Part shown: piece after piece, positions 1 to 64,000 of the stretch
How positions within the stretch are numbered: position 1 is the first letter of the stretch
Layout: every line of letters begins with the position of its first letter
Assembly: GCF_002914585.1 (NCBI RefSeq)
Contig: NZ_PDDM01000007.1
Location: forward strand, 124,001 to 188,000
Origin: Pseudanabaena sp. BC1403
Lineage (GTDB): Bacteria > Cyanobacteriota > Cyanobacteriia > Pseudanabaenales > Pseudanabaenaceae
DNA: 64,000 bases
Reading direction: 5' to 3'
Notes under the pieces: model-generated
Seen by the model: only the letters and a program-made list of their open reading frames with translations
The model's database searches: none
Told to the model about the DNA's origin: nothing
Program-made: the position numbers and the translations under genes

Positions 1-2
1 GC

Positions 3-506
3 TCTGACTGGAAACAAATTGTGCAATCTGGGTTGAATGAGGGTTGGTATCAGATTACGTTTGGTGATGTCGAAAAGGTCAAACAACTCCCAGATCGACG
101 AACTGCTACATATATTCGTCCCCGCCAAATGGAAGGAATCTTGCAGTTAACAGCAGATTTTATTATTGATGCTACTGGATTAGATGCCAAAGTGGAGACC
201 AATCCCCTTTATGCGGATCTACTCGATTGTTACAGCATTCCCGTCAATGCTCTGGGCAGACTAAATGTGACTAATGATTTTGAGATTGCAGAACTGCGTA
301 ATGACGGGGGTGGTAGAGTTTATGCATCAGGCGCAGCGACTTTGGGTAGCTCCTATGCCGCAGTTGATAGCTTTTTAGGTTTGCAGTTTGCGGCTTTGCG
401 ATCGGTTGATAGTTTGGTTGCATCTCGCGCGCCCCAGTTGCGTTATCTTAACGGTTGGAATTCTCTTGCTCAATGGTTGAAATGGATAAAAAATCAAGCG
501 CCTTAA
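3..506 (+). CDS. C-terminal part of a probable FAD/NAD(P)-binding oxidoreductase (partial)
   Basis: The reading frame is open to the left edge of the window, so only the C-terminal part (about 167 residues) is present; the GTG at 21 is not a convincing start. The visible piece contains a hydrophobic strand ending in IIDATGLD, which resembles the last Rossmann-type strand of flavoprotein oxidoreductases, and later the sequence GRVYASGAATLGSSYAAVDS, resembling the C-terminal FAD-contacting segment of such enzymes. Substrate and partner cannot be told. The gene ends 3 bp before the convergent stop of the REC-GGDEF-EAL gene, with no room for a separate terminator. Assignment to a flavoprotein-like fold is inference from two short motifs. 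Confidence 0.5.
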   Translation, partial: SDWKQIVQSGLNEGWYQITFGDVEKVKQLPDRRTATYIRPRQMEGILQLTADFIIDATGLDAKVETNPLYADLLDCYSIPVNALGRLNVTNDFEIAELRNDGGGRVYASGAATLGSSYAAVDSFLGLQFAALRSVDSLVASRAPQLRYLNGWNSLAQWLKWIKNQAP

Positions 507-509
507 AGA

Positions 510-2315
510 TTAGAATTGCGGAAACCCTTTAATTAATAAATCTCTAGCTGCCACAGCATCAACAGGTCTAGAAAACAAATATCCTTGACAAAACTCACAT
601 TCTAATTCTCGGATCTGATCTAGCTGTTCTTTCGTTTCCACTCCTTCTGCGATCGTCAACATGCCCAAACTCTTAGCCAGTGCAATAATAGCCTTAACAA
701 TCTCGGTATTTTTGCCGTGTTTGCCCATTCTCATTACAAAGGAGCGATCGATTTTAAGATGGTTAATTGGGAGACGATGCAGATAACTCAAAGAAGAATA
801 ACCAGTACCAAAATCATCAATGCTTAATTGAATATGGCGATCGCGCAATTGTGAAATAATTTTTCCTGCAAATTCAGCATTCTCCATAATGTCGCTTTCC
901 GTAATTTCTAGCCTTAAAGAGCTTCCATTAATCCCGACTTCTTGAAGAATATTATCAATCTGCTTGAGCAATTCAAAGCTCATAAAATGCTTTACAGAGA
1001 GATTGACACTCACAGTTAAAGACTCTTGGGCAATACCTTCATCTCGCCAATCACGCAGTTGTTGACAAGCTTGGCGTAATACAAATAAATCAATCGCCAT
1101 TACCAATGACGTTTCTTCAGCGATCGGGATGAACTTATTGGGAGCAATTAAATTTTTACCTGGATGATTCCATCGAACTAGCGCCTCAAAAGAGCTGATT
1201 TGGTTAGTATCTAAACTAATGATTGGCTGATAATAAGCCACCAGTTCATTGCGCTCTAAAGCATGTCTCAGCTCAGATTCTAGCTGAAAGTTATGGAGAG
1301 CACGGCTATGCATTGTTTGCTCAAATACTTGATAGCAAGCTTTTCCATTCGCTTTTGCTCGATACATTGCTGTGTCAGCATCTCGCAAAATATGTTCGGG
1401 TTGTTTGTAAATATTACTACCCATAGCAATGCCAATACTGACATTCGTAAATACTTGATAGTCGCCAATTTGAAATGGGGCGGCTAATTCTCTCAGAATA
1501 TTGTTAGCAATTTTGATTGCGTCAGAGTTATTTTCGACATCTGGTAATAAGATGGCAAACTCATCTCCTCCTAAACGACAAAGCATTGTCCCAGAACGTA
1601 CACAAAGCTCAATTCTTCTGGAGATCGAAACTAATAGCTGATCACCAACTAAATGCCCTAAAGAGTCGTTAACAGCTTGAAAGCGATCGCAGTCTAAAAA
1701 CAAAACTGCAAAAAGACAACCTGCTTTTTGGTTGACTTGCTGGAGTAATTGCTCCAAACGCTTCATAAACCAAGTTCGATTTGGTAACCCCGTAAGCACA
1801 TCATGCAAAGCCAGATGCAATAGTCGCTCTTGAACTTGCAATCGTTCGGCAATTTCTTGTTCCAATTGAGCAGTCCTTTGACGCACACGTTGTTCAAGTT
1901 CAGAGTTTAGTTGACTAATTTCTTTTTGGGCTGCGCGTAAGCTTAAATGGGTTTGAATGCGTGCTAAAACTTCTTCTAATTGAAATGGTTTAGTGATGTA
2001 GTCCACCCCCCCAACACTAAAGGCTTTCACTTTATCCAACACTTCATCCAAAGCACTCAAGAAAATCACAGGAATATCACAGGTTTGCTCGTTCGCTTTT
2101 AGCCTCTGACAAATTTCATAGCCATCAACATTTGGCATCATAATGTCTAACAAAATCAGATCTGGATTGGCAGCTTGGGCAACAGTCAGAGCCATTAATC
2201 CTTCGGTGACACTACGAACTTTATACCCTTGCTCTGTCAAAGTTGTCGATAAAAATCGCAAGTTGTTTGGCATATCATCGACTATTAATATATCGCCACT
2301 ATAATTTCTAGTCAT
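510..2315 (-). CDS. Response regulator with GGDEF and EAL domains (c-di-GMP turnover)
   Basis: Domains in order: a REC receiver (about residues 8-125; acidic pair D13/D14, phospho-acceptor D57 in LILLDIMMP, K109), a coiled-coil linker (about 130-165), a diguanylate cyclase domain with an intact GGDEF motif at 249-253, and an EAL phosphodiesterase domain (about 345-595) with EAL at 377-379 and the conserved LEITES, DDFGTGYSS, LKIDRSFV and AEGVET motifs. Both catalytic signatures look intact, so it could make or hydrolyse cyclic di-GMP; which activity dominates cannot be read from sequence. It lies 32 bp downstream of the hybrid histidine kinase on the same strand, and is probably co-transcribed with it and phosphorylated by it or by a related kinase. 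Confidence 0.93.
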   Translation of the reverse strand: MTRNYSGDILIVDDMPNNLRFLSTTLTEQGYKVRSVTEGLMALTVAQAANPDLILLDIMMPNVDGYEICQRLKANEQTCDIPVIFLSALDEVLDKVKAFSVGGVDYITKPFQLEEVLARIQTHLSLRAAQKEISQLNSELEQRVRQRTAQLEQEIAERLQVQERLLHLALHDVLTGLPNRTWFMKRLEQLLQQVNQKAGCLFAVLFLDCDRFQAVNDSLGHLVGDQLLVSISRRIELCVRSGTMLCRLGGDEFAILLPDVENNSDAIKIANNILRELAAPFQIGDYQVFTNVSIGIAMGSNIYKQPEHILRDADTAMYRAKANGKACYQVFEQTMHSRALHNFQLESELRHALERNELVAYYQPIISLDTNQISSFEALVRWNHPGKNLIAPNKFIPIAEETSLVMAIDLFVLRQACQQLRDWRDEGIAQESLTVSVNLSVKHFMSFELLKQIDNILQEVGINGSSLRLEITESDIMENAEFAGKIISQLRDRHIQLSIDDFGTGYSSLSYLHRLPINHLKIDRSFVMRMGKHGKNTEIVKAIIALAKSLGMLTIAEGVETKEQLDQIRELECEFCQGYLFSRPVDAVAARDLLIKGFPQF

Positions 2316-2347
2316 TATTTAACCGTATCCATATGGCGATCATTTAA

Positions 2348-5300
2348 CTATTGGTCAAAAGCTTGATGCGTCGAATTCATGATTTGATTGTAGCAAAAAT
2401 TATCTACAAGGCAGATTAAAGCATGAATTAAAATAGTATTATTTTCAGGAATTAATTTGATTAGTTCAGTAATTAAGTCATTATCAGCTAGCATTGCAGC
2501 TTGATGGAGTTCCTTAATCCAACTATCAGGCATTTGTGACAAATAAGTTTTGAGATCAGTTTCTAAGGTTTCTAGATCATCTGCTGTTCTGTCTGTGAGA
2601 CGGCGATTACTCTCATCTTCGTACAGATAAGTTAAACCTAAATACTCAGCCAATTTGTCAAAAATAAGCGCTTCCCGAAAAGGCTTGCGCACAAAATCAT
2701 CACAACCTGCTGAAAGGATAATTGTTCTTTCTTCTTCCAAGGCACTTGCCGTTAAGGCAATAATCACGGTTGCTTGTCCTTTTAAATGGGATTTAATTTG
2801 GCGCGTGGCTTCATAGCCATCCATAACAGGCATTCGCATATCCATCCAGATTAGGTGAGGTTCCCATTCATCCCAAATAGCGATCGCTTCAACGCCATTT
2901 TCGGCTTCACGGACTTGGAAGCCTACAGCTTCAAGGATTTTGACTAACAAATGCCGACTTTCCCATCGGTCTTCTACGACGAGGAGTCGATATTCTGGCT
3001 GGTCGGGCGCTAATCCGATGATATAGCGATCGCTGATTTGCCTTAATGGAACTGGAGAAGCCAACACATCCACTGGAAGATCAACTCGAAAGATACTGCC
3101 TTCACCTAACCGACTACTGACTGTAATCTGCCCACCCATGAATTGAGCAAATTTGAGGCTGATAGGCAGTCCTAGCCCAGTTCCTTCCGAAGATCTCTTA
3201 CCTAAGTCCGTCTGTTCAAAAGCTTCAAATATTTTCTCTAAATAATTGGCTGGAATACCTGCACCAGTGTCTTCTACTGCAAATTTCAAAATGGTTGGGA
3301 GTCTTTCCTGAGGCTGAGATGACAACTGAAAATCTGGTTCCAACGATTTAGTTACGTCAATAGTTGCGCCATCAGTTACATCAATAGATAGAACTATTGA
3401 GCCTTGACTGGTAAATTTGATCGCATTACTCAATAAATTTATTAAGATTTGGCGAAGTTTTCCTTCATCTGTACTAATCCATTGCGGGACTTTAAGTGAT
3501 CGCTTAAAAATCAGTTGTAATGCTTTATCACTTACCTTAAGGCGAAACATTTTTTCAAGTGTGTCGAGAAGGTGAAACAGATCAAAACTAGTTATGTTTA
3601 GGTTAATGCGTCCTGATTCAATTTTGGACATATCTAAAACATCATTGATAAGTTCTAATAAATGTTCGCCGCTGTCATGGATGATTTTGAGATAGGAGCG
3701 ATGATTGTCTTTTAGAGCGCTATCACGCACCATTAGTTGAGTAAATCCCAAAATTGCATTTAATGGAGTCCTCAGTTCATGGCTCATACTTGCCAAAAAT
3801 TGACCTTTGGCAAAACTAGCCGCCTCGGCAGCTAGTTTTGCTTGATTGAGTTGCTGCTCGACTTGTTTGCTTTCTGTAATATCACGAGCAACCCAAATTA
3901 CAGTCTCAGTATCAATAGGAGAGATGCTGGCATTCCACCAAAATCCTTGTTCAGTGGAGGCAAGATAATATTCAAGATTTAGAGTTTGCTGAGTCTCTAC
4001 AACCTTTTGCACATAACTAGCAAATAATTCGGACTGTTCTGGAGAGTACACTTCAGATGGGAGTTTGCCAATTACTTCACTAGGATTTTGCCAAATAGAT
4101 TTTCTCCGAGTTTTAGGGATCTTGAGAATACGTCCTAAACGATCCCGCACCAAAATCACTTCATCCATCGCTGCAAATAAGGCATTCATCTCGGCATTGG
4201 CAACTCTGAGCCTTTCTTCTGATTGTTTATTGTCTATCCCGATCGCGATCGCATTCGTAATCAAATCTATGGTCTGAATATCTGTATCTAAATGTGACAG
4301 AGAAATCATCAGAATTACGCCGATGACATTACCCTTGACGATTAGAGGATAGCCCACTAACGAAACAATACCTTTTTCCTGTAGCCACAACTGATCGGAT
4401 TCGCTTAAGTCCGCCAAAATTTGATCGGTCAAAAGCGGCTGAAACATTCCTTGAGTAATCGACCAAATTTGGTCTTTTTTAATTAGATTACGGAGGCGTT
4501 CGCTATCTGATTTGTTATAGTTTCCCGCAATGACTTGTAAATTCAAATCATTGCCAAAAGCATTGATAGTCCAAATTTGTGCAAAGGAAACATTCATATG
4601 TCGCCATAGAGATTCGGCAAAAGCTTGCAGAACATCTTCTAATGTGGATAGTTTCGTGGATGCAGAGCCAATTTCCGCCATCAAAATTGATAAATGGACG
4701 CGCTCTAAAAGCTCAGCTTCGACTTGTTTGCGATCGCTAATATCAAAAATCGCTCCATCTAACCACAACAATTGATCGTTGTCAGTGAATGCTCCTTGAC
4801 CTTTTTCATACAGCCAACGAATATTGCCTTGGGCACCAATAATTCGATATTCTAAAACAAAGGATTCTTGACAAGCTAAGCTTTCAAAAATTACCCTTTC
4901 CACCATATCTTGATCTTCAGGGTGAATAATACTTGCCCAACTGCGAACTTGATTAGCAATAAAGTCCTCAGAGGGATAGCCAGTTAGCTCTTCAACAGCA
5001 CCACCAATAAATACTATCGTCCAATCGCGATCTCCGCCTACACTTCGATAAACAATTCCCGAAAGATTAGAAACTAGACTACTAAATTTCGCTTCAGACA
5101 ACTGTAGTTCTGCCATCCGCTCACAAATCCGCAATTCGAGAGACTGATTCGCACTCTCTAGTTCATTAAATGACTGCTTTAATTGAGCCGCCATCTGATT
5201 AAAGGATTGGGAGAGTAGATTCAGTTCATCAATTTCTGCCGAGGGAACTTCCCGATCTAACTCACCATTTGCTAAAGCTTGACTCGCTGAAGTTAAGCGC

Positions 5301-6478
5301 CGCAATAATTTGTTGATATATTGAGTGGTGAAAGTACCTAAAGCGATCGCTCCTGCTAATGATAGACAAGCAATCAAAATCGTCGTTTTTCGCTTTGCCT
5401 CAAGTTGTTCTGTAAAGTCAGCCTCAGGCATCACCACGGCGATTAACCAGTTAATCCCATATTCATCTCGATAGGGCATTACTTTGAGAAATATATTCCT
5501 CCCCTCAATTGAAAACTTTAAGTTCTGCTCAGTGTTGATTTTCTCCAAGCTACCTACTTGCTGCTCTAGAGACCCAGTCGCCTCCCGAATCATGGGTTGC
5601 CGAATATCTTTTACTAGCAATCTCTGTATTTTTTTGCGATTGCTGTCAACTTCATAGGGCTTTTCCGTAGTCGAGCTAGCTACCAATAAGCCTGAAGGTT
5701 CAAAAATAAAAGCTTCTCCAGATTTACCAATTTGTAATTCACCCAAAAAACTGTTGATATTTCCTAATGAGAGATCAGCACCCAAAACTCCTATTCTCTC
5801 ACCATTAGAACTAAATACAGGTATACTAGCCGTTATCACTTGCTCAGGCAAAGTGGAATCTTGATAAATCGGACTCCAAATTGGTTTATTGGTTTGCAAA
5901 GCTGCCTGATACCAAGGGCGTTGACGAGCATCATAGAATTCAGACTTCCCTTTAAGTTCAAGACGGTTGCCTTGTGAATCGAGGCTATAATAGTAACGCT
6001 CAAGACCACCGATGTTAATTGCTAATTGAAGAGAGAGTTCTGGATTTTTCTCTTTGTCCAAGCGGGTAACACCGATAAATTCCCCTGTTTTTTCCCCTCC
6101 ATAATAAATCCAAGAAACCGCAGGGAAATTCTTAATCTGATGCCAAAGATATTTCTCACTAGCTTGACCTTGTTTTTGTAATATTCCTTGTCGTACCGCA
6201 TCAGCATTAATTTTATTAACTAAGTGAGGAGTTTCCAGATAAGAAGTTAGCTTTTGCTTGATGCGATCGCTAATTTCATTTTGCAGTTGTCCGACTAAAT
6301 TAGCGATCGTTTCCTGCTCACTCCGCCAAGACAGCCACGCCACTAATCCTGATATACCAGAGATCAAGATCACAAACTGACTAATCAGAATAAATTTAAG
6401 TGATAGTTTTCGGGATTTGCGAGGGTTGGAGGGTAATAGGTGATCGCTCATAGAACTATTTCTGCTGAAAGCTCCCAT
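2348..6478 (-). CDS. Hybrid sensor histidine kinase (Cache-HAMP-PAS-GAF-PAS-HisKA-HATPase-REC)
   Basis: A 1376-residue membrane sensor. An N-terminal membrane helix (about 25-48) is followed by a periplasmic Cache-like domain and a second helix (about 365-387), then HAMP, a PAS/PAC domain with the WLYEKG-type PAC segment (about 465-580), a GAF domain (about 590-740), a second PAS, the H-box FLASMSHELRTPLNAILGF, an N-box NLLSNAIKF, G-boxes DTGAGIP and GTGLGLPIS, and a C-terminal receiver with IWMDMRMPVMDGYEA. The protein ends with a roughly 120-residue tail after the receiver that I do not recognise. A second start, MSDHLLP at 6451, is an alternative because neither start has a clear ribosome site. 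It probably feeds the GGDEF-EAL regulator directly downstream. The ligand is unknown. Confidence 0.93.
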   Translation of the reverse strand: MGAFSRNSSMSDHLLPSNPRKSRKLSLKFILISQFVILISGISGLVAWLSWRSEQETIANLVGQLQNEISDRIKQKLTSYLETPHLVNKINADAVRQGILQKQGQASEKYLWHQIKNFPAVSWIYYGGEKTGEFIGVTRLDKEKNPELSLQLAINIGGLERYYYSLDSQGNRLELKGKSEFYDARQRPWYQAALQTNKPIWSPIYQDSTLPEQVITASIPVFSSNGERIGVLGADLSLGNINSFLGELQIGKSGEAFIFEPSGLLVASSTTEKPYEVDSNRKKIQRLLVKDIRQPMIREATGSLEQQVGSLEKINTEQNLKFSIEGRNIFLKVMPYRDEYGINWLIAVVMPEADFTEQLEAKRKTTILIACLSLAGAIALGTFTTQYINKLLRRLTSASQALANGELDREVPSAEIDELNLLSQSFNQMAAQLKQSFNELESANQSLELRICERMAELQLSEAKFSSLVSNLSGIVYRSVGGDRDWTIVFIGGAVEELTGYPSEDFIANQVRSWASIIHPEDQDMVERVIFESLACQESFVLEYRIIGAQGNIRWLYEKGQGAFTDNDQLLWLDGAIFDISDRKQVEAELLERVHLSILMAEIGSASTKLSTLEDVLQAFAESLWRHMNVSFAQIWTINAFGNDLNLQVIAGNYNKSDSERLRNLIKKDQIWSITQGMFQPLLTDQILADLSESDQLWLQEKGIVSLVGYPLIVKGNVIGVILMISLSHLDTDIQTIDLITNAIAIGIDNKQSEERLRVANAEMNALFAAMDEVILVRDRLGRILKIPKTRRKSIWQNPSEVIGKLPSEVYSPEQSELFASYVQKVVETQQTLNLEYYLASTEQGFWWNASISPIDTETVIWVARDITESKQVEQQLNQAKLAAEAASFAKGQFLASMSHELRTPLNAILGFTQLMVRDSALKDNHRSYLKIIHDSGEHLLELINDVLDMSKIESGRINLNITSFDLFHLLDTLEKMFRLKVSDKALQLIFKRSLKVPQWISTDEGKLRQILINLLSNAIKFTSQGSIVLSIDVTDGATIDVTKSLEPDFQLSSQPQERLPTILKFAVEDTGAGIPANYLEKIFEAFEQTDLGKRSSEGTGLGLPISLKFAQFMGGQITVSSRLGEGSIFRVDLPVDVLASPVPLRQISDRYIIGLAPDQPEYRLLVVEDRWESRHLLVKILEAVGFQVREAENGVEAIAIWDEWEPHLIWMDMRMPVMDGYEATRQIKSHLKGQATVIIALTASALEEERTIILSAGCDDFVRKPFREALIFDKLAEYLGLTYLYEDESNRRLTDRTADDLETLETDLKTYLSQMPDSWIKELHQAAMLADNDLITELIKLIPENNTILIHALICLVDNFCYNQIMNSTHQAFDQ

Positions 6479-6548
6479 ATAGTTGCAGCTATTTTACCCA
6501 AACCTCGCAAGGCAGAGACAATTCGTCGATAAAGCTGTTAGTAAACAA

Positions 6549-6673
6549 ACCAAGAACTCAAGTTCTTGGCTAAAAGCTCAAGTCCACTGAAGTGGACTAC
6601 AAATACTTTCCTTTCAATTAACCCGTTTCAACGGGTTTGAGCTTTTAGCCTGCACTTGAGTGCAGGGGCTACT
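6549..6673. repeat. Multi-stem palindromic repeat (REP or IS200/IS605-remnant-like)
   Basis: Four nested palindromes lie in 125 bp: CCAAGAACT/AGTTCTTGG (6550-6569), AGTCCACT/AGTGGACT (6581-6598), AACCCGT/ACGGGTT (6620-6637) and CTGCACT/AGTGCAG (about 6650-6665). In addition TAAAAGCTCA (6571-6580) is the exact complement of TGAGCTTTTA (6638-6647), so the inner stems can sit on a long outer stem like a cruciform. There is no coding sequence. The arrangement resembles dispersed non-autonomous elements of cyanobacteria; the mobile origin is inference. Confidence 0.6.
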
Positions 6674-6683
6674 AGACGGTATT

Positions 6684-7388
6684 TTATCGTGCTAGAGCGC
6701 TCAAGAACTGTTGCAAACGCCCTAAGAATGAACCCGATTGCTTGCCAGTCTTTTTCTGAAACAGACGATCAATGTCGTCACTAGATGGGCGTTGGGCTAC
6801 CTCAGCCATTGGCTGCATTCCATCTACAGTCTGTTGCCATACTTGCCATGTTTGGGGATAACAGCGCCATAATGCGCCAAGCTCTAGCGGCTTGATGTAA
6901 TAGGCTGTCTCGAAAGTACTTAAAAAGCGATCGCGCATTTGTCTTGCGGCAAGCCCTAAACCCACTTCACTATTCTCAAGGCGAGGATTGAGCATCACAA
7001 AGGGGCGATCGCCTGCTAGTTGCGCTAACTTTTCCACCAGTTCAACTTCAACTGAAGTTGGCTCGATGATGAGAAATGCTTGATCTTCTTCACGAATAGC
7101 TCTGCGTCCTTCATTGACACCGCGCACGGATACATCAAGATCCGCCCATTCGCGCTTTGCCAGAGCAGCAGCCCCTGCATCTGAAAAAATGGCTTGCCAA
7201 GCTTTACCATAGCGTTGATTAAAACTAGCTGCAAACTCATAGGCGATCGGCATCACTTTGAGTTCTGGAAACCTTAGATCGGCGATTACACGGTTAGCTC
7301 CATCAGCGATCGCTTGATGTGTAGCTGCGATCGCTTGTTCAGTAGCATCTTCTAAATTGTCAGGAAGTAAGATTGGCTCTGGAGTCAT
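6684..7388 (-). CDS. DUF1995 family protein
   Basis: A 234-residue soluble protein without signal peptide or membrane segment. The opening (PDNLEDATEQAIAATHQAI), the RVIADLRFPEL strand and the later FVMLNPRLEN segment match what I know of the DUF1995 family, which is found in cyanobacteria and plastids and includes the plant low-PSII-accumulation factor LPA3. A role in photosystem assembly is therefore possible but unproven for this protein. It is followed by a Uma2 gene upstream and a repeat downstream, and no operon partner is evident. Confidence 0.7.
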   Translation of the reverse strand: MTPEPILLPDNLEDATEQAIAATHQAIADGANRVIADLRFPELKVMPIAYEFAASFNQRYGKAWQAIFSDAGAAALAKREWADLDVSVRGVNEGRRAIREEDQAFLIIEPTSVEVELVEKLAQLAGDRPFVMLNPRLENSEVGLGLAARQMRDRFLSTFETAYYIKPLELGALWRCYPQTWQVWQQTVDGMQPMAEVAQRPSSDDIDRLFQKKTGKQSGSFLGRLQQFLSALAR

Positions 7389-7426
7389 AAACTGGGTTAT
7401 TGCTAAAATTATTAGAAAGCTGCGAA

Positions 7427-8017
7427 TTATTTTAGCAGGTTGCCAAAAACTTGATTGGCAGTCAACTTCAAATTTGGGAAAGTTTGCGATCGCATGATTG
7501 CATCATCAGTAAACTCACAAGGCTCATACCAGCCATCATCAAGACTAAAAACAGTAATTTTGTTCACTAATGGATCGACAACCCAATATTCCAAAATCCC
7601 TAATACGCTATATTCGGCACGCTTAGCACGATAGTCAGTACCTTTAGTTGATTCGCTTACAACTTCTATGACTAGCAATGGTGCTGGTTGATTGATTTCG
7701 ATAACTGCTTCGCAAGTTTGCAGCGATCGCCATTGCTCTCTCGGCATAACTACTAAGTCTGGAATCCGACAGGTATCCCATCTACCACCCTTGGGACTCC
7801 GCACACCAACTAATGCAGGTAAAACTACCCAATCTTGATTTTGCTCAGCAATATCGACTTCAAGATTTCTTTCCAAAAACTTGATTACCGCACCATGTTG
7901 CCCAGTTCCCAAACTCATCGGAATTAATTCTCCATTTACCAACTCATAGCGCTGGTCAGTACCATCAATATACTTAAGGTACTCCGCAAAATTTAGGCGG
8001 TAGCTTGCAATAGTCAT
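7427..8017 (-). CDS. Uma2 family (DUF820) restriction-endonuclease-fold protein
   Basis: A 196-residue protein of the Uma2/DUF820 family, which is greatly expanded in cyanobacteria and has a PD-(D/E)XK nuclease fold. Visible landmarks are the YELVNGELIPMSLGTGQHGAVI opening, CRIPDLVVMPREQW (the acidic PD position), LLVIEVVSEST (the E-x-x strand) and the lysine/arginine-rich KRAEYSVLGILEYWVVDP segment. Function in the cell is unknown. The ATG lies 100 bp from the groEL stop. A second Uma2 domain in this window is fused to a dioxygenase at 41322-42638. Confidence 0.85.
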   Translation of the reverse strand: MTIASYRLNFAEYLKYIDGTDQRYELVNGELIPMSLGTGQHGAVIKFLERNLEVDIAEQNQDWVVLPALVGVRSPKGGRWDTCRIPDLVVMPREQWRSLQTCEAVIEINQPAPLLVIEVVSESTKGTDYRAKRAEYSVLGILEYWVVDPLVNKITVFSLDDGWYEPCEFTDDAIMRSQTFPNLKLTANQVFGNLLK

Positions 8018-8053
8018 AGCAAATTTTTAGCAATAACTTCACTTGATTTTAAC

Positions 8054-8096
8054 TCAAAAAGGCAGGGCTACGCGAAGCGTAACCCTGCCTTTTTGA
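8054..8096 (-). terminator. Rho-independent terminator of groESL
   Basis: Stem arms of about 20 bp around a GAA loop with one mismatch, starting TCAAAAAGGCAGGG and ending CCCTGCCTTTTTGA, directly downstream of the groEL stop. The core ACGCGAAGCGT is of the same GCGAAGCGC type seen in other hairpins of the window. Confidence 0.8.
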
Positions 8097-8117
8097 ATGA
8101 GTAAATTTGGATGATGA

Positions 8118-9845
<1,728 letters not shown>

Positions 9846-9850
9846 CAGCC

Positions 9851-10162
9851 CTATTCAACGATCGCGAGAATATCTCTTTCTGCAAGGAGCAAATACTCTA
9901 CGCTATCAATTTTGACTTCAGTGCCTGCATACTTGGAGTACAAAACTTTATCGCCAGCTTTGACTTCTAGTGCAACGCGAGTACCTTTGTCATTACGAGA
10001 ACCAGGTCCTACGGCAGTTACTTCACCTACTTGAGGTTTTTCTTGTGCTGTATCTGGCAAGAAAATACCGCCTACGGTCTTTTCTTCTTTAGTTGCTACT
10101 TTGACCAATAGGCGATCGCCTAGGGGTTGCAATGTACCAGTATTTAGGGTTAACGATGCCAC
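9851..10162 (-). CDS. groES: Co-chaperonin GroES
   Basis: A 103-residue Hsp10 lid of the GroEL chamber, of standard length. Family motifs are [19 protein letters not shown], the mobile-loop region [16 protein letters not shown], and the C-terminal [16 protein letters not shown] ... [12 protein letters not shown]. It is the first gene of the groESL operon. The start is preceded by AAGGAGGT (10165-10172 on the minus strand), a near-perfect ribosome site. A CIRCE operator lies about 95 bp upstream. Confidence 0.98.
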
Positions 10163-10256
10163 TATGCCATACCTCCTTAAAATCTAATCAGAGTGGACTT
10201 TGCAAGTGATGACTTAAGGTTGATTTTGATCTCACTTTGGTCACAACTTGCGTGCT

Positions 10257-10283
10257 TTAGCACTCTGTCTCACTGAGTGCTAA
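10257..10283 (-). promoter_or_regulatory. CIRCE operator (HrcA site) of groESL
   Basis: TTAGCACTC, nine bases, GAGTGCTAA: an exact match to the CIRCE consensus, located about 95 bp upstream of groES. HrcA binds this element and represses chaperonin genes until heat stress; the site predicts HrcA control of groESL here. Confidence 0.95.
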
Positions 10284-10309
10284 TATACTGCGAAATGAGT
10301 ATGGGACTA

Positions 10310-10325
10310 GATCGGCTTACCGTAC
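10310..10325 (-). promoter_or_regulatory. K-box-like element upstream of CIRCE
   Basis: On the minus strand the sequence GTACGGTAAGCCGATC matches the cyanobacterial groE K-box pattern GTTCGG-NNAN-CCNNAC, as I recall it, at all but two fixed positions. It lies 27 bp upstream of CIRCE in the groES direction. The K-box was proposed to mediate light- and heat-responsive groE control. The match is imperfect, so this is tentative. Confidence 0.45.
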
Positions 10326-10357
10326 ATTGCTGGCTGTGCGAAGCGCTACAGGACTTA

Positions 10358-10394
10358 AAAAACAAGTGTGACGCTTTGCGTCACACTTGTTTTT
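10358..10394 (-). terminator. Terminator overlapping the 3' end of the 5-FCL gene
   Basis: A perfect 17-bp stem with a 3-base loop (AAAAACAAGTGTGACGC and its complement) followed on the minus strand by a T tract. The stop codon of the cyclo-ligase gene lies inside the stem, so the last codons of the protein are specified by the hairpin. Confidence 0.8.
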
Positions 10395-10941
10395 CAGTAA
10401 TGACTGCATCTAATGGCACGTCCCAAATATCATTGGGAATCGCATCTATATAAAAGTCATCAAAAATTATTCCTGCTTTAAATCCTGTCGAGTTAGGCAG
10501 CCAGCGATCGTAAAAGCCACCGCCATAGCCCAATCGATACCCTCCGAGATCGCAAGCTACCGCAGGTATCAAAATTAGATCAATATTATCTAAGTCCATA
10601 AGTGGCAAGTCTTGGCGCGGCTCCAGAATACCAAATGCTCCTGATCGCATGTTGCTCTCAAAATCTGCGATCGCGACTTGATGCCAAATCAGCTCTTTTT
10701 CCACACAGCACGAAAACCCCCAATTTTTGTCAGGAAATCTTTGCCAAAGCGAATTTAAGTCTGGCTCTTGGCGAAAACTCGTAAAAGCCAAAATATTTTG
10801 TGCTTGTTGGAAAATTTGCCAATTTGCAATGCGATCGCATAATGCTTGGCTTTTTTGTTGCCAAATTTCATTAGGGATTTGGCGGCGTTGGGCGAGCAAT
10901 GCTTGTCTAAGTTGTTTTTTGGTTTGTGGAAACTCTGGCAT
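10381..10941 (-). CDS. 5-formyltetrahydrofolate cyclo-ligase
   Basis: A 186-residue enzyme that converts 5-formyl-THF to 5,10-methenyl-THF with ATP, in cytosolic one-carbon metabolism. Evidence: the N-terminal KKQLRQALLAQRR helix with basic ATP-contacting residues, FTSFRQEPDL, and the family signature RLGYGGGFYDRWL near residue 140. Length is normal. The start ATG has no strong Shine-Dalgarno sequence. The C-terminus EKQV is encoded within the terminator stem. It is probably monocistronic, lying between a methyltransferase gene and groESL. Confidence 0.93.
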   Translation of the reverse strand: MPEFPQTKKQLRQALLAQRRQIPNEIWQQKSQALCDRIANWQIFQQAQNILAFTSFRQEPDLNSLWQRFPDKNWGFSCCVEKELIWHQVAIADFESNMRSGAFGILEPRQDLPLMDLDNIDLILIPAVACDLGGYRLGYGGGFYDRWLPNSTGFKAGIIFDDFYIDAIPNDIWDVPLDAVITEKQV

Positions 10942-11071
10942 ATTGCGATCGCTTTGATATATACCTATTATAAATGTTATATCTTTGACTTTTTTAATTG
11001 CAGAATGAAGAGGATTTAACTAGTATTAGGATTTGTAGAGTTTTAAATGAGTTTCTTGCATCAATTGCCAT

Positions 11072-11854
11072 TTATTTAATCTTACAAAGATAATAAAGCC
11101 ACATGTCAGAGTTATCGCTTAACTCCTGTTGAGTTGTTATTTCAAGACCACTTTTCCAAGAGTACATTCTGATATTCTCAAAATTTGCTTTTAATTGATT
11201 GAGCTGCTCTTGAGGTCGAATGTAATACTGCTTTAAGCGGAAGTTATGAGATTCATCTTGAATGATTTCATATTCAGAATGTTTTATTTGCTTTAGGGAA
11301 ATTGAACGGTTGAAGAAGCGTAGAAGAGCAAACATGATCATATTGACATAGGTTTTTAGCAGATTTAGGCTAATTTGATTCTGCCATTTAAATTCTCGCT
11401 CTAGCCCTTGTAGACTATGACTTGAAAAGAAGAAATACCCTCCAGATTTACCAACGCGGCTGACTTCTTGCAATACCCGTAACCGATCTAAATGGGATAC
11501 AACATCAATACCATTAAAGCTAAATAAAATAAAGTCGAAAGAGTTATCTTGAAATTGACTCAGATTTCTGGCATCACCCAATTCAACTCTTAATTGTGAA
11601 GATGCTGGAAAACGATTTTGGCAAGCTGTCACCATATTTTCAGAATAATCAATACCAACATATTCCTTAACTACTCTAGAGAAATATTGCGTGGTACGGC
11701 CTCCTCCTATTCCAACATCCAGCATTTTCATATGCGACCATTCATTGCATAGAAGATCTAAAATAGTTTGCTCGGCGGGTTGTAATTGGCGTAACTGTCT
11801 GTAGTGTTGAACAATCTCACGAGCCGTATAAACTTGATGATTATGCTCAAACAT
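11072..11854 (-). CDS. Class I SAM-dependent methyltransferase
   Basis: A 260-residue protein with a Rossmann methyltransferase core: motif I MLDVGIGGGRTTQYF (about residues 44-58), acidic ribose contact YVGIDYSENMV, motif II-like VELGDARNLSQF, and NSFDFILFSFNGIDVV. The C-terminal part carries a hydrophobic stretch (LLKTYVNMIMFALLRFF) and a region typical of small-molecule or surface-glycan methyltransferases. The substrate is unknown. Local composition is AT-rich and the gene has no HIP1 octamer, so recent acquisition is possible. Confidence 0.8.
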   Translation of the reverse strand: MFEHNHQVYTAREIVQHYRQLRQLQPAEQTILDLLCNEWSHMKMLDVGIGGGRTTQYFSRVVKEYVGIDYSENMVTACQNRFPASSQLRVELGDARNLSQFQDNSFDFILFSFNGIDVVSHLDRLRVLQEVSRVGKSGGYFFFSSHSLQGLEREFKWQNQISLNLLKTYVNMIMFALLRFFNRSISLKQIKHSEYEIIQDESHNFRLKQYYIRPQEQLNQLKANFENIRMYSWKSGLEITTQQELSDNSDMWLYYLCKIK

Positions 11855-12093
11855 AATATTTTATGTTTGAATAAGAATTCTGAAAGGGTAGTTGCATTTT
11901 AAAATTAGAAGCGTCAGGTTTATTAACATACCATTTTGAGTGCAACGCTTAAGATCATCCTAATCTCAAATAGCAATCATAAAATTTTAATTGAGCGCTT
12001 ACCAATTTTTTTCGCTAAAGTTAAAAGTACAGACAATCGGTGTAACAATTCCATTGCCCCAAAACAAAGTTTTTATAGCCACCAGAAGTTCCA

Positions 12094-12936
12094 ATGCGAA
12101 AAATAAAGAAAAAACGATACATTCTGCTTCTCATTATTACAGCCTTAGTATTACTGCCTATTTATGCTTTCTGGATTGAGCCCAATCTTTTTGTGGTGAC
12201 ACATCATCGACTCAATCCAGAAATTTCTTCTAATCAAAACAGTTTAAAAATTGTCCAAATTAGTGATCTTCATCTAAAAAAATTTAACGATCGCGCTCAA
12301 AGAATTGCCGAACAAGTTAATAAGCTCCAACCAGATATCGTAGTGTTTACTGGAGATTCTATCGATAAGGCAGAACAGTTAGATGGATACGATCGCTTCT
12401 TATCACTTCTCGATCGCCAAACAGCTAAATATGCGATTTTGGGGAATTGGGAATATAAGGCAAGAGTCAATTTAGAGCTTCTCTCAAAAATATATGCTAC
12501 TTACAATTGCCGCTTATTAGTTAATGAAAGTGCTTTATATAAACAAGGCGATCGCAATCTATTAATAACAGGTATTGATGACTTAGTTAGCCAGCCTAAT
12601 TTAATCAAATCACTTCAAAATATTAATTCCAATCCCAATCATTTATTGCTTGCTCACTCACCCGCATATGTAGACACATTCTCTGCCGATGAGCTGCAAA
12701 TGCTGTCAGCATATAAGCCCAAATATATGCTGACAGGACACACTCATGGCGGACAGCTATCTTTCTTTGGCTTTGCGCCTGTTCTGCCGCCACGTAGTGG
12801 GAACTATGTTAGTGGTTGGTATCAGGCTAATTCAATTTCTGTATATGTATCTCGCGGATTAGGTGTTTCAGTGTTACCTATAAGAATTGGAGCAGTACCT
12901 GAGATCGGCTATTTTGAATGGGTTTTGAAATCGTGA
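12094..12936 (+). CDS. Membrane-anchored metallophosphoesterase (YkuE/YaeI-like)
   Basis: A 280-residue protein with an N-terminal membrane anchor (about residues 8-27, after a basic start) and a calcineurin-type phosphoesterase domain. Metal-ligand motifs are QISDLHL (D-x-H), FTGDSID (GD), LGNWEYK (the GNH position, here GNWE), LLAHSP and TGHTHGGQLS. The Trp in place of the usual His of GNH(D/E) is seen in a subset of this family but may alter catalysis. YaeI-like enzymes act on UDP-diacylglucosamine-type lipids in some bacteria; the substrate here is unknown. The ATG at 12094 gives a coherent anchor. Confidence 0.88.
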   Translation: MRKIKKKRYILLLIITALVLLPIYAFWIEPNLFVVTHHRLNPEISSNQNSLKIVQISDLHLKKFNDRAQRIAEQVNKLQPDIVVFTGDSIDKAEQLDGYDRFLSLLDRQTAKYAILGNWEYKARVNLELLSKIYATYNCRLLVNESALYKQGDRNLLITGIDDLVSQPNLIKSLQNINSNPNHLLLAHSPAYVDTFSADELQMLSAYKPKYMLTGHTHGGQLSFFGFAPVLPPRSGNYVSGWYQANSISVYVSRGLGVSVLPIRIGAVPEIGYFEWVLKS

Positions 12937-12976
12937 GTCGAATTGTTATTTCTATCATTAGCGGTCTTGGCGATCT

Positions 12977-13010
12977 GCATCCCAAAATTGCGATCGCAAT
13001 TTTGGGATGC
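12977..13010. repeat. 34-bp perfect palindrome centred on HIP1
   Basis: GCATCCCAAAATTGCGA followed immediately by its exact reverse complement (17 + 17 bp, no loop). The centre is the HIP1 octamer GCGATCGC. It lies 40 bp after the metallophosphoesterase stop and may act as a terminator or as a protein-binding site. Confidence 0.85.
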
Positions 13011-13050
13011 GAAAACGTGGTCATCATTTAAAAAATAAACCAAGCAACTT

Positions 13051-13093
13051 ATAGCAAAACATAAAATGGCAAAGCCATTTTGTGTTTTGCTAT
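13051..13093. repeat. Hairpin of the AAAATGGC/GCCATTTT family
   Basis: Twenty-base arms (ATAGCAAAACATAAAATGGC, loop AAA, then the complement with one T-G wobble). The same core (CACAAAATGGC ... GCCATTTTGTG) recurs at 34463-34495. Gap 12937-13334 between the phosphoesterase and zwf otherwise holds only the HIP1 palindrome and the Fur-box-like site. Confidence 0.75.
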
Positions 13094-13119
13094 ATTCACA
13101 TTTCTCAGCCCAACAAGCT

Positions 13120-13138
13120 GATAGTGATAATCATTATC
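13120..13138 (+). promoter_or_regulatory. Fur-box-like site upstream of zwf
   Basis: GATAGTGATAATCATTATC matches 18 of 19 positions of the classical Fur box GATAATGATAATCATTATC. It lies about 200 bp upstream of the zwf start and is followed by an AT-rich stretch (ATATATAATA) that could hold a -10 element. It could make zwf-opcA or an unseen short transcript iron- or redox-responsive through a Fur-family repressor. Confidence 0.65.
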
Positions 13139-13334
13139 ATATATAATACAAGGATTAAAGTGGTAGGTACACAAATAAATTTAGATGCTCAAACCCACTA
13201 AGATCACTGAAATTCTTGATTTATTGGCTTTTCCACAAAAATTAAGACCATTGATCCTAAAGGAAAACAGACGATATTGGTGGAAAACTGAATGTATTGG
13301 CTAGAATCTACACTAGCGTTCAACAACCGAGCCT

Positions 13335-14864
13335 GTGGTACAAATACTCGAAAATCCCTTACGGGTTGGTTTACAGCAAGAAAGAACACCTGAACCTCTG
13401 ATCCTTGTGATCTTTGGTGCGTCGGGTGATTTGACTATTCGCAAGCTAGTTCCAGCGATCTATCATCTTAAACAGCAGCGTCGTTTACCGCCAGAACTCA
13501 CAATTGTGGGTGTGGCTCGAAGACCTTGGAGTCATGACTACTTTCGTGAACAAATGCGTGATGGCGTTGAAAAGTTCTCAGTGGGTATTGGCGCTGAAGC
13601 AATTTGGCAAGATTTTGCTGAAGGCTTATATTACCAATCCCTCGATATGAGTAATCTTGAGGATTATAAAAAGCTTGATGAATTTCTAAGTCAAATTGAC
13701 AAAGAAAGGGGTACTCGCGGTAATCGAGTCTTTTATTTAGCCGTTTCACCCAATTACTTTCCCGATGCGATCGAGAAGTTGGGGCAAGCTGGGATGATCA
13801 AGAACGCCAAAAAAACTCGACTTGTAATTGAGAAACCCTTTGGGCGCGATTTGTCATCATGTCAAGATCTCAACCGAATAGTTCGGAATGCTTGTGACGA
13901 AAAACAGATTTATCGGATTGACCATTATTTAGGAAAGGAAACCGTTCAAAATCTTTTGGTGTTGCGATTTGCCAATGCGATTTTTGAACCACTATGGAAT
14001 CGCCAGTTTATCGACCATATCCAAATTACGGTTGCAGAAACCGTTGGTGTTGAAGATAGGGCTGGTTACTATGAAAACTCTGGGGCGCTCAGAGATATGT
14101 TGCAAAATCATTTGATGCAACTTTTCTGCTTGACAGCGATGGAGCCACCCAATGCTATGGATGCGGACTCTCTGCGAAATGAAAAAGTGAAGGTGATTCA
14201 GGCAACCCGACTAGCTGATACTCGCCGATTAGAGCGATCATGTGTGCGAGCGCAATATAGCGAGGGGTGGATGAAAGGTAAACAAGTGGAAGGCTATCGC
14301 CGTGAACCTAATGTGAATCCTGAGTCCTTAGTGCCAACATATGTGGCAATGAAGTTTGAAGTGAATAACTGGCGTTGGCAAGGTGTTCCCTTCTATTTGC
14401 GAACTGGTAAACGGATGCCCAAAAAAGTCAGCGAAATTGCGATTCAGTTTCGTGATGTGCCTTATTTACTGTTTCAGTCTGCGGCAAAGCAGGTCTCACC
14501 AAACGTATTGACACTTAGGATTCAGCCCAATGAAGGTGTTGCCCTGAAGTTTGAGGCAAAGATGCCAGGAGCTGATCTGCGATCGCGTTCGGTGGAAATG
14601 GACTTCGGCTATGGCAAAACCTTTGGTATCGAAGGCTCCGATGCTTATGATCGCTTGTTGCTAGACTGTATGTTAGGCGATCAGACTCTCTTTACACGCG
14701 GTGACGAAGTGGAAGCTGCTTGGAAAGTGGTGACACCCGCGCTTACTGCATGGGAAATGCCTAATGATCCCAGCGTCGTGCCTCAATACGAAGCAGGAAC
14801 TTGGGGACCATCTGAAGCCGAACAACTGATCGAACGTGATGGACGACAGTGGCGACGACTGTAA
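13335..14864 (+). CDS. zwf: Glucose-6-phosphate 1-dehydrogenase
   Basis: A 509-residue enzyme oxidising glucose 6-phosphate with NADP, the entry step of the oxidative pentose phosphate pathway that supports cyanobacteria in the dark. It has the coenzyme motif IFGASGDLT, the substrate motif [13 protein letters not shown], and the C-terminal [20 protein letters not shown]. The GTG start at 13335 is chosen because the N-terminus [16 protein letters not shown] matches the known cyanobacterial Zwf start. It is followed 136 bp later by its activator gene opcA. A Fur-like box lies about 200 bp upstream. Confidence 0.97.
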
Positions 14865-14865
14865 T

Positions 14866-15000
14866 CAATTACGAATTGGGGAATTACGAATTACGAATTA
14901 ATAATTTTTCAATTCGTAATTTGTAATTTGTAATTCGTAATTCCCCCTCCCAATTCGTAATTTGCAAATCCCAAATCCCAATCCCTAACTCGTAATTTTC
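14866..15000. repeat. AATTCGTAATT repeat cluster between zwf and opcA
   Basis: The 136-bp spacer is almost wholly made of degenerate copies of AATTCGTAATT on both strands (AATTACGAATT, TTCGTAATTTGTAATT and similar), plus CCCAAATCCCAA-type units. The opposite orientations allow a hairpin around 14896-14905. It is the same unit as at 9792-9845. Confidence 0.8.
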
Positions 15001-16122
15001 ATGAATACGCAAGCAACTTCCGTTGTATCTTTGCAAGCTCCCAAAGATGTATCGGTATCTCAAGTCGAAGCAGAGCTAAGCAAAATCTGGCTGTCCTATG
15101 GTGAAAATTCGGCTGCTCGTGCTACCACTTTTAATCTTTTGGTGTACGAACCAGAAAATATGGATGTGGTATCACGAATGGCTTCTGTTGATGCGATCGT
15201 TTCTCAGAGTCCGTGTCGAGTAGTCGATTTGGTAACTCTGAATGAAGAAGATCAAGGCATATCCGCACAGGTCGCTGCCTATTGCCCGATTCAAAAAAGT
15301 CGTAGCTCTTTGGTTTGCGGTGAATACATCACCCTAACTGGCGCAAAACGAGCATTCGATCGCGTACATAGTATTCTTCCAGAATTATTGATCCCCGACC
15401 TACCTGTATTCTTGTGGTGGAAAGACAGCCCTGCCCCGAATACACGCATGTTTGAGAAGCTGGTTAATTTAAGCGATCGCTTAATTATGGACTCAGCCAC
15501 GTTTGCCAATTCTGAGTCAGATTTACTCAAAGTACAAGGGATGATTCAAGCAAGTACGCAAATTGCGGACTTGAATTGGCAACGACTTGGTCCTTGGCAA
15601 GAGCTTACTGCTCAAGCATTTGACCAACCCGATCGCCGTGCAGCTGTTTGGGAAATTGATGGGATCACCATCGACTACGAACGTGGCAACAGCACCCAAG
15701 CTCTAATGTTTCTCGGCTGGATCGCCAGTCGTCTCGAATGGGAACCAGTTGAACGCAGCTCTGAAGGTGGCGATTACGATATCCAACATATTATTTTTGA
15801 AGGTCGCAACCACATCAAAGTTAAGGCTGAATTAGCAGCAATTCCCATTGGCGATGTTGGTGAGGTAGTTGGAGATCTCATTGGTTTACGCTTGACAGCC
15901 TCTAATCAAAATACGGACGCTTGTAACGTATTTTGCTCAGAATCTACAGGCTGTATGCGAATGGAAGCTGGTGGCGGAGCGCAAAACTATCGCGTTCATC
16001 AAGTATCGCCTTTGTCCGATCAAAGTGCTGATACGCTTCTTGGACAACAATTGCAGCGTTGGGGGCGAGAAGCTCTCTATGAAGAAAGTCTTGCACTAGT
16101 AGCAAAAGTACTAGCACTATAA
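15001..16122 (+). CDS. opcA: Glucose-6-phosphate dehydrogenase assembly protein OpcA
   Basis: A 373-residue non-catalytic partner that activates and oligomerises Zwf. Evidence is the position directly after zwf, the family segments LIPDLPVFLWWKDSPAP, RLIMDSATF and WQELTAQAFDQP, and a C-terminal pair of cysteines in NVFCSESTGCMRME. That CX5C spacing fits the redox-active pair reported for OpcA in Nostoc, where thioredoxin reduction switches the activator off in light; the same regulation is inferred here. Length is somewhat shorter than the roughly 450 residues of other cyanobacterial OpcA proteins. Confidence 0.93.
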   Translation: MNTQATSVVSLQAPKDVSVSQVEAELSKIWLSYGENSAARATTFNLLVYEPENMDVVSRMASVDAIVSQSPCRVVDLVTLNEEDQGISAQVAAYCPIQKSRSSLVCGEYITLTGAKRAFDRVHSILPELLIPDLPVFLWWKDSPAPNTRMFEKLVNLSDRLIMDSATFANSESDLLKVQGMIQASTQIADLNWQRLGPWQELTAQAFDQPDRRAAVWEIDGITIDYERGNSTQALMFLGWIASRLEWEPVERSSEGGDYDIQHIIFEGRNHIKVKAELAAIPIGDVGEVVGDLIGLRLTASNQNTDACNVFCSESTGCMRMEAGGGAQNYRVHQVSPLSDQSADTLLGQQLQRWGREALYEESLALVAKVLAL

Positions 16123-16153
16123 AAAAAGGCTCGCCAGTGCGAGCCTTTTTTAT
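16123..16153. terminator. Terminator after opcA
   Basis: AAAAAAGGCTCGC, a 4-base loop, then GCGAGCCTTTTTT, directly after the opcA stop. A and T runs on both sides let it serve the convergent small membrane-protein gene as well. Confidence 0.9.
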
Positions 16154-16473
16154 TAAAATTCTTCGATTTCTAGTTGCCCGACAATAAAGGCGACACAGCC
16201 AAAAGCACAGGTAATTGGTAGGGGATTTTTTAAAATGAAACTAAATATGGATGCTAGACAAGAAATTGCGATCGCGGCAAATGTCCAAGTCCTCTCGTCA
16301 TCGCTCATGCCTTTGGCATTTTTTATCTTGCGAAGGGTGTCATTCGGGATTGGTAATGGCATCACAGAACTTGGCGGGAAAGCCCAATAATTGCAGCAAC
16401 GTTCAACAAATAGGTCAGTCCAACCATTTTCCTGACACCATTCATCAATCCATTCATCCCGAAAACGCTTCAT
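16153..16473 (-). CDS. Small two-helix membrane protein, unknown function
   Basis: A 106-residue protein I do not recognise. The N-terminal half is soluble and rich in Trp, Cys and acidic residues (DEWIDEWCQENGW, VERCCNYWAFPP), followed by PLPIPNDTLRKI. The C-terminal half has two hydrophobic helices (TFAAIAISCLASIFSFIL and PITCAFGCVAFIVG), so it is probably an integral membrane protein. It is convergent with opcA and shares the terminator. The coding pattern looks genuine because no longer ORF overlaps and the frame ends at the terminator. Confidence 0.6.
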   Translation of the reverse strand: MKRFRDEWIDEWCQENGWTDLFVERCCNYWAFPPSSVMPLPIPNDTLRKIKNAKGMSDDERTWTFAAIAISCLASIFSFILKNPLPITCAFGCVAFIVGQLEIEEF

Positions 16474-16496
16474 ATGCCCAAATCATCAGTAGTTCT

Positions 16497-16546
16497 GTAA
16501 AAGAGAAACATGAGCGGCGCTTGAGTGCTACTCATGTTTCTTTTAC
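16497..16546. repeat. Imperfect hairpin upstream of the small membrane-protein gene
   Basis: GTAAAAGAGAAACATGAG pairs with CTCATGTTTCTTTTAC with a two-base bulge. It lies in the 5' region of the 16153-16473 gene and on the far side of the AI-2E gene terminator, so its role is unclear. Confidence 0.6.
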
Positions 16547-16600
16547 CTAGATTAACAGGATATCTATATGATTGGGGCATTCATTACAAAAACTTAAAGG

Positions 16601-16635
16601 AAACAAAAAACGGCGCAAAGCGCCGCCTTTTGTTT
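16601..16635 (-). terminator. Terminator of the AI-2E family transporter gene
   Basis: AAACAAAA-AA-CGGCGC, loop AAA, GCGCCG-CC-TTTTGTTT: a stem with a small internal loop, about 40 bp downstream of the transporter stop on the minus strand. Confidence 0.7.
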
Positions 16636-16672
16636 ATTGTTTTGAAAGTTATATATCCGTAATTTTTGCCTT

Positions 16673-17770
16673 TTATTTTATGGCGACTTCGGTGTGGACA
16701 TCCGCGATCGCCTCAACTTTACTGGAACCATTCACGCCACGAATTGTGTCAAAAGTACCCTTGATAAAACCTGCGATCGGTACAGCAACTAATAGCCCCA
16801 AAACTCCATTGAGCTTAAAGCCAATATCTAGAGAAATTAACATCCATACTGGATTTAACCCTGTTAACTCACCGACGATACGAGGACCCAGTACATTCTC
16901 CACAATTTGAATAATTGCCACAGCGACTAGTAAAACCTTGACACCAAGCCAGAAATTCTGTAAGGCGATCAATAGGCTAACGGTGATAATCGTGCTAGAG
17001 CCGCCAAGGGGAATTAAACTAGCAATGCCAATACCGAAGCCAAAAAGCTGGGCAAGGGGAACTCCTAAGATTAGCATGGCTGTAGTTTGCAAAATACCAA
17101 GGATTGTCGCTAAAGTAACCTGTCCAACAATAAAGCGCTCAAAATTGCGGGGCAGTAAATTGCGAACTTGATCATTCCATTTCTGGGGTAGCCAACTTAA
17201 TAAGCCATTCCAGAGGAATTCACCACGGATGACAAGAAAAATCGAAAATATCAAGGTCAAAAAGATATTTACCAGACTGCCGATCGCTCCAAAGACAATG
17301 CTAAAAAGTTGAGTTGTTAGCGATCGCAGAACACCCGTTAACTTTTCGATTACTTGATTGAATGTGCCACTAATATCAATTGGTAATTGCTGCGCGATCG
17401 CCCAAGTCTCAAAAATTTGCAACTGTTGCTGTCCCGACTTAATCCATTCAGGTAGTCGGACGATAAGTTCATTCGCCTGCGCCAAAATCAAAGGCACTAG
17501 AAAAATTGCTAACGTCCCTAGTACCATGAAAAATATGAGAATTACCAATCCCGCAGCAATACCACGCTTGACTTTCAATTTGATCAGAAAGCGAATGGGA
17601 TAATCTAGCAAAAACGAAATCACTGTTGCTGTGATGAGAATACTGACCAATGGCTGTAATTCTCGACCAAGCAATAGCAATAACCACCCGTTTAGAAAAA
17701 TTAACGGGAATGTTAAGCCCAGTGAAAACCAACGAGGCAACTTATTGAGGGTCTCAATCATACGAAACAA
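16673..17770 (-). CDS. AI-2E family (PerM/TqsA-type) transporter
   Basis: A 365-residue polytopic membrane protein with about seven or eight hydrophobic helices. Family landmarks are the paired N-terminal helices followed by LDYPIRFLIK, RGIAAGLVILIFF, the long amphipathic middle region with RLPEWIKSGQQQLQIFE, FIVGQVTLATILGI and the re-entrant AIIQIVENVLGPRIVG. Family members export quorum signals, ions or other small molecules; the substrate cannot be told. The start MFRMIETLNKLPR could also be the inner Met at residue 4. It is not visibly in an operon. Confidence 0.88.
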   Translation of the reverse strand: MFRMIETLNKLPRWFSLGLTFPLIFLNGWLLLLLGRELQPLVSILITATVISFLLDYPIRFLIKLKVKRGIAAGLVILIFFMVLGTLAIFLVPLILAQANELIVRLPEWIKSGQQQLQIFETWAIAQQLPIDISGTFNQVIEKLTGVLRSLTTQLFSIVFGAIGSLVNIFLTLIFSIFLVIRGEFLWNGLLSWLPQKWNDQVRNLLPRNFERFIVGQVTLATILGILQTTAMLILGVPLAQLFGFGIGIASLIPLGGSSTIITVSLLIALQNFWLGVKVLLVAVAIIQIVENVLGPRIVGELTGLNPVWMLISLDIGFKLNGVLGLLVAVPIAGFIKGTFDTIRGVNGSSKVEAIADVHTEVAIK

Positions 17771-17840
17771 TGTGAAGCGCTAGGTATCTACTTAAAATTG
17801 TGCGCTAAAAGTGTTGGTTAAAACACAAATTCACTAAAAT

Positions 17841-17895
17841 AAAGAATCAATTTTTGGTGGCGCGGCAAAACCGCGCCACCAAAAATTGATTCTTT
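17841..17895 (-). terminator. Long perfect hairpin at the end of the LivF-type gene
   Basis: Two 25-base perfect arms (17841-17865 and 17871-17895) with loop CAAAA; the stem contains GGTGGCGCGG. The right arm overlaps the LivF-type stop codon by two bases. It is long for a simple terminator. Confidence 0.85.
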
Positions 17896-18595
17896 ATCCT
17901 AGATAAGCCTTACGGACTCTTTCATCAACTAATAAATCCGATGCTTGCCCCTCAATTGTAATCACTCCCGATTCCATTACATAGCCGCGATTAGCATGTT
18001 GTAAAGCTAATGTGGCATTTTGTTCAACCAATAAAATTGTTACTCCATCTTCATTAAGGCTAACAATGGTTTTAAAGATTTCTTTCACAATTTGCGGCGC
18101 TAGGCCCAAGCTAGGCTCATCTAGTAATAGCAACTTGGGGCGACTCATCACTGCACGGGCGATCGCTAGCATTTGCTGTTCGCCACCGCTCAATGTCCCT
18201 GCTAATTGATCGCGTCGTTCACCGAGCCTCGGAAAAATCTGAAATTGCTTTTCGATATCTGCTTTAATCCCCCAGCGATCGCTTCGCAAAAATGCTCCTA
18301 GCTCCAAATTATCCAGCACAGTTTGTCTTGCTAATACTCGCCGCCCCTCTGGGCTATGGGCAATCCCAATTTTGACTATTTGATCTGGTCGTAGATTGGT
18401 AACGTTTTTGCCGTTATAAATAATCTGTCCCGATCGCTGTGAAACAAGACGAGAAATAGTGCGTAAAGTGGTCGTCTTACCTGCGCCATTAGAGCCAATC
18501 AAAGTCACGATTTCGCCTTCATTGATGGTTAAACTCACGTCTTGCAGAGCCTGAATCCCTCCATAGTTAACGCTTAGATTGTTAATGTCTAACAC
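17894..18595 (-). CDS. ABC transporter ATP-binding protein, LivF type
   Basis: A 233-residue ABC ATPase. Walker A is GSNGAGKTTT, the Q-loop region lies near RQTVLDNLELG, the signature is LSGGEQQMLAIARA, Walker B is LLLLDEPSLGLAP and the H-switch region is LLVEQNATLAL. The short length and the NYGGIQALQDVS start are those of LivF, one of two ATPases of branched-chain amino acid (or urea/amide) importers. No permease, binding protein or LivG partner is adjacent, so the rest of the system must lie elsewhere. The gene starts close to TTAAGTGTTAG with an AGGAGG-type site (GTAGGAGGAAAT) just upstream. Confidence 0.9.
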   Translation of the reverse strand: MLDINNLSVNYGGIQALQDVSLTINEGEIVTLIGSNGAGKTTTLRTISRLVSQRSGQIIYNGKNVTNLRPDQIVKIGIAHSPEGRRVLARQTVLDNLELGAFLRSDRWGIKADIEKQFQIFPRLGERRDQLAGTLSGGEQQMLAIARAVMSRPKLLLLDEPSLGLAPQIVKEIFKTIVSLNEDGVTILLVEQNATLALQHANRGYVMESGVITIEGQASDLLVDERVRKAYLG

Positions 18596-18710
18596 TTAAT
18601 AATTTCCTCCTACGCTGTAAAATCTTACCTATAAATCGACATTAACTCTAATTTTCTATTTAAAGTCATCCTAAATTAAACATCACTTCAAAGTTCAATT
18701 TATACCATTA

Positions 18711-20036
18711 ATGAAATTCAGTATATTTTTAACATCAATTTTTATCATCTTAGGATTTATTCTTTGTACAGCCATTGCCATCATTATAAATCCACATATT
18801 TTCACAAGCTTTTTCTCTAACTCTCCCACCAAACTTTTTTATGATATTGAGCATTATTCAAATTTAGCAATACATCAAACTTGTAATGCATTTTATCCCC
18901 TATGGCCGTGGCTAATTAACAGATTAGTAAAACCTCAAACAGTAGATGATGCTGCATTATATTTTCGTGTTTTTAGTAGCTTATTATCATTGATGAGTAT
19001 TCCCCTATTTTTATTTCTGCTATTACAAAATATCAAAAGCTATAAAATAATATCTTTAGTTGCAGTGCTCTATGCAATGAATCCTCTTTCAGTCTTCAGA
19101 ATGATTGGTTATACAGAAGGGATTTTTTCTTTTTTAAGCCTGCTTTTTTTAATTATTCTAAGCAATTTTAAATTAACCTCAAAAACACCTATTAAAAAGG
19201 TTAAATCAATTTATCTATTGATACTTATATTTATTTTGTCTTTGTTGCTTTCATTAACAAGACCTTTTCTTATACAAGCTGCATTTGCTTGTGTATTTGC
19301 ATTGGTCTCAATTTTAGTAATAAATAGATTTCAGAATAGTATAGACTCTTTAAAAATACTTAAAACCTATGGCATAGTAACCCTAATAATTTGCCTTGGT
19401 GCTGCTGTTGGTTATTGCATCTATGGATATTATTGCTTGGAATCAAGAGGAGATTTTTTTGCCCCTTTTCATGATCAGAAAAATTGGGGTAAACAATTAG
19501 GACTTTATCCTCATTTATTTTTTATCCCATTAACTTATGCTGATTTTATATCAATATATTTGCCATTTATAGTATTAATTACATCATGGCTAATTTCTAT
19601 CTCCACTAATATTAGAAAACTAACTTTTGTCATTCCAAAGGTTTGGCAATGGATATTGCTTTTTGCTTATCCACCAGCTTTTTTAGCATTCTATGGCTCT
19701 GACTTTAAAAGAGGTAATTTTTCAAACAAAATAAATAATTTAAGTGGTATTAACTTAACTCATACAGCCAACAATCTATCCACTAGTTATACATTTTGGT
19801 TTTGTGTATACTTTGCTCTAATACATACAGTTATTATTGTTTTTAGTGATCAAAAGTTAACTAGCTTAAGACGTTTTATATTTGGAACTCCTTATTTCTT
19901 TTTTGCGATCGCCTATATAAGTCAATGTTTTCCATCGCGAAAAGTGAGTAAATTGCTTTTGTGGATACTAGGAATATCAAGTATATGGTTAGTGCAGTAT
20001 TGGTTAGACTATGCTAACGGTGTTTGGATTGGCTGA
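18711..20036 (+). CDS. PIG-V-like mannosyltransferase family membrane protein
   Basis: A 441-residue, strongly AT-rich, polytopic protein with roughly ten membrane helices. The pattern after the first helix (TKLFYDIEHYSNLAIHQTCN, then CNAFYPLWPWLINRLV) and ALYAMNPLSVFRMIGYTEG resemble the acidic-aromatic loop and NP-S-F-YTE segment of PIG-V/GPI mannosyltransferase-like proteins (dolichyl-phosphate-sugar users). It would transfer a sugar to a lipid or glycan at the membrane; donor and acceptor are unknown. Almost no HIP1 is present except one near the 3' end, which together with base composition suggests acquisition. Confidence 0.7.
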   Translation: MKFSIFLTSIFIILGFILCTAIAIIINPHIFTSFFSNSPTKLFYDIEHYSNLAIHQTCNAFYPLWPWLINRLVKPQTVDDAALYFRVFSSLLSLMSIPLFLFLLLQNIKSYKIISLVAVLYAMNPLSVFRMIGYTEGIFSFLSLLFLIILSNFKLTSKTPIKKVKSIYLLILIFILSLLLSLTRPFLIQAAFACVFALVSILVINRFQNSIDSLKILKTYGIVTLIICLGAAVGYCIYGYYCLESRGDFFAPFHDQKNWGKQLGLYPHLFFIPLTYADFISIYLPFIVLITSWLISISTNIRKLTFVIPKVWQWILLFAYPPAFLAFYGSDFKRGNFSNKINNLSGINLTHTANNLSTSYTFWFCVYFALIHTVIIVFSDQKLTSLRRFIFGTPYFFFAIAYISQCFPSRKVSKLLLWILGISSIWLVQYWLDYANGVWIG

Positions 20037-20042
20037 TTAATC

Positions 20043-20078
20043 AATAAAAAAGCACCCCGTGCGGGGTGCTTTTTTATT
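20043..20078. terminator. Bidirectional terminator between mannosyltransferase and hemF genes
   Basis: AATAAAAAAGCACCCC, loop GTGC, GGGGTGCTTTTTTATT: a perfect stem with A and T tails on both sides. The last two bases overlap the hemF stop codon. Confidence 0.92.
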
Positions 20079-21099
20079 AGGCTTTCCAGTTAATCCAGTC
20101 TTGAGGCTTCAAGAATGTTTCATTCAGTTCAGCTTCAGGAGTATTTGGCTCAGGGTGATAGTCATAGTCCCAACGAACTAGGGGAGGTAAAGACATCAGA
20201 ATTGATTCGGTACGACCATTGGTTTGTAAACCGAAGATTGTGCCACGATCGTAGACAAGATTAAATTCTACATAGCGTCCGCGACGGTATAGTTGCCATT
20301 GCTTCTCGCGATCGCCATATTCCATATTGCGGCGACGATTTGCGATCGGAGTATAGGCTGGCAAGAAAGAATTACCACAGCTGTTAACAAAGGCGAAAAT
20401 CTCTTCCCAAGTACGAGGTACATCACCGACTTCGTCACTCATTACTTGAGCGGTTGTTGAATCATTACTGTTTTTGTAAAGTCCATCTTCACCATTTTGA
20501 TAGTCAAAGAAAATACCACCTACGCCGCGAGTTTCACCGCGATGCTTGAGGTAAAAGTAATCATCACACCATTGTTTGAACACAGGATAGTAGTGAGGAT
20601 TATGGCGATCGCAAGCAGCTTTAAGTGTTGTGTGCAAATGCTTTGCGTCTTCGCCAAAACCATAATAAGGAGTGAGATCAAGTCCACCGCCAAACCACCA
20701 AATTGGACCAGCTTCAAAATAGCGATAGTTAAGATGAACCGTTGGTGCATAGGGATTCTTAGGATGTAGCACCATCGAAGTCCCAGTCGCATAAAATGTT
20801 TCGCCTGCAACTTCTGGGTGATGGCGCAAAATAGCTGGGGGCAACTGGGAGCCAAATACCTCAGAAAAATTTACGCCGCCCTTATCAAAATAGTCACCAT
20901 CAGTAATTACACGAGATCGTCCGCCGCCGCCTTCTGGTCTCTCCCATTGATCTTGCTTAAACGTTGCTTTGCCGTCTAGTTCTTCTAAACCTTGGCAAAT
21001 GTTGTCTTGCAAGCCTTGCATGAACTGTTTCACGCGAGCCTTAGAGTCAACAGGAACTTTGAGTAAAACCTTACTAGGAGCGACAGGGGCGATAGTCAT
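20077..21099 (-). CDS. hemF: Oxygen-dependent coproporphyrinogen III oxidase
   Basis: A 340-residue enzyme converting coproporphyrinogen III to protoporphyrinogen IX with O2, shared by haem and chlorophyll synthesis. Motifs are GGGGRSRVITDG, SMVLHPKNPYAPTVHLNYRYFEAG, WWFGGGLDLTPYYGF, and the conserved EYGDREKQWQLYRRGRYVEFNL-region ending in LPPLVRWDYDY. Length is normal for cyanobacteria. It lies downstream of and on the same strand as the DPOR operon, but is separated by a GNAT gene on the other strand and by terminators, so it is not in the operon. Confidence 0.97.
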   Translation of the reverse strand: MTIAPVAPSKVLLKVPVDSKARVKQFMQGLQDNICQGLEELDGKATFKQDQWERPEGGGGRSRVITDGDYFDKGGVNFSEVFGSQLPPAILRHHPEVAGETFYATGTSMVLHPKNPYAPTVHLNYRYFEAGPIWWFGGGLDLTPYYGFGEDAKHLHTTLKAACDRHNPHYYPVFKQWCDDYFYLKHRGETRGVGGIFFDYQNGEDGLYKNSNDSTTAQVMSDEVGDVPRTWEEIFAFVNSCGNSFLPAYTPIANRRRNMEYGDREKQWQLYRRGRYVEFNLVYDRGTIFGLQTNGRTESILMSLPPLVRWDYDYHPEPNTPEAELNETFLKPQDWINWKA

Positions 21100-21154
21100 A
21101 ATCGTTTCGTATTAGTTTTCAGAGGTTGGAATTAAAATTTTTATAAGAGTTTGT

Positions 21155-21197
21155 GAGCTTAAAGAGTCTCAGCCTGCGGCTGAGACTCTTTAAGCTC
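21155..21197. repeat. Perfect 20-bp hairpin upstream of hemF
   Basis: GAGCTTAAAGAGTCTCAGCC, loop TGC, then the exact complement. It lies about 55 bp upstream of the hemF start, in the leader or promoter region, and so is not an obvious terminator for any annotated gene. Confidence 0.85.
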
Positions 21198-21302
21198 ATT
21201 AAGAATTGCTATATCACTGTTAAATACTTTACATTTAGTCTGTGTTGACTGGGGCAAATGTAAAGCATTGTGTAGCAAAATATCGCGATCGCTAACTCGT
21301 AT

Positions 21303-21333
21303 CATAAAGTCAGCGCTTCGCGCTGACTTTATG
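21303..21333. repeat. 14-bp hairpin containing the GNAT start codon
   Basis: CATAAAGTCAGCGC, loop TTC, GCGCTGACTTTATG. The last three bases are the ATG at 21331, the probable start of the acetyltransferase. It has a GCGCTTCGCGC core. Confidence 0.8.
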
Positions 21334-21900
21334 AAAATTCCAACGATGCTAGATCTGCCAGAACAATTTCTAACTTTGCAAACACCACGATTGATTCTTC
21401 GTAAATTGGAGATCACTGATGCTGCGGATATTTTTGCCTATGCTCATGATCCAGAAGTAAGTACTTACACTTTATGGGAAGCGCATCAGTCAATTAATGA
21501 GACTTATGAATATTTAAACAATTTTGTTTTTAAAATGTATCGCGATGGGACAGGAATGACTTGGGGAATAGTAGAAAAGGGAAGCAGCAAATTAATTGGA
21601 ACTTGTGGCTTGCATGTTACACCTGTTCATCGAAGGGCAGAGCTAGGATACACACTGTCAAGGGATTATTGGGGTCAAGGCTTGATGCCTGAGGCAGTAA
21701 ATGTGGCGATTACTTTTGGCTTTCATGTGATGCAATTACTCAGAATTCAAGCTTATTGTGCTGTAGAAAATATAAGCTCGGCAAGAGTTCTAGAAAAATC
21801 AGGAATGCAGTTTGAAGGGATTTTGCATAATTATGTTTTCACGAAAGAGCGTCCTTGGGATGTAAAGATGTACGCAATTACGCGATCGCATGATTTCTAA
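21331..21900 (+). CDS. GNAT family N-acetyltransferase (RimJ/RimL type)
   Basis: About 189 residues from the ATG at 21331. An in-frame ATG at 21268 would add 21 residues encoded by the hairpin and is unlikely; ATG 21346 (MLDLPEQF) is another option. Landmarks are LQTPRLILRKLEITDAADI, the acetyl-CoA region LGYTLSRDYWGQGLMPEAV, and NISSARVLEKSGMQFEGIL, all typical of ribosomal-protein or small-molecule acetyltransferases of the RimJ/RimL group. The acceptor is unknown. It is convergent with the DPOR operon and shares its terminator. Confidence 0.88.
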   Translation: MKIPTMLDLPEQFLTLQTPRLILRKLEITDAADIFAYAHDPEVSTYTLWEAHQSINETYEYLNNFVFKMYRDGTGMTWGIVEKGSSKLIGTCGLHVTPVHRRAELGYTLSRDYWGQGLMPEAVNVAITFGFHVMQLLRIQAYCAVENISSARVLEKSGMQFEGILHNYVFTKERPWDVKMYAITRSHDF

Positions 21901-21929
21901 AAAAGCCCTCGCTAAGCGAGGGCTTTTTT
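21899..21929. terminator. Bidirectional terminator between GNAT gene and bchL-type gene
   Basis: AAAAAAGCCCTCGCT then AGCGAGGGCTTTTTT, directly after the GNAT stop and 6 bp from the reductase stop. Confidence 0.92.
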
Positions 21930-21934
21930 GATGA

Positions 21935-22846
<912 letters not shown>

Positions 22847-22910
22847 CTATTATTAATAATTAACTGTTTATTTGAAGTTTGCTGCTACGCACCAAACTTC
22901 ATTTATGTTT

Positions 22911-24593
22911 CTATTGACCAATCTGAGCTTTTGCATCGTAGAGAGTTTCTACGGTGATCGAAGTGATGCCGCGATCGCTAGCAAATTTCTCAGTATTACG
23001 CTTGATTTTGCCGCGAACAAAGAAGGGAATCTTCTTCAACTCAGCTTCACCATCAGCACTCCAAGTAATGCCCTCAATTGCTTGAGCGATAGGTGTAAGA
23101 ACGGCTTGATTAGAGTTGTTTGTTGAGGCGATCGCATGATCAGTAGCGACTGATTCACTAGGTAGATCACGACGAGATTCTTGTGATGGGGCAGTATGCA
23201 AATGGCTCATATGACCTTCTGCAAACTCGAAGTCCTCTTTGAACATTCCAATCAAATGCTCTTCTAGACCCATCATCAAAGGATGTATCCAGCTATCAAA
23301 AATCACATTTGCGCCTTCCCAGCCCATTTGTGGTGAGTAACGAGCAGGTACATCTTGAACATGGATTGGTGCAGAAATTACCGCGCAAGGGATACCCAAG
23401 CGTTTGGCAATATGTCGTTCCATCTGAGTGCCAAGCACTAGTTCTGGAGCGGCTTCAGCAATTTTAGTTTCCACTGCCAGATAGTCATCACTAATCACGG
23501 CTTCAATTCCATGCTTCTTGGCAACTTCGCGTACTTCCCTCGCGAACTCTCGGCTGTAGGTTCCAATACCAACGAGGGTAAAGCCTAATTCTTCAGTTGC
23601 CATCCTTGCTGCCGCCAAAACATGGGTCGCATCACCAAAGATGAATACACGCTTGCCTGTGAGATAGGTGGAGTCAACTGATCTGGAATACCAAGGTAGT
23701 CTCGAAGCGCCCACTTCGGCTGCCGATGATACCCGTGCTGCATCCCAATTACCCAAAGTATCAGCATGCGATCGCGCTAGAGCTTGACTAACATCGATAT
23801 CAGCAACTTTGCCAATTTCAGTAATAAAGTCGCGAGTCGCTCCGACTCCGATAGGAACGGTTTTAATAATTGGTTGTCCAAAGCTACGGCTGAGCCAAGT
23901 ACAAGTTGTCAGTGCAATTTCAGGATAAAGACAAATATTAAAATCTGCATTTGGGATCCGCAGCAAGTCATCGGGTGTTGATCCCATTGGCGCAACGACA
24001 TTCACATCTACGCCGATCTCCGCCAATAACTTGATCACTTCACGAATATCATCACGGCATCTAAAGCCTAATGCAGTTGGACCAATTATGTTCGCTTTTG
24101 GACGGATATTGGGATCGCGTTTAGGACGTGGCGTATTTGGGGCTGGGACAACTGGTAATAGGAGTGTCCGAACTAGATGATACAGAGTTTCGCTTGCTCC
24201 CCAATTTTCTTTCTTAGAATAAGCGGGCAGTTCCAGACTTACAACTGGGATCGGCAGCCCCATGCTTTTGGCTAAGCCACCTGGTTGATCTTGAATTAAC
24301 TCAGCTGTGCAACTTTCGCCAACGAGCATGACTTGAGGCTTAAATCTGTCATAGGCTTCGCGCACAGAAGTTTTAACCATTTCAGCCGTGTCACCACCAA
24401 GATCGCGAGCTTGAAAGGTGGTGTAAGTTACAGGCGGACGGCGATCGCGACGCTCAATCATCGTAAACAGCAAGTCGGCGTATGTATCGCCCTGCGGCGC
24501 ATGAAGAACATAATGGACACCTTCCATTGCAGTGGCAATTCGCATTGCCCCCACATGGGGAGGGCCTTCGTAAGTCCAGAGAGTCAATTCCAT
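22911..24593 (-). CDS. bchB: Light-independent protochlorophyllide reductase subunit B, purple-bacterial (BchB) type
   Basis: A 560-residue subunit of the catalytic NB component. It starts [18 protein letters not shown], has Asp36 (PQGD) at the position of the unusual aspartate ligand of the NB [4Fe-4S] cluster, and [10 protein letters not shown] near 306-315 whose Asp is probably the catalytic proton donor. The [12 protein letters not shown]-like segment ([19 protein letters not shown]) and [10 protein letters not shown] close the protein. These match proteobacterial BchB; cyanobacterial ChlB starts MKLAYWMYAGPAH and is about 508 residues. It is longer than the Rhodobacter protein (about 525), with extra residues near 150-166 and 268-298 and in the linker near 475-510. 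Confidence 0.92.
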
Positions 24594-24626
24594 AAGTTAC
24601 TTCGATGAGTTTAGGTTACAAAAGCA

Positions 24627-24660
24627 TAGTTAAGTAGGAACGCGAAGCGCTCCTACTTAA

Positions 24661-24663
<3 letters not shown>
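24627..24663. repeat. Hairpin between bchN and bchB
   Basis: TAGTTAAGTAGGA pairs perfectly with TCCTACTTAACTA around an ACGCGAAGCGC core. It covers the bchN stop codon and lies 34 bp upstream of the bchB start, so it could attenuate or stabilise the operon transcript. Confidence 0.75.
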
Positions 24664-26242
<1,579 letters not shown>

Positions 26243-26983
26243 ATGCTAGATTTTTGGACAAAAACCAGTGGGACTTGGATTAATGTTTTGGCAATCGCCT
26301 TCGGAACATTTTTAGGGCTAATCTTGCGTGGACGATTCCTGTCTCAGGTTTTACCAATTCTCAAACAAGCGATCGGACTTATTACCATGTTTGTCAGCCT
26401 TAATATGGCTAATAGCCTGCTTAAAGTTAAAGCAGGTGCTCTTGACGGCGTGATCTTGTCACTGATTTCGCTAATTATTGGCGGCATAATCGGAGAGTTA
26501 GGACAAATTGAGAAGCGATTAGAATCAGTTGGTGATTGGCTAAAAGCGAAATTTAAAGGCAAAGGTAAATTTACTGAAGGGTTTGTCGCTGCAAGTCTAT
26601 TATTTTGCATTGGACCGATGGCAATTATCGGCAGTCTCAATAATGGGCTGAGAGGCGATGATAATCTTTTGGCGCTCAAGTCAGCTCTGGATGGGTTTAT
26701 TTCAATTGTATTTGCTAGTACTTACGGGATCGGTGTTGGTTTTTCGGCTTTGCCCGTTGCCCTATATCAAGGCAGTATGTCGCTTTTAGCAGGAAATTTA
26801 GCTCAAAGCTTACCTGATCCAGCTAATGCCCCATCGGTCTTAATTATCACTGGTGTCGGTGGCTTGATGTTGTTGGGACTGGGCTTAAATTTATTAGAGC
26901 TAGCCAAGGTAAGGGTTGCGTCTTTTTTGCCAGCTTTAGCGATCGCGCCTTTAGTGTACTGGCTTGCAGATAGTCTCAAATAA
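26243..26983 (+). CDS. DUF554 family membrane protein
   Basis: A 246-residue protein with about six to seven hydrophobic helices. It begins WINVLAIAFGTFLGLILRGR and includes ISLIIGGIIGE, FVAASLLFCIGPMAIIGSLNNGLRGD and a C-terminal GVGGLMLLGLGLNLLELAKVRVASFLPAL, the conserved pattern of DUF554 (YdfK/YqgA-like) proteins. It is probably a transporter or channel of unknown substrate. The gene is divergent from bchN and followed by a strong terminator. Confidence 0.85.
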   Translation: MLDFWTKTSGTWINVLAIAFGTFLGLILRGRFLSQVLPILKQAIGLITMFVSLNMANSLLKVKAGALDGVILSLISLIIGGIIGELGQIEKRLESVGDWLKAKFKGKGKFTEGFVAASLLFCIGPMAIIGSLNNGLRGDDNLLALKSALDGFISIVFASTYGIGVGFSALPVALYQGSMSLLAGNLAQSLPDPANAPSVLIITGVGGLMLLGLGLNLLELAKVRVASFLPALAIAPLVYWLADSLK

Positions 26984-27006
26984 CTAAACAAGCGATCGCT
27001 TAAGCT

Positions 27007-27057
27007 AAAACAAAAAAGCAGACATGTCGCAAAGCGACATGTCTGCTTTTTTGTTTT
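27007..27057 (+). terminator. Terminator after the DUF554 gene
   Basis: A perfect 24-bp stem with loop AAA; the arms run from AAAACAAAAAAGCAGACATG and end in a T-rich tail. It is bidirectional in appearance. Confidence 0.9.
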
Positions 27058-27266
27058 TAGATTGCTATAATTAGTACAAGCTCCTCTGTGGCGTGCGTGA
27101 CTACCGATAATGTTCTTGATCGATAATTGTTTTCTAGGAGTCTTTGGCAGTCTTCGCCGCAGTATACCAGACACGCATCTGGGAACTTAAGTTAGGCGTT
27201 GCGCCTCGGCTCCACCTGGTTTTACCGGGTCAAACAACTGAGGTAAGACGGCGTTGCGGAGGGGTG

Positions 27267-27327
27267 ATAAAGTTTTTTTAAAAGTGTCTCTGTGCAGGGC
27301 ACAGAGACACTTTTAAAAAAACTTTAT
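27267..27327. repeat. 29-bp perfect inverted repeat upstream of the initiator tRNA
   Basis: Perfect arms of 29 bases (27267-27295 and 27299-27327) with loop AGG; the stem core is AAAAGTGTCTCTGTGC. It ends 51 bp before tRNA-fMet. Between the DUF554 terminator and this element (27058-27266) I see no gene. Confidence 0.9.
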
Positions 27328-27378
27328 TCAAATGCTTGCAATTACATGAAACCATGCTATATTAGCTAAGCGAAACAA

Positions 27379-27452
<74 letters not shown>

Positions 27453-27478
27453 TTTAACAAAAAACTCAATAACACAAT

Positions 27479-27515
27479 AAAAAGATAAGCCACACTAAGT
27501 GTGGCTTATCTTTTT
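27479..27515. terminator. Terminator between tRNA-fMet and the small membrane-protein gene
   Basis: AAAAAGATAAGCCACACT then AGTGTGGCTTATCTTTTT; it overlaps the stop of the convergent 92-residue gene by two bases. Confidence 0.9.
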
Positions 27516-27792
27516 ATGAGTTTGTAATACTTCTAAATAGATATCCAACCACAACACCAATAATCAAAGCCCAAATTTGACCAGATTTTACAAAACCATC
27601 CCAACCTTTTCCTAAGTCACCCATTACATCTTGCTTAAATTGTTGGGCAAGTAAATCCATGTTTATATGCGAATGCAGATCGGCGATATTGAAATGTATA
27701 TTGCTAGAGATATCGATCGCGGAAAGATGAAACGATAAGTCAGCGCTAGTCATACTAGTCACTAAATGCTGGGCTTGGGCTAAGTCAAACAT
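27514..27792 (-). CDS. Small single-helix membrane protein, unknown function
   Basis: A 92-residue protein I do not recognise. The first 70 residues are soluble and predicted helical, rich in His, Ser and Asp (LSFHLSAIDISSNIHFNIADLHSH), and the C-terminus has one hydrophobic segment (IWALIIGVVVGYLF) followed by RSITNS, so a tail-anchored topology is likely. It starts 17 bp after the PP2C phosphatase gene on the same strand, so it is probably co-transcribed with it; a link to that signalling protein is inference. Confidence 0.65.
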   Translation of the reverse strand: MFDLAQAQHLVTSMTSADLSFHLSAIDISSNIHFNIADLHSHINMDLLAQQFKQDVMGDLGKGWDGFVKSGQIWALIIGVVVGYLFRSITNS

Positions 27793-27809
27793 AATATTTT
27801 AGTTTTGGG

Positions 27810-29195
27810 TTAATTTACTAGAGCTTTATCTTTGATATGCAGAACGACGAGGGTCATGTCATCAGTATGAGTATGCCCTTCTCCAATAAAGTTTTGCACT
27901 TCTTGGAAGATGTAGTCAAGAATCATCTGTGGGCGTGTCACATCATCGGAAAGAGGAAAACAATTCTGACATGCCCAGTCTAAAGCTTTACGAAGGTTTT
28001 CTTCATCAAAGCGATCACCTTCTGGATTTGCCGCCTCTGTGAAGCCATCAGTGTAATAGATGACGACATCGCCTGAATTGAGATGAGTACTACTTTCTTC
28101 ATATTTAGAGCCAGCTTCTAAGCCAATTAAAGCTCCCATCGTGTCAAGAGCATGTACAGATCGGGTCTTGGCTCGCCAATGTAATGCAGGGGTATGAGCA
28201 GCATTACTAAAAGAAAGAATTTGGGTTTCGGGATCGTATTCCGAATAAAACATGGTCACGAAGCGATGGGATTTCTCTAGATCCTCGTACATCACCTCAT
28301 TGAGATGTTCCAAAATTTTACTGGGAGAATGATTATTTAATACCTCTGCTCGTAACATGCCCCTTGTCATGGTCATGATTAAGCCTGCGGGGACACCCTT
28401 ACCCATAACATCGCCAACGACAAAGCTCCAGCGATCGCCTTTTTGCATCGGGATGAAATCATAGTAGTCTCCACCAACTCGACTAGCAGTAGAACACTTA
28501 GCAGAGATCTCAATACCTTGAATTTTAGGACAGTTGCGTGGTAAGAGTTGGCGTTGAATTTCTGCGCCAATCTCCATCTCGCGATCTTGACGCTCTTTTT
28601 TGATTAGTTCAGTTGTGAGTTCATGATTTTCTAAACCCACAGAAGTTTGATCGGCGACTAGGCGCATCAAAGTGCGCTTATTATCTGTCCATACATAATC
28701 GGGCTTGCGGCTAAATATATAAAGACGACCGCGCACCGCATTTTTGACTAAAACCGATGTGCCGTACAAATGTACATCTGCACCTAGATAGCGGCTGACC
28801 ATTTCATCAAGCGCGGTTGGACTACCTGTTAATACTTGTTGTATAGCACGTTCGATCGCAGTTCTTACTTGTTGCGCTTTCATGCCGCCTTGATTGCGCT
28901 CAGGACAATGCAGAGACTCTAGGCGCATCTGCCCACTCGCTTTAAACAAAATTAGCGCACCACCATCAGAGTCAGTTACCCGACTGGCGATTAGGGGAAT
29001 TAATTCTAAAAATTGGTTGAGATTACTAAAGCTGCGGAGAGCGTAACCCAAAAAGCTAAGCAGCTCATGGATTTTGTTTTGATCCTGACTCATCCGTCTG
29101 AGCAGGTCTTTGAGATCTTTCATCACCATCACAGACGTATTGTCTATGTCTTGTGATGGGAGTGATCTATTTCTAGGTGGCAATGATAGAGACAT
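27810..29195 (-). CDS. GAF domain-containing PP2C (SpoIIE/RsbU-type) serine phosphatase
   Basis: A 461-residue protein. The N-terminal part (about 25-205) has a GAF sensor fold (LIPLIASRVTDSDGGALILF), then a linker helix KERQDREMEIGAEIQRQLLP, then the PP2C domain with metal-binding motifs GGDYYDFIPM, GDVMGKGVPAGLIM, YYTDGFTEA and HTDDMTLVVL. Such phosphatases dephosphorylate anti-sigma-factor antagonists and so release stress or light-response sigma factors; the partner is not in this window. A small membrane-protein gene follows closely. Confidence 0.93.
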   Translation of the reverse strand: MSLSLPPRNRSLPSQDIDNTSVMVMKDLKDLLRRMSQDQNKIHELLSFLGYALRSFSNLNQFLELIPLIASRVTDSDGGALILFKASGQMRLESLHCPERNQGGMKAQQVRTAIERAIQQVLTGSPTALDEMVSRYLGADVHLYGTSVLVKNAVRGRLYIFSRKPDYVWTDNKRTLMRLVADQTSVGLENHELTTELIKKERQDREMEIGAEIQRQLLPRNCPKIQGIEISAKCSTASRVGGDYYDFIPMQKGDRWSFVVGDVMGKGVPAGLIMTMTRGMLRAEVLNNHSPSKILEHLNEVMYEDLEKSHRFVTMFYSEYDPETQILSFSNAAHTPALHWRAKTRSVHALDTMGALIGLEAGSKYEESSTHLNSGDVVIYYTDGFTEAANPEGDRFDEENLRKALDWACQNCFPLSDDVTRPQMILDYIFQEVQNFIGEGHTHTDDMTLVVLHIKDKALVN

Positions 29196-29439
29196 ACCAA
29201 TGCTGCAACGCTAGGTGGTTTGAACAAAAGCTAATTTAGTCAAACAGTGTAGCCTGAGTGGGACAAAAATTAACAAGCGATTTCAGTAATTTTCCAAAAG
29301 AGTTTTAATGGCGCTTCACGTCGCTAAAAAAAATCGGCATACTTAAAAGCTCAAAGCCAAAATCTTTACATCCCACGCAGCGGGCGATACAGATTTTTGG
29401 GCTTTACCTGTATAGCTGTCGCCAATAGTACTAGGGCAT

Positions 29440-29494
29440 AAAGCCCAATAATTGATAGGCGGCGCTCCGCTCCGCCTATCAATTATTGGGCTTT
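29440..29494. repeat. Perfect 23-bp inverted repeat between phosphatase and ftsY genes
   Basis: Arms 29440-29462 and 29472-29494 are exact complements (AAAGCCCAATAATTGATAGG at the outside) with a 9-base loop CGCTCCGCT. It lies about 50 bp downstream of the ftsY stop and probably ends that transcript. The rest of the 29196-29542 gap shows no gene. Confidence 0.85.
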
Positions 29495-29542
29495 GATTTG
29501 TCCCAAGACAAGTGACTGTAGCTATAACCTAGCTAATTAAAA

Positions 29543-31297
29543 CTAGTTACTTAATAAAGCTTCGACAAATTCGTAGCTAGAGAATGGTCGCAAGTCTTCA
29601 ATACCCTCACCAGCGCCGATAAATCTAATGGGCAGACCAAGTTGTTGCACTACTGCGATCGCTACACCACCCTTCGCTGTGCCATCTAATTTCGTCAGAA
29701 TCACACCCGTAATCCCTGCGGATTGAGCAAAGATTTCAGCCTGTTTAAGTCCATTTTGTCCGAGTGTAGAGTCTAGAACCAGCAAAGATTCGATTTTTGT
29801 ATCGGTAGATTTTTTATCGATAATGCGGCGAATTTTGCTGAGTTCGTCCATTAGATTTTTCTTGTTTTGCAATCTGCCTGCGGTGTCTACTAGTAGTAAT
29901 TCAGTGCCTCTGGCTTGGGCTGCCGAGATCGCATCAAAGACCACAGCAGCGGGATCAGCATTTTGGGCTGGGTTACAAATTACGTCTACGTTAGATCTTT
30001 TTCCCCAACTCTTGACTTGCTCAACTGCCGCAGCGCGGAAAGTATCGGCAGCAGCGATCAGGGTTTTATAGCCAGACTTCACACTGAGATGAGAAAGCTT
30101 ACCAATGGTCGTGGTTTTACCTGCTCCATTTACACCTGTAATCAGCCAAATATTCAGTTGGTTTTTTTCAGGGATCAGCATCGGAATTGGCTCGCCACCT
30201 TTTTGTCCAGACGAATCAAGCATCTCACGCAAAATTTGTTTGAGATAGGCGATCGCTTCTTCAGGTGGTAAAACTTCTTTGCGAAGCTTGTCTTGCAGCT
30301 TGGAAATAATTTGGTCAGTTGCCTTTACCCCAACATCTGCCTGCAAGAGTAAGGCTTCAATATCATCAACAGAGTCAGCACTCAGAGGCCCCTGTCCAAC
30401 GATCGCCTTTAGTTGATTGACTAGAGACAAACGAGTTTTGTCTAAGCCTTGACGTAGGCGATTGAGCCATGTGATTTCTTCGACGGAGATTTCTTCGGGA
30501 CGACGACCTTGTGAGGCGAGAACTTCGGCTGACCAGATGAAATCATCATCAAATTTGATGGTCGCTTTTCGTCTGGATTGAACTGTGGGTTTAACTTCTG
30601 GCTCTGGCTCAACGATCGCGGTAGCTTCAAGGACAGCGATGCGGGCAAGGCGATCGCTTTCTGACTGCATCCAAAAAGGCAATGCTTCAGGCTCAGGGGT
30701 AATTGCTTCTGGGGAAACAACTTCGGCGATCACAGATTCAATCGCAGGTTCAACTGATGCAGGAACTTCAGTGATTGTTTCTGGAGATATTTCTAAAGGA
30801 GACTCAGCCTCAATTAATGGAGCTGGAGTTGCAAATGACTCAGTAATGTCTAGCTGAGATTCAACAATTGCAGGTTCGTCAACCTGCAATTCAGGGGCAA
30901 TAACTTCATGCTCACTAATTTCTAGAGTAACATCTGCTTCTATAATCTCAGGCTGATCAATTTGTGACTCAGCAGCCTTGACCTCTGACTCACTAGTGTC
31001 TGGTAAAGATTCGACCATTTCAAGATCAGCAATCTTTGCTTCTGGCTCAGTAATTTCTGGCTCTGGGGTTTCAGCTTCAGATGCTTTTTCCTCAGCAACT
31101 TCTGCCTGTTGCTGTACATTGGCATAGGCTGCCTTAGCCCAATTTAATAAATCTTGAGATGCTGGCGATGCGATCGGGCTAGGCTCGTCAACAGTTTTAG
31201 ATTCAGGCGCTTTTTCTTCAGTTTGGGCTGGCTCTACAGGTTGATTAGTTGCATCTTTGTCATCATCAAACTTTCGCCGAAACCAGTTAAACACCAT
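29543..31297 (-). CDS. ftsY: Signal recognition particle receptor FtsY
   Basis: The start is placed at the ATG giving MVFNWFRRKFDDD (31297), since the six residues upstream look non-coding and GAGG precedes it by about 10 bp. A short amphipathic membrane-targeting segment is followed by a long acidic, Pro/Glu/Ala-rich A domain (about residues 15-235) and the NG GTPase domain with GVNGAGKTTTIGKL, DTFRAAAVEQ, DTAGRLQNKKNLMDEL, TKLDGTAKGG and GAGEGIEDLRPF. It docks ribosome-SRP complexes at the thylakoid or plasma membrane. The A domain is repetitive (PE-ES-type units), as usual in the family. Confidence 0.96.
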   Translation of the reverse strand: MVFNWFRRKFDDDKDATNQPVEPAQTEEKAPESKTVDEPSPIASPASQDLLNWAKAAYANVQQQAEVAEEKASEAETPEPEITEPEAKIADLEMVESLPDTSESEVKAAESQIDQPEIIEADVTLEISEHEVIAPELQVDEPAIVESQLDITESFATPAPLIEAESPLEISPETITEVPASVEPAIESVIAEVVSPEAITPEPEALPFWMQSESDRLARIAVLEATAIVEPEPEVKPTVQSRRKATIKFDDDFIWSAEVLASQGRRPEEISVEEITWLNRLRQGLDKTRLSLVNQLKAIVGQGPLSADSVDDIEALLLQADVGVKATDQIISKLQDKLRKEVLPPEEAIAYLKQILREMLDSSGQKGGEPIPMLIPEKNQLNIWLITGVNGAGKTTTIGKLSHLSVKSGYKTLIAAADTFRAAAVEQVKSWGKRSNVDVICNPAQNADPAAVVFDAISAAQARGTELLLVDTAGRLQNKKNLMDELSKIRRIIDKKSTDTKIESLLVLDSTLGQNGLKQAEIFAQSAGITGVILTKLDGTAKGGVAIAVVQQLGLPIRFIGAGEGIEDLRPFSSYEFVEALLSN

Positions 31298-31463
31298 ACT
31301 AATAACCTCGCGCAATGCCTCAATCTACAACAAATTCAATAATAGTTTTAGAAAGCGCTAAGCTTTCTCTGAAACTACTATTGAGTCTATTATCAGCTTA
31401 CTAAGATAGTTTACGGTGTCTGGGTTATTAGCACTGAATCAGATCTAGACGGTTTTCCGAAGT

Positions 31464-31508
31464 CCATAAAAAAAGAAGCGACGCAAAGCGTCGCTTCTTT
31501 TTTTATGG
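31464..31508. terminator. Terminator of the 117-residue gene
   Basis: Perfect 21-bp arms around loop AAA (CCATAAAAAAAGAAGCGACG outside to centre), immediately after the stop of the 31511-31864 gene. Confidence 0.9.
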
Positions 31509-31510
31509 GT

Positions 31511-31864
31511 TTATTTCTTTTTGATATCTTTTGCCATGTTTAGGAAGATATCCATGCTCGAATCTACACGAGTATTGAGTTTCTTTGGCTCAAATGTAGA
31601 TTGAGGAATTGGCTCAGAAGACTCATTGTTCTTGGGCTCAATTTTAGAATCTTCTACTTTTTCAGTTGCAGTGAAGGCACTTGTAATTTCAGCACCCTTA
31701 ACCCCATTAACGGTGGGGAATGTCTTTCTGACAGCTTTGGGTGTCCGCATGTAGTCAATGTCACCAAAGGTTTTTGCCGAGTCTTGATCTAGGAAGAAAG
31801 AAGATTCCGTATTTTCAGATTTATCTTTTTTATCCTTTTTGCCAAATAAACCGAAAAGAGCCAT
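31511..31864 (-). CDS. Conserved cyanobacterial hypothetical protein
   Basis: A 117-residue hydrophilic protein. The N-terminus MALFGLFGKKDKKDK is basic, followed by SSFFLDQDSAKTFGDIDYMR and KAVRKTFPTVNGVKGAE, a pattern I associate with a small cyanobacteria-specific family of unknown function. The middle is acidic and low in complexity, and the C-terminus SSMDIFLNMAKDIKKK is helical. No membrane helix or catalytic motif is seen. It is monocistronic, between psbU and ftsY. Confidence 0.75.
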   Translation of the reverse strand: MALFGLFGKKDKKDKSENTESSFFLDQDSAKTFGDIDYMRTPKAVRKTFPTVNGVKGAEITSAFTATEKVEDSKIEPKNNESSEPIPQSTFEPKKLNTRVDSSMDIFLNMAKDIKKK

Positions 31865-31968
31865 GTATTTATACCTATTTTTCTAAAATCTGGTCGAATT
31901 TGTCTTTATATTACGTTGTGTAACATTTTAGCAACATATAGCGCCATAGAGATCGCGATAATGTTCAA

Positions 31969-32007
31969 CAATAAAAAAAGCAGCACGTTGTGCTGCTTTT
32001 TTTATTG
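31969..32007. terminator. Terminator of psbU
   Basis: Perfect 18-bp arms (AATAAAAAAAGCAGCAC and complement) around loop GTT, 23 bp after the psbU stop. Confidence 0.92.
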
Positions 32008-32029
32008 ACGACGCAAAGTTCTTACTTAG

Positions 32030-32413
32030 TTACAACCTGTAGTTAGCATTGTTAATGCGCTCACGTCCCATGGATTCATCAGGCTTTTTCAGAGTGAACT
32101 TGTCAGCATTTGACTTGATCAGTTCTTTTTGCGATTCATTTAATCCAGCAATTTTTAGTACGTCATCTAAAGAGTTGTAAGGCGCATTTTCGATGATGAT
32201 TCGCCCCAAGGTGGGATACATACCACGTACTTGACGAAAAGTGTTGATATTAGCGTTATTCAGGTCGATTTTGCTAAGATCTTGCGTGTAAAAATTGGTA
32301 GTAGGTAATTCTTCGGCAAATGCAGCGTTACTGCCAAAAGAACCTAAAAAGCCAGTTGTCAAAATTGACGCGATCGCCACTAATAAAACAGAAAAGCGTA
32401 TAAGTGCTTTCAT
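32030..32413 (-). CDS. psbU: Photosystem II 12 kDa extrinsic protein PsbU
   Basis: A 127-residue lumenal protein that stabilises the oxygen-evolving manganese cluster. A signal peptide of about 33 residues (hydrophobic core LLVAIASILTTGFLG, cleavage after AFA) precedes the mature KIDLNNANINTFRQVRGMYPT domain with two helix-hairpin-helix-like units (GRIIIENAPYNSLDDVLKI) and the conserved ending KPDESMGRERINNANYR. Mature length (about 94) is standard. It is transcribed alone. Confidence 0.97.
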   Translation of the reverse strand: MKALIRFSVLLVAIASILTTGFLGSFGSNAAFAEELPTTNFYTQDLSKIDLNNANINTFRQVRGMYPTLGRIIIENAPYNSLDDVLKIAGLNESQKELIKSNADKFTLKKPDESMGRERINNANYRL

Positions 32414-32704
32414 GCCTAAAATCTCTCTATTAAAAAAATAATTTATTCACTTTCGAGATTAGCAGAAAATTGGAAACCCAAAGCCTTAGGTCTTGCAAAT
32501 AGAGAATATGTAAACAATTATCTCTATTTGTTAACATTTCTTTATAATCATTAAATCCTTTCCAATTCAATTAAATATTCTTAATACCTTGCCCTGCAAC
32601 GATCCCAGTCGGATTCTAAAATTTATTGTCATTGGCTAGGTTTAAGTAACTATAAACAACTACAGAGTCGGTAAGTGACCATAGGTAAAATGACTGTCTA
32701 GAAA

Positions 32705-34330
32705 ATGGGTGGGTTATTACAACGGTTACTTTTGAATATGTTAAGTCTCGAAAACTTCCCTTGGCTCACGTTTATCATTGCCTTCCCCATAGTTATGTCC
32801 CTCGTGGTTGCCTTTGTGCCAGACAAAGGTGACGGCAAAACCATTCGTTGGTTTGCACTCGTAGTTGGACTGATTGACTTTGCGGCGATCGCCTATGCCT
32901 TCTGCACAAAGTATGACTACAGCAACCCCAACCTCCAGCTCGTTGAGAGCTATGCATGGGTTCCACAACTGGGGCTAAATTGGTCAGTGGGCGTTGATGG
33001 ACTCTCGATGCCTTTGGTATTGCTGACTGGATTTATCACCACATTAGCAGTCTTGGCATCCTGGCCTGTCACCCTGAAGCCGCGCTTATTTTACTTTTTA
33101 TTGCTATCAATGTACGGCGCACAAATTGCCGTATTCGCTGTACAGGACATGTTGCTGTTTTTCCTAACATGGGAATTAGAGCTAATCCCTGTCTACCTCT
33201 TGCTATCAATCTGGGGGGGCTATAAGCGCCTATATGCCGCCACAAAGTTTATTCTTTACACTGCGATCGGTTCACTGTTTATCCTTGTGGCTGGTTTGGC
33301 GATGGCATTTTATGGCGACACCGTTACCTTTGATATGGCGGCACTTGCTCATAAAAACTATCCTCTTACCTTCCAACTGCTAGCCTACGGTGCATTCTTG
33401 ATTTCCTATGGGGTCAAGTTACCGATTTTTCCTTTGCATACATGGCTACCTGATGCTCATGGTGAAGCAACAGCACCAGTTCACATGCTGCTCGCTGGCA
33501 TTTTGCTAAAAATGGGTGGTTATGCTCTGATGCGGATGAATGCGGGCATGTTACCTGAAGCCCATGCTTACTTTGCCCCGATCCTAGTAATTCTGGGGAT
33601 TGTGAATATTATTTATGCGGCGCTTACCTCTTTTGCTCAGCGCAGTCTCAAACGCAAAATTGCATATTCTTCGATCTCACACATGGGATTTGTTTTGATC
33701 GGTTTAGCCTCATTTACCGATCTTGGTACTAGCGGTGCAATGTTGCAAATGATTTCGCATGGACTAATTGGCGCGAGCTTATTTTTCCTAGTCGGCGCAA
33801 CTTACGATCGCACTCATACTTTGATCCTTGATGAAATGGGCGGTGTCGGTCAGCAGATGCCAAAAATCTTTGCGATGTTTACCACTTGCTCTCTTGCGTC
33901 TCTAGCTTTGCCAGGGATGAGTGGTTTTGTGGCGGAGGTGATGATTTTTGTCGGTTTTGCCACTAGCGATGCCTATAGCGGCACGTTTAAAGTTATTGCT
34001 CTATTGCTGATGGCAGTGGGTGTGATTTTAACTCCCGTATATTTACTTTCAATGCTGCGTGAAATTTTCTACGGTAAAGAAAACACTGAACTTACATCCC
34101 ATCAAAATTTAGTGGATGCAGAACCTCGTGAAGTATTCATCATCACTTGTCTGTTGATTCCAATTATTGGGATTGGCTTCTATCCCAAAATCGTGACTCA
34201 AATCTATGATTCGACTACGACTCAGTTAGCGACAACTCTACGTAATGCGGTTCCTGCCCTAGCTAATAAACGTGATAACAAACGTTTGGCAAGTCTACAG
34301 GCTCAAGCTGCACCAAGTTTAAGCAAATAG
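32705..34330 (+). CDS. ndhD: NAD(P)H-quinone oxidoreductase subunit 4 (NdhD, NDH-1 chain 4)
   Basis: A 541-residue antiporter-like membrane subunit of thylakoid NDH-1 with about 14 helices. Key segments are [14 protein letters not shown] (functional Glu), [34 protein letters not shown] and [12 protein letters not shown]. It pumps protons in respiratory and cyclic electron flow. Which NdhD paralogue (D1/D2 respiratory or D3/D4 CO2-uptake) cannot be settled here, though the sequence reads like D1/D2. The start may instead be the ATG at 32738 ([10 protein letters not shown]), which fits known NdhD starts better. The gene stands alone. Confidence 0.94.
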
Positions 34331-34580
34331 AAAAAGAAGGCTCGCTAAGCGAGCCTTCTTTTTTTTGTATAAGAGGCGGCGAAAAGCGCCGCCTCTTATA
34401 CAAATTCACAAAAGTGTGGCAACACTTTCGTGAATTAAAAGCCAAACCCAGTAAGGGTTTTAAAAGCACAAAATGGCTACGCCATTTTGTGCTTTAGTAT
34501 TACTCTTTAATTTTTTGAAAGAAGTCTCGCTTAGCGAGGCTTCTTCTATTTTGCGAGAGGCGGCGCGAAGCGCCACCTAT
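34331..34580. repeat. Array of six consecutive hairpins after ndhD
   Basis: In order: the ndhD terminator (34331-34363, AAGAAGGCTCGCT stem), an 18-bp stem (34364-34404, GTATAAGAGGCGGCG), a 15-bp stem with one mismatch (34403-34436), a perfect 15-bp stem (34463-34495, AAAGCACAAAATGGC), a 10-bp stem (34521-34543) and a GGCGGCGC-GAA-GCGCCACC stem (about 34559-34577). No ORF is supported in the 348-bp gap before trpE. Confidence 0.85.
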
Positions 34581-34678
34581 TGTCTTTTGGGTTTTGAGTA
34601 GCTTTTTGTCAAGCATTGCTAAAAACCAAGATAAAATCTTAATTTAGTTGCAGCAATTTATTTTAAAATCCCGATCGC

Positions 34679-36178
34679 ATGATTTTCCCTGAGTATTCTG
34701 ACTTTATTGAGCTTGCTAAGCAGGGCAACTTTGTACCTGTGTATATGGAACTGGTTGCGGATCTTGATACGCCTGTTTCGGCTTGGTATCGTGTATGTCA
34801 AGGTCAACCCTATAGCTTTTTATTAGAGTCAGTCGAGGGCGGCGAGAGACTTGGGCGTTATAGTTTACTGGGCTGCGATCCACTATGGGTATTAGAAGCT
34901 AGAGGCGATCGCACCACACAGACATTTCGTGATGGCACGATGAAAGAGTTTGTTGGGAACCCGTTTCAGCATTTAAATAATTGCCTTGCATCGATTAAAC
35001 CTGTGCATTTACCTGAGTTGCCGCCGAGTTTGGGTGGATTGTTTGGTTATTGGGGATATGAATTAATTAATTGGATCGAGCCAAAAGTACCTGTTTATTC
35101 TTGCCATGAGGGGGATACTCCTGACGGTGTATGGATGCAGGTAGATAGTTTGCTGGTATTCGATCAGGTCAAGCGCAAGATTTGGGCGATCGCCTATGCG
35201 GATTTGAGTAACGGTGAGTCTCCTGAAACTGCGTATAAATCGGCTTGCGATCGCTTGAAGGTGTTGGTGGATAAACTGCGATCGCCACTAGATCGCCAAA
35301 AAACCGCAATTACTTGGACAAATCCGCGCTTGCAGCCACCTGTAAGTTATACGAGCAATGTCACCCGTGAGAAGTTTTGCAAAGCTGTAGAACAGGGCAA
35401 GGAGCATATTAAGGCTGGAGATGTTTTTCAAGTCGTCCTTTCGCAACGACTAACAACAGAGTTTAAGGGTGAGCCATTTAGTTTGTATCGCTCTTTGCGC
35501 GTGGTCAACCCTTCGCCTTATATGGCATTTTTTAACTTTAAGGATTGGCAGCTAATTGGCTCTAGTCCTGAGATCATGGTCAAGGCGGAAGTGATCGATG
35601 GAATCTCACGCACAGTTTTACGCCCGATCGCAGGGACAAGACCTAGAGGTGCGACACCTGCGGAAGATGCAGAACTTGCAAAGGATTTGCTAGCTGATCC
35701 AAAGGAAGTTGCTGAACATGTGATGCTGGTGGATTTAGGCAGAAACGATCTTGGTCGTGTCTGTAAAAGTGGCACGGTGAAAGTCGATGAGTTAATGTCC
35801 ATTGAGCTTTATTCCCATGTAATGCACATTGTCAGCAATGTCGTCGGAGAGATTCGTCCAGAGAAAACGGCTTGGGATTTACTTCAGGCCTGCTTCCCTG
35901 CGGGGACAGTGAGCGGTGCGCCAAAAATTCGAGCGATGGATATCATTCATAACTTGGAAGGCGATCGCAGAGGAACCTATGCTGGAGCCTATGGTTACTA
36001 TGATTTTGAAGGTCAGCTAAACACCGCCATCACAATTCGGACAATGGTGACGAAGGATGGAACTGCAAGCGTTCAGGCGGGTGCTGGTGTGGTTGCCGAT
36101 TCTGATCCTGAGAAGGAATATCAAGAAACCTTGAATAAAGCAAAGGGAATGTTGGAGTCTCTGCGCTGTTTGGGATAG
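34679..36178 (+). CDS. trpE: Anthranilate synthase component I
   Basis: A 499-residue chorismate-utilising enzyme that makes anthranilate for tryptophan with a TrpG amidotransferase encoded elsewhere. Motifs are LLESVEGGERLGRYSLLG (feedback and N-terminal domain), PSPYMAFFNF, IGSSPEIMVK, RPIAGTRPRG, LVDLGRNDLGRV, GTVSGAPKIRAMDII and the C-terminal QAGAGVVADSDPEKEY. The ERLGRYS element in the Trp-binding region suggests feedback control is retained. The length and absence of a fused glutaminase favour TrpE over aminodeoxychorismate synthase. Confidence 0.93.
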   Translation: MIFPEYSDFIELAKQGNFVPVYMELVADLDTPVSAWYRVCQGQPYSFLLESVEGGERLGRYSLLGCDPLWVLEARGDRTTQTFRDGTMKEFVGNPFQHLNNCLASIKPVHLPELPPSLGGLFGYWGYELINWIEPKVPVYSCHEGDTPDGVWMQVDSLLVFDQVKRKIWAIAYADLSNGESPETAYKSACDRLKVLVDKLRSPLDRQKTAITWTNPRLQPPVSYTSNVTREKFCKAVEQGKEHIKAGDVFQVVLSQRLTTEFKGEPFSLYRSLRVVNPSPYMAFFNFKDWQLIGSSPEIMVKAEVIDGISRTVLRPIAGTRPRGATPAEDAELAKDLLADPKEVAEHVMLVDLGRNDLGRVCKSGTVKVDELMSIELYSHVMHIVSNVVGEIRPEKTAWDLLQACFPAGTVSGAPKIRAMDIIHNLEGDRRGTYAGAYGYYDFEGQLNTAITIRTMVTKDGTASVQAGAGVVADSDPEKEYQETLNKAKGMLESLRCLG

Positions 36179-36324
36179 TGAATAAATGAGAATGCGATCG
36201 CTCAAATCTATTAGTTGAGATTAATGGCGATCGCATTTATCCGATGCAATTAATGGCAAAACATCCAGTTTTGTTGAGGTAAAATCAAATCATCTAAGTT
36301 TGGAATAAGCATAAATCTAGCATC

Positions 36325-36666
36325 ATGACCTTTGAAGAAATGCAAGCTGTTATTGCAGGTATGTTGCAAGTACAGCGAAATTTACAAGAAAGCCAACTTC
36401 GCGATCGCGAAGATATTTTGCTATTGCGCGAGGATATCTTGCTATTGGTTGAGCAAACTAAACAGGTTTCGAGCGTTCAGCGCAATTTACAAGAGAGTCA
36501 AATACGCGATCGTGAAGATATAGAACTATTACTTGAGAAGTCTCGGCAGCAGGAAAGAATGGTCGATCGCTTAGTTGGCTATAGTATTTCGTTTGAGTCT
36601 GACAAGATGGATTTAGAGCAGAGACTAACGGAACTAGAACGCAAAAGAGCAGAAAGAGATAAATAG
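36325..36666 (+). CDS. Small coiled-coil protein with an internal repeat
   Basis: A 113-residue, almost entirely helical, charged protein, probably cytosolic. It contains two copies of a QRNLQESQ(L/I)RDREDI unit (about residues 18-33 and 53-68), with a partial REDILLL repeat between, and ends with FESDKMDLEQRLTELERKR, a good coiled coil. No enzymatic motif. Similar short coiled-coil proteins are common in cyanobacteria. Its repeats may vary by recombination at the DNA level because the HIP1-like CGCGATCG sits in each unit. Confidence 0.55.
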   Translation: MTFEEMQAVIAGMLQVQRNLQESQLRDREDILLLREDILLLVEQTKQVSSVQRNLQESQIRDREDIELLLEKSRQQERMVDRLVGYSISFESDKMDLEQRLTELERKRAERDK

Positions 36667-36819
36667 CGAACACTAAATTTATCTCTTTGATGATTAGCGA
36701 TCGCTGTTTGTAACATGGCTTAATCAACTCTTGCGGATATAACTATGATTTTAATAAGCGATCGTTTAAATCTATCTTCGGTTGAGAGTAAAGGATTGAT
36801 CATTATCATTAACATAAAG

Positions 36820-38799
36820 CTAGAGTTTCATAGTCTCAACATACCAATCTTGAATTGATAAACCTGCTGTTTCAATTGCTCTATGACAAAGGCTATAGAT
36901 ATTTTTAGCTGAAAAGTTGGATTCAAAGTAAACACCATTTTTCAATTGTCTTGGACTTCTAAAAGTCGTTTGCTCCCATGCTAACAAACGAGGAAATTGT
37001 TCCATAATTTCTTTGAAATGCTCTGGCTCAAGATCTGCTAGTAAATTAAGTGTGGTTTCTAGAACCTCACGCCAGCTTTTTACAGAATATTCTTCTCCAA
37101 ACATACGAAGCAACTTAGGAGTACTTCCCGTTATATAGCTTTTTTTATCTTGCTGAAGAGAATCATCTCCAAAGTATTGCCATATATTTATGATTGAATC
37201 TGCTAATTTCTCAGCTCTAAATTCAATATCTTCTCTGCGCCATGTGTTTAGATTTTGGAAGTACGAATTTAATTCTAAATGACTATTTTGATATTCTTTT
37301 TTCTTGGTTAGAAAATCAGAATTAGAAAGTTCACCATTGTAAGCTGTAAGAGTCAAATTGCCAATTGTATGAATGAATAAATCATAGGTAATTTGCCAGT
37401 CCTGCCCTAGTCTATCTTTCCAAACATCACTTAAGGTTTGAGGCATAATATGTTCAATCGTCAGGTTGTCGAAACTAACTTGCTCTCTATGCCTGAAAGA
37501 TTCTTCAAGTGATTCTAGGATAAGCTTTGCCTTTTCAGTACGATTGCTGCCATACATTTTTACATCTAGCAGTCTTTCTCTAAATTCCGCGTCCTTTGGA
37601 TAGTCTTTAGTCTGCAAAACTATTTTAACTCTCTCAACAAATGAGTCAGATGCAATATCAACCTCTTTGGCAACTTGTGAATATAATAATGCAAAGATTC
37701 GGTTTAGCCCCCTCGTTTGAACATTGCAAACAAATCTGCGAAGCAGGAAATTTTCTAAAACTCGAAAAACTTCAACAAATTCATTTTCGGATATTCGCAG
37801 TTGCTTCCATTCATCATAGCAATTCAATAGAAATGGATAGACAGTTGCAACTTCTAATCGATTGATTCGTATTAAATGCTTTCTGATTTTTAAATTACTT
37901 TCTCTTTCTGGAGATAGCAGTCGAGAATAATAGTCGGCAAACTTATATAGATCTTGTAAATGTGATAATGCATCACTCTGGCTAATTTTTTCCTTAAGTT
38001 GAAAGTAGATGTCACTTTGTTTAACATCAATTCCATGTTTAGTTAGATAATGTCGAATATATTCCGTTAAATTTTCTCCAAGCAAATCTTGCATTGGTTG
38101 CCAATATTTTGTATAGATTGAATCCTGCTGCTCTATATGAATTCGCATAAAGAAATAGTTGCGAATCAAATCGGCTTGAGTCAAAGCTCTTCCCTTGGCG
38201 TTTAAGCTTTCAAACACAAGATAGGGATCATCATTAGCACTAAGAACAACACTAACAATGGAGAGACTACTACAGATGATTTTCTGAAGTTGTTGCAAAT
38301 CAATATTGAATTGCTTGATTTTCTTAAAGAAAAACGAATAACATTCAAGGATTGAGCTATTTATAATTAGCTCATCACCTTGAATCAATTTATGGAATAT
38401 TTCTCGGTCAACTTGTGTTGGTTGCAGTTTAAAGTAATCTACGCCATCTTCGTGAAGATTAGTTAAAATAGCATCAATTTTTGCCGATAATTTACTTTCC
38501 TCTGAGCGCATTGCATGATCTCGCAAAGCACAAAGCAAAATGAAAATAGTTGTTAATCTTTGTTGTCCATCAATGAGTAAGTATTTACTCACTCCTTCAG
38601 GTATGGAATTAGTAGGCATCGTCACGATCGAACCCATAAAATGAGTTCGTGGGGTTTCCAACTCACATAAGTCTATAAGATCATCCCAAAGCATTTGCCA
38701 TTCTGATTTCTTCCAGCTATAGGGACGCTGAAACAAAGGTACAACATACTGTTTAGTTCCCTCAATAATTTGTTGTAACTTTGTTTCTGATGCCTGCAT
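36820..38799 (-). CDS. DUF262 and DUF1524 domain protein (GmrSD-like)
   Basis: A 659-residue protein. The N-terminal DUF262 part (about 8-240) has VPLFQRPYSWKKSEW and the nucleotide-binding LIDGQQRLTTIF; the middle and C-terminal part carries a DUF1524 HNH-like nuclease (TIEHIMPQTLSDVW, then IGNLTLTAYNGELSNSDFLTKKK). This is the layout of the type IV restriction enzyme GmrSD and related anti-phage nucleases. About 130 residues after the HNH region are not recognised. The AT-rich composition and lack of HIP1 suggest transfer. A HicB-like gene lies on the other strand just upstream. Confidence 0.88.
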   Translation of the reverse strand: MQASETKLQQIIEGTKQYVVPLFQRPYSWKKSEWQMLWDDLIDLCELETPRTHFMGSIVTMPTNSIPEGVSKYLLIDGQQRLTTIFILLCALRDHAMRSEESKLSAKIDAILTNLHEDGVDYFKLQPTQVDREIFHKLIQGDELIINSSILECYSFFFKKIKQFNIDLQQLQKIICSSLSIVSVVLSANDDPYLVFESLNAKGRALTQADLIRNYFFMRIHIEQQDSIYTKYWQPMQDLLGENLTEYIRHYLTKHGIDVKQSDIYFQLKEKISQSDALSHLQDLYKFADYYSRLLSPERESNLKIRKHLIRINRLEVATVYPFLLNCYDEWKQLRISENEFVEVFRVLENFLLRRFVCNVQTRGLNRIFALLYSQVAKEVDIASDSFVERVKIVLQTKDYPKDAEFRERLLDVKMYGSNRTEKAKLILESLEESFRHREQVSFDNLTIEHIMPQTLSDVWKDRLGQDWQITYDLFIHTIGNLTLTAYNGELSNSDFLTKKKEYQNSHLELNSYFQNLNTWRREDIEFRAEKLADSIINIWQYFGDDSLQQDKKSYITGSTPKLLRMFGEEYSVKSWREVLETTLNLLADLEPEHFKEIMEQFPRLLAWEQTTFRSPRQLKNGVYFESNFSAKNIYSLCHRAIETAGLSIQDWYVETMKL

Positions 38800-38893
38800 A
38801 AATCTCTACCCCTAAGTTTTTATCTTTAAATCAATTGCATGAAAAGCTTGAGGAATCCTAAAATATCATACATATAATATAAATTATCACTAA

Positions 38894-39118
38894 ATGAAAT
38901 ATACAATTACACTGCAATGGTCTGATGAAGATAAATGCTTTGTTGTTTTCTTGCCAGACTTTACCAACATCAACCAACCTTGCACTCATGGCAAAACCTA
39001 TTCAGAAGCACTGCAAAATGCTAAGGAACTGATCGAAATTCTAATAGAGCTTGCGATCGAAAAGAATGAACCATTACCGAAGTATAAACCATATTACTAT
39101 GGCAAAATCTCAGAATGA
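38894..39118 (+). CDS. HicB-family antitoxin-like protein, no HicA partner
   Basis: A 74-residue protein. MKYTITLQWSDEDKCFVVFLPDF and HGKTYSEALQNAKELIEILIE match the partial RNase H-like fold of HicB antitoxins. The C-terminal DNA-binding part is very short. No hicA-like ORF lies on either side, so it is an orphan or regulates something else. It is divergent from the DUF262/DUF1524 gene with 94 bp between the starts. Confidence 0.75.
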   Translation: MKYTITLQWSDEDKCFVVFLPDFTNINQPCTHGKTYSEALQNAKELIEILIELAIEKNEPLPKYKPYYYGKISE

Positions 39119-39222
39119 TTAATTGGGAAATTGCTCATGTGAAGGCGATCTCCTAAACTAAGATTTAAGCTTGATAAATATTACAAATAGAACTTAGCCA
39201 GACTTTACTGAATATTAACTAA

Positions 39223-39927
39223 ATGATAAAACCTCTATTGATTGTTGGAAGTGATACGGGTGTGGGCAAGACTGTATTAACGGCGGCTTTGGCAGCCTAT
39301 TGGTTGACCTATCGCGATCGCAATGTATCTCCAACCGAACCTAGTAAATCTCTTGGTATTTATAAGCCTTTGCAATCAGGAGAAGGAGATCGCGAGTTCT
39401 ATAACCAGACTTTCTCGCTTTCACAAACCCTTGAAGAAATTACGCCCTTGTATTTTGAAACGCCGATCGCACCTGCGATCGCGGCTCACAAAGAAGGGAA
39501 ACCCATTGATTTAGGATTGATTTGGCAGCAGTTCCAAAAATTGCAACAACAAAAGGAATGTTTATTAGTTGAATCTATGGGTGGTTTAGGCTCGCCAATT
39601 ACGGATGAGTATATCGTGGCGGATTTGGCGCGAGATTGGGCTTTGGAGGCAATTTTAGTTGTGCCTGTGCGCTTGGGCGCTATCTCTCAAGCGATCGCAA
39701 ATGTGGCTTTGGCAAATATGCAAAAGGTGAAGCTAAGGGGAATTGTGCTGAGCTGTTCTCAAGTTTATACGACCGAAGAGGTTGAGGAACTTGCACCGCC
39801 GCAGATGATTTCGCGACTCACTTCTATTCCTGTTTTGGGGATTTTGCCTTATGTCAAGGATTTGCATGATATTTCGCAACTTGCTCTTGCCGCTTCAGAG
39901 TTAGATATAGAAAGAATTCTGATTTAG
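39223..39927 (+). CDS. bioD: Dethiobiotin synthase
   Basis: A 234-residue ATP-dependent carboxylase making dethiobiotin from 7,8-diaminononanoate and CO2 in biotin synthesis. Signature GSDTGVGKTVLTAALAAYW (P-loop), KPLQSGEGD (substrate lysine region), LLVESMGGLGSPITDEY and a Rossmann-like middle part VVPVRLGAISQAIANVAL. Length is normal. No other bio gene is adjacent. The next gene starts 64 bp downstream on the same strand. Confidence 0.93.
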   Translation: MIKPLLIVGSDTGVGKTVLTAALAAYWLTYRDRNVSPTEPSKSLGIYKPLQSGEGDREFYNQTFSLSQTLEEITPLYFETPIAPAIAAHKEGKPIDLGLIWQQFQKLQQQKECLLVESMGGLGSPITDEYIVADLARDWALEAILVVPVRLGAISQAIANVALANMQKVKLRGIVLSCSQVYTTEEVEELAPPQMISRLTSIPVLGILPYVKDLHDISQLALAASELDIERILI

Positions 39928-39991
39928 TAAAGTCCGATTTAGTAAAGGCGATCGCATAGTGAGGTGCGTTACTAATGATATAAATGAGGCT

Positions 39992-41287
39992 ATGTATGAT
40001 CGCCTTACTTCTATAGCTTTTCTTAAGCAAATTTCTGCCGATCCCCAAAATCATGATCGCAGCGAAATTGTCGTGCCTTTGGGCGATCGCTCGATTACTT
40101 TGGGGCGCGATCCTATTTGTGAAGTGGCGATCGATATCAATATTTATGGCTCAGTGTCGCGCCGCCATGCTGAGATTCGTCCAATCTTTGTAAGACAAAA
40201 GTTTGAGGGTTGGGAAATTTGTGATCTTGACAGCGCCAATGGCACATTTATTAATGATCGCCGTTTATATAGTTGCTATCCACTCAAGCATGGCGATCGG
40301 ATTCAGTTAACTAAAGATGGCCCCCAATTTGTTTTTGAACAAGAGGCTAGTCCAGAAACAACTTTAGAAACTAATTATAATCTGCGTCCGCGATCGCAGA
40401 TTACAAGCATCACACTGACTAAGCTATTACCGATTTTCTCAAAGGGTAATGATCTTTGGGAAAAAGCCTATCTCCTCCCAGGAATTTTAACGGTGTTTTT
40501 TGTGGTGATGATGTTTGCTTTTTTGGGGCAACCGCAATTATTTAATCTAACGATTTCTGTATATATCAGCCTTGCAGCCTATTATTTCGTCTATCAGCTT
40601 TGTGGAAAGAATAAGCCTTGGTGGGTGATTTTAGGTTCGGCGATATTTACGGCTGCGATTCTCAGAAGTCCGATTTTAAATATTTTTCTCTGGTTCTTTT
40701 ATAAGGTCTTACCAGGAACTGCACCGACGGGGCAGGTAAGCTTTATAAATGTTTTGATTGCGATGTTTTTTGGGGCGGGCTTAATGGAGGAGTTGCTCAA
40801 GGCTTTGCCAGTATTTGCGCTCTGGTTTATGGGTTTGCGATTGGGAAAGAAATGGCGATCGCGTTTTGGTATTAGTGAGCCATTGGATGGAATTTTGATT
40901 GGCGCGGCTTCGGCAGTGGGTTTTACATTGACGGAAACTCTGGGGCTATATGTACCGAGTATTGTTCAAAGTATTAGTCAAACAGGTAGTTCAGAAATTG
41001 CCGAGCTTACGGGGTTGCAATTGTTGATTCCTCGTGTGCTTGGCTCAGTGGCGGGACATATGGCATATAGCGGTTATTTCGGCTATTTCATTGGTCTGAG
41101 CATCATGAAGCCTTCTCTCCGCTGGCAAATTCTCACGATTGGATATCTCAGTTCGGCTTTGCTTCATGCCCTTTGGAATACGAGTGCCCTAGTAAGTTTT
41201 TGGCTTTTGGCAATAGTGGGAGGTCTTTCCTATGCATTTCTAGTAGCTGCAATTCTCAAAGCCCATAGTTTTTCTTCAAAGGTATAG
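39992..41287 (+). CDS. FHA domain fused to PrsW-family intramembrane metalloprotease
   Basis: About 431 residues from ATG 39992 (a GTG at 39959 is possible but adds an unlikely tail). The N-terminal FHA domain (about 25-115) has LGRDPICEVAID, SRRHAEI and DLDSANGTFINDR, the phosphothreonine-binding pattern. After a linker come about eight membrane helices with the protease motifs AGLMEELLKALP (EE-x-x-K) and SALLHALWN, and PLDGILIGAASAVGFTLTE. PrsW-type proteases cleave anti-sigma factors in other bacteria. The fusion suggests the protease is controlled by serine/threonine phosphorylation. Confidence 0.87.
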   Translation: MYDRLTSIAFLKQISADPQNHDRSEIVVPLGDRSITLGRDPICEVAIDINIYGSVSRRHAEIRPIFVRQKFEGWEICDLDSANGTFINDRRLYSCYPLKHGDRIQLTKDGPQFVFEQEASPETTLETNYNLRPRSQITSITLTKLLPIFSKGNDLWEKAYLLPGILTVFFVVMMFAFLGQPQLFNLTISVYISLAAYYFVYQLCGKNKPWWVILGSAIFTAAILRSPILNIFLWFFYKVLPGTAPTGQVSFINVLIAMFFGAGLMEELLKALPVFALWFMGLRLGKKWRSRFGISEPLDGILIGAASAVGFTLTETLGLYVPSIVQSISQTGSSEIAELTGLQLLIPRVLGSVAGHMAYSGYFGYFIGLSIMKPSLRWQILTIGYLSSALLHALWNTSALVSFWLLAIVGGLSYAFLVAAILKAHSFSSKV

Positions 41288-41321
41288 TGAGATTAACTGT
41301 TAAAGTTGGAAAAATTCATAT

Positions 41322-42638
41322 ATGAATAATCTAGCCGACATCAAAGAAAGAATTGCGCTTGATGGATTTGCGGTAATTGATAATATTTTTAAAGACGAAG
41401 AAATAGATAAATTATTTCAAGTCATTTCACAGATTGATAGCTCTAAGCCAACTTTTCGTAAAAATAGTGATTTATTTGCAATAAGACAATTTTTTAAAGA
41501 AGTACCTGCATCAGTTGATATAGTTTTTAATGACAAACTCAACTCAGTAATTTCAGGGATATTTGGGAATGAATTTTTTGTTGTAAAGTCTATATACTTT
41601 GATAAACCTGAGGGCTCAAATTGGTTTGTATCATACCATCAGGACTTGACGATTTCAGTAGATAAAAAGATTGATATTGAAGGATTTAAGTCATGGACAA
41701 TCAAACAAAATCAGTTTTCTGTTCAACCGCCAATAGCAATATTAAAAGACAATTTCACAATTCGTATTCATCTTGATGATACAAATGAAGAAAATGGAGC
41801 TTTAAAAGTTATCCCAAAATCACATAACAAAGGCATTTGCAGACCTGAGAGCATTGATTGGACAACTCAATCTGAAAATGTTTGTAGGCTTAAAAAAGGT
41901 GGTATCATGCTCATGAAGCCATTACTTCTACATTCATCTAGTAAAACGACAAATAAGAATAAACGTCGAGTTATCCATATAGAATTTAGTAGAAGTTCTT
42001 TACCAAACCGCTTGAATTGGTCAGAGCTTATGATAGTCCAAGCTTCAGCAAAATCTACAGAATTAGATAAGATACCTAAAGAGACGGAAACTCAGCACTT
42101 TGTTTTTCCGAACAGCTATTCATGGAAAGAATTTAAGACACTTTCTGCTTTAATCGGTGATTCACGTAATATCCATCTTAATTATCTTGACGGCACTATC
42201 GAGATTATGACCACATCTGCTGCCCATGAAATCATCGTGCATTTACTCGCGATGTTATTGGGGATTTACTTTGCAGAAAAGGATATCGATTTTATTCCTA
42301 CGGGTAGCGCAACGTTGGAGTCAGAGACCAAGGGAGCAAGCGTTGAGCCAGATCTATCTTTTTGTTTTGGAAATAAATTAGGCGATCGCGATTTGGCAAT
42401 TGAGGTGATTTTCACGAGTGGCAATGTGACGAAGTTAGAACGTTATCGCCGCTTTAATACAAAGGAAGTTTGGTTTTGGGAAGATGGTAAGTTTTCGATC
42501 TATCGATTACGCGAGGATGGCTATGAGACAATCGCACAAAGTGAATGTTTGCCTAATCTCGATTTGGCTTTGCTTGCCCGTTGTTTATTGATGGCTGAAC
42601 CAAAATCTGCACTCAAAGCATTTCAGCAAGCACTATAG
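41322..42638 (+). CDS. Phytanoyl-CoA dioxygenase-like protein fused to a Uma2 nuclease domain
   Basis: A 438-residue chimaera. Residues about 1-235 are a PhyH-type Fe(II)/2-oxoglutarate oxygenase: His106-x-Asp108 (YHQDLT), the conserved RIHLDDTNEENGALKVIPKS loop, distal His204 (LLLHSS) and RRVIHIEF. Residues about 263-438 are a Uma2/DUF820 nuclease-like domain beginning YSWKEFKTLSAL, with YLDGTIEIMTTSAAHE, VEPDLSF (Asp344) and LAIEVIF (Glu361). The reading frame is continuous with a short linker (about 238-262). The first part is AT-rich and free of HIP1, the second contains one. The two halves could be a recent fusion of neighbouring genes. Confidence 0.85.
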   Translation: MNNLADIKERIALDGFAVIDNIFKDEEIDKLFQVISQIDSSKPTFRKNSDLFAIRQFFKEVPASVDIVFNDKLNSVISGIFGNEFFVVKSIYFDKPEGSNWFVSYHQDLTISVDKKIDIEGFKSWTIKQNQFSVQPPIAILKDNFTIRIHLDDTNEENGALKVIPKSHNKGICRPESIDWTTQSENVCRLKKGGIMLMKPLLLHSSSKTTNKNKRRVIHIEFSRSSLPNRLNWSELMIVQASAKSTELDKIPKETETQHFVFPNSYSWKEFKTLSALIGDSRNIHLNYLDGTIEIMTTSAAHEIIVHLLAMLLGIYFAEKDIDFIPTGSATLESETKGASVEPDLSFCFGNKLGDRDLAIEVIFTSGNVTKLERYRRFNTKEVWFWEDGKFSIYRLREDGYETIAQSECLPNLDLALLARCLLMAEPKSALKAFQQAL

Positions 42639-43550
42639 ACGGTATTGTCGATAGATCTCACTAGCAGCTCGATGCAAGAGGGAATGTCGATAAACTAGCG
42701 ATCGCATGTCTTCGCAATAACCACCACCGATCACGCAGCCAACGGGAAAACCTTGAGAAATACAAGTACTCAAAACCTGCATGTCGCGCCGAAATATACC
42801 TGCATCTGTGAGAGCCAATTTGCCAAGACGATCGCCTATATGTGGATCTACTCCTGCATCGTAAAGCACTAAGTCGGGCTGAAATTCGGTTAATAAATCT
42901 GGTAAATAATTAGCAAGAGTGCGTAAATATTCATCATCTTCCATTCCTTCGCGCAGAGGTACATCGCGATCGCTAATTTGTTTAATCGATGGAAAATTAA
43001 TCTGGCAGTGCATTGAGAAGGTAAACACATTTGGCTCATCCTGAAAAATAAGAGCCGTGCCATCGCCTTGATGGACATCCAGATCCACGATCAGGATTTT
43101 TTTAACCAGTCCTTCTTTTAGCAATACTCGCGAGGCGATCGCAAGATCATTAAATATACAAAATCCTGAACCATAGCTAGGGAAAGCATGATGCGTTCCT
43201 CCTGCTGTATTGCAAGCTAAGCCGTGTGCTAAGGCTAGCCGCGCAGTTAATAATGTGCCGCCCACTGCGATTCTGGTGCGATAGGCAAGCTCTGGACTCC
43301 AAGGTAATCCGATCCTGCGCTGAGCTTTAGGATCGAGATTCCCAGTCCAATATGCGTCAACATATTCGCTATCATGTACTAAGGCGATCGCCTCTAAATC
43401 TGGTAACTCTGGTGTAAAAAACTGCTCTAATCGCGCTACCCCATCGACTATCAGCATCTCATGGAGCAAGCGAAATTTTTCCATCGGGAATCGATTGGTA
43501 TTAGCGATCGGCGCGACATAATTGGGATGATAGATCAGTGGTAAATCCAT
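42633..43550 (-). CDS. Histone deacetylase-family amidohydrolase
   Basis: About 305 residues; the start is set at MDLPLIYHP (43550) because the upstream in-frame Met at 43577 lies in a terminator hairpin. The metal-dependent deacetylase pattern is present: GGTHHAFPSYGSGFCIFND (His-His and Asp), DLDVHQGDGT (metal Asp/His), HCQINFP, YDAGVDPHIGDRLG (metal Asp) and GGGYCEDM. Bacterial members deacetylate acetylpolyamines or acetylated proteins. Its stop overlaps the convergent dioxygenase-Uma2 stop by 6 bp. Confidence 0.93.
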   Translation of the reverse strand: MDLPLIYHPNYVAPIANTNRFPMEKFRLLHEMLIVDGVARLEQFFTPELPDLEAIALVHDSEYVDAYWTGNLDPKAQRRIGLPWSPELAYRTRIAVGGTLLTARLALAHGLACNTAGGTHHAFPSYGSGFCIFNDLAIASRVLLKEGLVKKILIVDLDVHQGDGTALIFQDEPNVFTFSMHCQINFPSIKQISDRDVPLREGMEDDEYLRTLANYLPDLLTEFQPDLVLYDAGVDPHIGDRLGKLALTDAGIFRRDMQVLSTCISQGFPVGCVIGGGYCEDMRSLVYRHSLLHRAASEIYRQYRL

Positions 43551-43563
43551 AGTTTTTACCAAA

Positions 43564-43590
43564 AAAGAACCGTGCAATGCACGGTTCTTT
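43564..43590 (-). terminator. Terminator of the zeta-carotene desaturase gene
   Basis: AAAGAACCGTGCA then TGCACGGTTCTTT, 3 bp past the crtQ stop. It also lies in the 5' region of the deacetylase gene. Confidence 0.88.
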
Positions 43591-43593
43591 CTT

Positions 43594-44997
43594 CTAAACT
43601 TTTGCTAACTGCTTACTCTTAATCACTTCCGCCGCACACATCTTGCCTGAAAGTGTTGCGCCTTCCATACTATCGATATAGTCCTGCATAGTGTAGCTAC
43701 CTGCTAAAAAGAAATTCTTTACAGGTGTAGCCTGATCGGGACGGAAGGGATCTTGCCCTGGAGCTTCACGATATAGTGACTGCGCCAGTTTAACTACACT
43801 TGACCAAGTGACGTTCAGCTTATTTGAGGAAGGGAAAATCTCATGGACTTGAGCAATCATCTTCTCAACGATCGCTTCATTGCTGAGCTTAATGTAATCA
43901 TCCGCAGGGGTAATTACGACTTGCAATAACGAACCTTCTCCTTCTTTGTAATAGTCAGTGGGGCTAGTAATCGCCAGATCAGCAAAGGTGGAGAAATCTA
44001 CTTTAATGGCATAGAGGAGATTATCAATATCTGTTACCCAGCCATCAAAGCGAAGTTGTACCGTAATTACAGGCACCGCATCCAGCTTATAGATATTGTC
44101 AAACTGCGACCAAACTCGCCATTTTTCAGGGATGATTCTCTTTACTCCAGGTACGTCAGTGGCACAGATATACACATCAGCCGTCACAATTTCTTCGCCG
44201 TCTTCCTTGCCAATGATCAATCCTGTAACGCGAGTATCTTCACCTTCTCCCTCAAAGAGAACTTCGCGCACACCACGACGCAAATGGATTTTGCCGCCTT
44301 TTGCTTCAATATGCTTAACGAGGGGCTTATGCAAGAAATCGTTGGGTGAACCTTCGAGCATTCTCAAAATCGAAGCTTCGGTTCTCGATGCAAAAAACTG
44401 GAAAATGGTGAGCATACATCTAGCGGAAATATTTTCGCAGTCGATGAAGCCTAAACCGTAGGCGATCGCATCCCACATCAGATCAAGGCTCGCTTGAGAT
44501 CCACCCATGCCCAAAAACCAATCTTTGAAGCTGATATTATCAAGGGCGCGGATTTCTTTCATCGCACCAACATGATCGACTAAGCCGCGAATCAATGGAC
44601 TCCGCCCGATCGCGATCGCATTTTGGATTTTGTCCTTCAGTGGTAATTGTCCTGTGGTGACAAATGCCTTCAGCCCATGAAAGGGTGCGCCGCCAAAGTT
44701 ACGAAAATCAAGGGCTGCTTGTTTACCACCTGGATTTACGAAAATATGGGTATGTTCCTTGAGGCGGAGATGCTCGAATGCACCTGTTTTTTTCATGAGG
44801 GCAAACAGGTTGTAATAGCAGCCAAAAAATACATGCAAGCCCATCTCGATATGGTTGCCGTCTTTGTCCCGCCAACTGCTGACTTTGCCACCCACAAAGG
44901 GGCGGGATTCAAAAAGTTCTACTTCATAGCCTTGCTCGCTGAGTTCGACTGCCGCACTCATACCCGCCAAGCCTGCACCAATAATCGCTGCTTTCAT
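43594..44997 (-). CDS. crtQ: Zeta-carotene desaturase (CrtQ/Zds)
   Basis: A 467-residue FAD-dependent desaturase that converts zeta-carotene to lycopene in carotenoid synthesis. Dinucleotide motif [32 protein letters not shown], and the Zds-specific [20 protein letters not shown] distinguish it from phytoene desaturase (CrtP). The C-terminus has [20 protein letters not shown], the family signature. Length is normal. It is transcribed alone; the adjacent genes are unrelated to carotenoids. Confidence 0.96.
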
Positions 44998-45219
44998 GTC
45001 TTGTTTGCTGGATCTTTACTGTCATTATGTTTGCTTAACATATTGTAATCTTGTTTGGCTCTATGGGGGGTAGTAGCAAGACAAACGAATATTCAATGAT
45101 TGTGACGGACAACCAATCTTCTAAGGCACTGGGCAGTTAACCCATGAGAGAAGAAAAGCCCCATAAGTGAGAGCAGCGAATTTGAATATAAAGTTGTGTT
45201 TAATAAAATCGATCCCGAT

Positions 45220-45372
45220 TTATCTAACAGCAATTGCGGCATAAATAATAATCTCATTTTTTGCTGCGAGGCATACAGCCAAGCGTTCACCATTGCCTTG
45301 AGAACTATGCAACCAAATCCCTACATCTAAGCTGGAAAGCAAAACAATCTCGCCCAATTTAATTAATGGCAT
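45220..45372 (-). CDS. Possible 50-residue protein translationally coupled to the sensor kinase
   Basis: The kinase stop and this ATG share one base (TGATG), the classical layout of translational coupling. The product would be [19 protein letters not shown]... ending IYAAIAVR, 50 residues with two hydrophobic stretches. I do not recognise it. It is supported only by the overlap and by the open frame, so it may be chance. A different 66-residue frame covering 45093-45293 looks spurious. Confidence 0.35.
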   Translation of the reverse strand: MPLIKLGEIVLLSSLDVGIWLHSSQGNGERLAVCLAAKNEIIIYAAIAVR

Positions 45373-47111
45373 CAAGCATCATAGTCTTTATGTTCGACAG
45401 GAATTTGAATGATAAACTCTGTTCCCTCGCCGAGGACAGAACAGCATTCCAACTTACCACCATGTTTCTTAGTAACAATCTGATAGCTAATCGACAAGCC
45501 TATGCCAGTTCCCTTACCGACAGCTTTCGTGGTAAAAAACGGATCAAAAATGCAGTGGCGAACTGATTCAGGCATCCCTGTTCCATTATCAGATATCATG
45601 ATTTTTACCCACTTTGAATCAATTATTGAAGTCCTGATGATAATTTTGCTAGGATTTTCTTTTATCTCCTGATCAGTGAGTTTGCTATTGGATTCTTCCA
45701 GAGCATCAATGGCATTTGTCAAGATATTCATAAACACCTGATTGATTGGTCCCGGATAGCACTTCACTTGCGGTAGAACGTCAAATTCACAAACGACTTG
45801 AATCTCGGGAAAGCCTGCTCTCTCTTTTAAGCGATGCTGCAAAATCAACAATGTACTGTTAATGCCTTCGTGCAGATCAACTGCTTTGAGTTCAGCTTCA
45901 TCTAGTCGGGAGAAGTTGCGGAGTGATAGGACTATCTGGCGAATGCGCTCGCTACCCAATTTCATGGAATCCAGAATTTTGGGTAGATCGGCTTTAAGGA
46001 ACTCTATATCCAACTCTTCTACCTGAGCTCGAATTTCGCTTACTGGATTAGGATAGTGCTTCTGGTAGAGATGCACAAAATCAAGTAAGTTAGTGGAATA
46101 TTCCTTTAAATGGGTTAGGTTACCGTGGATGAAGTTGACAGGATTGTTGATTTCATGTGCTATCCCTGCGACCATTTTCCCCAAAGCAGACATCTTTTCG
46201 CTTTGCACCATCTGAAGATGAGTCCTTTGTTGTTCTTCTAAAAGTTGTTGAACAGTGCGAATTAATTGGTTAAAAGCATCGGCAAGTGCCCCAATCTCAT
46301 CATCTTGCAAGATAGTCGCTTGTAACTCAAAGTTAGAATCTTTAGTAGCTCGTTTGGCAACACTGGTAAGAACTTCAATGGGTTTAGTAATCATTTTGCT
46401 CGTCAAAAATGCAAAAATAATGGCAGTCAAAACAGATATCCCAATACTCACAACCACAATTTTCAGGGCAATGTCGTTCGCTTGTTCGGACAACTTTTCT
46501 CCAAAATTCTGTTCTTGGTAAGCTTGGTCAATTAAATCTTGCAAATCATCCGAGATACCATCGAATTCAAGTGCCAAATTGCTATTCGTAAATTCTAACA
46601 GGCTCATTTGGGCTTGCACGACATCACTGGGTAATGCCTGATTCAGCTTGCGGATTCTTGCTACTCGGCGTTCTAATTCATTTATGTAGCTTGTTGGAAC
46701 ATGGTCGTAGTTTTGAATAAAGGCTGGTATCTTTTCTTGATAATCAAGACTTGATAGATGAGGCTTTGCCGAAAAGTCTTTAAGCTCACCCCAAATCTCT
46801 CGGATTTCAGCTTCATGCTTAAGCAAGTGAGCGTATTCATCCTGAAACTTTTCTGGATATCCTGCGAGAGGAATGAGTTGCTGTTGGTGGGTTCGGATCT
46901 GTAAGACGCGGGATTGCAGACGATGTAAAACTTGCACTTCGTTGCGTGAATGTTCTTCTTTCTTCGCAGCCTCTCCGCTATAATAATACCCTATGCCAAA
47001 ACCAGTGATGGTTCCAGATACAGCAACCCCCAAAGAAATGGTATAGCCTAATCCAATCTTTTGTCCAACTTTCAGGCTAGATACCCTTTGCCATATACTC
47101 TTTAGTATCAT
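45372..47111 (-). CDS. Membrane sensor histidine kinase (HAMP-HisKA-HATPase)
   Basis: About 579 residues from ATG 47111 ([18 protein letters not shown]), which has AGAAAG a few bases upstream; an upstream in-frame Met would add an unlikely Cys-rich tail. A membrane helix (about 20-45) is followed by a four-helix extracytoplasmic sensor region (about 50-225), a second helix (about 230-255), a HAMP linker ([17 protein letters not shown]), a coiled coil, and a HisKA with [19 protein letters not shown], then HATPase boxes [21 protein letters not shown] and [11 protein letters not shown]. No receiver domain. Cognate regulator and signal are unknown. Confidence 0.92.
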
Positions 47112-47167
47112 ACAACTTTCTAAATTTACACAATAATTTAAGACGCAGAAATTTCCGCACAAAAATG

Positions 47168-47224
47168 AATCCAGAAATCACTTAAAAGTGTTGTTCTATA
47201 ACACTTTTAAGTGATTTCTGGATT
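47168..47224. repeat. 25-bp perfect inverted repeat upstream of the sensor kinase gene
   Basis: Arms 47168-47192 and 47200-47224 are exact complements (AATCCAGAAATCACTTAAAA outside), loop GTTCTAT. It lies about 57 bp upstream of the kinase start and is not placed to terminate a gene on either side. Confidence 0.85.
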
Positions 47225-47586
47225 TTTCTGATCGAAAATCCCTGTAAACTTATAGTTCCCATTTTTTTGCATATCTGACTATGCATTTGATAGAAATTTT
47301 TTACGAAATCAGATAGATAGACAGGGTACTTGCTGAATAAATTTGGAAATCTTGCTAGACAGAGGTTTTAATTTTTTTTGAAGCAGACAAATAAAATATT
47401 ATGACAGTTGTTTTCCTCAAGACATATATACTTTGGGAGAGGAATCGCAGAGTGAATTGTGGCTCCAACTTTGATAATCATTATTGTTAGAGATATATGG
47501 CTTTGTAAACTTTTTCAGCAAGCTATAGGTGTGTTACAAAGAAAGTTTTAGTTATTATTTAGCTGTTGTGATTATGTCAATGCGAT

Positions 47587-47640
47587 CGCTTTCGTTCAAA
47601 TAAGTTAGGATGTGTTGCATTTTGTTGAAGCATTTTACGA
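47587..47640. repeat. Dispersed repeat, copy 1
   Basis: CTTTCGTTCAAATAAGTTAG continues as GATGTGTTGCATTTTGTTGA. It shares most bases with 48911-48965 and, like that copy, sits directly downstream of a small gene on the minus strand. Confidence 0.6.
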
Positions 47641-47679
47641 GATCGGCGATCATCCTGAAGCCTCATTTACAAGTGCTGG

Positions 47680-48222
47680 CTACGTTGTGATGCTCCGAGA
47701 GAGTCTTAAATCACCTTGTGCTGCGATTTTTTCAAACCCACTATCCAAGCCTATAAATATATTCCAATAATCTTGGTGACACATATTTGCAACTTTGGTA
47801 AGCACCTTGTTTTCAAGTTCAGTATTTCGTTTTCCTTTCCAAAGATTGTCAGCTAGGGCTACCACTAATTCCTCAAAATCACATTCTATTTGCTGCCATT
47901 GTCCATGCGAACGACAACAACGAGCAATTTTGGGATCAATACCATGTGACAGCAACAGAATTTCACCTGCGGTTTCATGTTCATTTCCTTTTTTAATTAG
48001 TTCAGAAGGATATAAAATTTTCCCAACATCATGAAAAACGACACCCAATCGAATCCAATCTGAATCAAATGAAATATCAAGCTGTTGAAATTGTAAAATC
48101 AGTAACTCTGCCGCTTCACCAACTAGTTTGACGTGCTGCATTAGGTGCGGCGATGCTCCTAAATTTTGGAGGAGTTTATAGGAATCTTGAACAGATTCAA
48201 AAGTTATAGACTGCTGTTCCAT
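47680..48222 (-). CDS. HD domain-containing phosphohydrolase-like protein
   Basis: A 180-residue protein with the metal-binding pattern of the HD superfamily: HVKLVGEAAELL (first His), VVFHDVGKILYP (the HD pair), HETAGEILLLSHGI, and later ALADNLWKGKRN (Asp). HD proteins hydrolyse nucleotides or cyclic nucleotides; here the substrate is unknown. The last dozen residues are basic and disordered. It lies at the start of a run of small accessory genes on one strand. Confidence 0.82.
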   Translation of the reverse strand: MEQQSITFESVQDSYKLLQNLGASPHLMQHVKLVGEAAELLILQFQQLDISFDSDWIRLGVVFHDVGKILYPSELIKKGNEHETAGEILLLSHGIDPKIARCCRSHGQWQQIECDFEELVVALADNLWKGKRNTELENKVLTKVANMCHQDYWNIFIGLDSGFEKIAAQGDLRLSRSITT

Positions 48223-48271
48223 TAATAACTAAACCAATTTATTTTGGGTTGGATTCGAGCATTCATTAATT

Positions 48272-48619
48272 TTAGCTTCTACGAATCCGAATTTTTTGCT
48301 TTGTCGCAATCACAACAGCTCCAGATTCTAAATCTTGACCATAACTAGACAATACATCTTGCAATAGAGATATTCTTTCTGAACGAGGTAAATTTTCCAA
48401 TCTTAAAACTCCACAATGCTGCCTTGCCTGTAGCCAAATCATTTGCTCAAAATCAGAATCCGTCGTAATGATAATGCGCTCTTCTCTTACTGCCCAATTT
48501 AAAATCTCACTATCACTCATTTTGCGATCGACATCGCGCACACAAGCAACATCATGACCAGAATCTAGTAATAAACTCAATACAGATCCACTTGCATTCA
48601 TATCAAGTAAAAACCTCAT
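48272..48619 (-). CDS. DUF5615 family PIN-like toxin
   Basis: A 115-residue protein with the Mut7-C/PIN-like start MRFLLDMNASGSVLSLLLDSGHD and the acidic position in IIITTDSDFEQM, as in DUF5615 nucleases of toxin-antitoxin pairs. The predicted role is ribonuclease toxin. It begins 2 bp downstream of the DUF433 gene stop, which is the usual antitoxin-first order. The C-terminus TKQKIRIRRS is basic. Confidence 0.85.
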   Translation of the reverse strand: MRFLLDMNASGSVLSLLLDSGHDVACVRDVDRKMSDSEILNWAVREERIIITTDSDFEQMIWLQARQHCGVLRLENLPRSERISLLQDVLSSYGQDLESGAVVIATKQKIRIRRS

Positions 48620-48621
48620 GA

Positions 48622-48873
48622 TTATGATGCAACCGTCCTTTCAATAATCTCCTCATTAGCTACTAGCCGATAAGCATAGAGTAACGCCGCATAAATATCA
48701 GCTATTTCTAAATCTGGATAATCCTCCAAGATTTCTTGCATCGCAGATCCCTTAGACAAAAGCTCTAAAATCATCGCCACAGAAATTCTCATCCCGCGAA
48801 TTATTGGCTTGCCACCTAAAATATTGTGATCGAAAGTAATTCTTGATAACAGTGATTCATTAGTAACTGACAT
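48622..48873 (-). CDS. DUF433 family antitoxin
   Basis: An 83-residue protein with ITFDHNILGGKPIIRGMRISV, the hallmark of DUF433, followed by MILELLSKGSAMQEILEDYPDLEIADIYAALLYA, a helix-turn-helix-like region for DNA binding. It is the first gene of the pair with the DUF5615 toxin, and probably binds and neutralises it and represses the operon. Confidence 0.88.
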   Translation of the reverse strand: MSVTNESLLSRITFDHNILGGKPIIRGMRISVAMILELLSKGSAMQEILEDYPDLEIADIYAALLYAYRLVANEEIIERTVAS

Positions 48874-48910
48874 AAATCGATCCTCTATTTTTCAATATAA
48901 GAAAACATAT

Positions 48911-48965
48911 TGCTTTCGTTCAAATAAATTAGGATATGTTGCACTTTGTGAGAGTGTTTTGCGGG
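48911..48965. repeat. Dispersed repeat, copy 2
   Basis: CTTTCGTTCAAATAAATTAG continues as GATATGTTGCACTTTGTGAG; a diverged copy of 47587-47640, located between the DUF433 gene and the HEAT-like gene. Confidence 0.6.
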
Positions 48966-48994
48966 ATGTGCGATCGCACTCATCATATTTCTTG

Positions 48995-49381
48995 TCATGA
49001 TTTATGCACCAAATGCCATTTCAAACAATGGTTAATATCGTTAATTGCATCCTCTATTCTCCAACGAAATTCAGTTTGACAACGGAGTTCACGAAGAAGA
49101 ATAGGCTTGACAAGATGCTTTTCTAGTCGTTGCTTTGTCCTTGCAACATAGGCTAGTCCCAAACAGGCATTAGCTCGGACTTTGTCACTTGGGTGATCGG
49201 CTAGACGTAAACATATATTCTGTGCATATTTCCAGTCTGGAAAACTTTCACCCACTGCCAATGGTAAGACTAGAAGCTCTTCCGTCGTTCCATAACTTAA
49301 TAAATTCTCGATTTTCTCCTTACTGTTAAGGATAGGAAGAAGTTTATATATGCGTGGTTGTTCGGCTTCTAAACTGCTCAT
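48995..49381 (-). CDS. HEAT-repeat-like protein, possible immunity-type
   Basis: A 128-residue helical protein. ESFPDWKYAQNICLRLADHPSDKVRANACLGLAYVARTKQRLEKH reads as one HEAT repeat of the D-x-x-V-R-x-x-A type; such short proteins occur as immunity-like or orphan genes near toxins. No toxin is evident next to it. I do not know the exact family. Confidence 0.6.
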   Translation of the reverse strand: MSSLEAEQPRIYKLLPILNSKEKIENLLSYGTTEELLVLPLAVGESFPDWKYAQNICLRLADHPSDKVRANACLGLAYVARTKQRLEKHLVKPILLRELRCQTEFRWRIEDAINDINHCLKWHLVHKS

Positions 49382-49516
49382 TAGAGTAATAATTTCAATG
49401 CAAAAACTACTTGAATAACTATCTCAAAGTTTAGCAAGATAAATATCTATTAGACTGAAAGTTCCTGCTTAATCTACCGAATAGGTTCATTGAAAATAAC
49501 TGTTCATTAACAGACG

Positions 49517-49843
49517 CTACAAGATCGTTTCATCGTCTGAATCTGCTGGTCGCTGCCGTCGCGTCCATGAGCCTCCAACACGTTCACGAATAGCCAGCCA
49601 ACCTGAAGGAAGATCCGCTACTTCAAGAACTGTCGGATCGAGACGAGTAATCTCCTCCAAACACACGAGCTTTGCGTCTGAAACTGATGCGTCGGAAATC
49701 CCAATGAACTGCCAGCCATGATCTTCGGCATCATGAGACACTAAAAGAATCGGCTCAGTGCCATCCAAAACTTGTCTCATCGTAAGTGTGGCACAATTCC
49801 GAGGTTGGTCGAACGGCCAAATGTTTGTCGAGTTCTTGTTCAC
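49517..49843 (-). CDS. Conserved hypothetical protein of a DUF2185-like or immunity-like type
   Basis: A 108-residue protein with WPFDQPRNCATLTMRQVLDG, ILLVSHDAEDHGWQFIG and LPSGWLAIRERVGGSWTRRQ. I recall this pattern from small proteins of many bacteria of unknown function but cannot name the family with certainty. Its base composition is more GC-rich than the neighbours and its codons differ, which suggests recent transfer. It ends the small-gene run before the signal peptidases. Confidence 0.6.
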   Translation of the reverse strand: MNKNSTNIWPFDQPRNCATLTMRQVLDGTEPILLVSHDAEDHGWQFIGISDASVSDAKLVCLEEITRLDPTVLEVADLPSGWLAIRERVGGSWTRRQRPADSDDETIL

Positions 49844-49871
49844 GTTGTATTTAGACAGAAAGTTGTAGCTA

Positions 49872-50450
49872 TTATTTACTTGTGGTAATTGCGCCTAAAC
49901 GATCGCCAAAAGGAAAAAACCTAATAGTCGCTTTACCGATCACATTTTCCTTGGGTAGAAATCCCCAAATATGCGAATCATTACTGTGATTGCGATTGTC
50001 ACCCATCATCCAATAATGACCTTTGGGCACAGTCACAGGACGCATCATATATTTGGGTGCTTCCGCAATATATGGCTCATCGAGAGGTTCATCATTACGA
50101 TAGACTTTGCCACCACGTACCGCAATGCGATCGCCTTCGATGCCAATCAAACGTTTGATATAGGCTTTAGTATTGTCCTCAATCGCAGGAGACTTAGGCG
50201 GATAGAAAATCAAAATATCGCTGCGTTGAGGTTCTTGCCAATGTTGGGATATTTTATCGACTAAGATGCGATCGCCTACTTGCAAAGTTGGCTCCATTGA
50301 GCCAGAAGGAATGAAGCGCGGCTCGACAATAAAAGTCCGCAAAAATAAGGCGATCGCAAGGGCAATGACAAAAATCCGAATGGTTTCGCCATGTTGTTGC
50401 CACCAAGGTTTAATGGGAACTTGCGGATCGAGCTTAATTTCTGTGGACAT
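49872..50450 (-). CDS. lepB: Signal peptidase I (first copy)
   Basis: A 192-residue membrane protease that removes signal peptides. An N-terminal membrane helix (about 24-42) precedes the Ser/Lys catalytic dyad: Ser51 in IPSGSMEPTL and Lys99 in AYIKRLIGIEGD; the box E motif GDNRNHSNDSHIWGF follows. It sits 68 bp downstream of a second signal peptidase gene on the same strand, so the two are probably co-transcribed. Confidence 0.95.
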   Translation of the reverse strand: MSTEIKLDPQVPIKPWWQQHGETIRIFVIALAIALFLRTFIVEPRFIPSGSMEPTLQVGDRILVDKISQHWQEPQRSDILIFYPPKSPAIEDNTKAYIKRLIGIEGDRIAVRGGKVYRNDEPLDEPYIAEAPKYMMRPVTVPKGHYWMMGDNRNHSNDSHIWGFLPKENVIGKATIRFFPFGDRLGAITTSK

Positions 50451-50518
50451 GTATCAATTTTTGTGAGAGGACAAATCTTTCTCCCTCTCCCAAAGGGAGA
50501 AGGATCTGGGGGGTGAGT

Positions 50519-51223
50519 CTAATATTTAGGAACGTTTAAATTACCAGCGCGATTGTCAAGTGGCCAGTAGCGAAACATCGCTCGACCAACTAGATTCTCT
50601 TCGGGCATAAATCCCCATGCATGGGAATCCAAACTGTTATTGCGATTATCGCCCATCACCCAATATTTTCCATTTGGCACAGTGAAAAATGGATGATCTT
50701 TACCAGATTGGACATTATCAGGACGGAAGCATTTGGGGCAGAGAGCATCGTCTTGAGTTGGCAAAGTGTAGTTTGGCGGTGCAGCAATGTATGGCTCATT
50801 TAGCGGCGCATCATTTATAAAGACTTTGCCATCATGAATACTGATGCGATCGCCTGGCACACCAATCACTCGTTTGATATATACCTTAGAAGCATCAGGG
50901 ACAATAGGATTAATCGGTGGATTAAATACGATAATTTCGCCGCGCTCAGGTTTGCGCCAACGGATCGAAAGCTTATCAATAATTAGGCGATCATCAATTA
51001 ATAAAGTTGGCTCCATCGAGCTTGAGGGAATATAACGCGGCTCTGCAACAAATACCCGCACCCCAACGGCCAACAAAATTGCCACTGTGACAGTGGGTAA
51101 ATTATCGAGCAAGAAATTTTTGACTGAATTTTCTTGTTTTGGAACAGGAGGTGCTTGCTTAGGATCGGTTGGAGGATTAACTGGTGAATCATCAGTGCGA
51201 TCGCTAGAATTATCAGATGACAT
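50519..51223 (-). CDS. lepB: Signal peptidase I (second copy) with a Cys-x-x-Cys insert
   Basis: A 234-residue paralogue with a Pro-rich N-terminal tail (about 1-32), a membrane helix (about 42-60), catalytic Ser69 (IPSSSMEPT) and Lys117 (VYIKRVIGVPGD), and the GDNRNNSLDSHAWGF box. Relative to the other copy it has an insert with ALCPKCFRPDN before the catalytic-domain end, a pair of cysteines that could form a disulphide or bind metal. Such inserts occur in some SPases. The two copies may have different substrates. Confidence 0.94.
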   Translation of the reverse strand: MSSDNSSDRTDDSPVNPPTDPKQAPPVPKQENSVKNFLLDNLPTVTVAILLAVGVRVFVAEPRYIPSSSMEPTLLIDDRLIIDKLSIRWRKPERGEIIVFNPPINPIVPDASKVYIKRVIGVPGDRISIHDGKVFINDAPLNEPYIAAPPNYTLPTQDDALCPKCFRPDNVQSGKDHPFFTVPNGKYWVMGDNRNNSLDSHAWGFMPEENLVGRAMFRYWPLDNRAGNLNVPKY

Positions 51224-51293
51224 ATAAATGCTCGCGGAATATGTACTTATCTTAAAGCCTGTTAAGCAAGTGTGACGTGAAGTGCCGCACTTG

Positions 51294-53126
51294 CTACTTT
51301 TTCAAGGCACTGGGAACTTCAATTGCATGATCGCCAGACAGGTTAAACTCTTGATGAATAACTTTCAGTGCTTGTTCCGCTTGATGATCACGCACCACAC
51401 AGCTAACTTTAATCTCGGATGTGGCGATCATCTCAATATTAATGTTTGCATCCGCAAGAGCGCTAAACATGCGTGCAGCAATTCCCGACTGATAGATCAT
51501 ATTTGCACCGACAATACTGACTTTGCTAATGTCACCATCGCAGGTAACTTCACCATAGCCGAGAACTTTAGCATATTGTTTCAGCGCTGTTTCGGCTTTA
51601 GCAAGATCGGCGATCGCTACAGTAAAGGCAATCTCATTAACATCTCGATCAGACTGCGACTGCACAATCATATCCAAGCTAATGTTTTGTTCGACCAGTT
51701 GCTCAAGGATTTTCGCAGCCATGCCTGGGCGGTCGGGTACTTGCTGTACTGCAATTCTGGCGCGATTACGATCTAAAGCTACTCCGCGCACAGGCGAAAT
51801 ATCTGAGCTATTTTCATCAGCAGTAATTTCACAGGCTTGATGCGATCGCACTGGTACATTAAAGGCTGTTTGGATCGCCGCGATCGCACTTTCCCCATCG
51901 GTTGCCGCAATCACACAACTAATTTTTATTTCAGAAGTGGAAATCATTTGAATATTGATACCCGCTTCAGCGAGAGACGTAAACATTTGCGCGGCAACCC
52001 CTGGCCGTCCGATCATGCCCACACCGATAATGCTGATTTTGGCAACATTGGAATCGACGGTAACTAAACTTGCCCCGATTTCCAGACCACGGGTGACCAC
52101 TTCCGCCAACAGCAATTGATTTTGAGGAATCGTAAAAGCAATGTCATTTACCCCTTCGGTTTCTTGTACCGCTTGAATAATCAAGTCAACGTTGATTCCT
52201 TGAGCGGCTAAAGATTTAAAAAGTTGCGAAGCGATCCCTGGGCGATCGGGAATTTGCAAGAGCGCGATTTTGACTTGATCGTAATCAATCGAGACTGTCT
52301 CGACAAAACGATTCACTTCTAAGGATTTGAGGTTGCCTGTACCAATGCGCGGCGAGGTGATCACTGTACCTGCATCATCGAGCCAACTCGATCGCACACA
52401 CATTTTTACGCCAAAATTACGGGCAATTTCTACTGAGCGAGGATGCAAGACTTTTGCACCTAAACTTGCTAGCTCTAACATTTCATCGCAAGTAATTTCC
52501 GCTAACATTTGCGCCTTAGGAACAATGCGTGGGTCAGTTGTCAAAATTCCTGGAACATCAGTATAAATCTCGCAGATGTCAGCTTCGATCGCCGCCGCGA
52601 TCGCTACGGCTGAGGTGTCTGAGCCGCCACGTCCGAGGGTCGTAATTTCAGTGCTAGGCAAACCCGTTGATTGATCAATTGCTACGCCTTGAAACCCTGC
52701 AATCACCACAACTTTTCCGAGAGCAAGTGCCGCTTTGATTTGATCTGGCTCCACATATAAAATTCTGGCGCGGGTATGGTTCGGCTCGGTGACTACCCTT
52801 ACTTGCGAGCCATTCATGGCGATCGCAGGTTGCCCTACTGATTGCAATGCCATGCTTAGCAAAGCGATCGTTACCTGCTCACCTGTGGCTAAGAGCAGAT
52901 CCATTTCGCGCTCTTTCGCCGCAATTTCGAGGAGGCTTTGATTATGATTTACTGACACTGATTCCGCGAGGGCAACTAGACCATCAGTCGTTTTACCCAT
53001 AGCCGAAACCACTACTACAACTTGATTGCCAGCATCAACTGTCCGCTTAATGCGATCGCGGACTGCATTAATGCGATCGGCATCGGCTACGGAGGAGCCA
53101 CCATATTTCTGAACTATTAACGCCAT
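51294..53126 (-). CDS. lysC: Aspartate kinase with four ACT domains
   Basis: A 610-residue first enzyme of the Lys/Thr/Met branch. The N-terminal kinase domain has VQKYGGSSVADADRI, MGKTTDGL and the GRGGSDTSAVAIA nucleotide motif. The C-terminal half has four ACT modules in two pairs (IPDRPGIASQLF, IGVGMIGRPGVAAQMF, VPDRPGMAAKIL and VGANMIYQSGIAARMF), the double regulatory unit known from cyanobacterial aspartokinases, and binds Lys/Thr for feedback control. The start follows directly from MALIVQKYGG. Confidence 0.96.
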   Translation of the reverse strand: MALIVQKYGGSSVADADRINAVRDRIKRTVDAGNQVVVVVSAMGKTTDGLVALAESVSVNHNQSLLEIAAKEREMDLLLATGEQVTIALLSMALQSVGQPAIAMNGSQVRVVTEPNHTRARILYVEPDQIKAALALGKVVVIAGFQGVAIDQSTGLPSTEITTLGRGGSDTSAVAIAAAIEADICEIYTDVPGILTTDPRIVPKAQMLAEITCDEMLELASLGAKVLHPRSVEIARNFGVKMCVRSSWLDDAGTVITSPRIGTGNLKSLEVNRFVETVSIDYDQVKIALLQIPDRPGIASQLFKSLAAQGINVDLIIQAVQETEGVNDIAFTIPQNQLLLAEVVTRGLEIGASLVTVDSNVAKISIIGVGMIGRPGVAAQMFTSLAEAGINIQMISTSEIKISCVIAATDGESAIAAIQTAFNVPVRSHQACEITADENSSDISPVRGVALDRNRARIAVQQVPDRPGMAAKILEQLVEQNISLDMIVQSQSDRDVNEIAFTVAIADLAKAETALKQYAKVLGYGEVTCDGDISKVSIVGANMIYQSGIAARMFSALADANINIEMIATSEIKVSCVVRDHQAEQALKVIHQEFNLSGDHAIEVPSALKK

Positions 53127-53514
53127 TCGTGAGGGAAATTTTTGAACCGATGAAAGAATTTATTGCGTTGTTTTACTAACTAACCGAAGTCGCAGCAAAG
53201 CACTACAGAGTAATCATCATACATTCGTTAGCGATCGGCAAAATAAATGAGGTAACTAACAATAGCAATTCTCCTTATGAAACTCATTTTGGGGTTTGCG
53301 TCTACCACGTCGCCGCAAACCCCAAAATGGGTTTTGAATCCAGCAATTCATCTATTGAAATAAAGCGCTCAATTTTGGGAATAATTAAAAGTTTTTTACG
53401 ATACATTGCGATCGCGCTAATTGACAAGTATTGTTAAGATAATCAGTAGATTTACTCCGATGGTATGATTACCTAGTCAGGAGTGAACGCTTAATTAACA
53501 AGGAACTGTCTTTT
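53127..53514. other. Divergent intergenic region between lysC and gpmI
   Basis: A 388-bp region between two divergent genes. It contains a 16-bp inverted repeat (CATTTTGGGGTTTGCG 53285-53300, complement 53314-53329) and one HIP1 near 53409. No ORF or RNA gene is supported. Both promoters should lie here. Confidence 0.55.
53285..53329. repeat. 16-bp inverted repeat in the lysC-gpmI divergent region
   Basis: CATTTTGGGGTTTGCG and its exact complement with a 13-base spacer. It has no U tract on either side, so an operator or repeat is more likely than a terminator. Confidence 0.75.
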
Positions 53515-55119
53515 ATGCAAACGGGGTCTGTTTCTCCACTGGTTCTGATCATTTTGGACGGCTGGGGATATAGGGAAGAAACCGAGGGCAATGCGATCAT
53601 CGCAGCAAATACTCCCGTCATGGATAGCCTATGGAGTACCTACCCCAAAACCCTCCTACAAGCCTCAGGGAAAGATGTTGGCTTACCAAAAGGTCAAATG
53701 GGCAACTCTGAAGTTGGGCATTTAAACATTGGTGCAGGTCGAGTTGTTCCTCAAGAATTAGTTAGGATTTCTGATGCTGTCGATGATGGCTCGTTGTTGA
53801 CAAATTCTGTGCTAGTCCAAGTTTGTGAAAAGGTCAGAGCCAACCATAGCAAATTGCATCTTATAGGGCTTTGCTCCGATGGCGGCGTGCATTCACATAT
53901 TGATCATCTATTGGGATTACTAGATTTAGCCAAATCCCAACAAATTGATGATGTCTGCATTCATGTGATTACTGATGGACGCGACACTTTGCCCCATTCA
54001 GGGATCAACTTTATTAAGCTTTTACAGGCACATATTAAAAAGATTGGTGTCGGACGCATTGTCACAGTTAGCGGGCGTTATTTTGTCATGGATCGCGACA
54101 AGCGTTGGGATCGCGTTCAAAAAGCCTATGAAGTCATGACAAATGATCAAATCACCACTGAGCTAACTGAACCAACGGATTTGTTGGAAGCTGCCTACAA
54201 AGAAAAAGTTACCGACGAATTTTTACCGCCAACTCGAGTTGCCCATGGCGCGATCGCCTCAGGTGATGGTGTAATTTGCTTTAATTTCCGTCCCGATCGT
54301 TCCCGCGAGATCACTCAAGCTCTTGTTGCTAATAACTTTACAGGTTTTGAACGCGATTATATTGAGGATCTCACCTATACCACATTTACACAGTACGATA
54401 GCGCTTTGCCTGTCCCTGTTGCTTTTTTACCCCAAAACTTGACTAATTTGCTGGGGCCAGTAGTTGCTAAGCATGGACTGAAGCAATTTCGCCTAGCCGA
54501 GACTGAGAAATATGCCCATGTCACCTATTTCTTTGATGGTGGTCTGGAAGAAGCTAGTGAAGGTGATGATCGTGTGCTGGTAAATAGTCCAAGGGTATCT
54601 ACCTACGATCAAGAACCTGCCATGTCTGCTAGTGAGGTGACACGCATCGCATCTGAAGCGATCGCTAAACGCATTTACTCGCTAATCGTGATTAACTACG
54701 CTAACCCTGACATGGTGGGGCATACTGGCAACTTTGAAGCTACGGTCAAGGCTCTTGAACATGTAGATAAATGTTTGGGCAAATTATTATCTAGTATCTC
54801 CAATGCAGGCGGTACGGCTTTAATCACCGCAGATCATGGCAATGCTGAATATATGTGCGATGAGCATGGCAATCCTTGGACTGCCCACTCCAGCAATCCT
54901 GTACCATTTATTTTGATAGAGGGTGAAGGATGCAAGATCTATGGTCACGGTGCTGATGTCAAGCTCAAGCCTTCAGGTGGTCGTCTAGCGGACATTGCGC
55001 CTACAATTTTAGAAATCCTGAAAGTCCCGCAACCAGAAGAAATGACAGGCATTTCTTTGCTGGAAACAGCAATTTATGAGCTACAGAGCGTCAAAACTCC
55101 AGTCAAAATTGGTAAATAG
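53515..55119 (+). CDS. gpmI: Cofactor-independent phosphoglycerate mutase
   Basis: A 534-residue Mn-dependent enzyme interconverting 3- and 2-phosphoglycerate in glycolysis and carbon flux from the Calvin cycle. Motifs are LVLIILDGWGYRE (metal Asp), MGNSEVGHLNIGAGR (phosphorylated Ser near 62), HVITDGRDT, NFRPDRSREI, INYANPDMVGHTGNF and ADHGNAEYM. It is full length. AAGGA stands 12 bp before the ATG. Confidence 0.97.
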   Translation: MQTGSVSPLVLIILDGWGYREETEGNAIIAANTPVMDSLWSTYPKTLLQASGKDVGLPKGQMGNSEVGHLNIGAGRVVPQELVRISDAVDDGSLLTNSVLVQVCEKVRANHSKLHLIGLCSDGGVHSHIDHLLGLLDLAKSQQIDDVCIHVITDGRDTLPHSGINFIKLLQAHIKKIGVGRIVTVSGRYFVMDRDKRWDRVQKAYEVMTNDQITTELTEPTDLLEAAYKEKVTDEFLPPTRVAHGAIASGDGVICFNFRPDRSREITQALVANNFTGFERDYIEDLTYTTFTQYDSALPVPVAFLPQNLTNLLGPVVAKHGLKQFRLAETEKYAHVTYFFDGGLEEASEGDDRVLVNSPRVSTYDQEPAMSASEVTRIASEAIAKRIYSLIVINYANPDMVGHTGNFEATVKALEHVDKCLGKLLSSISNAGGTALITADHGNAEYMCDEHGNPWTAHSSNPVPFILIEGEGCKIYGHGADVKLKPSGGRLADIAPTILEILKVPQPEEMTGISLLETAIYELQSVKTPVKIGK

Positions 55120-55171
55120 ATCAATGGTCTGAATCGCGGATTAGACGAATTTATTAATGACAAGGATTAAA

Positions 55172-55209
55172 AAAAAGGAAAGATGGCGCAAGCGCCATCT
55201 TTCCTTTTT
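55172..55209 (+). terminator. Terminator of gpmI
   Basis: AAAAAGGAAAGATGGCGC, loop AA, GCGCCATCTTTCCTTTTT: perfect 18-bp arms. Confidence 0.9.
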
Positions 55210-55215
55210 AGATTG

Positions 55216-55262
55216 CAGAATATAGATAGCGTTAGAGAAAACTTATCGCCATCTATATTCTG
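55216..55262 (+). promoter_or_regulatory. Inverted repeat just upstream of the dienelactone-hydrolase gene
   Basis: CAGAATATAGATAGCG (55216-55231) and CGCCATCTATATTCTG (55247-55262) are complementary with one mismatch and a 15-base spacer, ending 13 bp before the ATG. It could be a regulatory hairpin or an operator; no T tract follows. Confidence 0.5.
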
Positions 55263-55275
55263 AAGGTTAAATTAA

Positions 55276-56109
55276 ATGCCAAAACTGACCAGACGCAAGT
55301 TCATTGCGATTAGTAGTCTAACGGCTGGCTTTGCGATCGCCGTACAGCCAATTTCTGCCAAAACAATTACTACTGATCGCAAGGGGATCATCGCAGGTGA
55401 AGTCAAAATTCCTGTCAAAGATGGCATAATTCCCGCCTATCGGGCTAGACCTACTTTTGGCAAAGATTTCCCTGTCATCTTAGTTGTCCAAGAGATTTTT
55501 GGAGTTCATGCTTATATTCAAGATGTTTGTCGTCGCTTAGCCAAATTAGGTTATTTAGCGATCGCCCCTGAAATGTTTTATCGCCAAGGCGATGTGTCAA
55601 AACTGACGGATATTGCTGAGATTCGCAAAGTGGTTAGTAAAGTACCTGACGCGCAGGTAATGTCTGACCTTGATGCAACCGTGGCATGGGCGATGAAATC
55701 TGCGAAGGGAGATCCAAACAAACTGGGAATTACAGGTTTTTGCTGGGGTGGCCGAATCACTTGGCTCTATTCTGCCCATAACCCCAAAGTTAAGGCTGGG
55801 GTGGCATGGTATGGCAGACTAGTGGGCGAATCAACCGCACTCACGCCCAAACATCCCGTTGATATCGCCACGAGTTTACAAGTGCCAATTTTAGGACTCT
55901 ATGGTGGCAAAGATACGGGCATTCCTTTAGATACGGTTGAGCAAATGCGCGATCGCCTTAAAGGTGGCAGTACCAAATCTGAGATCGTCGTTTATCCTGA
56001 CGCGCCTCACGCTTTTCACGCCGATTATCGTCCTTCCTATAGACAGACCGAAGCCGAAGATGGATGGAAACGTTTACAGGCTTGGTTTAAGGAAAATGGA
56101 GTTGCCTAA
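55276..56109 (+). CDS. Tat-exported dienelactone hydrolase-family protein
   Basis: A 277-residue alpha/beta hydrolase. The N-terminus [20 protein letters not shown] has the twin-arginine (RR-x-F) signal pattern and is followed by an AKT-type processing region, so it probably acts in the periplasm. The nucleophile is Cys in [11 protein letters not shown], with the Asp in GGKDTGIP and the His in [15 protein letters not shown]. Substrates of this family range from dienelactones to other carboxylic lactones; here unknown. It is followed by its own perfect-hairpin terminator. Confidence 0.88.
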
Positions 56110-56126
56110 TCAAAAACTAAAATAAC

Positions 56127-56173
56127 GCTTTGCAAGAAAAAAGAGCGCTTTGCGCTCTTTTTTCTTGCAAAGC
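56127..56173 (+). terminator. Terminator of the dienelactone-hydrolase gene
   Basis: GCTTTGCAAGAAAAAAGAGC continues to a 22-bp perfect stem with loop TTT. It contains an internal GCGC core similar to other hairpins. Confidence 0.85.
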
Positions 56174-56223
56174 TCTATCATGTAAAGGAGTGTAAAGTAT
56201 TGTAAACAAATCGTATTTTCAAG

Positions 56224-56940
56224 ATGCAAAATAAAGTTGTTGTCGTTGTCGGTGCAACAGGCGGAATTGGTGCGGCACTTGTACCAAAACTAGCTGAAGC
56301 AGGAGCGAAGTTAGTTCTTGTAGCTAGAGATGTTGATAAGTTAGAAGAGCTAGTCAACAATCTGGAAGATGACTACGACATTGAGGCGATCGCAGTTCCC
56401 ACAGATATCACTAAGTATGAGCAAGTCGAAGCGATGGTGCAGAAAGCGATCGCCAAGTTTGGACAGATTGATGTCTTAGTGAATGCCGCAGGTGCGGGTG
56501 TGATGAAGCAATTCCTTCGCATTGAACCTCAAGAACTTGACCATATGCTGGATCTTAATCTCAAGGGAAATTTCTATACCAGTCAAGTGGTTGCTAATGC
56601 AATGAAGGATCGCAAGATTGGTCATATCTGTAATGTAATTGGCATTCTTGGCAAACATCCCATGGCTATGGCATCAGCTTATTGTGCATCAAAATTTGGG
56701 GCGATCGGATTTAGCAAATGTATGGCAGATGAGCTTCGTCGTTTGGGGATTAAGGTGACTCTATTTTATTTTGGGGGAATTGATTCGCCATTCTGGGATA
56801 ATGTCAGCCTGAAGGTTGATCGCAGCAAAATGCTAACGACTGAAACAGCGGCAAATGCAATCATGTTTGCGCTCTCAGCCGATCCACAAGCCGTACCGAT
56901 GGAAATCAATATTCAACCCGAAAGCCATTTATTCTTTTAA
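56224..56940 (+). CDS. SDR family oxidoreductase
   Basis: A 238-residue Rossmann enzyme with VVGATGGIGAALVPKL, VNAAGAG (NNAG-type), and the catalytic Ser-Tyr-Lys region, here MASAYCASKFGAIGFSKCM. It reduces or oxidises a small alcohol or carbonyl with NAD(P)H; substrate unknown. Full length for classical SDRs. It has its own terminator and is not visibly in an operon. Confidence 0.9.
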   Translation: MQNKVVVVVGATGGIGAALVPKLAEAGAKLVLVARDVDKLEELVNNLEDDYDIEAIAVPTDITKYEQVEAMVQKAIAKFGQIDVLVNAAGAGVMKQFLRIEPQELDHMLDLNLKGNFYTSQVVANAMKDRKIGHICNVIGILGKHPMAMASAYCASKFGAIGFSKCMADELRRLGIKVTLFYFGGIDSPFWDNVSLKVDRSKMLTTETAANAIMFALSADPQAVPMEINIQPESHLFF

Positions 56941-56941
56941 A

Positions 56942-56994
56942 ACAAACCTCAAAAAGAAAAGGCTGCACTTCGTGGAGCCTTTTCTTTTTGGGTT
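56942..56994 (+). terminator. Terminator of the SDR gene
   Basis: An imperfect long stem with CAAAAAGAAAAGGCT in the left arm and AGCCTTTTCTTTTTG in the right arm, loop around CTTCG. Confidence 0.88.
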
Positions 56995-57096
56995 TAATTG
57001 CTGAGAAGTATTTCTATCTCACCAAAATCAAGTTTAATGATAAAAAGCAAATTCTTATCTAGCTTTCTGTCAGCCTGTCTAAACTTGGAGATCAAA

Positions 57097-59460
57097 ATGC
57101 AAAAGCGATATCTATATATATTGACTATAGTCGCCACTATCTTCTCGTTTGGCATAGCACTTAAAGCAACAGAAGTATTTCAATCACGGACAGTTAAAAT
57201 ACCTAGTCCATCTGAAATGTCAAAACTGGCGGATTCCTTCAGTCCCCAAGAAATCTCACAACTGGAAATCGACGATATCTTACGCGATCGCCTTCGATTT
57301 GATCCCCAATGGCAAGAAATCGCTCAAGCAATTCGCCAAGATATTATTGTTGCTAAATGGGGAAAAGATCCAGTTGAGAATCCAGTCTGGAAAAAATATG
57401 GAGCCAAGGCATATCCATTACTGAGTTATTATGCTAGCTCCCGTGATGATACTCGCCAAAAGTATGGTATCGAAGGAATTCGTCGTCTAGGTAAACCCTA
57501 TACAACTCTGTGGCTGAGAGGACAGATTCAACGACGTTTGGCTTATCCTAACTTTTATGACATCGCTCCCTATACTTCAGAGGCTCAAAGCAAGGACTGG
57601 GAAAAAGAGTTTGGCTTGGATGATCCAAAAGTACGGGAAGAGTTAATCAGTCTTGCCAAAGCAAATCTTGAACCTCGGAATTCGCCGCAATATTACGACC
57701 AATTTAATCTAGGTTTTTTAACTCAATTACTAGGTTATGAAGCTGTGTATGGCAAAAACACCTACGAGAAGGACAAGAATTTTGTGGGTCTATCGGAATG
57801 GTTACAGTACGAGCAACTTCAAAAGCCTACAGATATTCAAGTCAAATCTGCGATCGCCCTCTATCAAAAGTTGTCTAGCGATGCCCAAGAGCATATTTTA
57901 GTTGAGCGATTAGGTGCTATCAAAGCAGGACAAATCACACCCTTCGCTCGCTCCTTCTTTCTTTCTTTAGCTAATGACCGCACTGCTAGCGATCGCATGT
58001 GGGCGATCGCAGAATTGGATCGACATGGTGATCCTCAAGGGACAGAAATCCTCAAAAATATTTTGAATAACGATCTATCTCAACTACATTCCCTCTCACG
58101 GATCGTCAGTTACGAAAATTTTGCGTCAAAAGGTGACTATGCCTATTACTTGCTGCTGGGAATGGTGGAGAAATATCCGCTATCAAAATTTGCGATCGCC
58201 TGTCGCGAATATGGTGATTTAACAGGTCGCTCTTATTTTGACGGTCAGCCCCGTAGTGAAGCAATTCTTGCTAGTAATGCCAAACGCTCTGAAAAAGAAC
58301 GCCTTAGTGCATGGCAAGATTGGCTTAAGCGATATCCCGATCATTCGGGAGCCGATGATGCTAATCACTTCCTTGCCCTAAGCCTCCAAGACAACAATGA
58401 TATTGTCGGAGCGATGCGCCTCTGGATCAAAGTTATGGCACAACCAATGGGCGATCGCGATGCTCTTTATCTTGCTTTTCCGCATGTTCGCACACTCCTT
58501 GATGTAGGTCTGTCCATTGAGCAAATGCAAACCCTCCTGCAAGAACCAGAAAATCAACCTATTGCATCACTTTTACAATATGCGATCGCTATTCAACATG
58601 CGCGATCGCACAACTATGCTAAAGCCCTAGAGATATCAGCAAATGTGCAACTAGAAGCTATGCCTGATCGCATCCTTGAAGCTTATTATTATCCGCAAGG
58701 ACGACAGAGTTGGTCATGGCAATATAATCAGGTCGAAAATTTTAAGAAAGAAGCTCAATCATTATTGAGCGAACAAAAATTACGGTGGCAAAAACTCCGC
58801 CAATGGCAAATCGAAAATACTCCTGAATCACGATATCAGATTGCCTCCGATTGGGCAGGCATGGGAGGATGGAAAAACGGTTATTTACCAATCTGGGATG
58901 GTAGTCGCCTTTATCGCCTGCCGACAGATTGGGGCTGTCGCGAATGGTGGGTATGTGATGAATCTAAACGCAGTAATGCAGAAATCCTCGCTAAATATCA
59001 AGCTGGCAGTCAAAATGCGATCGCTCTTTCTCTCTATCAAAACTTGCTTGAGGATCGCAGTCTCCCGACCGAACTCCGAGAAAAATCTCTTTACATGGTA
59101 GCAATGACCCTACTTGCCCAGTGGGAAAACCACACTTTCTCAGAAACCCAACGTATCCATCCACCCGCAGGAGTGACGACTACTAAGCAATATCAACCAA
59201 TGAGTAGACGTAGCTATTCTTACCAAGATTACGAGCAACGCGAAAAGAACATGCGTTCTGACTACCAAAGGCGCATTGATGGCATCATCACTGAGTTACA
59301 GGTGAAGTTTCCTCAGAGCCAATATATTGATGATTTGCTATTTTCGAGCTTCTTTCTCAGTGAGCAATCCAATTATTTACAACAATTGCTAGAGCGATAT
59401 CCCAATAGCGATCGCGCTGCTGAGGCAAAGTTTCTTTTGCAATTAAAAGGGCAGGGATAG
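57097..59460 (+). CDS. Large exported helical-repeat protein, unknown function (copy A)
   Basis: About 787 residues from ATG 57097, which has GGAG 7 bases upstream and aligns with the start of the next gene; a TTG at 56998 is less likely. A short N-terminal membrane helix or uncleaved signal (YILTIVATIFSFGIAL) is followed by IPSPSEMSKLADSFSPQEI and LRDRLRFDPQWQEIAQAIRQD, a long helical region and a C-terminal LLERYPNSDRAAEAKFLLQL that resembles a TPR-type repeat (YPNSxxAxxA). Copy B follows 53 bp later with the same architecture, so the pair arose by tandem duplication. No enzyme motif is recognised. Confidence 0.8.
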   Translation: MQKRYLYILTIVATIFSFGIALKATEVFQSRTVKIPSPSEMSKLADSFSPQEISQLEIDDILRDRLRFDPQWQEIAQAIRQDIIVAKWGKDPVENPVWKKYGAKAYPLLSYYASSRDDTRQKYGIEGIRRLGKPYTTLWLRGQIQRRLAYPNFYDIAPYTSEAQSKDWEKEFGLDDPKVREELISLAKANLEPRNSPQYYDQFNLGFLTQLLGYEAVYGKNTYEKDKNFVGLSEWLQYEQLQKPTDIQVKSAIALYQKLSSDAQEHILVERLGAIKAGQITPFARSFFLSLANDRTASDRMWAIAELDRHGDPQGTEILKNILNNDLSQLHSLSRIVSYENFASKGDYAYYLLLGMVEKYPLSKFAIACREYGDLTGRSYFDGQPRSEAILASNAKRSEKERLSAWQDWLKRYPDHSGADDANHFLALSLQDNNDIVGAMRLWIKVMAQPMGDRDALYLAFPHVRTLLDVGLSIEQMQTLLQEPENQPIASLLQYAIAIQHARSHNYAKALEISANVQLEAMPDRILEAYYYPQGRQSWSWQYNQVENFKKEAQSLLSEQKLRWQKLRQWQIENTPESRYQIASDWAGMGGWKNGYLPIWDGSRLYRLPTDWGCREWWVCDESKRSNAEILAKYQAGSQNAIALSLYQNLLEDRSLPTELREKSLYMVAMTLLAQWENHTFSETQRIHPPAGVTTTKQYQPMSRRSYSYQDYEQREKNMRSDYQRRIDGIITELQVKFPQSQYIDDLLFSSFFLSEQSNYLQQLLERYPNSDRAAEAKFLLQLKGQG

Positions 59461-59513
59461 TTTTGAACGAACACCAATTAGAATGAAATAAACACAAATT
59501 TTTAAAGATAGAT

Positions 59514-61889
59514 ATGCAAAGGCAGCATCTATACATATTGTCTGTATGCGTAACTTTTTGCTTGTTTGGATTAGAGGTTAAGTCTGCGAAAATCTTTGAT
59601 TCGCGTACCGACAAAATCCCTAGCCCTGCCGAGATGTCGCGACTTGCGGATTCCTTCAGTCCTGAAGAAATTGCCCAATTAGAAATCGATGACGTACTGC
59701 GCGATCGCCTACGCTTCGATCCGCAATGGCAAGAAATCGCTCAAGCCATCCGTCAAGACTTCATTCAGGCAAAATGGGGACGAGAAACAGTTGCAAATCC
59801 AGTTTGGAAGCGTTATGGAGCAAAAGCTTATCCTTTACTGAGCTATTACGCTAGCTTTGGTGATGGAACGAGACGAAAGTATGGTATTGAAGGTATTCGC
59901 AGCCTCGGCAAACCCTATACGACTATGTGGTTGCGTCAACAAATAAAACGAAAGATTACTCGTTTGGGTGGATATAGCGACGACTATAGATCGCTTTTTG
60001 AAGATGAATATAGTAGTTGGTGGAGTCAGACTATATCTTGGAAGAAGGATTTTGGCTTGGACGATCCTAAAGTAAGAGCAGAGTTGATTGCCTTAGCTAA
60101 AGCAAATCTGGAACCGAGAGATTCTCCACAATTCTATGGTTTTAACGCTCGTTTTTTAGAAAACCTGAGTGAATATGAAGCAGTTTACGGTAAAAATAAT
60201 TATGAAGCTAAGGCTTTTGTAGGGGCATCTGAATGGGAGAAGTATGAGCAATTGCAAGATCCGACAGAAAGTCAAATAAATGAGGCGATCGCTTTATACC
60301 AAAAACAATCCACTGATGAACGAGACAAAATTTTGGTTGAGCGTCTGGGCAAAATTAAAGCAGGAGAGATTACTCCCTTCGGTCGTGCCTTCTTTCGCGC
60401 TTTAGCAAACGATCTCTCCACAGATGAGGAAAAGGCTAGAGATCGGATCTGGGCGATCGCCGAACTTGATCGGCATGGAGACGAGCAAGCGTCGGAAATC
60501 CTTCAAGATATTTTGGAGAATGACTTGCCAGAACTTTATCCCCTTACTTATCTTGCTGGCACATTAAATTATTCAGGAAGGCGTTGGCACGCTTATTTCT
60601 TACTTTTGGGAATGGTGGAGAAATATCCGCAGTCAAAATTTGTGAAAGGATTTCGCGAATATGGCGATTTAAGGGGACGTTCTTATTTTGGTAATGAGAA
60701 GCGTAGTCAAGAGATCCTCGATCACAATGCAAAGATGACAGCTCGGAAACGTCTCAATGCTTGGCAAGACTGGATCGATCGATATGGAGAGCATTCAGCG
60801 GCAGATGATGCCTCTTACTACCTTGCCTTAAGTTTACAAGACAATAATGACATTATGGGAGCGATGCGCCTCTGGATTAAAATAATGGCTCATCCAATGG
60901 GCGATCGCGATGCCCTCTATCTCGCCTTTCCCCATATTCGCATCTTGCTAAATGTTGGCTTGTCTATCGAGCAAATGCAAATACTTTTGCAAGAACCAGA
61001 AAATCAACCATTAGCTCCTTTCTTGCAATATGCGATCGCTATCCAATACGCGCGATCGCAAGACTATGCCAAAGCTCTAGAGACTGCCGAAAATATAAAA
61101 CTAGAAACACTTCCCGATCGCATCCTTGATGCATATTTCTATCCTCAAGATCCTAGTCGAAAGCATTACAGTTGGTACGATCGAGTAGCTAGGTACAAAA
61201 AAGAAACTCAATGGCTGCTGAGCGAACAAAAACTACGCTGGCAAAAGCTCCTCCAATGGCAAATCGAAAATACACCCGAATCGCGCTATCAAATTGCTTC
61301 AAATTGGGCAGGTATTGGCGGATGGAAAAACGGTCGTCTAAATTTGCCAGTCTTACGCGGTTATCTGCCGCATAGTGCAAATGCGATCGCCATCTCTATC
61401 TATCAAGAACTACTCGAAGACAGCAGCACATCCCCAATAGTTCGCGAAAAAACTTTATATATGCTGGCTATGACTTTAATTGACCAGTGGGAAAACCACA
61501 ATCCCTCAGAAATCCTTCCTCCCGCAGGAGTAACTGCAACGGTAAGCTTTAATCAATTCAACAGCAGTTTTGAAAGAATCTTATCTACACTCCCAGCAGC
61601 CATAGGTAAACGTTTTAACTTGGATGACTTGCCAAGAAGCTTACGCTCTGAATATCAAAAACGGATCGATGAGATTATCGCTGAGTTACAGGCTAAGTTT
61701 CCTCAAAGCACATATATTGACGATTTGCTATTTTCTAGCTTCTTTCTCAGCGACCAACCTCACTATTTACAAACAATACTGGAGAGATATCCCAATAGCG
61801 ATCGGGCTGCCGAAGCAAAGTTTCTCCTTGGATTAAAAAAATGGCAATTAGTAAGAGAGAGGGTACTTTATATGACCTCTTTCTTCTAA
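59514..61889 (+). CDS. Large exported helical-repeat protein, unknown function (copy B)
   Basis: A 791-residue paralogue of copy A. The start MQRQHLYILSVCVTFCLFGL aligns with copy A. Shared blocks include IPSPAEMSRLADSFSPEEIA, the RDRLRFDPQWQEIAQAIRQD run, ALYLAFPH, LSIEQMQ, LQEPENQP, NTPESRYQIAS and YPNSDRAAEAKFLL. It differs in mid-protein inserts, in a ten-residue-plus extension at the C-terminus (KWQLVRERVLYMTSFF) and in the region after residue 620. Helical repeats and the N-terminal anchor suggest a periplasmic or membrane scaffold. Function unknown. Confidence 0.8.
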   Translation: MQRQHLYILSVCVTFCLFGLEVKSAKIFDSRTDKIPSPAEMSRLADSFSPEEIAQLEIDDVLRDRLRFDPQWQEIAQAIRQDFIQAKWGRETVANPVWKRYGAKAYPLLSYYASFGDGTRRKYGIEGIRSLGKPYTTMWLRQQIKRKITRLGGYSDDYRSLFEDEYSSWWSQTISWKKDFGLDDPKVRAELIALAKANLEPRDSPQFYGFNARFLENLSEYEAVYGKNNYEAKAFVGASEWEKYEQLQDPTESQINEAIALYQKQSTDERDKILVERLGKIKAGEITPFGRAFFRALANDLSTDEEKARDRIWAIAELDRHGDEQASEILQDILENDLPELYPLTYLAGTLNYSGRRWHAYFLLLGMVEKYPQSKFVKGFREYGDLRGRSYFGNEKRSQEILDHNAKMTARKRLNAWQDWIDRYGEHSAADDASYYLALSLQDNNDIMGAMRLWIKIMAHPMGDRDALYLAFPHIRILLNVGLSIEQMQILLQEPENQPLAPFLQYAIAIQYARSQDYAKALETAENIKLETLPDRILDAYFYPQDPSRKHYSWYDRVARYKKETQWLLSEQKLRWQKLLQWQIENTPESRYQIASNWAGIGGWKNGRLNLPVLRGYLPHSANAIAISIYQELLEDSSTSPIVREKTLYMLAMTLIDQWENHNPSEILPPAGVTATVSFNQFNSSFERILSTLPAAIGKRFNLDDLPRSLRSEYQKRIDEIIAELQAKFPQSTYIDDLLFSSFFLSDQPHYLQTILERYPNSDRAAEAKFLLGLKKWQLVRERVLYMTSFF

Positions 61890-62045
61890 AAAAAAATAAA
61901 ATAGTGAGAATTCTTTCCAAACTATTGCGAGTTCTCTCAAAACATGATAGAACGAAATGATGAGTTTCTTCCATCATAAGCAAACGTATGAAGAAACAAG
62001 CTAATCTAATCAATTAATCATTACTATCTTTTTGGTTTCCGTAAT

Positions 62046-63203
62046 ATGACTATAGATCTACCTGTAACCTTACAGCCAGACGGCTTTGGCGCGACTTTAC
62101 AAGCTTTGCATAGCAGTTTGCAAGGATTCCTCTCTGAATATGAAGATAAAGTTGCTCAAGCCCGTGCCCAACTCGCCCATGTTGAAGCTCTTCTAGGCAC
62201 ATTACCCGCCGAAGCTCCTAAGACCAAAGCTAAAAAGAAAGAAGTCGAAGTTGTCGCTCCTGTTGTTGCTCCCGTCATCATTGCTGAAGTTCCACCCGCC
62301 CCTACTAAAGGACGCAAACCTAAAGCCGTCGCTAAGCCTGAAGTTGCTCCTACCGCCAAAGGAAGAGGAAGAGGACATCGTCGTGGCTCTTTGACAACTC
62401 GTCCTGCCTATGATGGTCTTACCCTCACAGAAGCGATCGAAAAGATTTTGAATGAACGCCAAGGTCAAGCTGTAAATGCTGATGACGTGGTCAATATCCT
62501 TTACGGTGATCTAACTGAGACTGTCTTCCGCGTTGCTAAGGAGCGCGTCACCAAAAACCTCTCTAAGGGCAAAGGCGAAGATAGATGGAAGCGTGTTCCT
62601 AACCAACTTGGTTACTACACATTATCTTTAGAAACCTTGAAAACAGTCCCTACCTCTACCATTAAGAGAGGTAGAGCTGCATCTGTGAAGACTGAAGCTC
62701 CTGCTCCTAAAGTAGCCAAAGCTGCTAAAACTGCTGCTAAAACTGCTGCTAAGGCAGCTCCAGCTCCTAAAGCAACTAAAGCAGCCAAAGCTCCTAAGGC
62801 TTTAGCAACCAAAGCTCCTAAGGCTTTAGCAACCAAAGCCTCTCCTAAAGCTGCGGCTCCAAAGGCAGCTCCTAAGGCTTCAAAAAAAGCTGATGCTGAA
62901 GCATCTAAGGCTTCACAGCCTAAGAAGTCTGGACGCATGAGTTCTCTGATTATGCGCCCTCTCTATCAAGGCAATACCTTAACTGATGCGATCGAGAAGG
63001 TTTTGCAAGAGCGTAAAGGCGAGTTTGTCAATGCTGATAGCGTTGTCAAAGCTCTGTATGGTGATCTCTCAGCAGAAAACTTCCGTCAAGCAAAGGATCG
63101 CGTTACCAAAAACTTGTCTAAGGGCAAGCTGGATGGCAAATGGGAGAGAGTTCCTAACCAGTTGGGTTACTATACCTTGTCGATGTCTGCGGTCAAGGCA
63201 TAG
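62046..63203 (+). CDS. Histone H1-like protein with two copies of one globular domain
   Basis: A 385-residue basic protein. An N-terminal coiled-coil (about 1-55, EDKVAQARAQLAHVEALLG) is followed by two about 80-residue copies of the same unit: TLTEAIEKILNERQGQAVNA through NQLGYYTLS, and TLTDAIEKVLQERKGEFVNA through NQLGYYTLS. Each has a VTKNLSKGK centre and a YGDL element. The two are joined by an Ala/Lys/Pro-rich linker (about residues 220-300) of AAK and APK units, as in histone H1 tails. The repeated unit looks like a winged-helix (HARE-HTH-like) domain, so DNA binding is likely. It is followed by two hairpins. Confidence 0.78.
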   Translation: MTIDLPVTLQPDGFGATLQALHSSLQGFLSEYEDKVAQARAQLAHVEALLGTLPAEAPKTKAKKKEVEVVAPVVAPVIIAEVPPAPTKGRKPKAVAKPEVAPTAKGRGRGHRRGSLTTRPAYDGLTLTEAIEKILNERQGQAVNADDVVNILYGDLTETVFRVAKERVTKNLSKGKGEDRWKRVPNQLGYYTLSLETLKTVPTSTIKRGRAASVKTEAPAPKVAKAAKTAAKTAAKAAPAPKATKAAKAPKALATKAPKALATKASPKAAAPKAAPKASKKADAEASKASQPKKSGRMSSLIMRPLYQGNTLTDAIEKVLQERKGEFVNADSVVKALYGDLSAENFRQAKDRVTKNLSKGKLDGKWERVPNQLGYYTLSMSAVKA

Positions 63204-63256
63204 GTCAATGGCTCGTTAGCCTGTAGGGGTTTTCATTCTGCCTTTGGCATAGGATT

Positions 63257-63341
63257 GATGTTTGAGTTTCAAATGAGTGCATACTCATTTGAAACTCAAA
63301 CATCAAAAAACAAAGACTCGCAATGCGAGTCTTTGTTTTTT
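63257..63341 (+). terminator. Tandem hairpins after the H1-like gene
   Basis: A perfect 22-bp stem (GATGTTTGAGTTTCAAATGA start, loop GCAT) is followed immediately by a perfect 18-bp stem (AAAAAACAAAGACTCGCA) ending in a T tract. The second is a standard terminator; the first is a longer palindrome that shares the GATGTTTGAG end with it. Confidence 0.85.
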
Positions 63342-63380
63342 GCTTGTGTTAGGTGTAATCATGCTTTAGAATATCCAACG

Positions 63381-63465
63381 GGAGAGATGGCAGAGTGGTC
63401 GAATGCGTTCGACTTGAAATCGAATGTTGTGAAAGCAACCGAGGGTTCGAATCCCTCTCTCTCCG
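63381..63465 (+). tRNA. tRNA-Ser (TGA)
   Basis: An 85-base class II tRNA: acceptor GGAGAGA/TCTCTCC, D arm GCAGAGTGGTCGAATGC, anticodon arm TTCGA-CTTGAAA-TCGAA giving anticodon TGA (reads UCA and wobble UCN), long variable arm TGTTGTGAAAGCAACC, T arm GAGGGTTCGAATCCCTC, discriminator G. CCA is not encoded. The terminator follows 2 bp later. Confidence 0.97.
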
Positions 63466-63466
63466 T

Positions 63467-63515
63467 AAACACAAAAAGACGGGCCACCTATTAGGTAGCC
63501 CGTCTTTTTGTGTTT
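63467..63515. terminator. Bidirectional terminator between tRNA-Ser and dedA-like gene
   Basis: Eighteen-base arms (AAACACAAAAAGACGGGC and complement) with an inner ACCTA/TAGGT extension. It overlaps the stop of the convergent DedA-family gene by two bases. Confidence 0.88.
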
Positions 63516-64000
63516 AATCTTTTTCTATTTTCACCATCACTTTATCTTCAGTGATTGATAAGAGTACAGGTGGCTCTTGAGCAGATTGGAGAGTAGGTTG
63601 ACTAGGTTTTGAAGATTGAGGTTTATTTGCATTGCGCCAGCTGATAAATCTTGCCTTAAGCCATCGGAATGCAGGGGGCGAAGCAAACCATAGAACTACA
63701 CCGCTTAGAATAATTGAACTAATCCTAACAACTCCAGAGACTAGCGCCTCTAGGGGAATTAATGTGCCTGCGTAGTAAGCGACTCCAGTGGTGACTGTTG
63801 CCCAAACGATCGCCCCTGTGGCGTTAAAAAATAGAAATCGAGAGTATGGCATCCCTGACAAGCCCGCCATTGGACCAGCAAAGATTCGTAGAATAGCTAT
63901 AAAGCGCCCAAAAAAGACGGCCCGATCAGCGCTACCGCGAAATTTTTCACGTGCGATCGCAATTTCATCGCTGGGCATCCGAAACAACTTGCCGATTTTT
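63514..64000 (-). CDS. DedA/VTT-family membrane protein (partial)
   Basis: Only the C-terminal part is present; the frame is open to the right edge (KIGKLFRMPSDE runs in), so the start lies outside the window. Landmarks are FFGRFIAILRIFAGPMAGLSGMP (the conserved R and G-rich DedA/SNARE-associated motif), FNATGAIVWATVTTGVAYYAG, and a final helix, then a disordered tail KPQSSKPSQPTLQ. DedA proteins are membrane proteins involved in lipid (undecaprenyl phosphate) flipping or envelope homeostasis; the exact role here is inferred from the family. Confidence 0.88.
   Translation of the reverse strand, partial: KIGKLFRMPSDEIAIAREKFRGSADRAVFFGRFIAILRIFAGPMAGLSGMPYSRFLFFNATGAIVWATVTTGVAYYAGTLIPLEALVSGVVRISSIILSGVVLWFASPPAFRWLKARFISWRNANKPQSSKPSQPTLQSAQEPPVLLSITEDKVMVKIEKD

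Follow-up and report, generated by a model that had tools for sequence, protein, structure and literature searches.

A rare fusion of PhyH oxygenase and Uma2 domains conserved in two Pseudanabaena genomes

We found a gene in Pseudanabaena in which a PhyH-type oxygenase and a Uma2 domain are encoded in one open frame. The fusion is genuine, conserved in two genomes and rare, and it is a new pairing of two known families. Sequence comparison suggests that the PhyH half was captured from Bacteroidota ahead of a resident Uma2 gene. The product is best read as a true two-domain protein in which a flexible linker connects domains that each retain their own activity. Since donor group, empty site, exact joining codon and later persistence are all readable from sequence, this would be a well-resolved cross-phylum gene capture. 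The gene lies in the window (the whole 64-kb stretch of DNA that was analysed), which is part of a 5.5-Mb genome (G000) whose nearest named relatives are Pseudanabaena. Coordinates are collected in Table 1.

Table 1. Positions of the fused gene, its parts and flanks, and of other fusions of the same PhyH clade.
Feature	Position	Strand	Evidence
PhyH-Uma2 fused gene, 438 aa	41322..42638	+	ATG start, single open frame, both Pfam domains
PhyH half, residues 1-236, Fe(II)/2-oxoglutarate oxygenase fold, Bacteroidota-like	41322..42029	+	PF05721, tree, fold matches
Metal-binding HxD motif, His106 and Asp108	41637..41645	+	His106 in 43/44 and Asp108 in 44/44 aligned rows
Third metal ligand, His204	41931..41933	+	44/44 aligned rows
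Arg215-Arg216, probable 2-oxoglutarate carboxylate binder	41964..41969	+	Arg215 in 43/44 and Arg216 in 44/44 aligned rows
Codon 237 ATG, position of probable former Uma2 start	42030..42032	+	Junctions, codon alignment, 5' alignment
Linker, residues 237-265, former Uma2 N-terminal tail, predicted flexible	42030..42116	+	pLDDT below 50 at residues 239-257
Uma2 body, residues 266-438, PD-(D/E)XK-type fold	42117..42638	+	PF05685, PDC-S17, fold matches
Probable nuclease residues Asp344, Glu361, Lys371	42351..42434	+	Conservation; catalytic role putative
Upstream flank, FHA-PrsW protein, left edge of empty site	39959..41287	+	Pfam; left of Uma2 in 7/7 relatives compared
Downstream flank, histone-deacetylase-family gene, convergent	42633..43577	-	Pfam; overlaps fusion stop by 6 bases
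WYL/WCX-PhyH fusions, six Bacteroidota proteins	L075:3951-5693, L142:853-2655, L159-L162		
PhyH-FMN_bind_2 fusion	L141:791-2140		In-frame Met at join, parallel to the PhyH-Uma2 join

An earlier note on this DNA had described an uninterrupted frame uniting the two domains, and the frame held up on three counts: the open reading frame has 438 codons and no internal stop, both Pfam families match, and a second genome carries the same gene. The PhyH match (PF05721) spans residues 14-216 and profile positions 4-212 of 213 (53.4 bits against a cut-off of 22), and the Uma2 match (PF05685) spans residues 268-407 and profile positions 1-152 of 172 (54.9 bits against a cut-off of 27). The note had also pointed to a change in composition between the halves, which is real, with GC and GC3 lower in the PhyH half (31.6% and 23.3%) than in the Uma2 body (41.0% and 37.6%). 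The HIP1 sequence (GCGATCGC) is indeed confined to the Uma2 half, with a single intragenic site at 42382, but the window holds 110 sites, about one per 580 bases, so that absence from the 708-base PhyH half is weak evidence.

The metal ligands of the oxygenase are where the note had placed them, according to an alignment of 44 of the 49 PhyH rows (the window and the second genome included; L057, L074, L106, L117 and L131 left out). We take His106 and Asp108 to be iron ligands and His204 to be the third metal ligand, as in the PhyH family, and by the same family analogy Arg215-Arg216 probably bind the 2-oxoglutarate carboxylate. In the AlphaFold model of the fusion, residues 1-230 have block-mean pLDDT values of 83-98. 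The top Foldseek hits of this model were mostly solved 2-oxoglutarate oxygenases (E about 1e-10, target-normalised TM about 0.4-0.7), supporting a double-stranded beta-helix fold. Among them are AviO1 (4xaa), SnoN (5ep9), proline hydroxylase H11 (7dt0), HygX, EvdMO1 and MysH, and small-molecule oxygenases make up most of the 50 fold matches listed, their substrates being judged from entry titles. The NCBIfam models for chlorinating enzymes and ectoine hydroxylase scored far below their cut-offs.

The Uma2 half resembles the Uma2/DUF820/COG4636 family (PF05685, PDC-S17) in being a whole domain with conserved Asp, Glu and Lys and the fold of 1wdj and 3ot2. Across the 32 rows of the Uma2 alignment, window included, the Asp is invariant and the Glu and Lys are conserved in at least 90% (alignment positions 108, 125 and 135 for Asp344, Glu361 and Lys371); presumably these are the catalytic residues of a PD-(D/E)XK active site. 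Foldseek with this half alone matched 6okh (E 4.3e-7), 1wdj (E 6.1e-6) and 3ot2 (E 5e-5, labelled DUF820). The family is abundant, with at least 80 matches in the window's own genome and at least 34-89 across 26 Pseudanabaena genomes. The fusion differs from these in its added N-terminal oxygenase, the Uma2 frames of the genus being no longer than 257 aa among the matches listed. A 413-aa Uma2 frame in genome G050 contains a pair of Uma2-like genes, each of 194 aa.

PADLOC matched the Uma2 half to the candidate model PDC-S17 (E 1.9e-70) and weakly to PDC-S03; it matched no verified anti-phage defence system, and the candidate models matched only in this half. A defence role was rejected on these candidate models. 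In the literature, Uma2 is described as probably a solo toxin, predicted to be a PD-(D/E)XK endonuclease (PMC2701414), and as a family of unknown function expanded in cyanobacteria (PMC1274311); 1wdj is cited as a DUF820 structure (PMC1913061), and a DUF820 protein is located in a hydrogenase operon (PMC4963859). Through the fusion, one of many cyanobacterial Uma2 proteins, members of a family without firm function, gains a testable partner domain.

The fusion model as a whole has a mean pLDDT of 88.6 and a pTM of 0.58, and it describes two domains on a free linker whose mutual placement is undefined. In one alignment, A1, the C-termini of PhyH proteins were drawn onto the start of Uma2, and the model may be affected by this around residue 268.

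The second copy is in Pseudanabaena sp. 'Roaring Creek' (RC; NZ_LIRE01000666.1, locus L039, genome G004), which carries the whole fusion at L039:4372-5685. It is 80% identical to the window copy over residues 1-438, with no stops and no gaps. Among the listed matches of 58 genomes (the window's own included), only these two were full-length fusions, and a pattern-seeded contig search of 74 loci matched both halves in RC only. Plasmids, viral contigs and 395 Bacteroidota genomes gave no full-length fusion, and no PhyH-Uma2 architecture was found in unrelated genera across the 58 genomes, the 74 loci, 388 genomes of the class, the plasmids, the viral contigs and the Bacteroidota set. The earlier suggestion that no established family has this pairing thus agrees with the searches, and we found no published report of a PhyH-Uma2 fusion in literature that included few subscription papers. 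The fusion is preceded by a spacer of about 190 bases in RC and by one of 34 bases in the window; the RC spacer contains two terminator-like G+C-rich hairpins (L039:4192-4329).

The best stand-alone matches to the PhyH half are from Bacteroidota, at 41-66% identity and mostly 53-66% (the lowest, 41%, is L075). Stand-alone PF05721 proteins of Pedobacter, Flavobacterium and Chitinophagaceae share with it the HxD...H ligands and a terminal W-S/A-E motif, which in the fusion occupies residues 233-235, just before the join. They differ in that most are independent genes, about 240 codons long and without a Uma2 fusion; where intact, they extend from a few to a dozen residues beyond the point of the join. 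In a midpoint-rooted tree of 49 PhyH rows with 15 open inner branches, the two fused halves grouped together (100/95) and then with a Chitinophagaceae gene (95/95), and the 13 other cyanobacterial rows formed a separate group (94/99). The tree left out L078, L104, L107, L121 and L130 as too short, skipped L113 and L114 as duplicates of the fusions, and was built without loci lacking a hit at 1e-8, among them L108-L112, L128 and L129.

Within the cyanobacterial class, a PhyH match was present in 17 of 388 genomes. Besides the two fusions, these were 15 genomes with matches at 26-53% identity and no long PhyH frame, the exception being a weak 71-residue match with three stops. A cyanobacterial donor was rejected on these low identities and on the separate placement in the tree. 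The surroundings of the Bacteroidota genes showed no conserved context by eye in eight loci, except that two Pedobacter loci were alike. Some Bacteroidota copies are split into two frames (L074, L078 and L104), reflecting either gene decay or sequencing errors.

The site without the oxygenase is preserved in six Pseudanabaena genomes (G010 ULC068bin1, G005 SR411, G013 UBA1465, G020, G002 and G021), which have the Uma2 gene but not PhyH. Their Uma2 proteins are 84-90% identical to the window's and are encoded directly behind the same FHA-PrsW gene. The deacetylase gene adjoins Uma2 in six of the seven relatives compared (five of the six unfused); the exception is G010, which has a biotin-carboxylase/carboxyltransferase gene in its place. 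Because Uma2 stands alone in six relatives and the PhyH half is Bacteroidota-like, the two were apparently united by transfer. Four Bacteroidota genomes with a stand-alone PhyH were searched for Uma2, and two had a match elsewhere in the genome, none of them fused. One of these two is G388, which holds the PhyH gene most closely related to that of the fusion; its Uma2 match lies on the opposite strand, about 7 kb away from that gene, a proximity that we take as coincidence because the fused Uma2 is so similar to the resident Pseudanabaena gene. The FHA-PrsW gene itself fuses an FHA domain to a PrsW intramembrane protease, and a restriction gene of the GmrSD type, with Pfam matches to GmrSD_N and GmrSD_C, lies on the minus strand at 36820-38799, about 2.5 kb upstream of the fusion.

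These comparisons modify the origin proposed in the earlier note, a recent join of two neighbouring genes through loss of a stop. A join did occur. The two genes were apparently not neighbours, given the solitary Uma2 in six relatives and the Bacteroidota-like PhyH, and the join was probably not recent, as the PhyH half has about the same dS as other genes. An ancestral adjacent pair losing its stop is likewise not supported, the Uma2 gene being alone at a syntenic locus in the six relatives. The note had named relatives that always carry two genes as a result that would count against the fusion; no adjacent pair was seen in the loci read, a reading that was unsystematic, and the arrangement in G388 came closest to one.

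The join can be placed at a single codon. The probable Uma2 start in five of the six unfused relatives reads GTG-ATT/ATC-GCT-CAA, and fusion codons 237-240 (ATG-ATA-GTC-CAA in the window, ATG-ATT-TTC-CAA in RC) align with this GTG start; the Uma2 gene of G021 has a shorter 5' end than in the other unfused relatives. Ahead of the GTG, these five share conserved sequence to which nothing in either fusion corresponds. A consensus scan for promoters covered three unfused relatives (G013, G005 and G010). Of these, only G013 had a plus-strand promoter-like site within the 60 bases preceding Uma2; G005 had none there, and the sole plus-strand site of G010 was further upstream, inside the FHA-PrsW gene. 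The same scan found no plus-strand site in the window at 41100-42800 or in L039:4000-5700, and so none before either fusion. Loss of a Uma2 promoter is therefore not supported by the scan.

Between the window and RC, dN/dS is 0.146 for PhyH, 0.224 for the 29-codon linker and 0.073 for the Uma2 body, which indicates that both halves are under purifying selection. The fusion is probably old, since the PhyH dS of 1.08-1.09 is about that of other genes (lysC 1.24, ndhD 1.32, prsW 1.04, the deacetylase gene 0.98; Nei-Gojobori with Jukes-Cantor). The comparison is a rough one, all these values being close to saturation. A recent transfer of the fusion between lineages is disfavoured, since the PhyH dS is not clearly below that of other genes at this near-saturated level. 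The listed start of the ndhD frame at 32705-34330 is probably too far upstream: stops occur within the matched range in seven relatives, and the compared codons are free of them when the first 11 are omitted.

The genomes that carry the fusion are not nearest relatives. A tree of lysC, ndhD and prsW gave (RC,(G005,(window,G010))) with support of 1.000 at these forks, and since the unfused G010 and G005 are nearer to the window than RC is, two losses or recombination are needed. The single-gene trees conflict, which points to recombination in the region: the Uma2 body placed the window with G010 and RC with G005, leaving the fusions apart, and the deacetylase gene united the window and RC against the species tree (0.978 and 0.989), G010 having no such gene. 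In the first 22 codons of the linker, the window is identical to RC at 50 of 66 positions, to G005 at 50 and to G010 at 49. RC matches the window at 50 of 66 positions and G005 at 41 in these first Uma2 codons, and over codons 61-202 it is closest to G005 (386 of 426). These counts suggest a recombination break inside Uma2, with the window's first 22 codons equally near the unfused genes and RC. A PhyH dS like that of other genes is consistent with a single fusion event in the common ancestor of the four; in G005 and G010 the unfused allele would then have persisted or been regained by recombination.

Members of the same PhyH clade have been joined to other proteins elsewhere. The order of genome G617 comprises 326 genomes, 59 of them with a PhyH match, and in six the match lies in a frame longer than 300 aa: G448 encodes PhyH-FMN_bind_2, and G617, G788, G937, G961 and G1048 encode WYL-WCX-PhyH. 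An additional WYL-PhyH fusion is present in Agaribacillus (L075). The WYL fusions are alike in joining the same PhyH clade to another protein and differ in that the partner is an N-terminal WYL/WCX regulator, with PhyH C-terminal. The G448 fusion is closer in plan, its N-terminal PhyH being joined near the natural end to the in-frame Met of the next domain; it differs in having FMN_bind_2 (PF04299) instead of Uma2. With three partners (Uma2, WYL and FMN_bind_2) at least three joins are implied, and an oxygenase clade joined to at least three different partners is thereby brought to light. No published report of a WYL domain paired with phytanoyl-CoA dioxygenase was found, again with few subscription papers covered.

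We consider it reasonably probable that a Bacteroidota PhyH gene was joined in frame ahead of the resident Uma2 and that the product is one protein in which each domain keeps its ancestral activity. In an ancestor of several Pseudanabaena lineages, the PhyH gene would have been inserted between the FHA-PrsW gene and Uma2, losing its last codons and stop and displacing the sequence ahead of Uma2, and would have been joined in frame at what sequence comparison indicates was probably the Uma2 start codon. As predicted, the product would consist of two intact domains, a 2-oxoglutarate oxygenase and a Uma2 PD-(D/E)XK domain, connected by a flexible stretch of about 20 residues. The oxygenase would hydroxylate a small molecule and the Uma2 domain would keep its own nuclease-like role, the join mainly providing one expression signal and one-to-one dosage for both. 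Against this reading weigh the unfused state of G010 and G005, the Uma2-body tree that leaves the fusions apart and the deacetylase tree that unites them against the species tree, the ambiguous identities in the linker, and a promoter scan that does not show loss of a Uma2 promoter. An assembly or sequencing artefact, which the earlier note had raised, or contamination by Bacteroidota DNA might explain an AT-rich, Bacteroidota-like PhyH half, but RC has the identical architecture and the window copy is embedded in a 197-kb contig, flanked on either side by syntenic Pseudanabaena genes; with this second genome and the synteny we rejected such an error, which is extremely improbable. The recurrence of the frame, the join and both catalytic sets without gaps in RC, at a PhyH dS of about 1.1, also goes beyond chance. 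A decaying or neutral join that carries the PhyH half as a functionless passenger would be in keeping with the higher dN/dS of PhyH than of Uma2 and with the unfused alleles still kept by close relatives; it is highly improbable for a sequence whose dN/dS is far below 1 at this divergence, whose catalytic residues are retained and which has no stops or indels in either copy.

The gene might instead give two products, the full fusion and a free Uma2 started at codon 237, which is ATG in both fusions and GTG in five unfused relatives, at the probable ancestral start. We think this unlikely: in both genomes the linker continues the reading frame of the PhyH half, no clear Shine-Dalgarno sequence precedes 42030 in either fusion by eye (a weak point, as the unfused genes likewise have none), and no plus-strand promoter-like site lies inside the PhyH half of either fusion (also weak, with none before the fusion either). 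In a broader reading, the PhyH clade would be a recurrent fusion module whose reaction or substrate controls Uma2, WYL or FMN_bind_2, so that the Pseudanabaena protein would be an oxygen- and 2-oxoglutarate-responsive nuclease; this seems quite unlikely to us. Very unlikely, in our judgement, is a joint enzyme in which the oxygenase modifies a nucleic acid or regulator and Uma2 acts on the product, whether as the modify-and-cut enzyme that the earlier note had raised or as an oxygen- or 2-oxoglutarate-gated nuclease. Selection on both active sites within a single chain, the fusions of the clade to WYL regulators and an FMN_bind_2 protein, the match of the Uma2 half to a candidate defence model and the fold match ranked second for the fusion model, a chain of a trypanosomal RNA-editing complex (8fni_14, E 3.8e-11), would all accord with it. 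Weighing against it are the predominance of small-molecule oxygenases, by entry titles, among the fold matches listed, the undefined relative placement of the domains (pTM 0.58, linker pLDDT below 50), the many other Uma2 matches in this genome and the short Uma2 frames among the matches listed for the genus, and the six relatives that retain Uma2 without PhyH.

Other PhyH genes of the genus are separate from Uma2 where we looked. A search with the PhyH family gave some match in 11 of 26 genomes. The second PhyH of the window's genome (L132) had no Uma2 by Pfam, and the PhyH frames of G020 in L133 had none by eye. The latter locus (L133:997-5866) holds four neighbouring PhyH-like genes, one of them encoding 651 aa with a C-terminal half that looks methyltransferase-like by eye.
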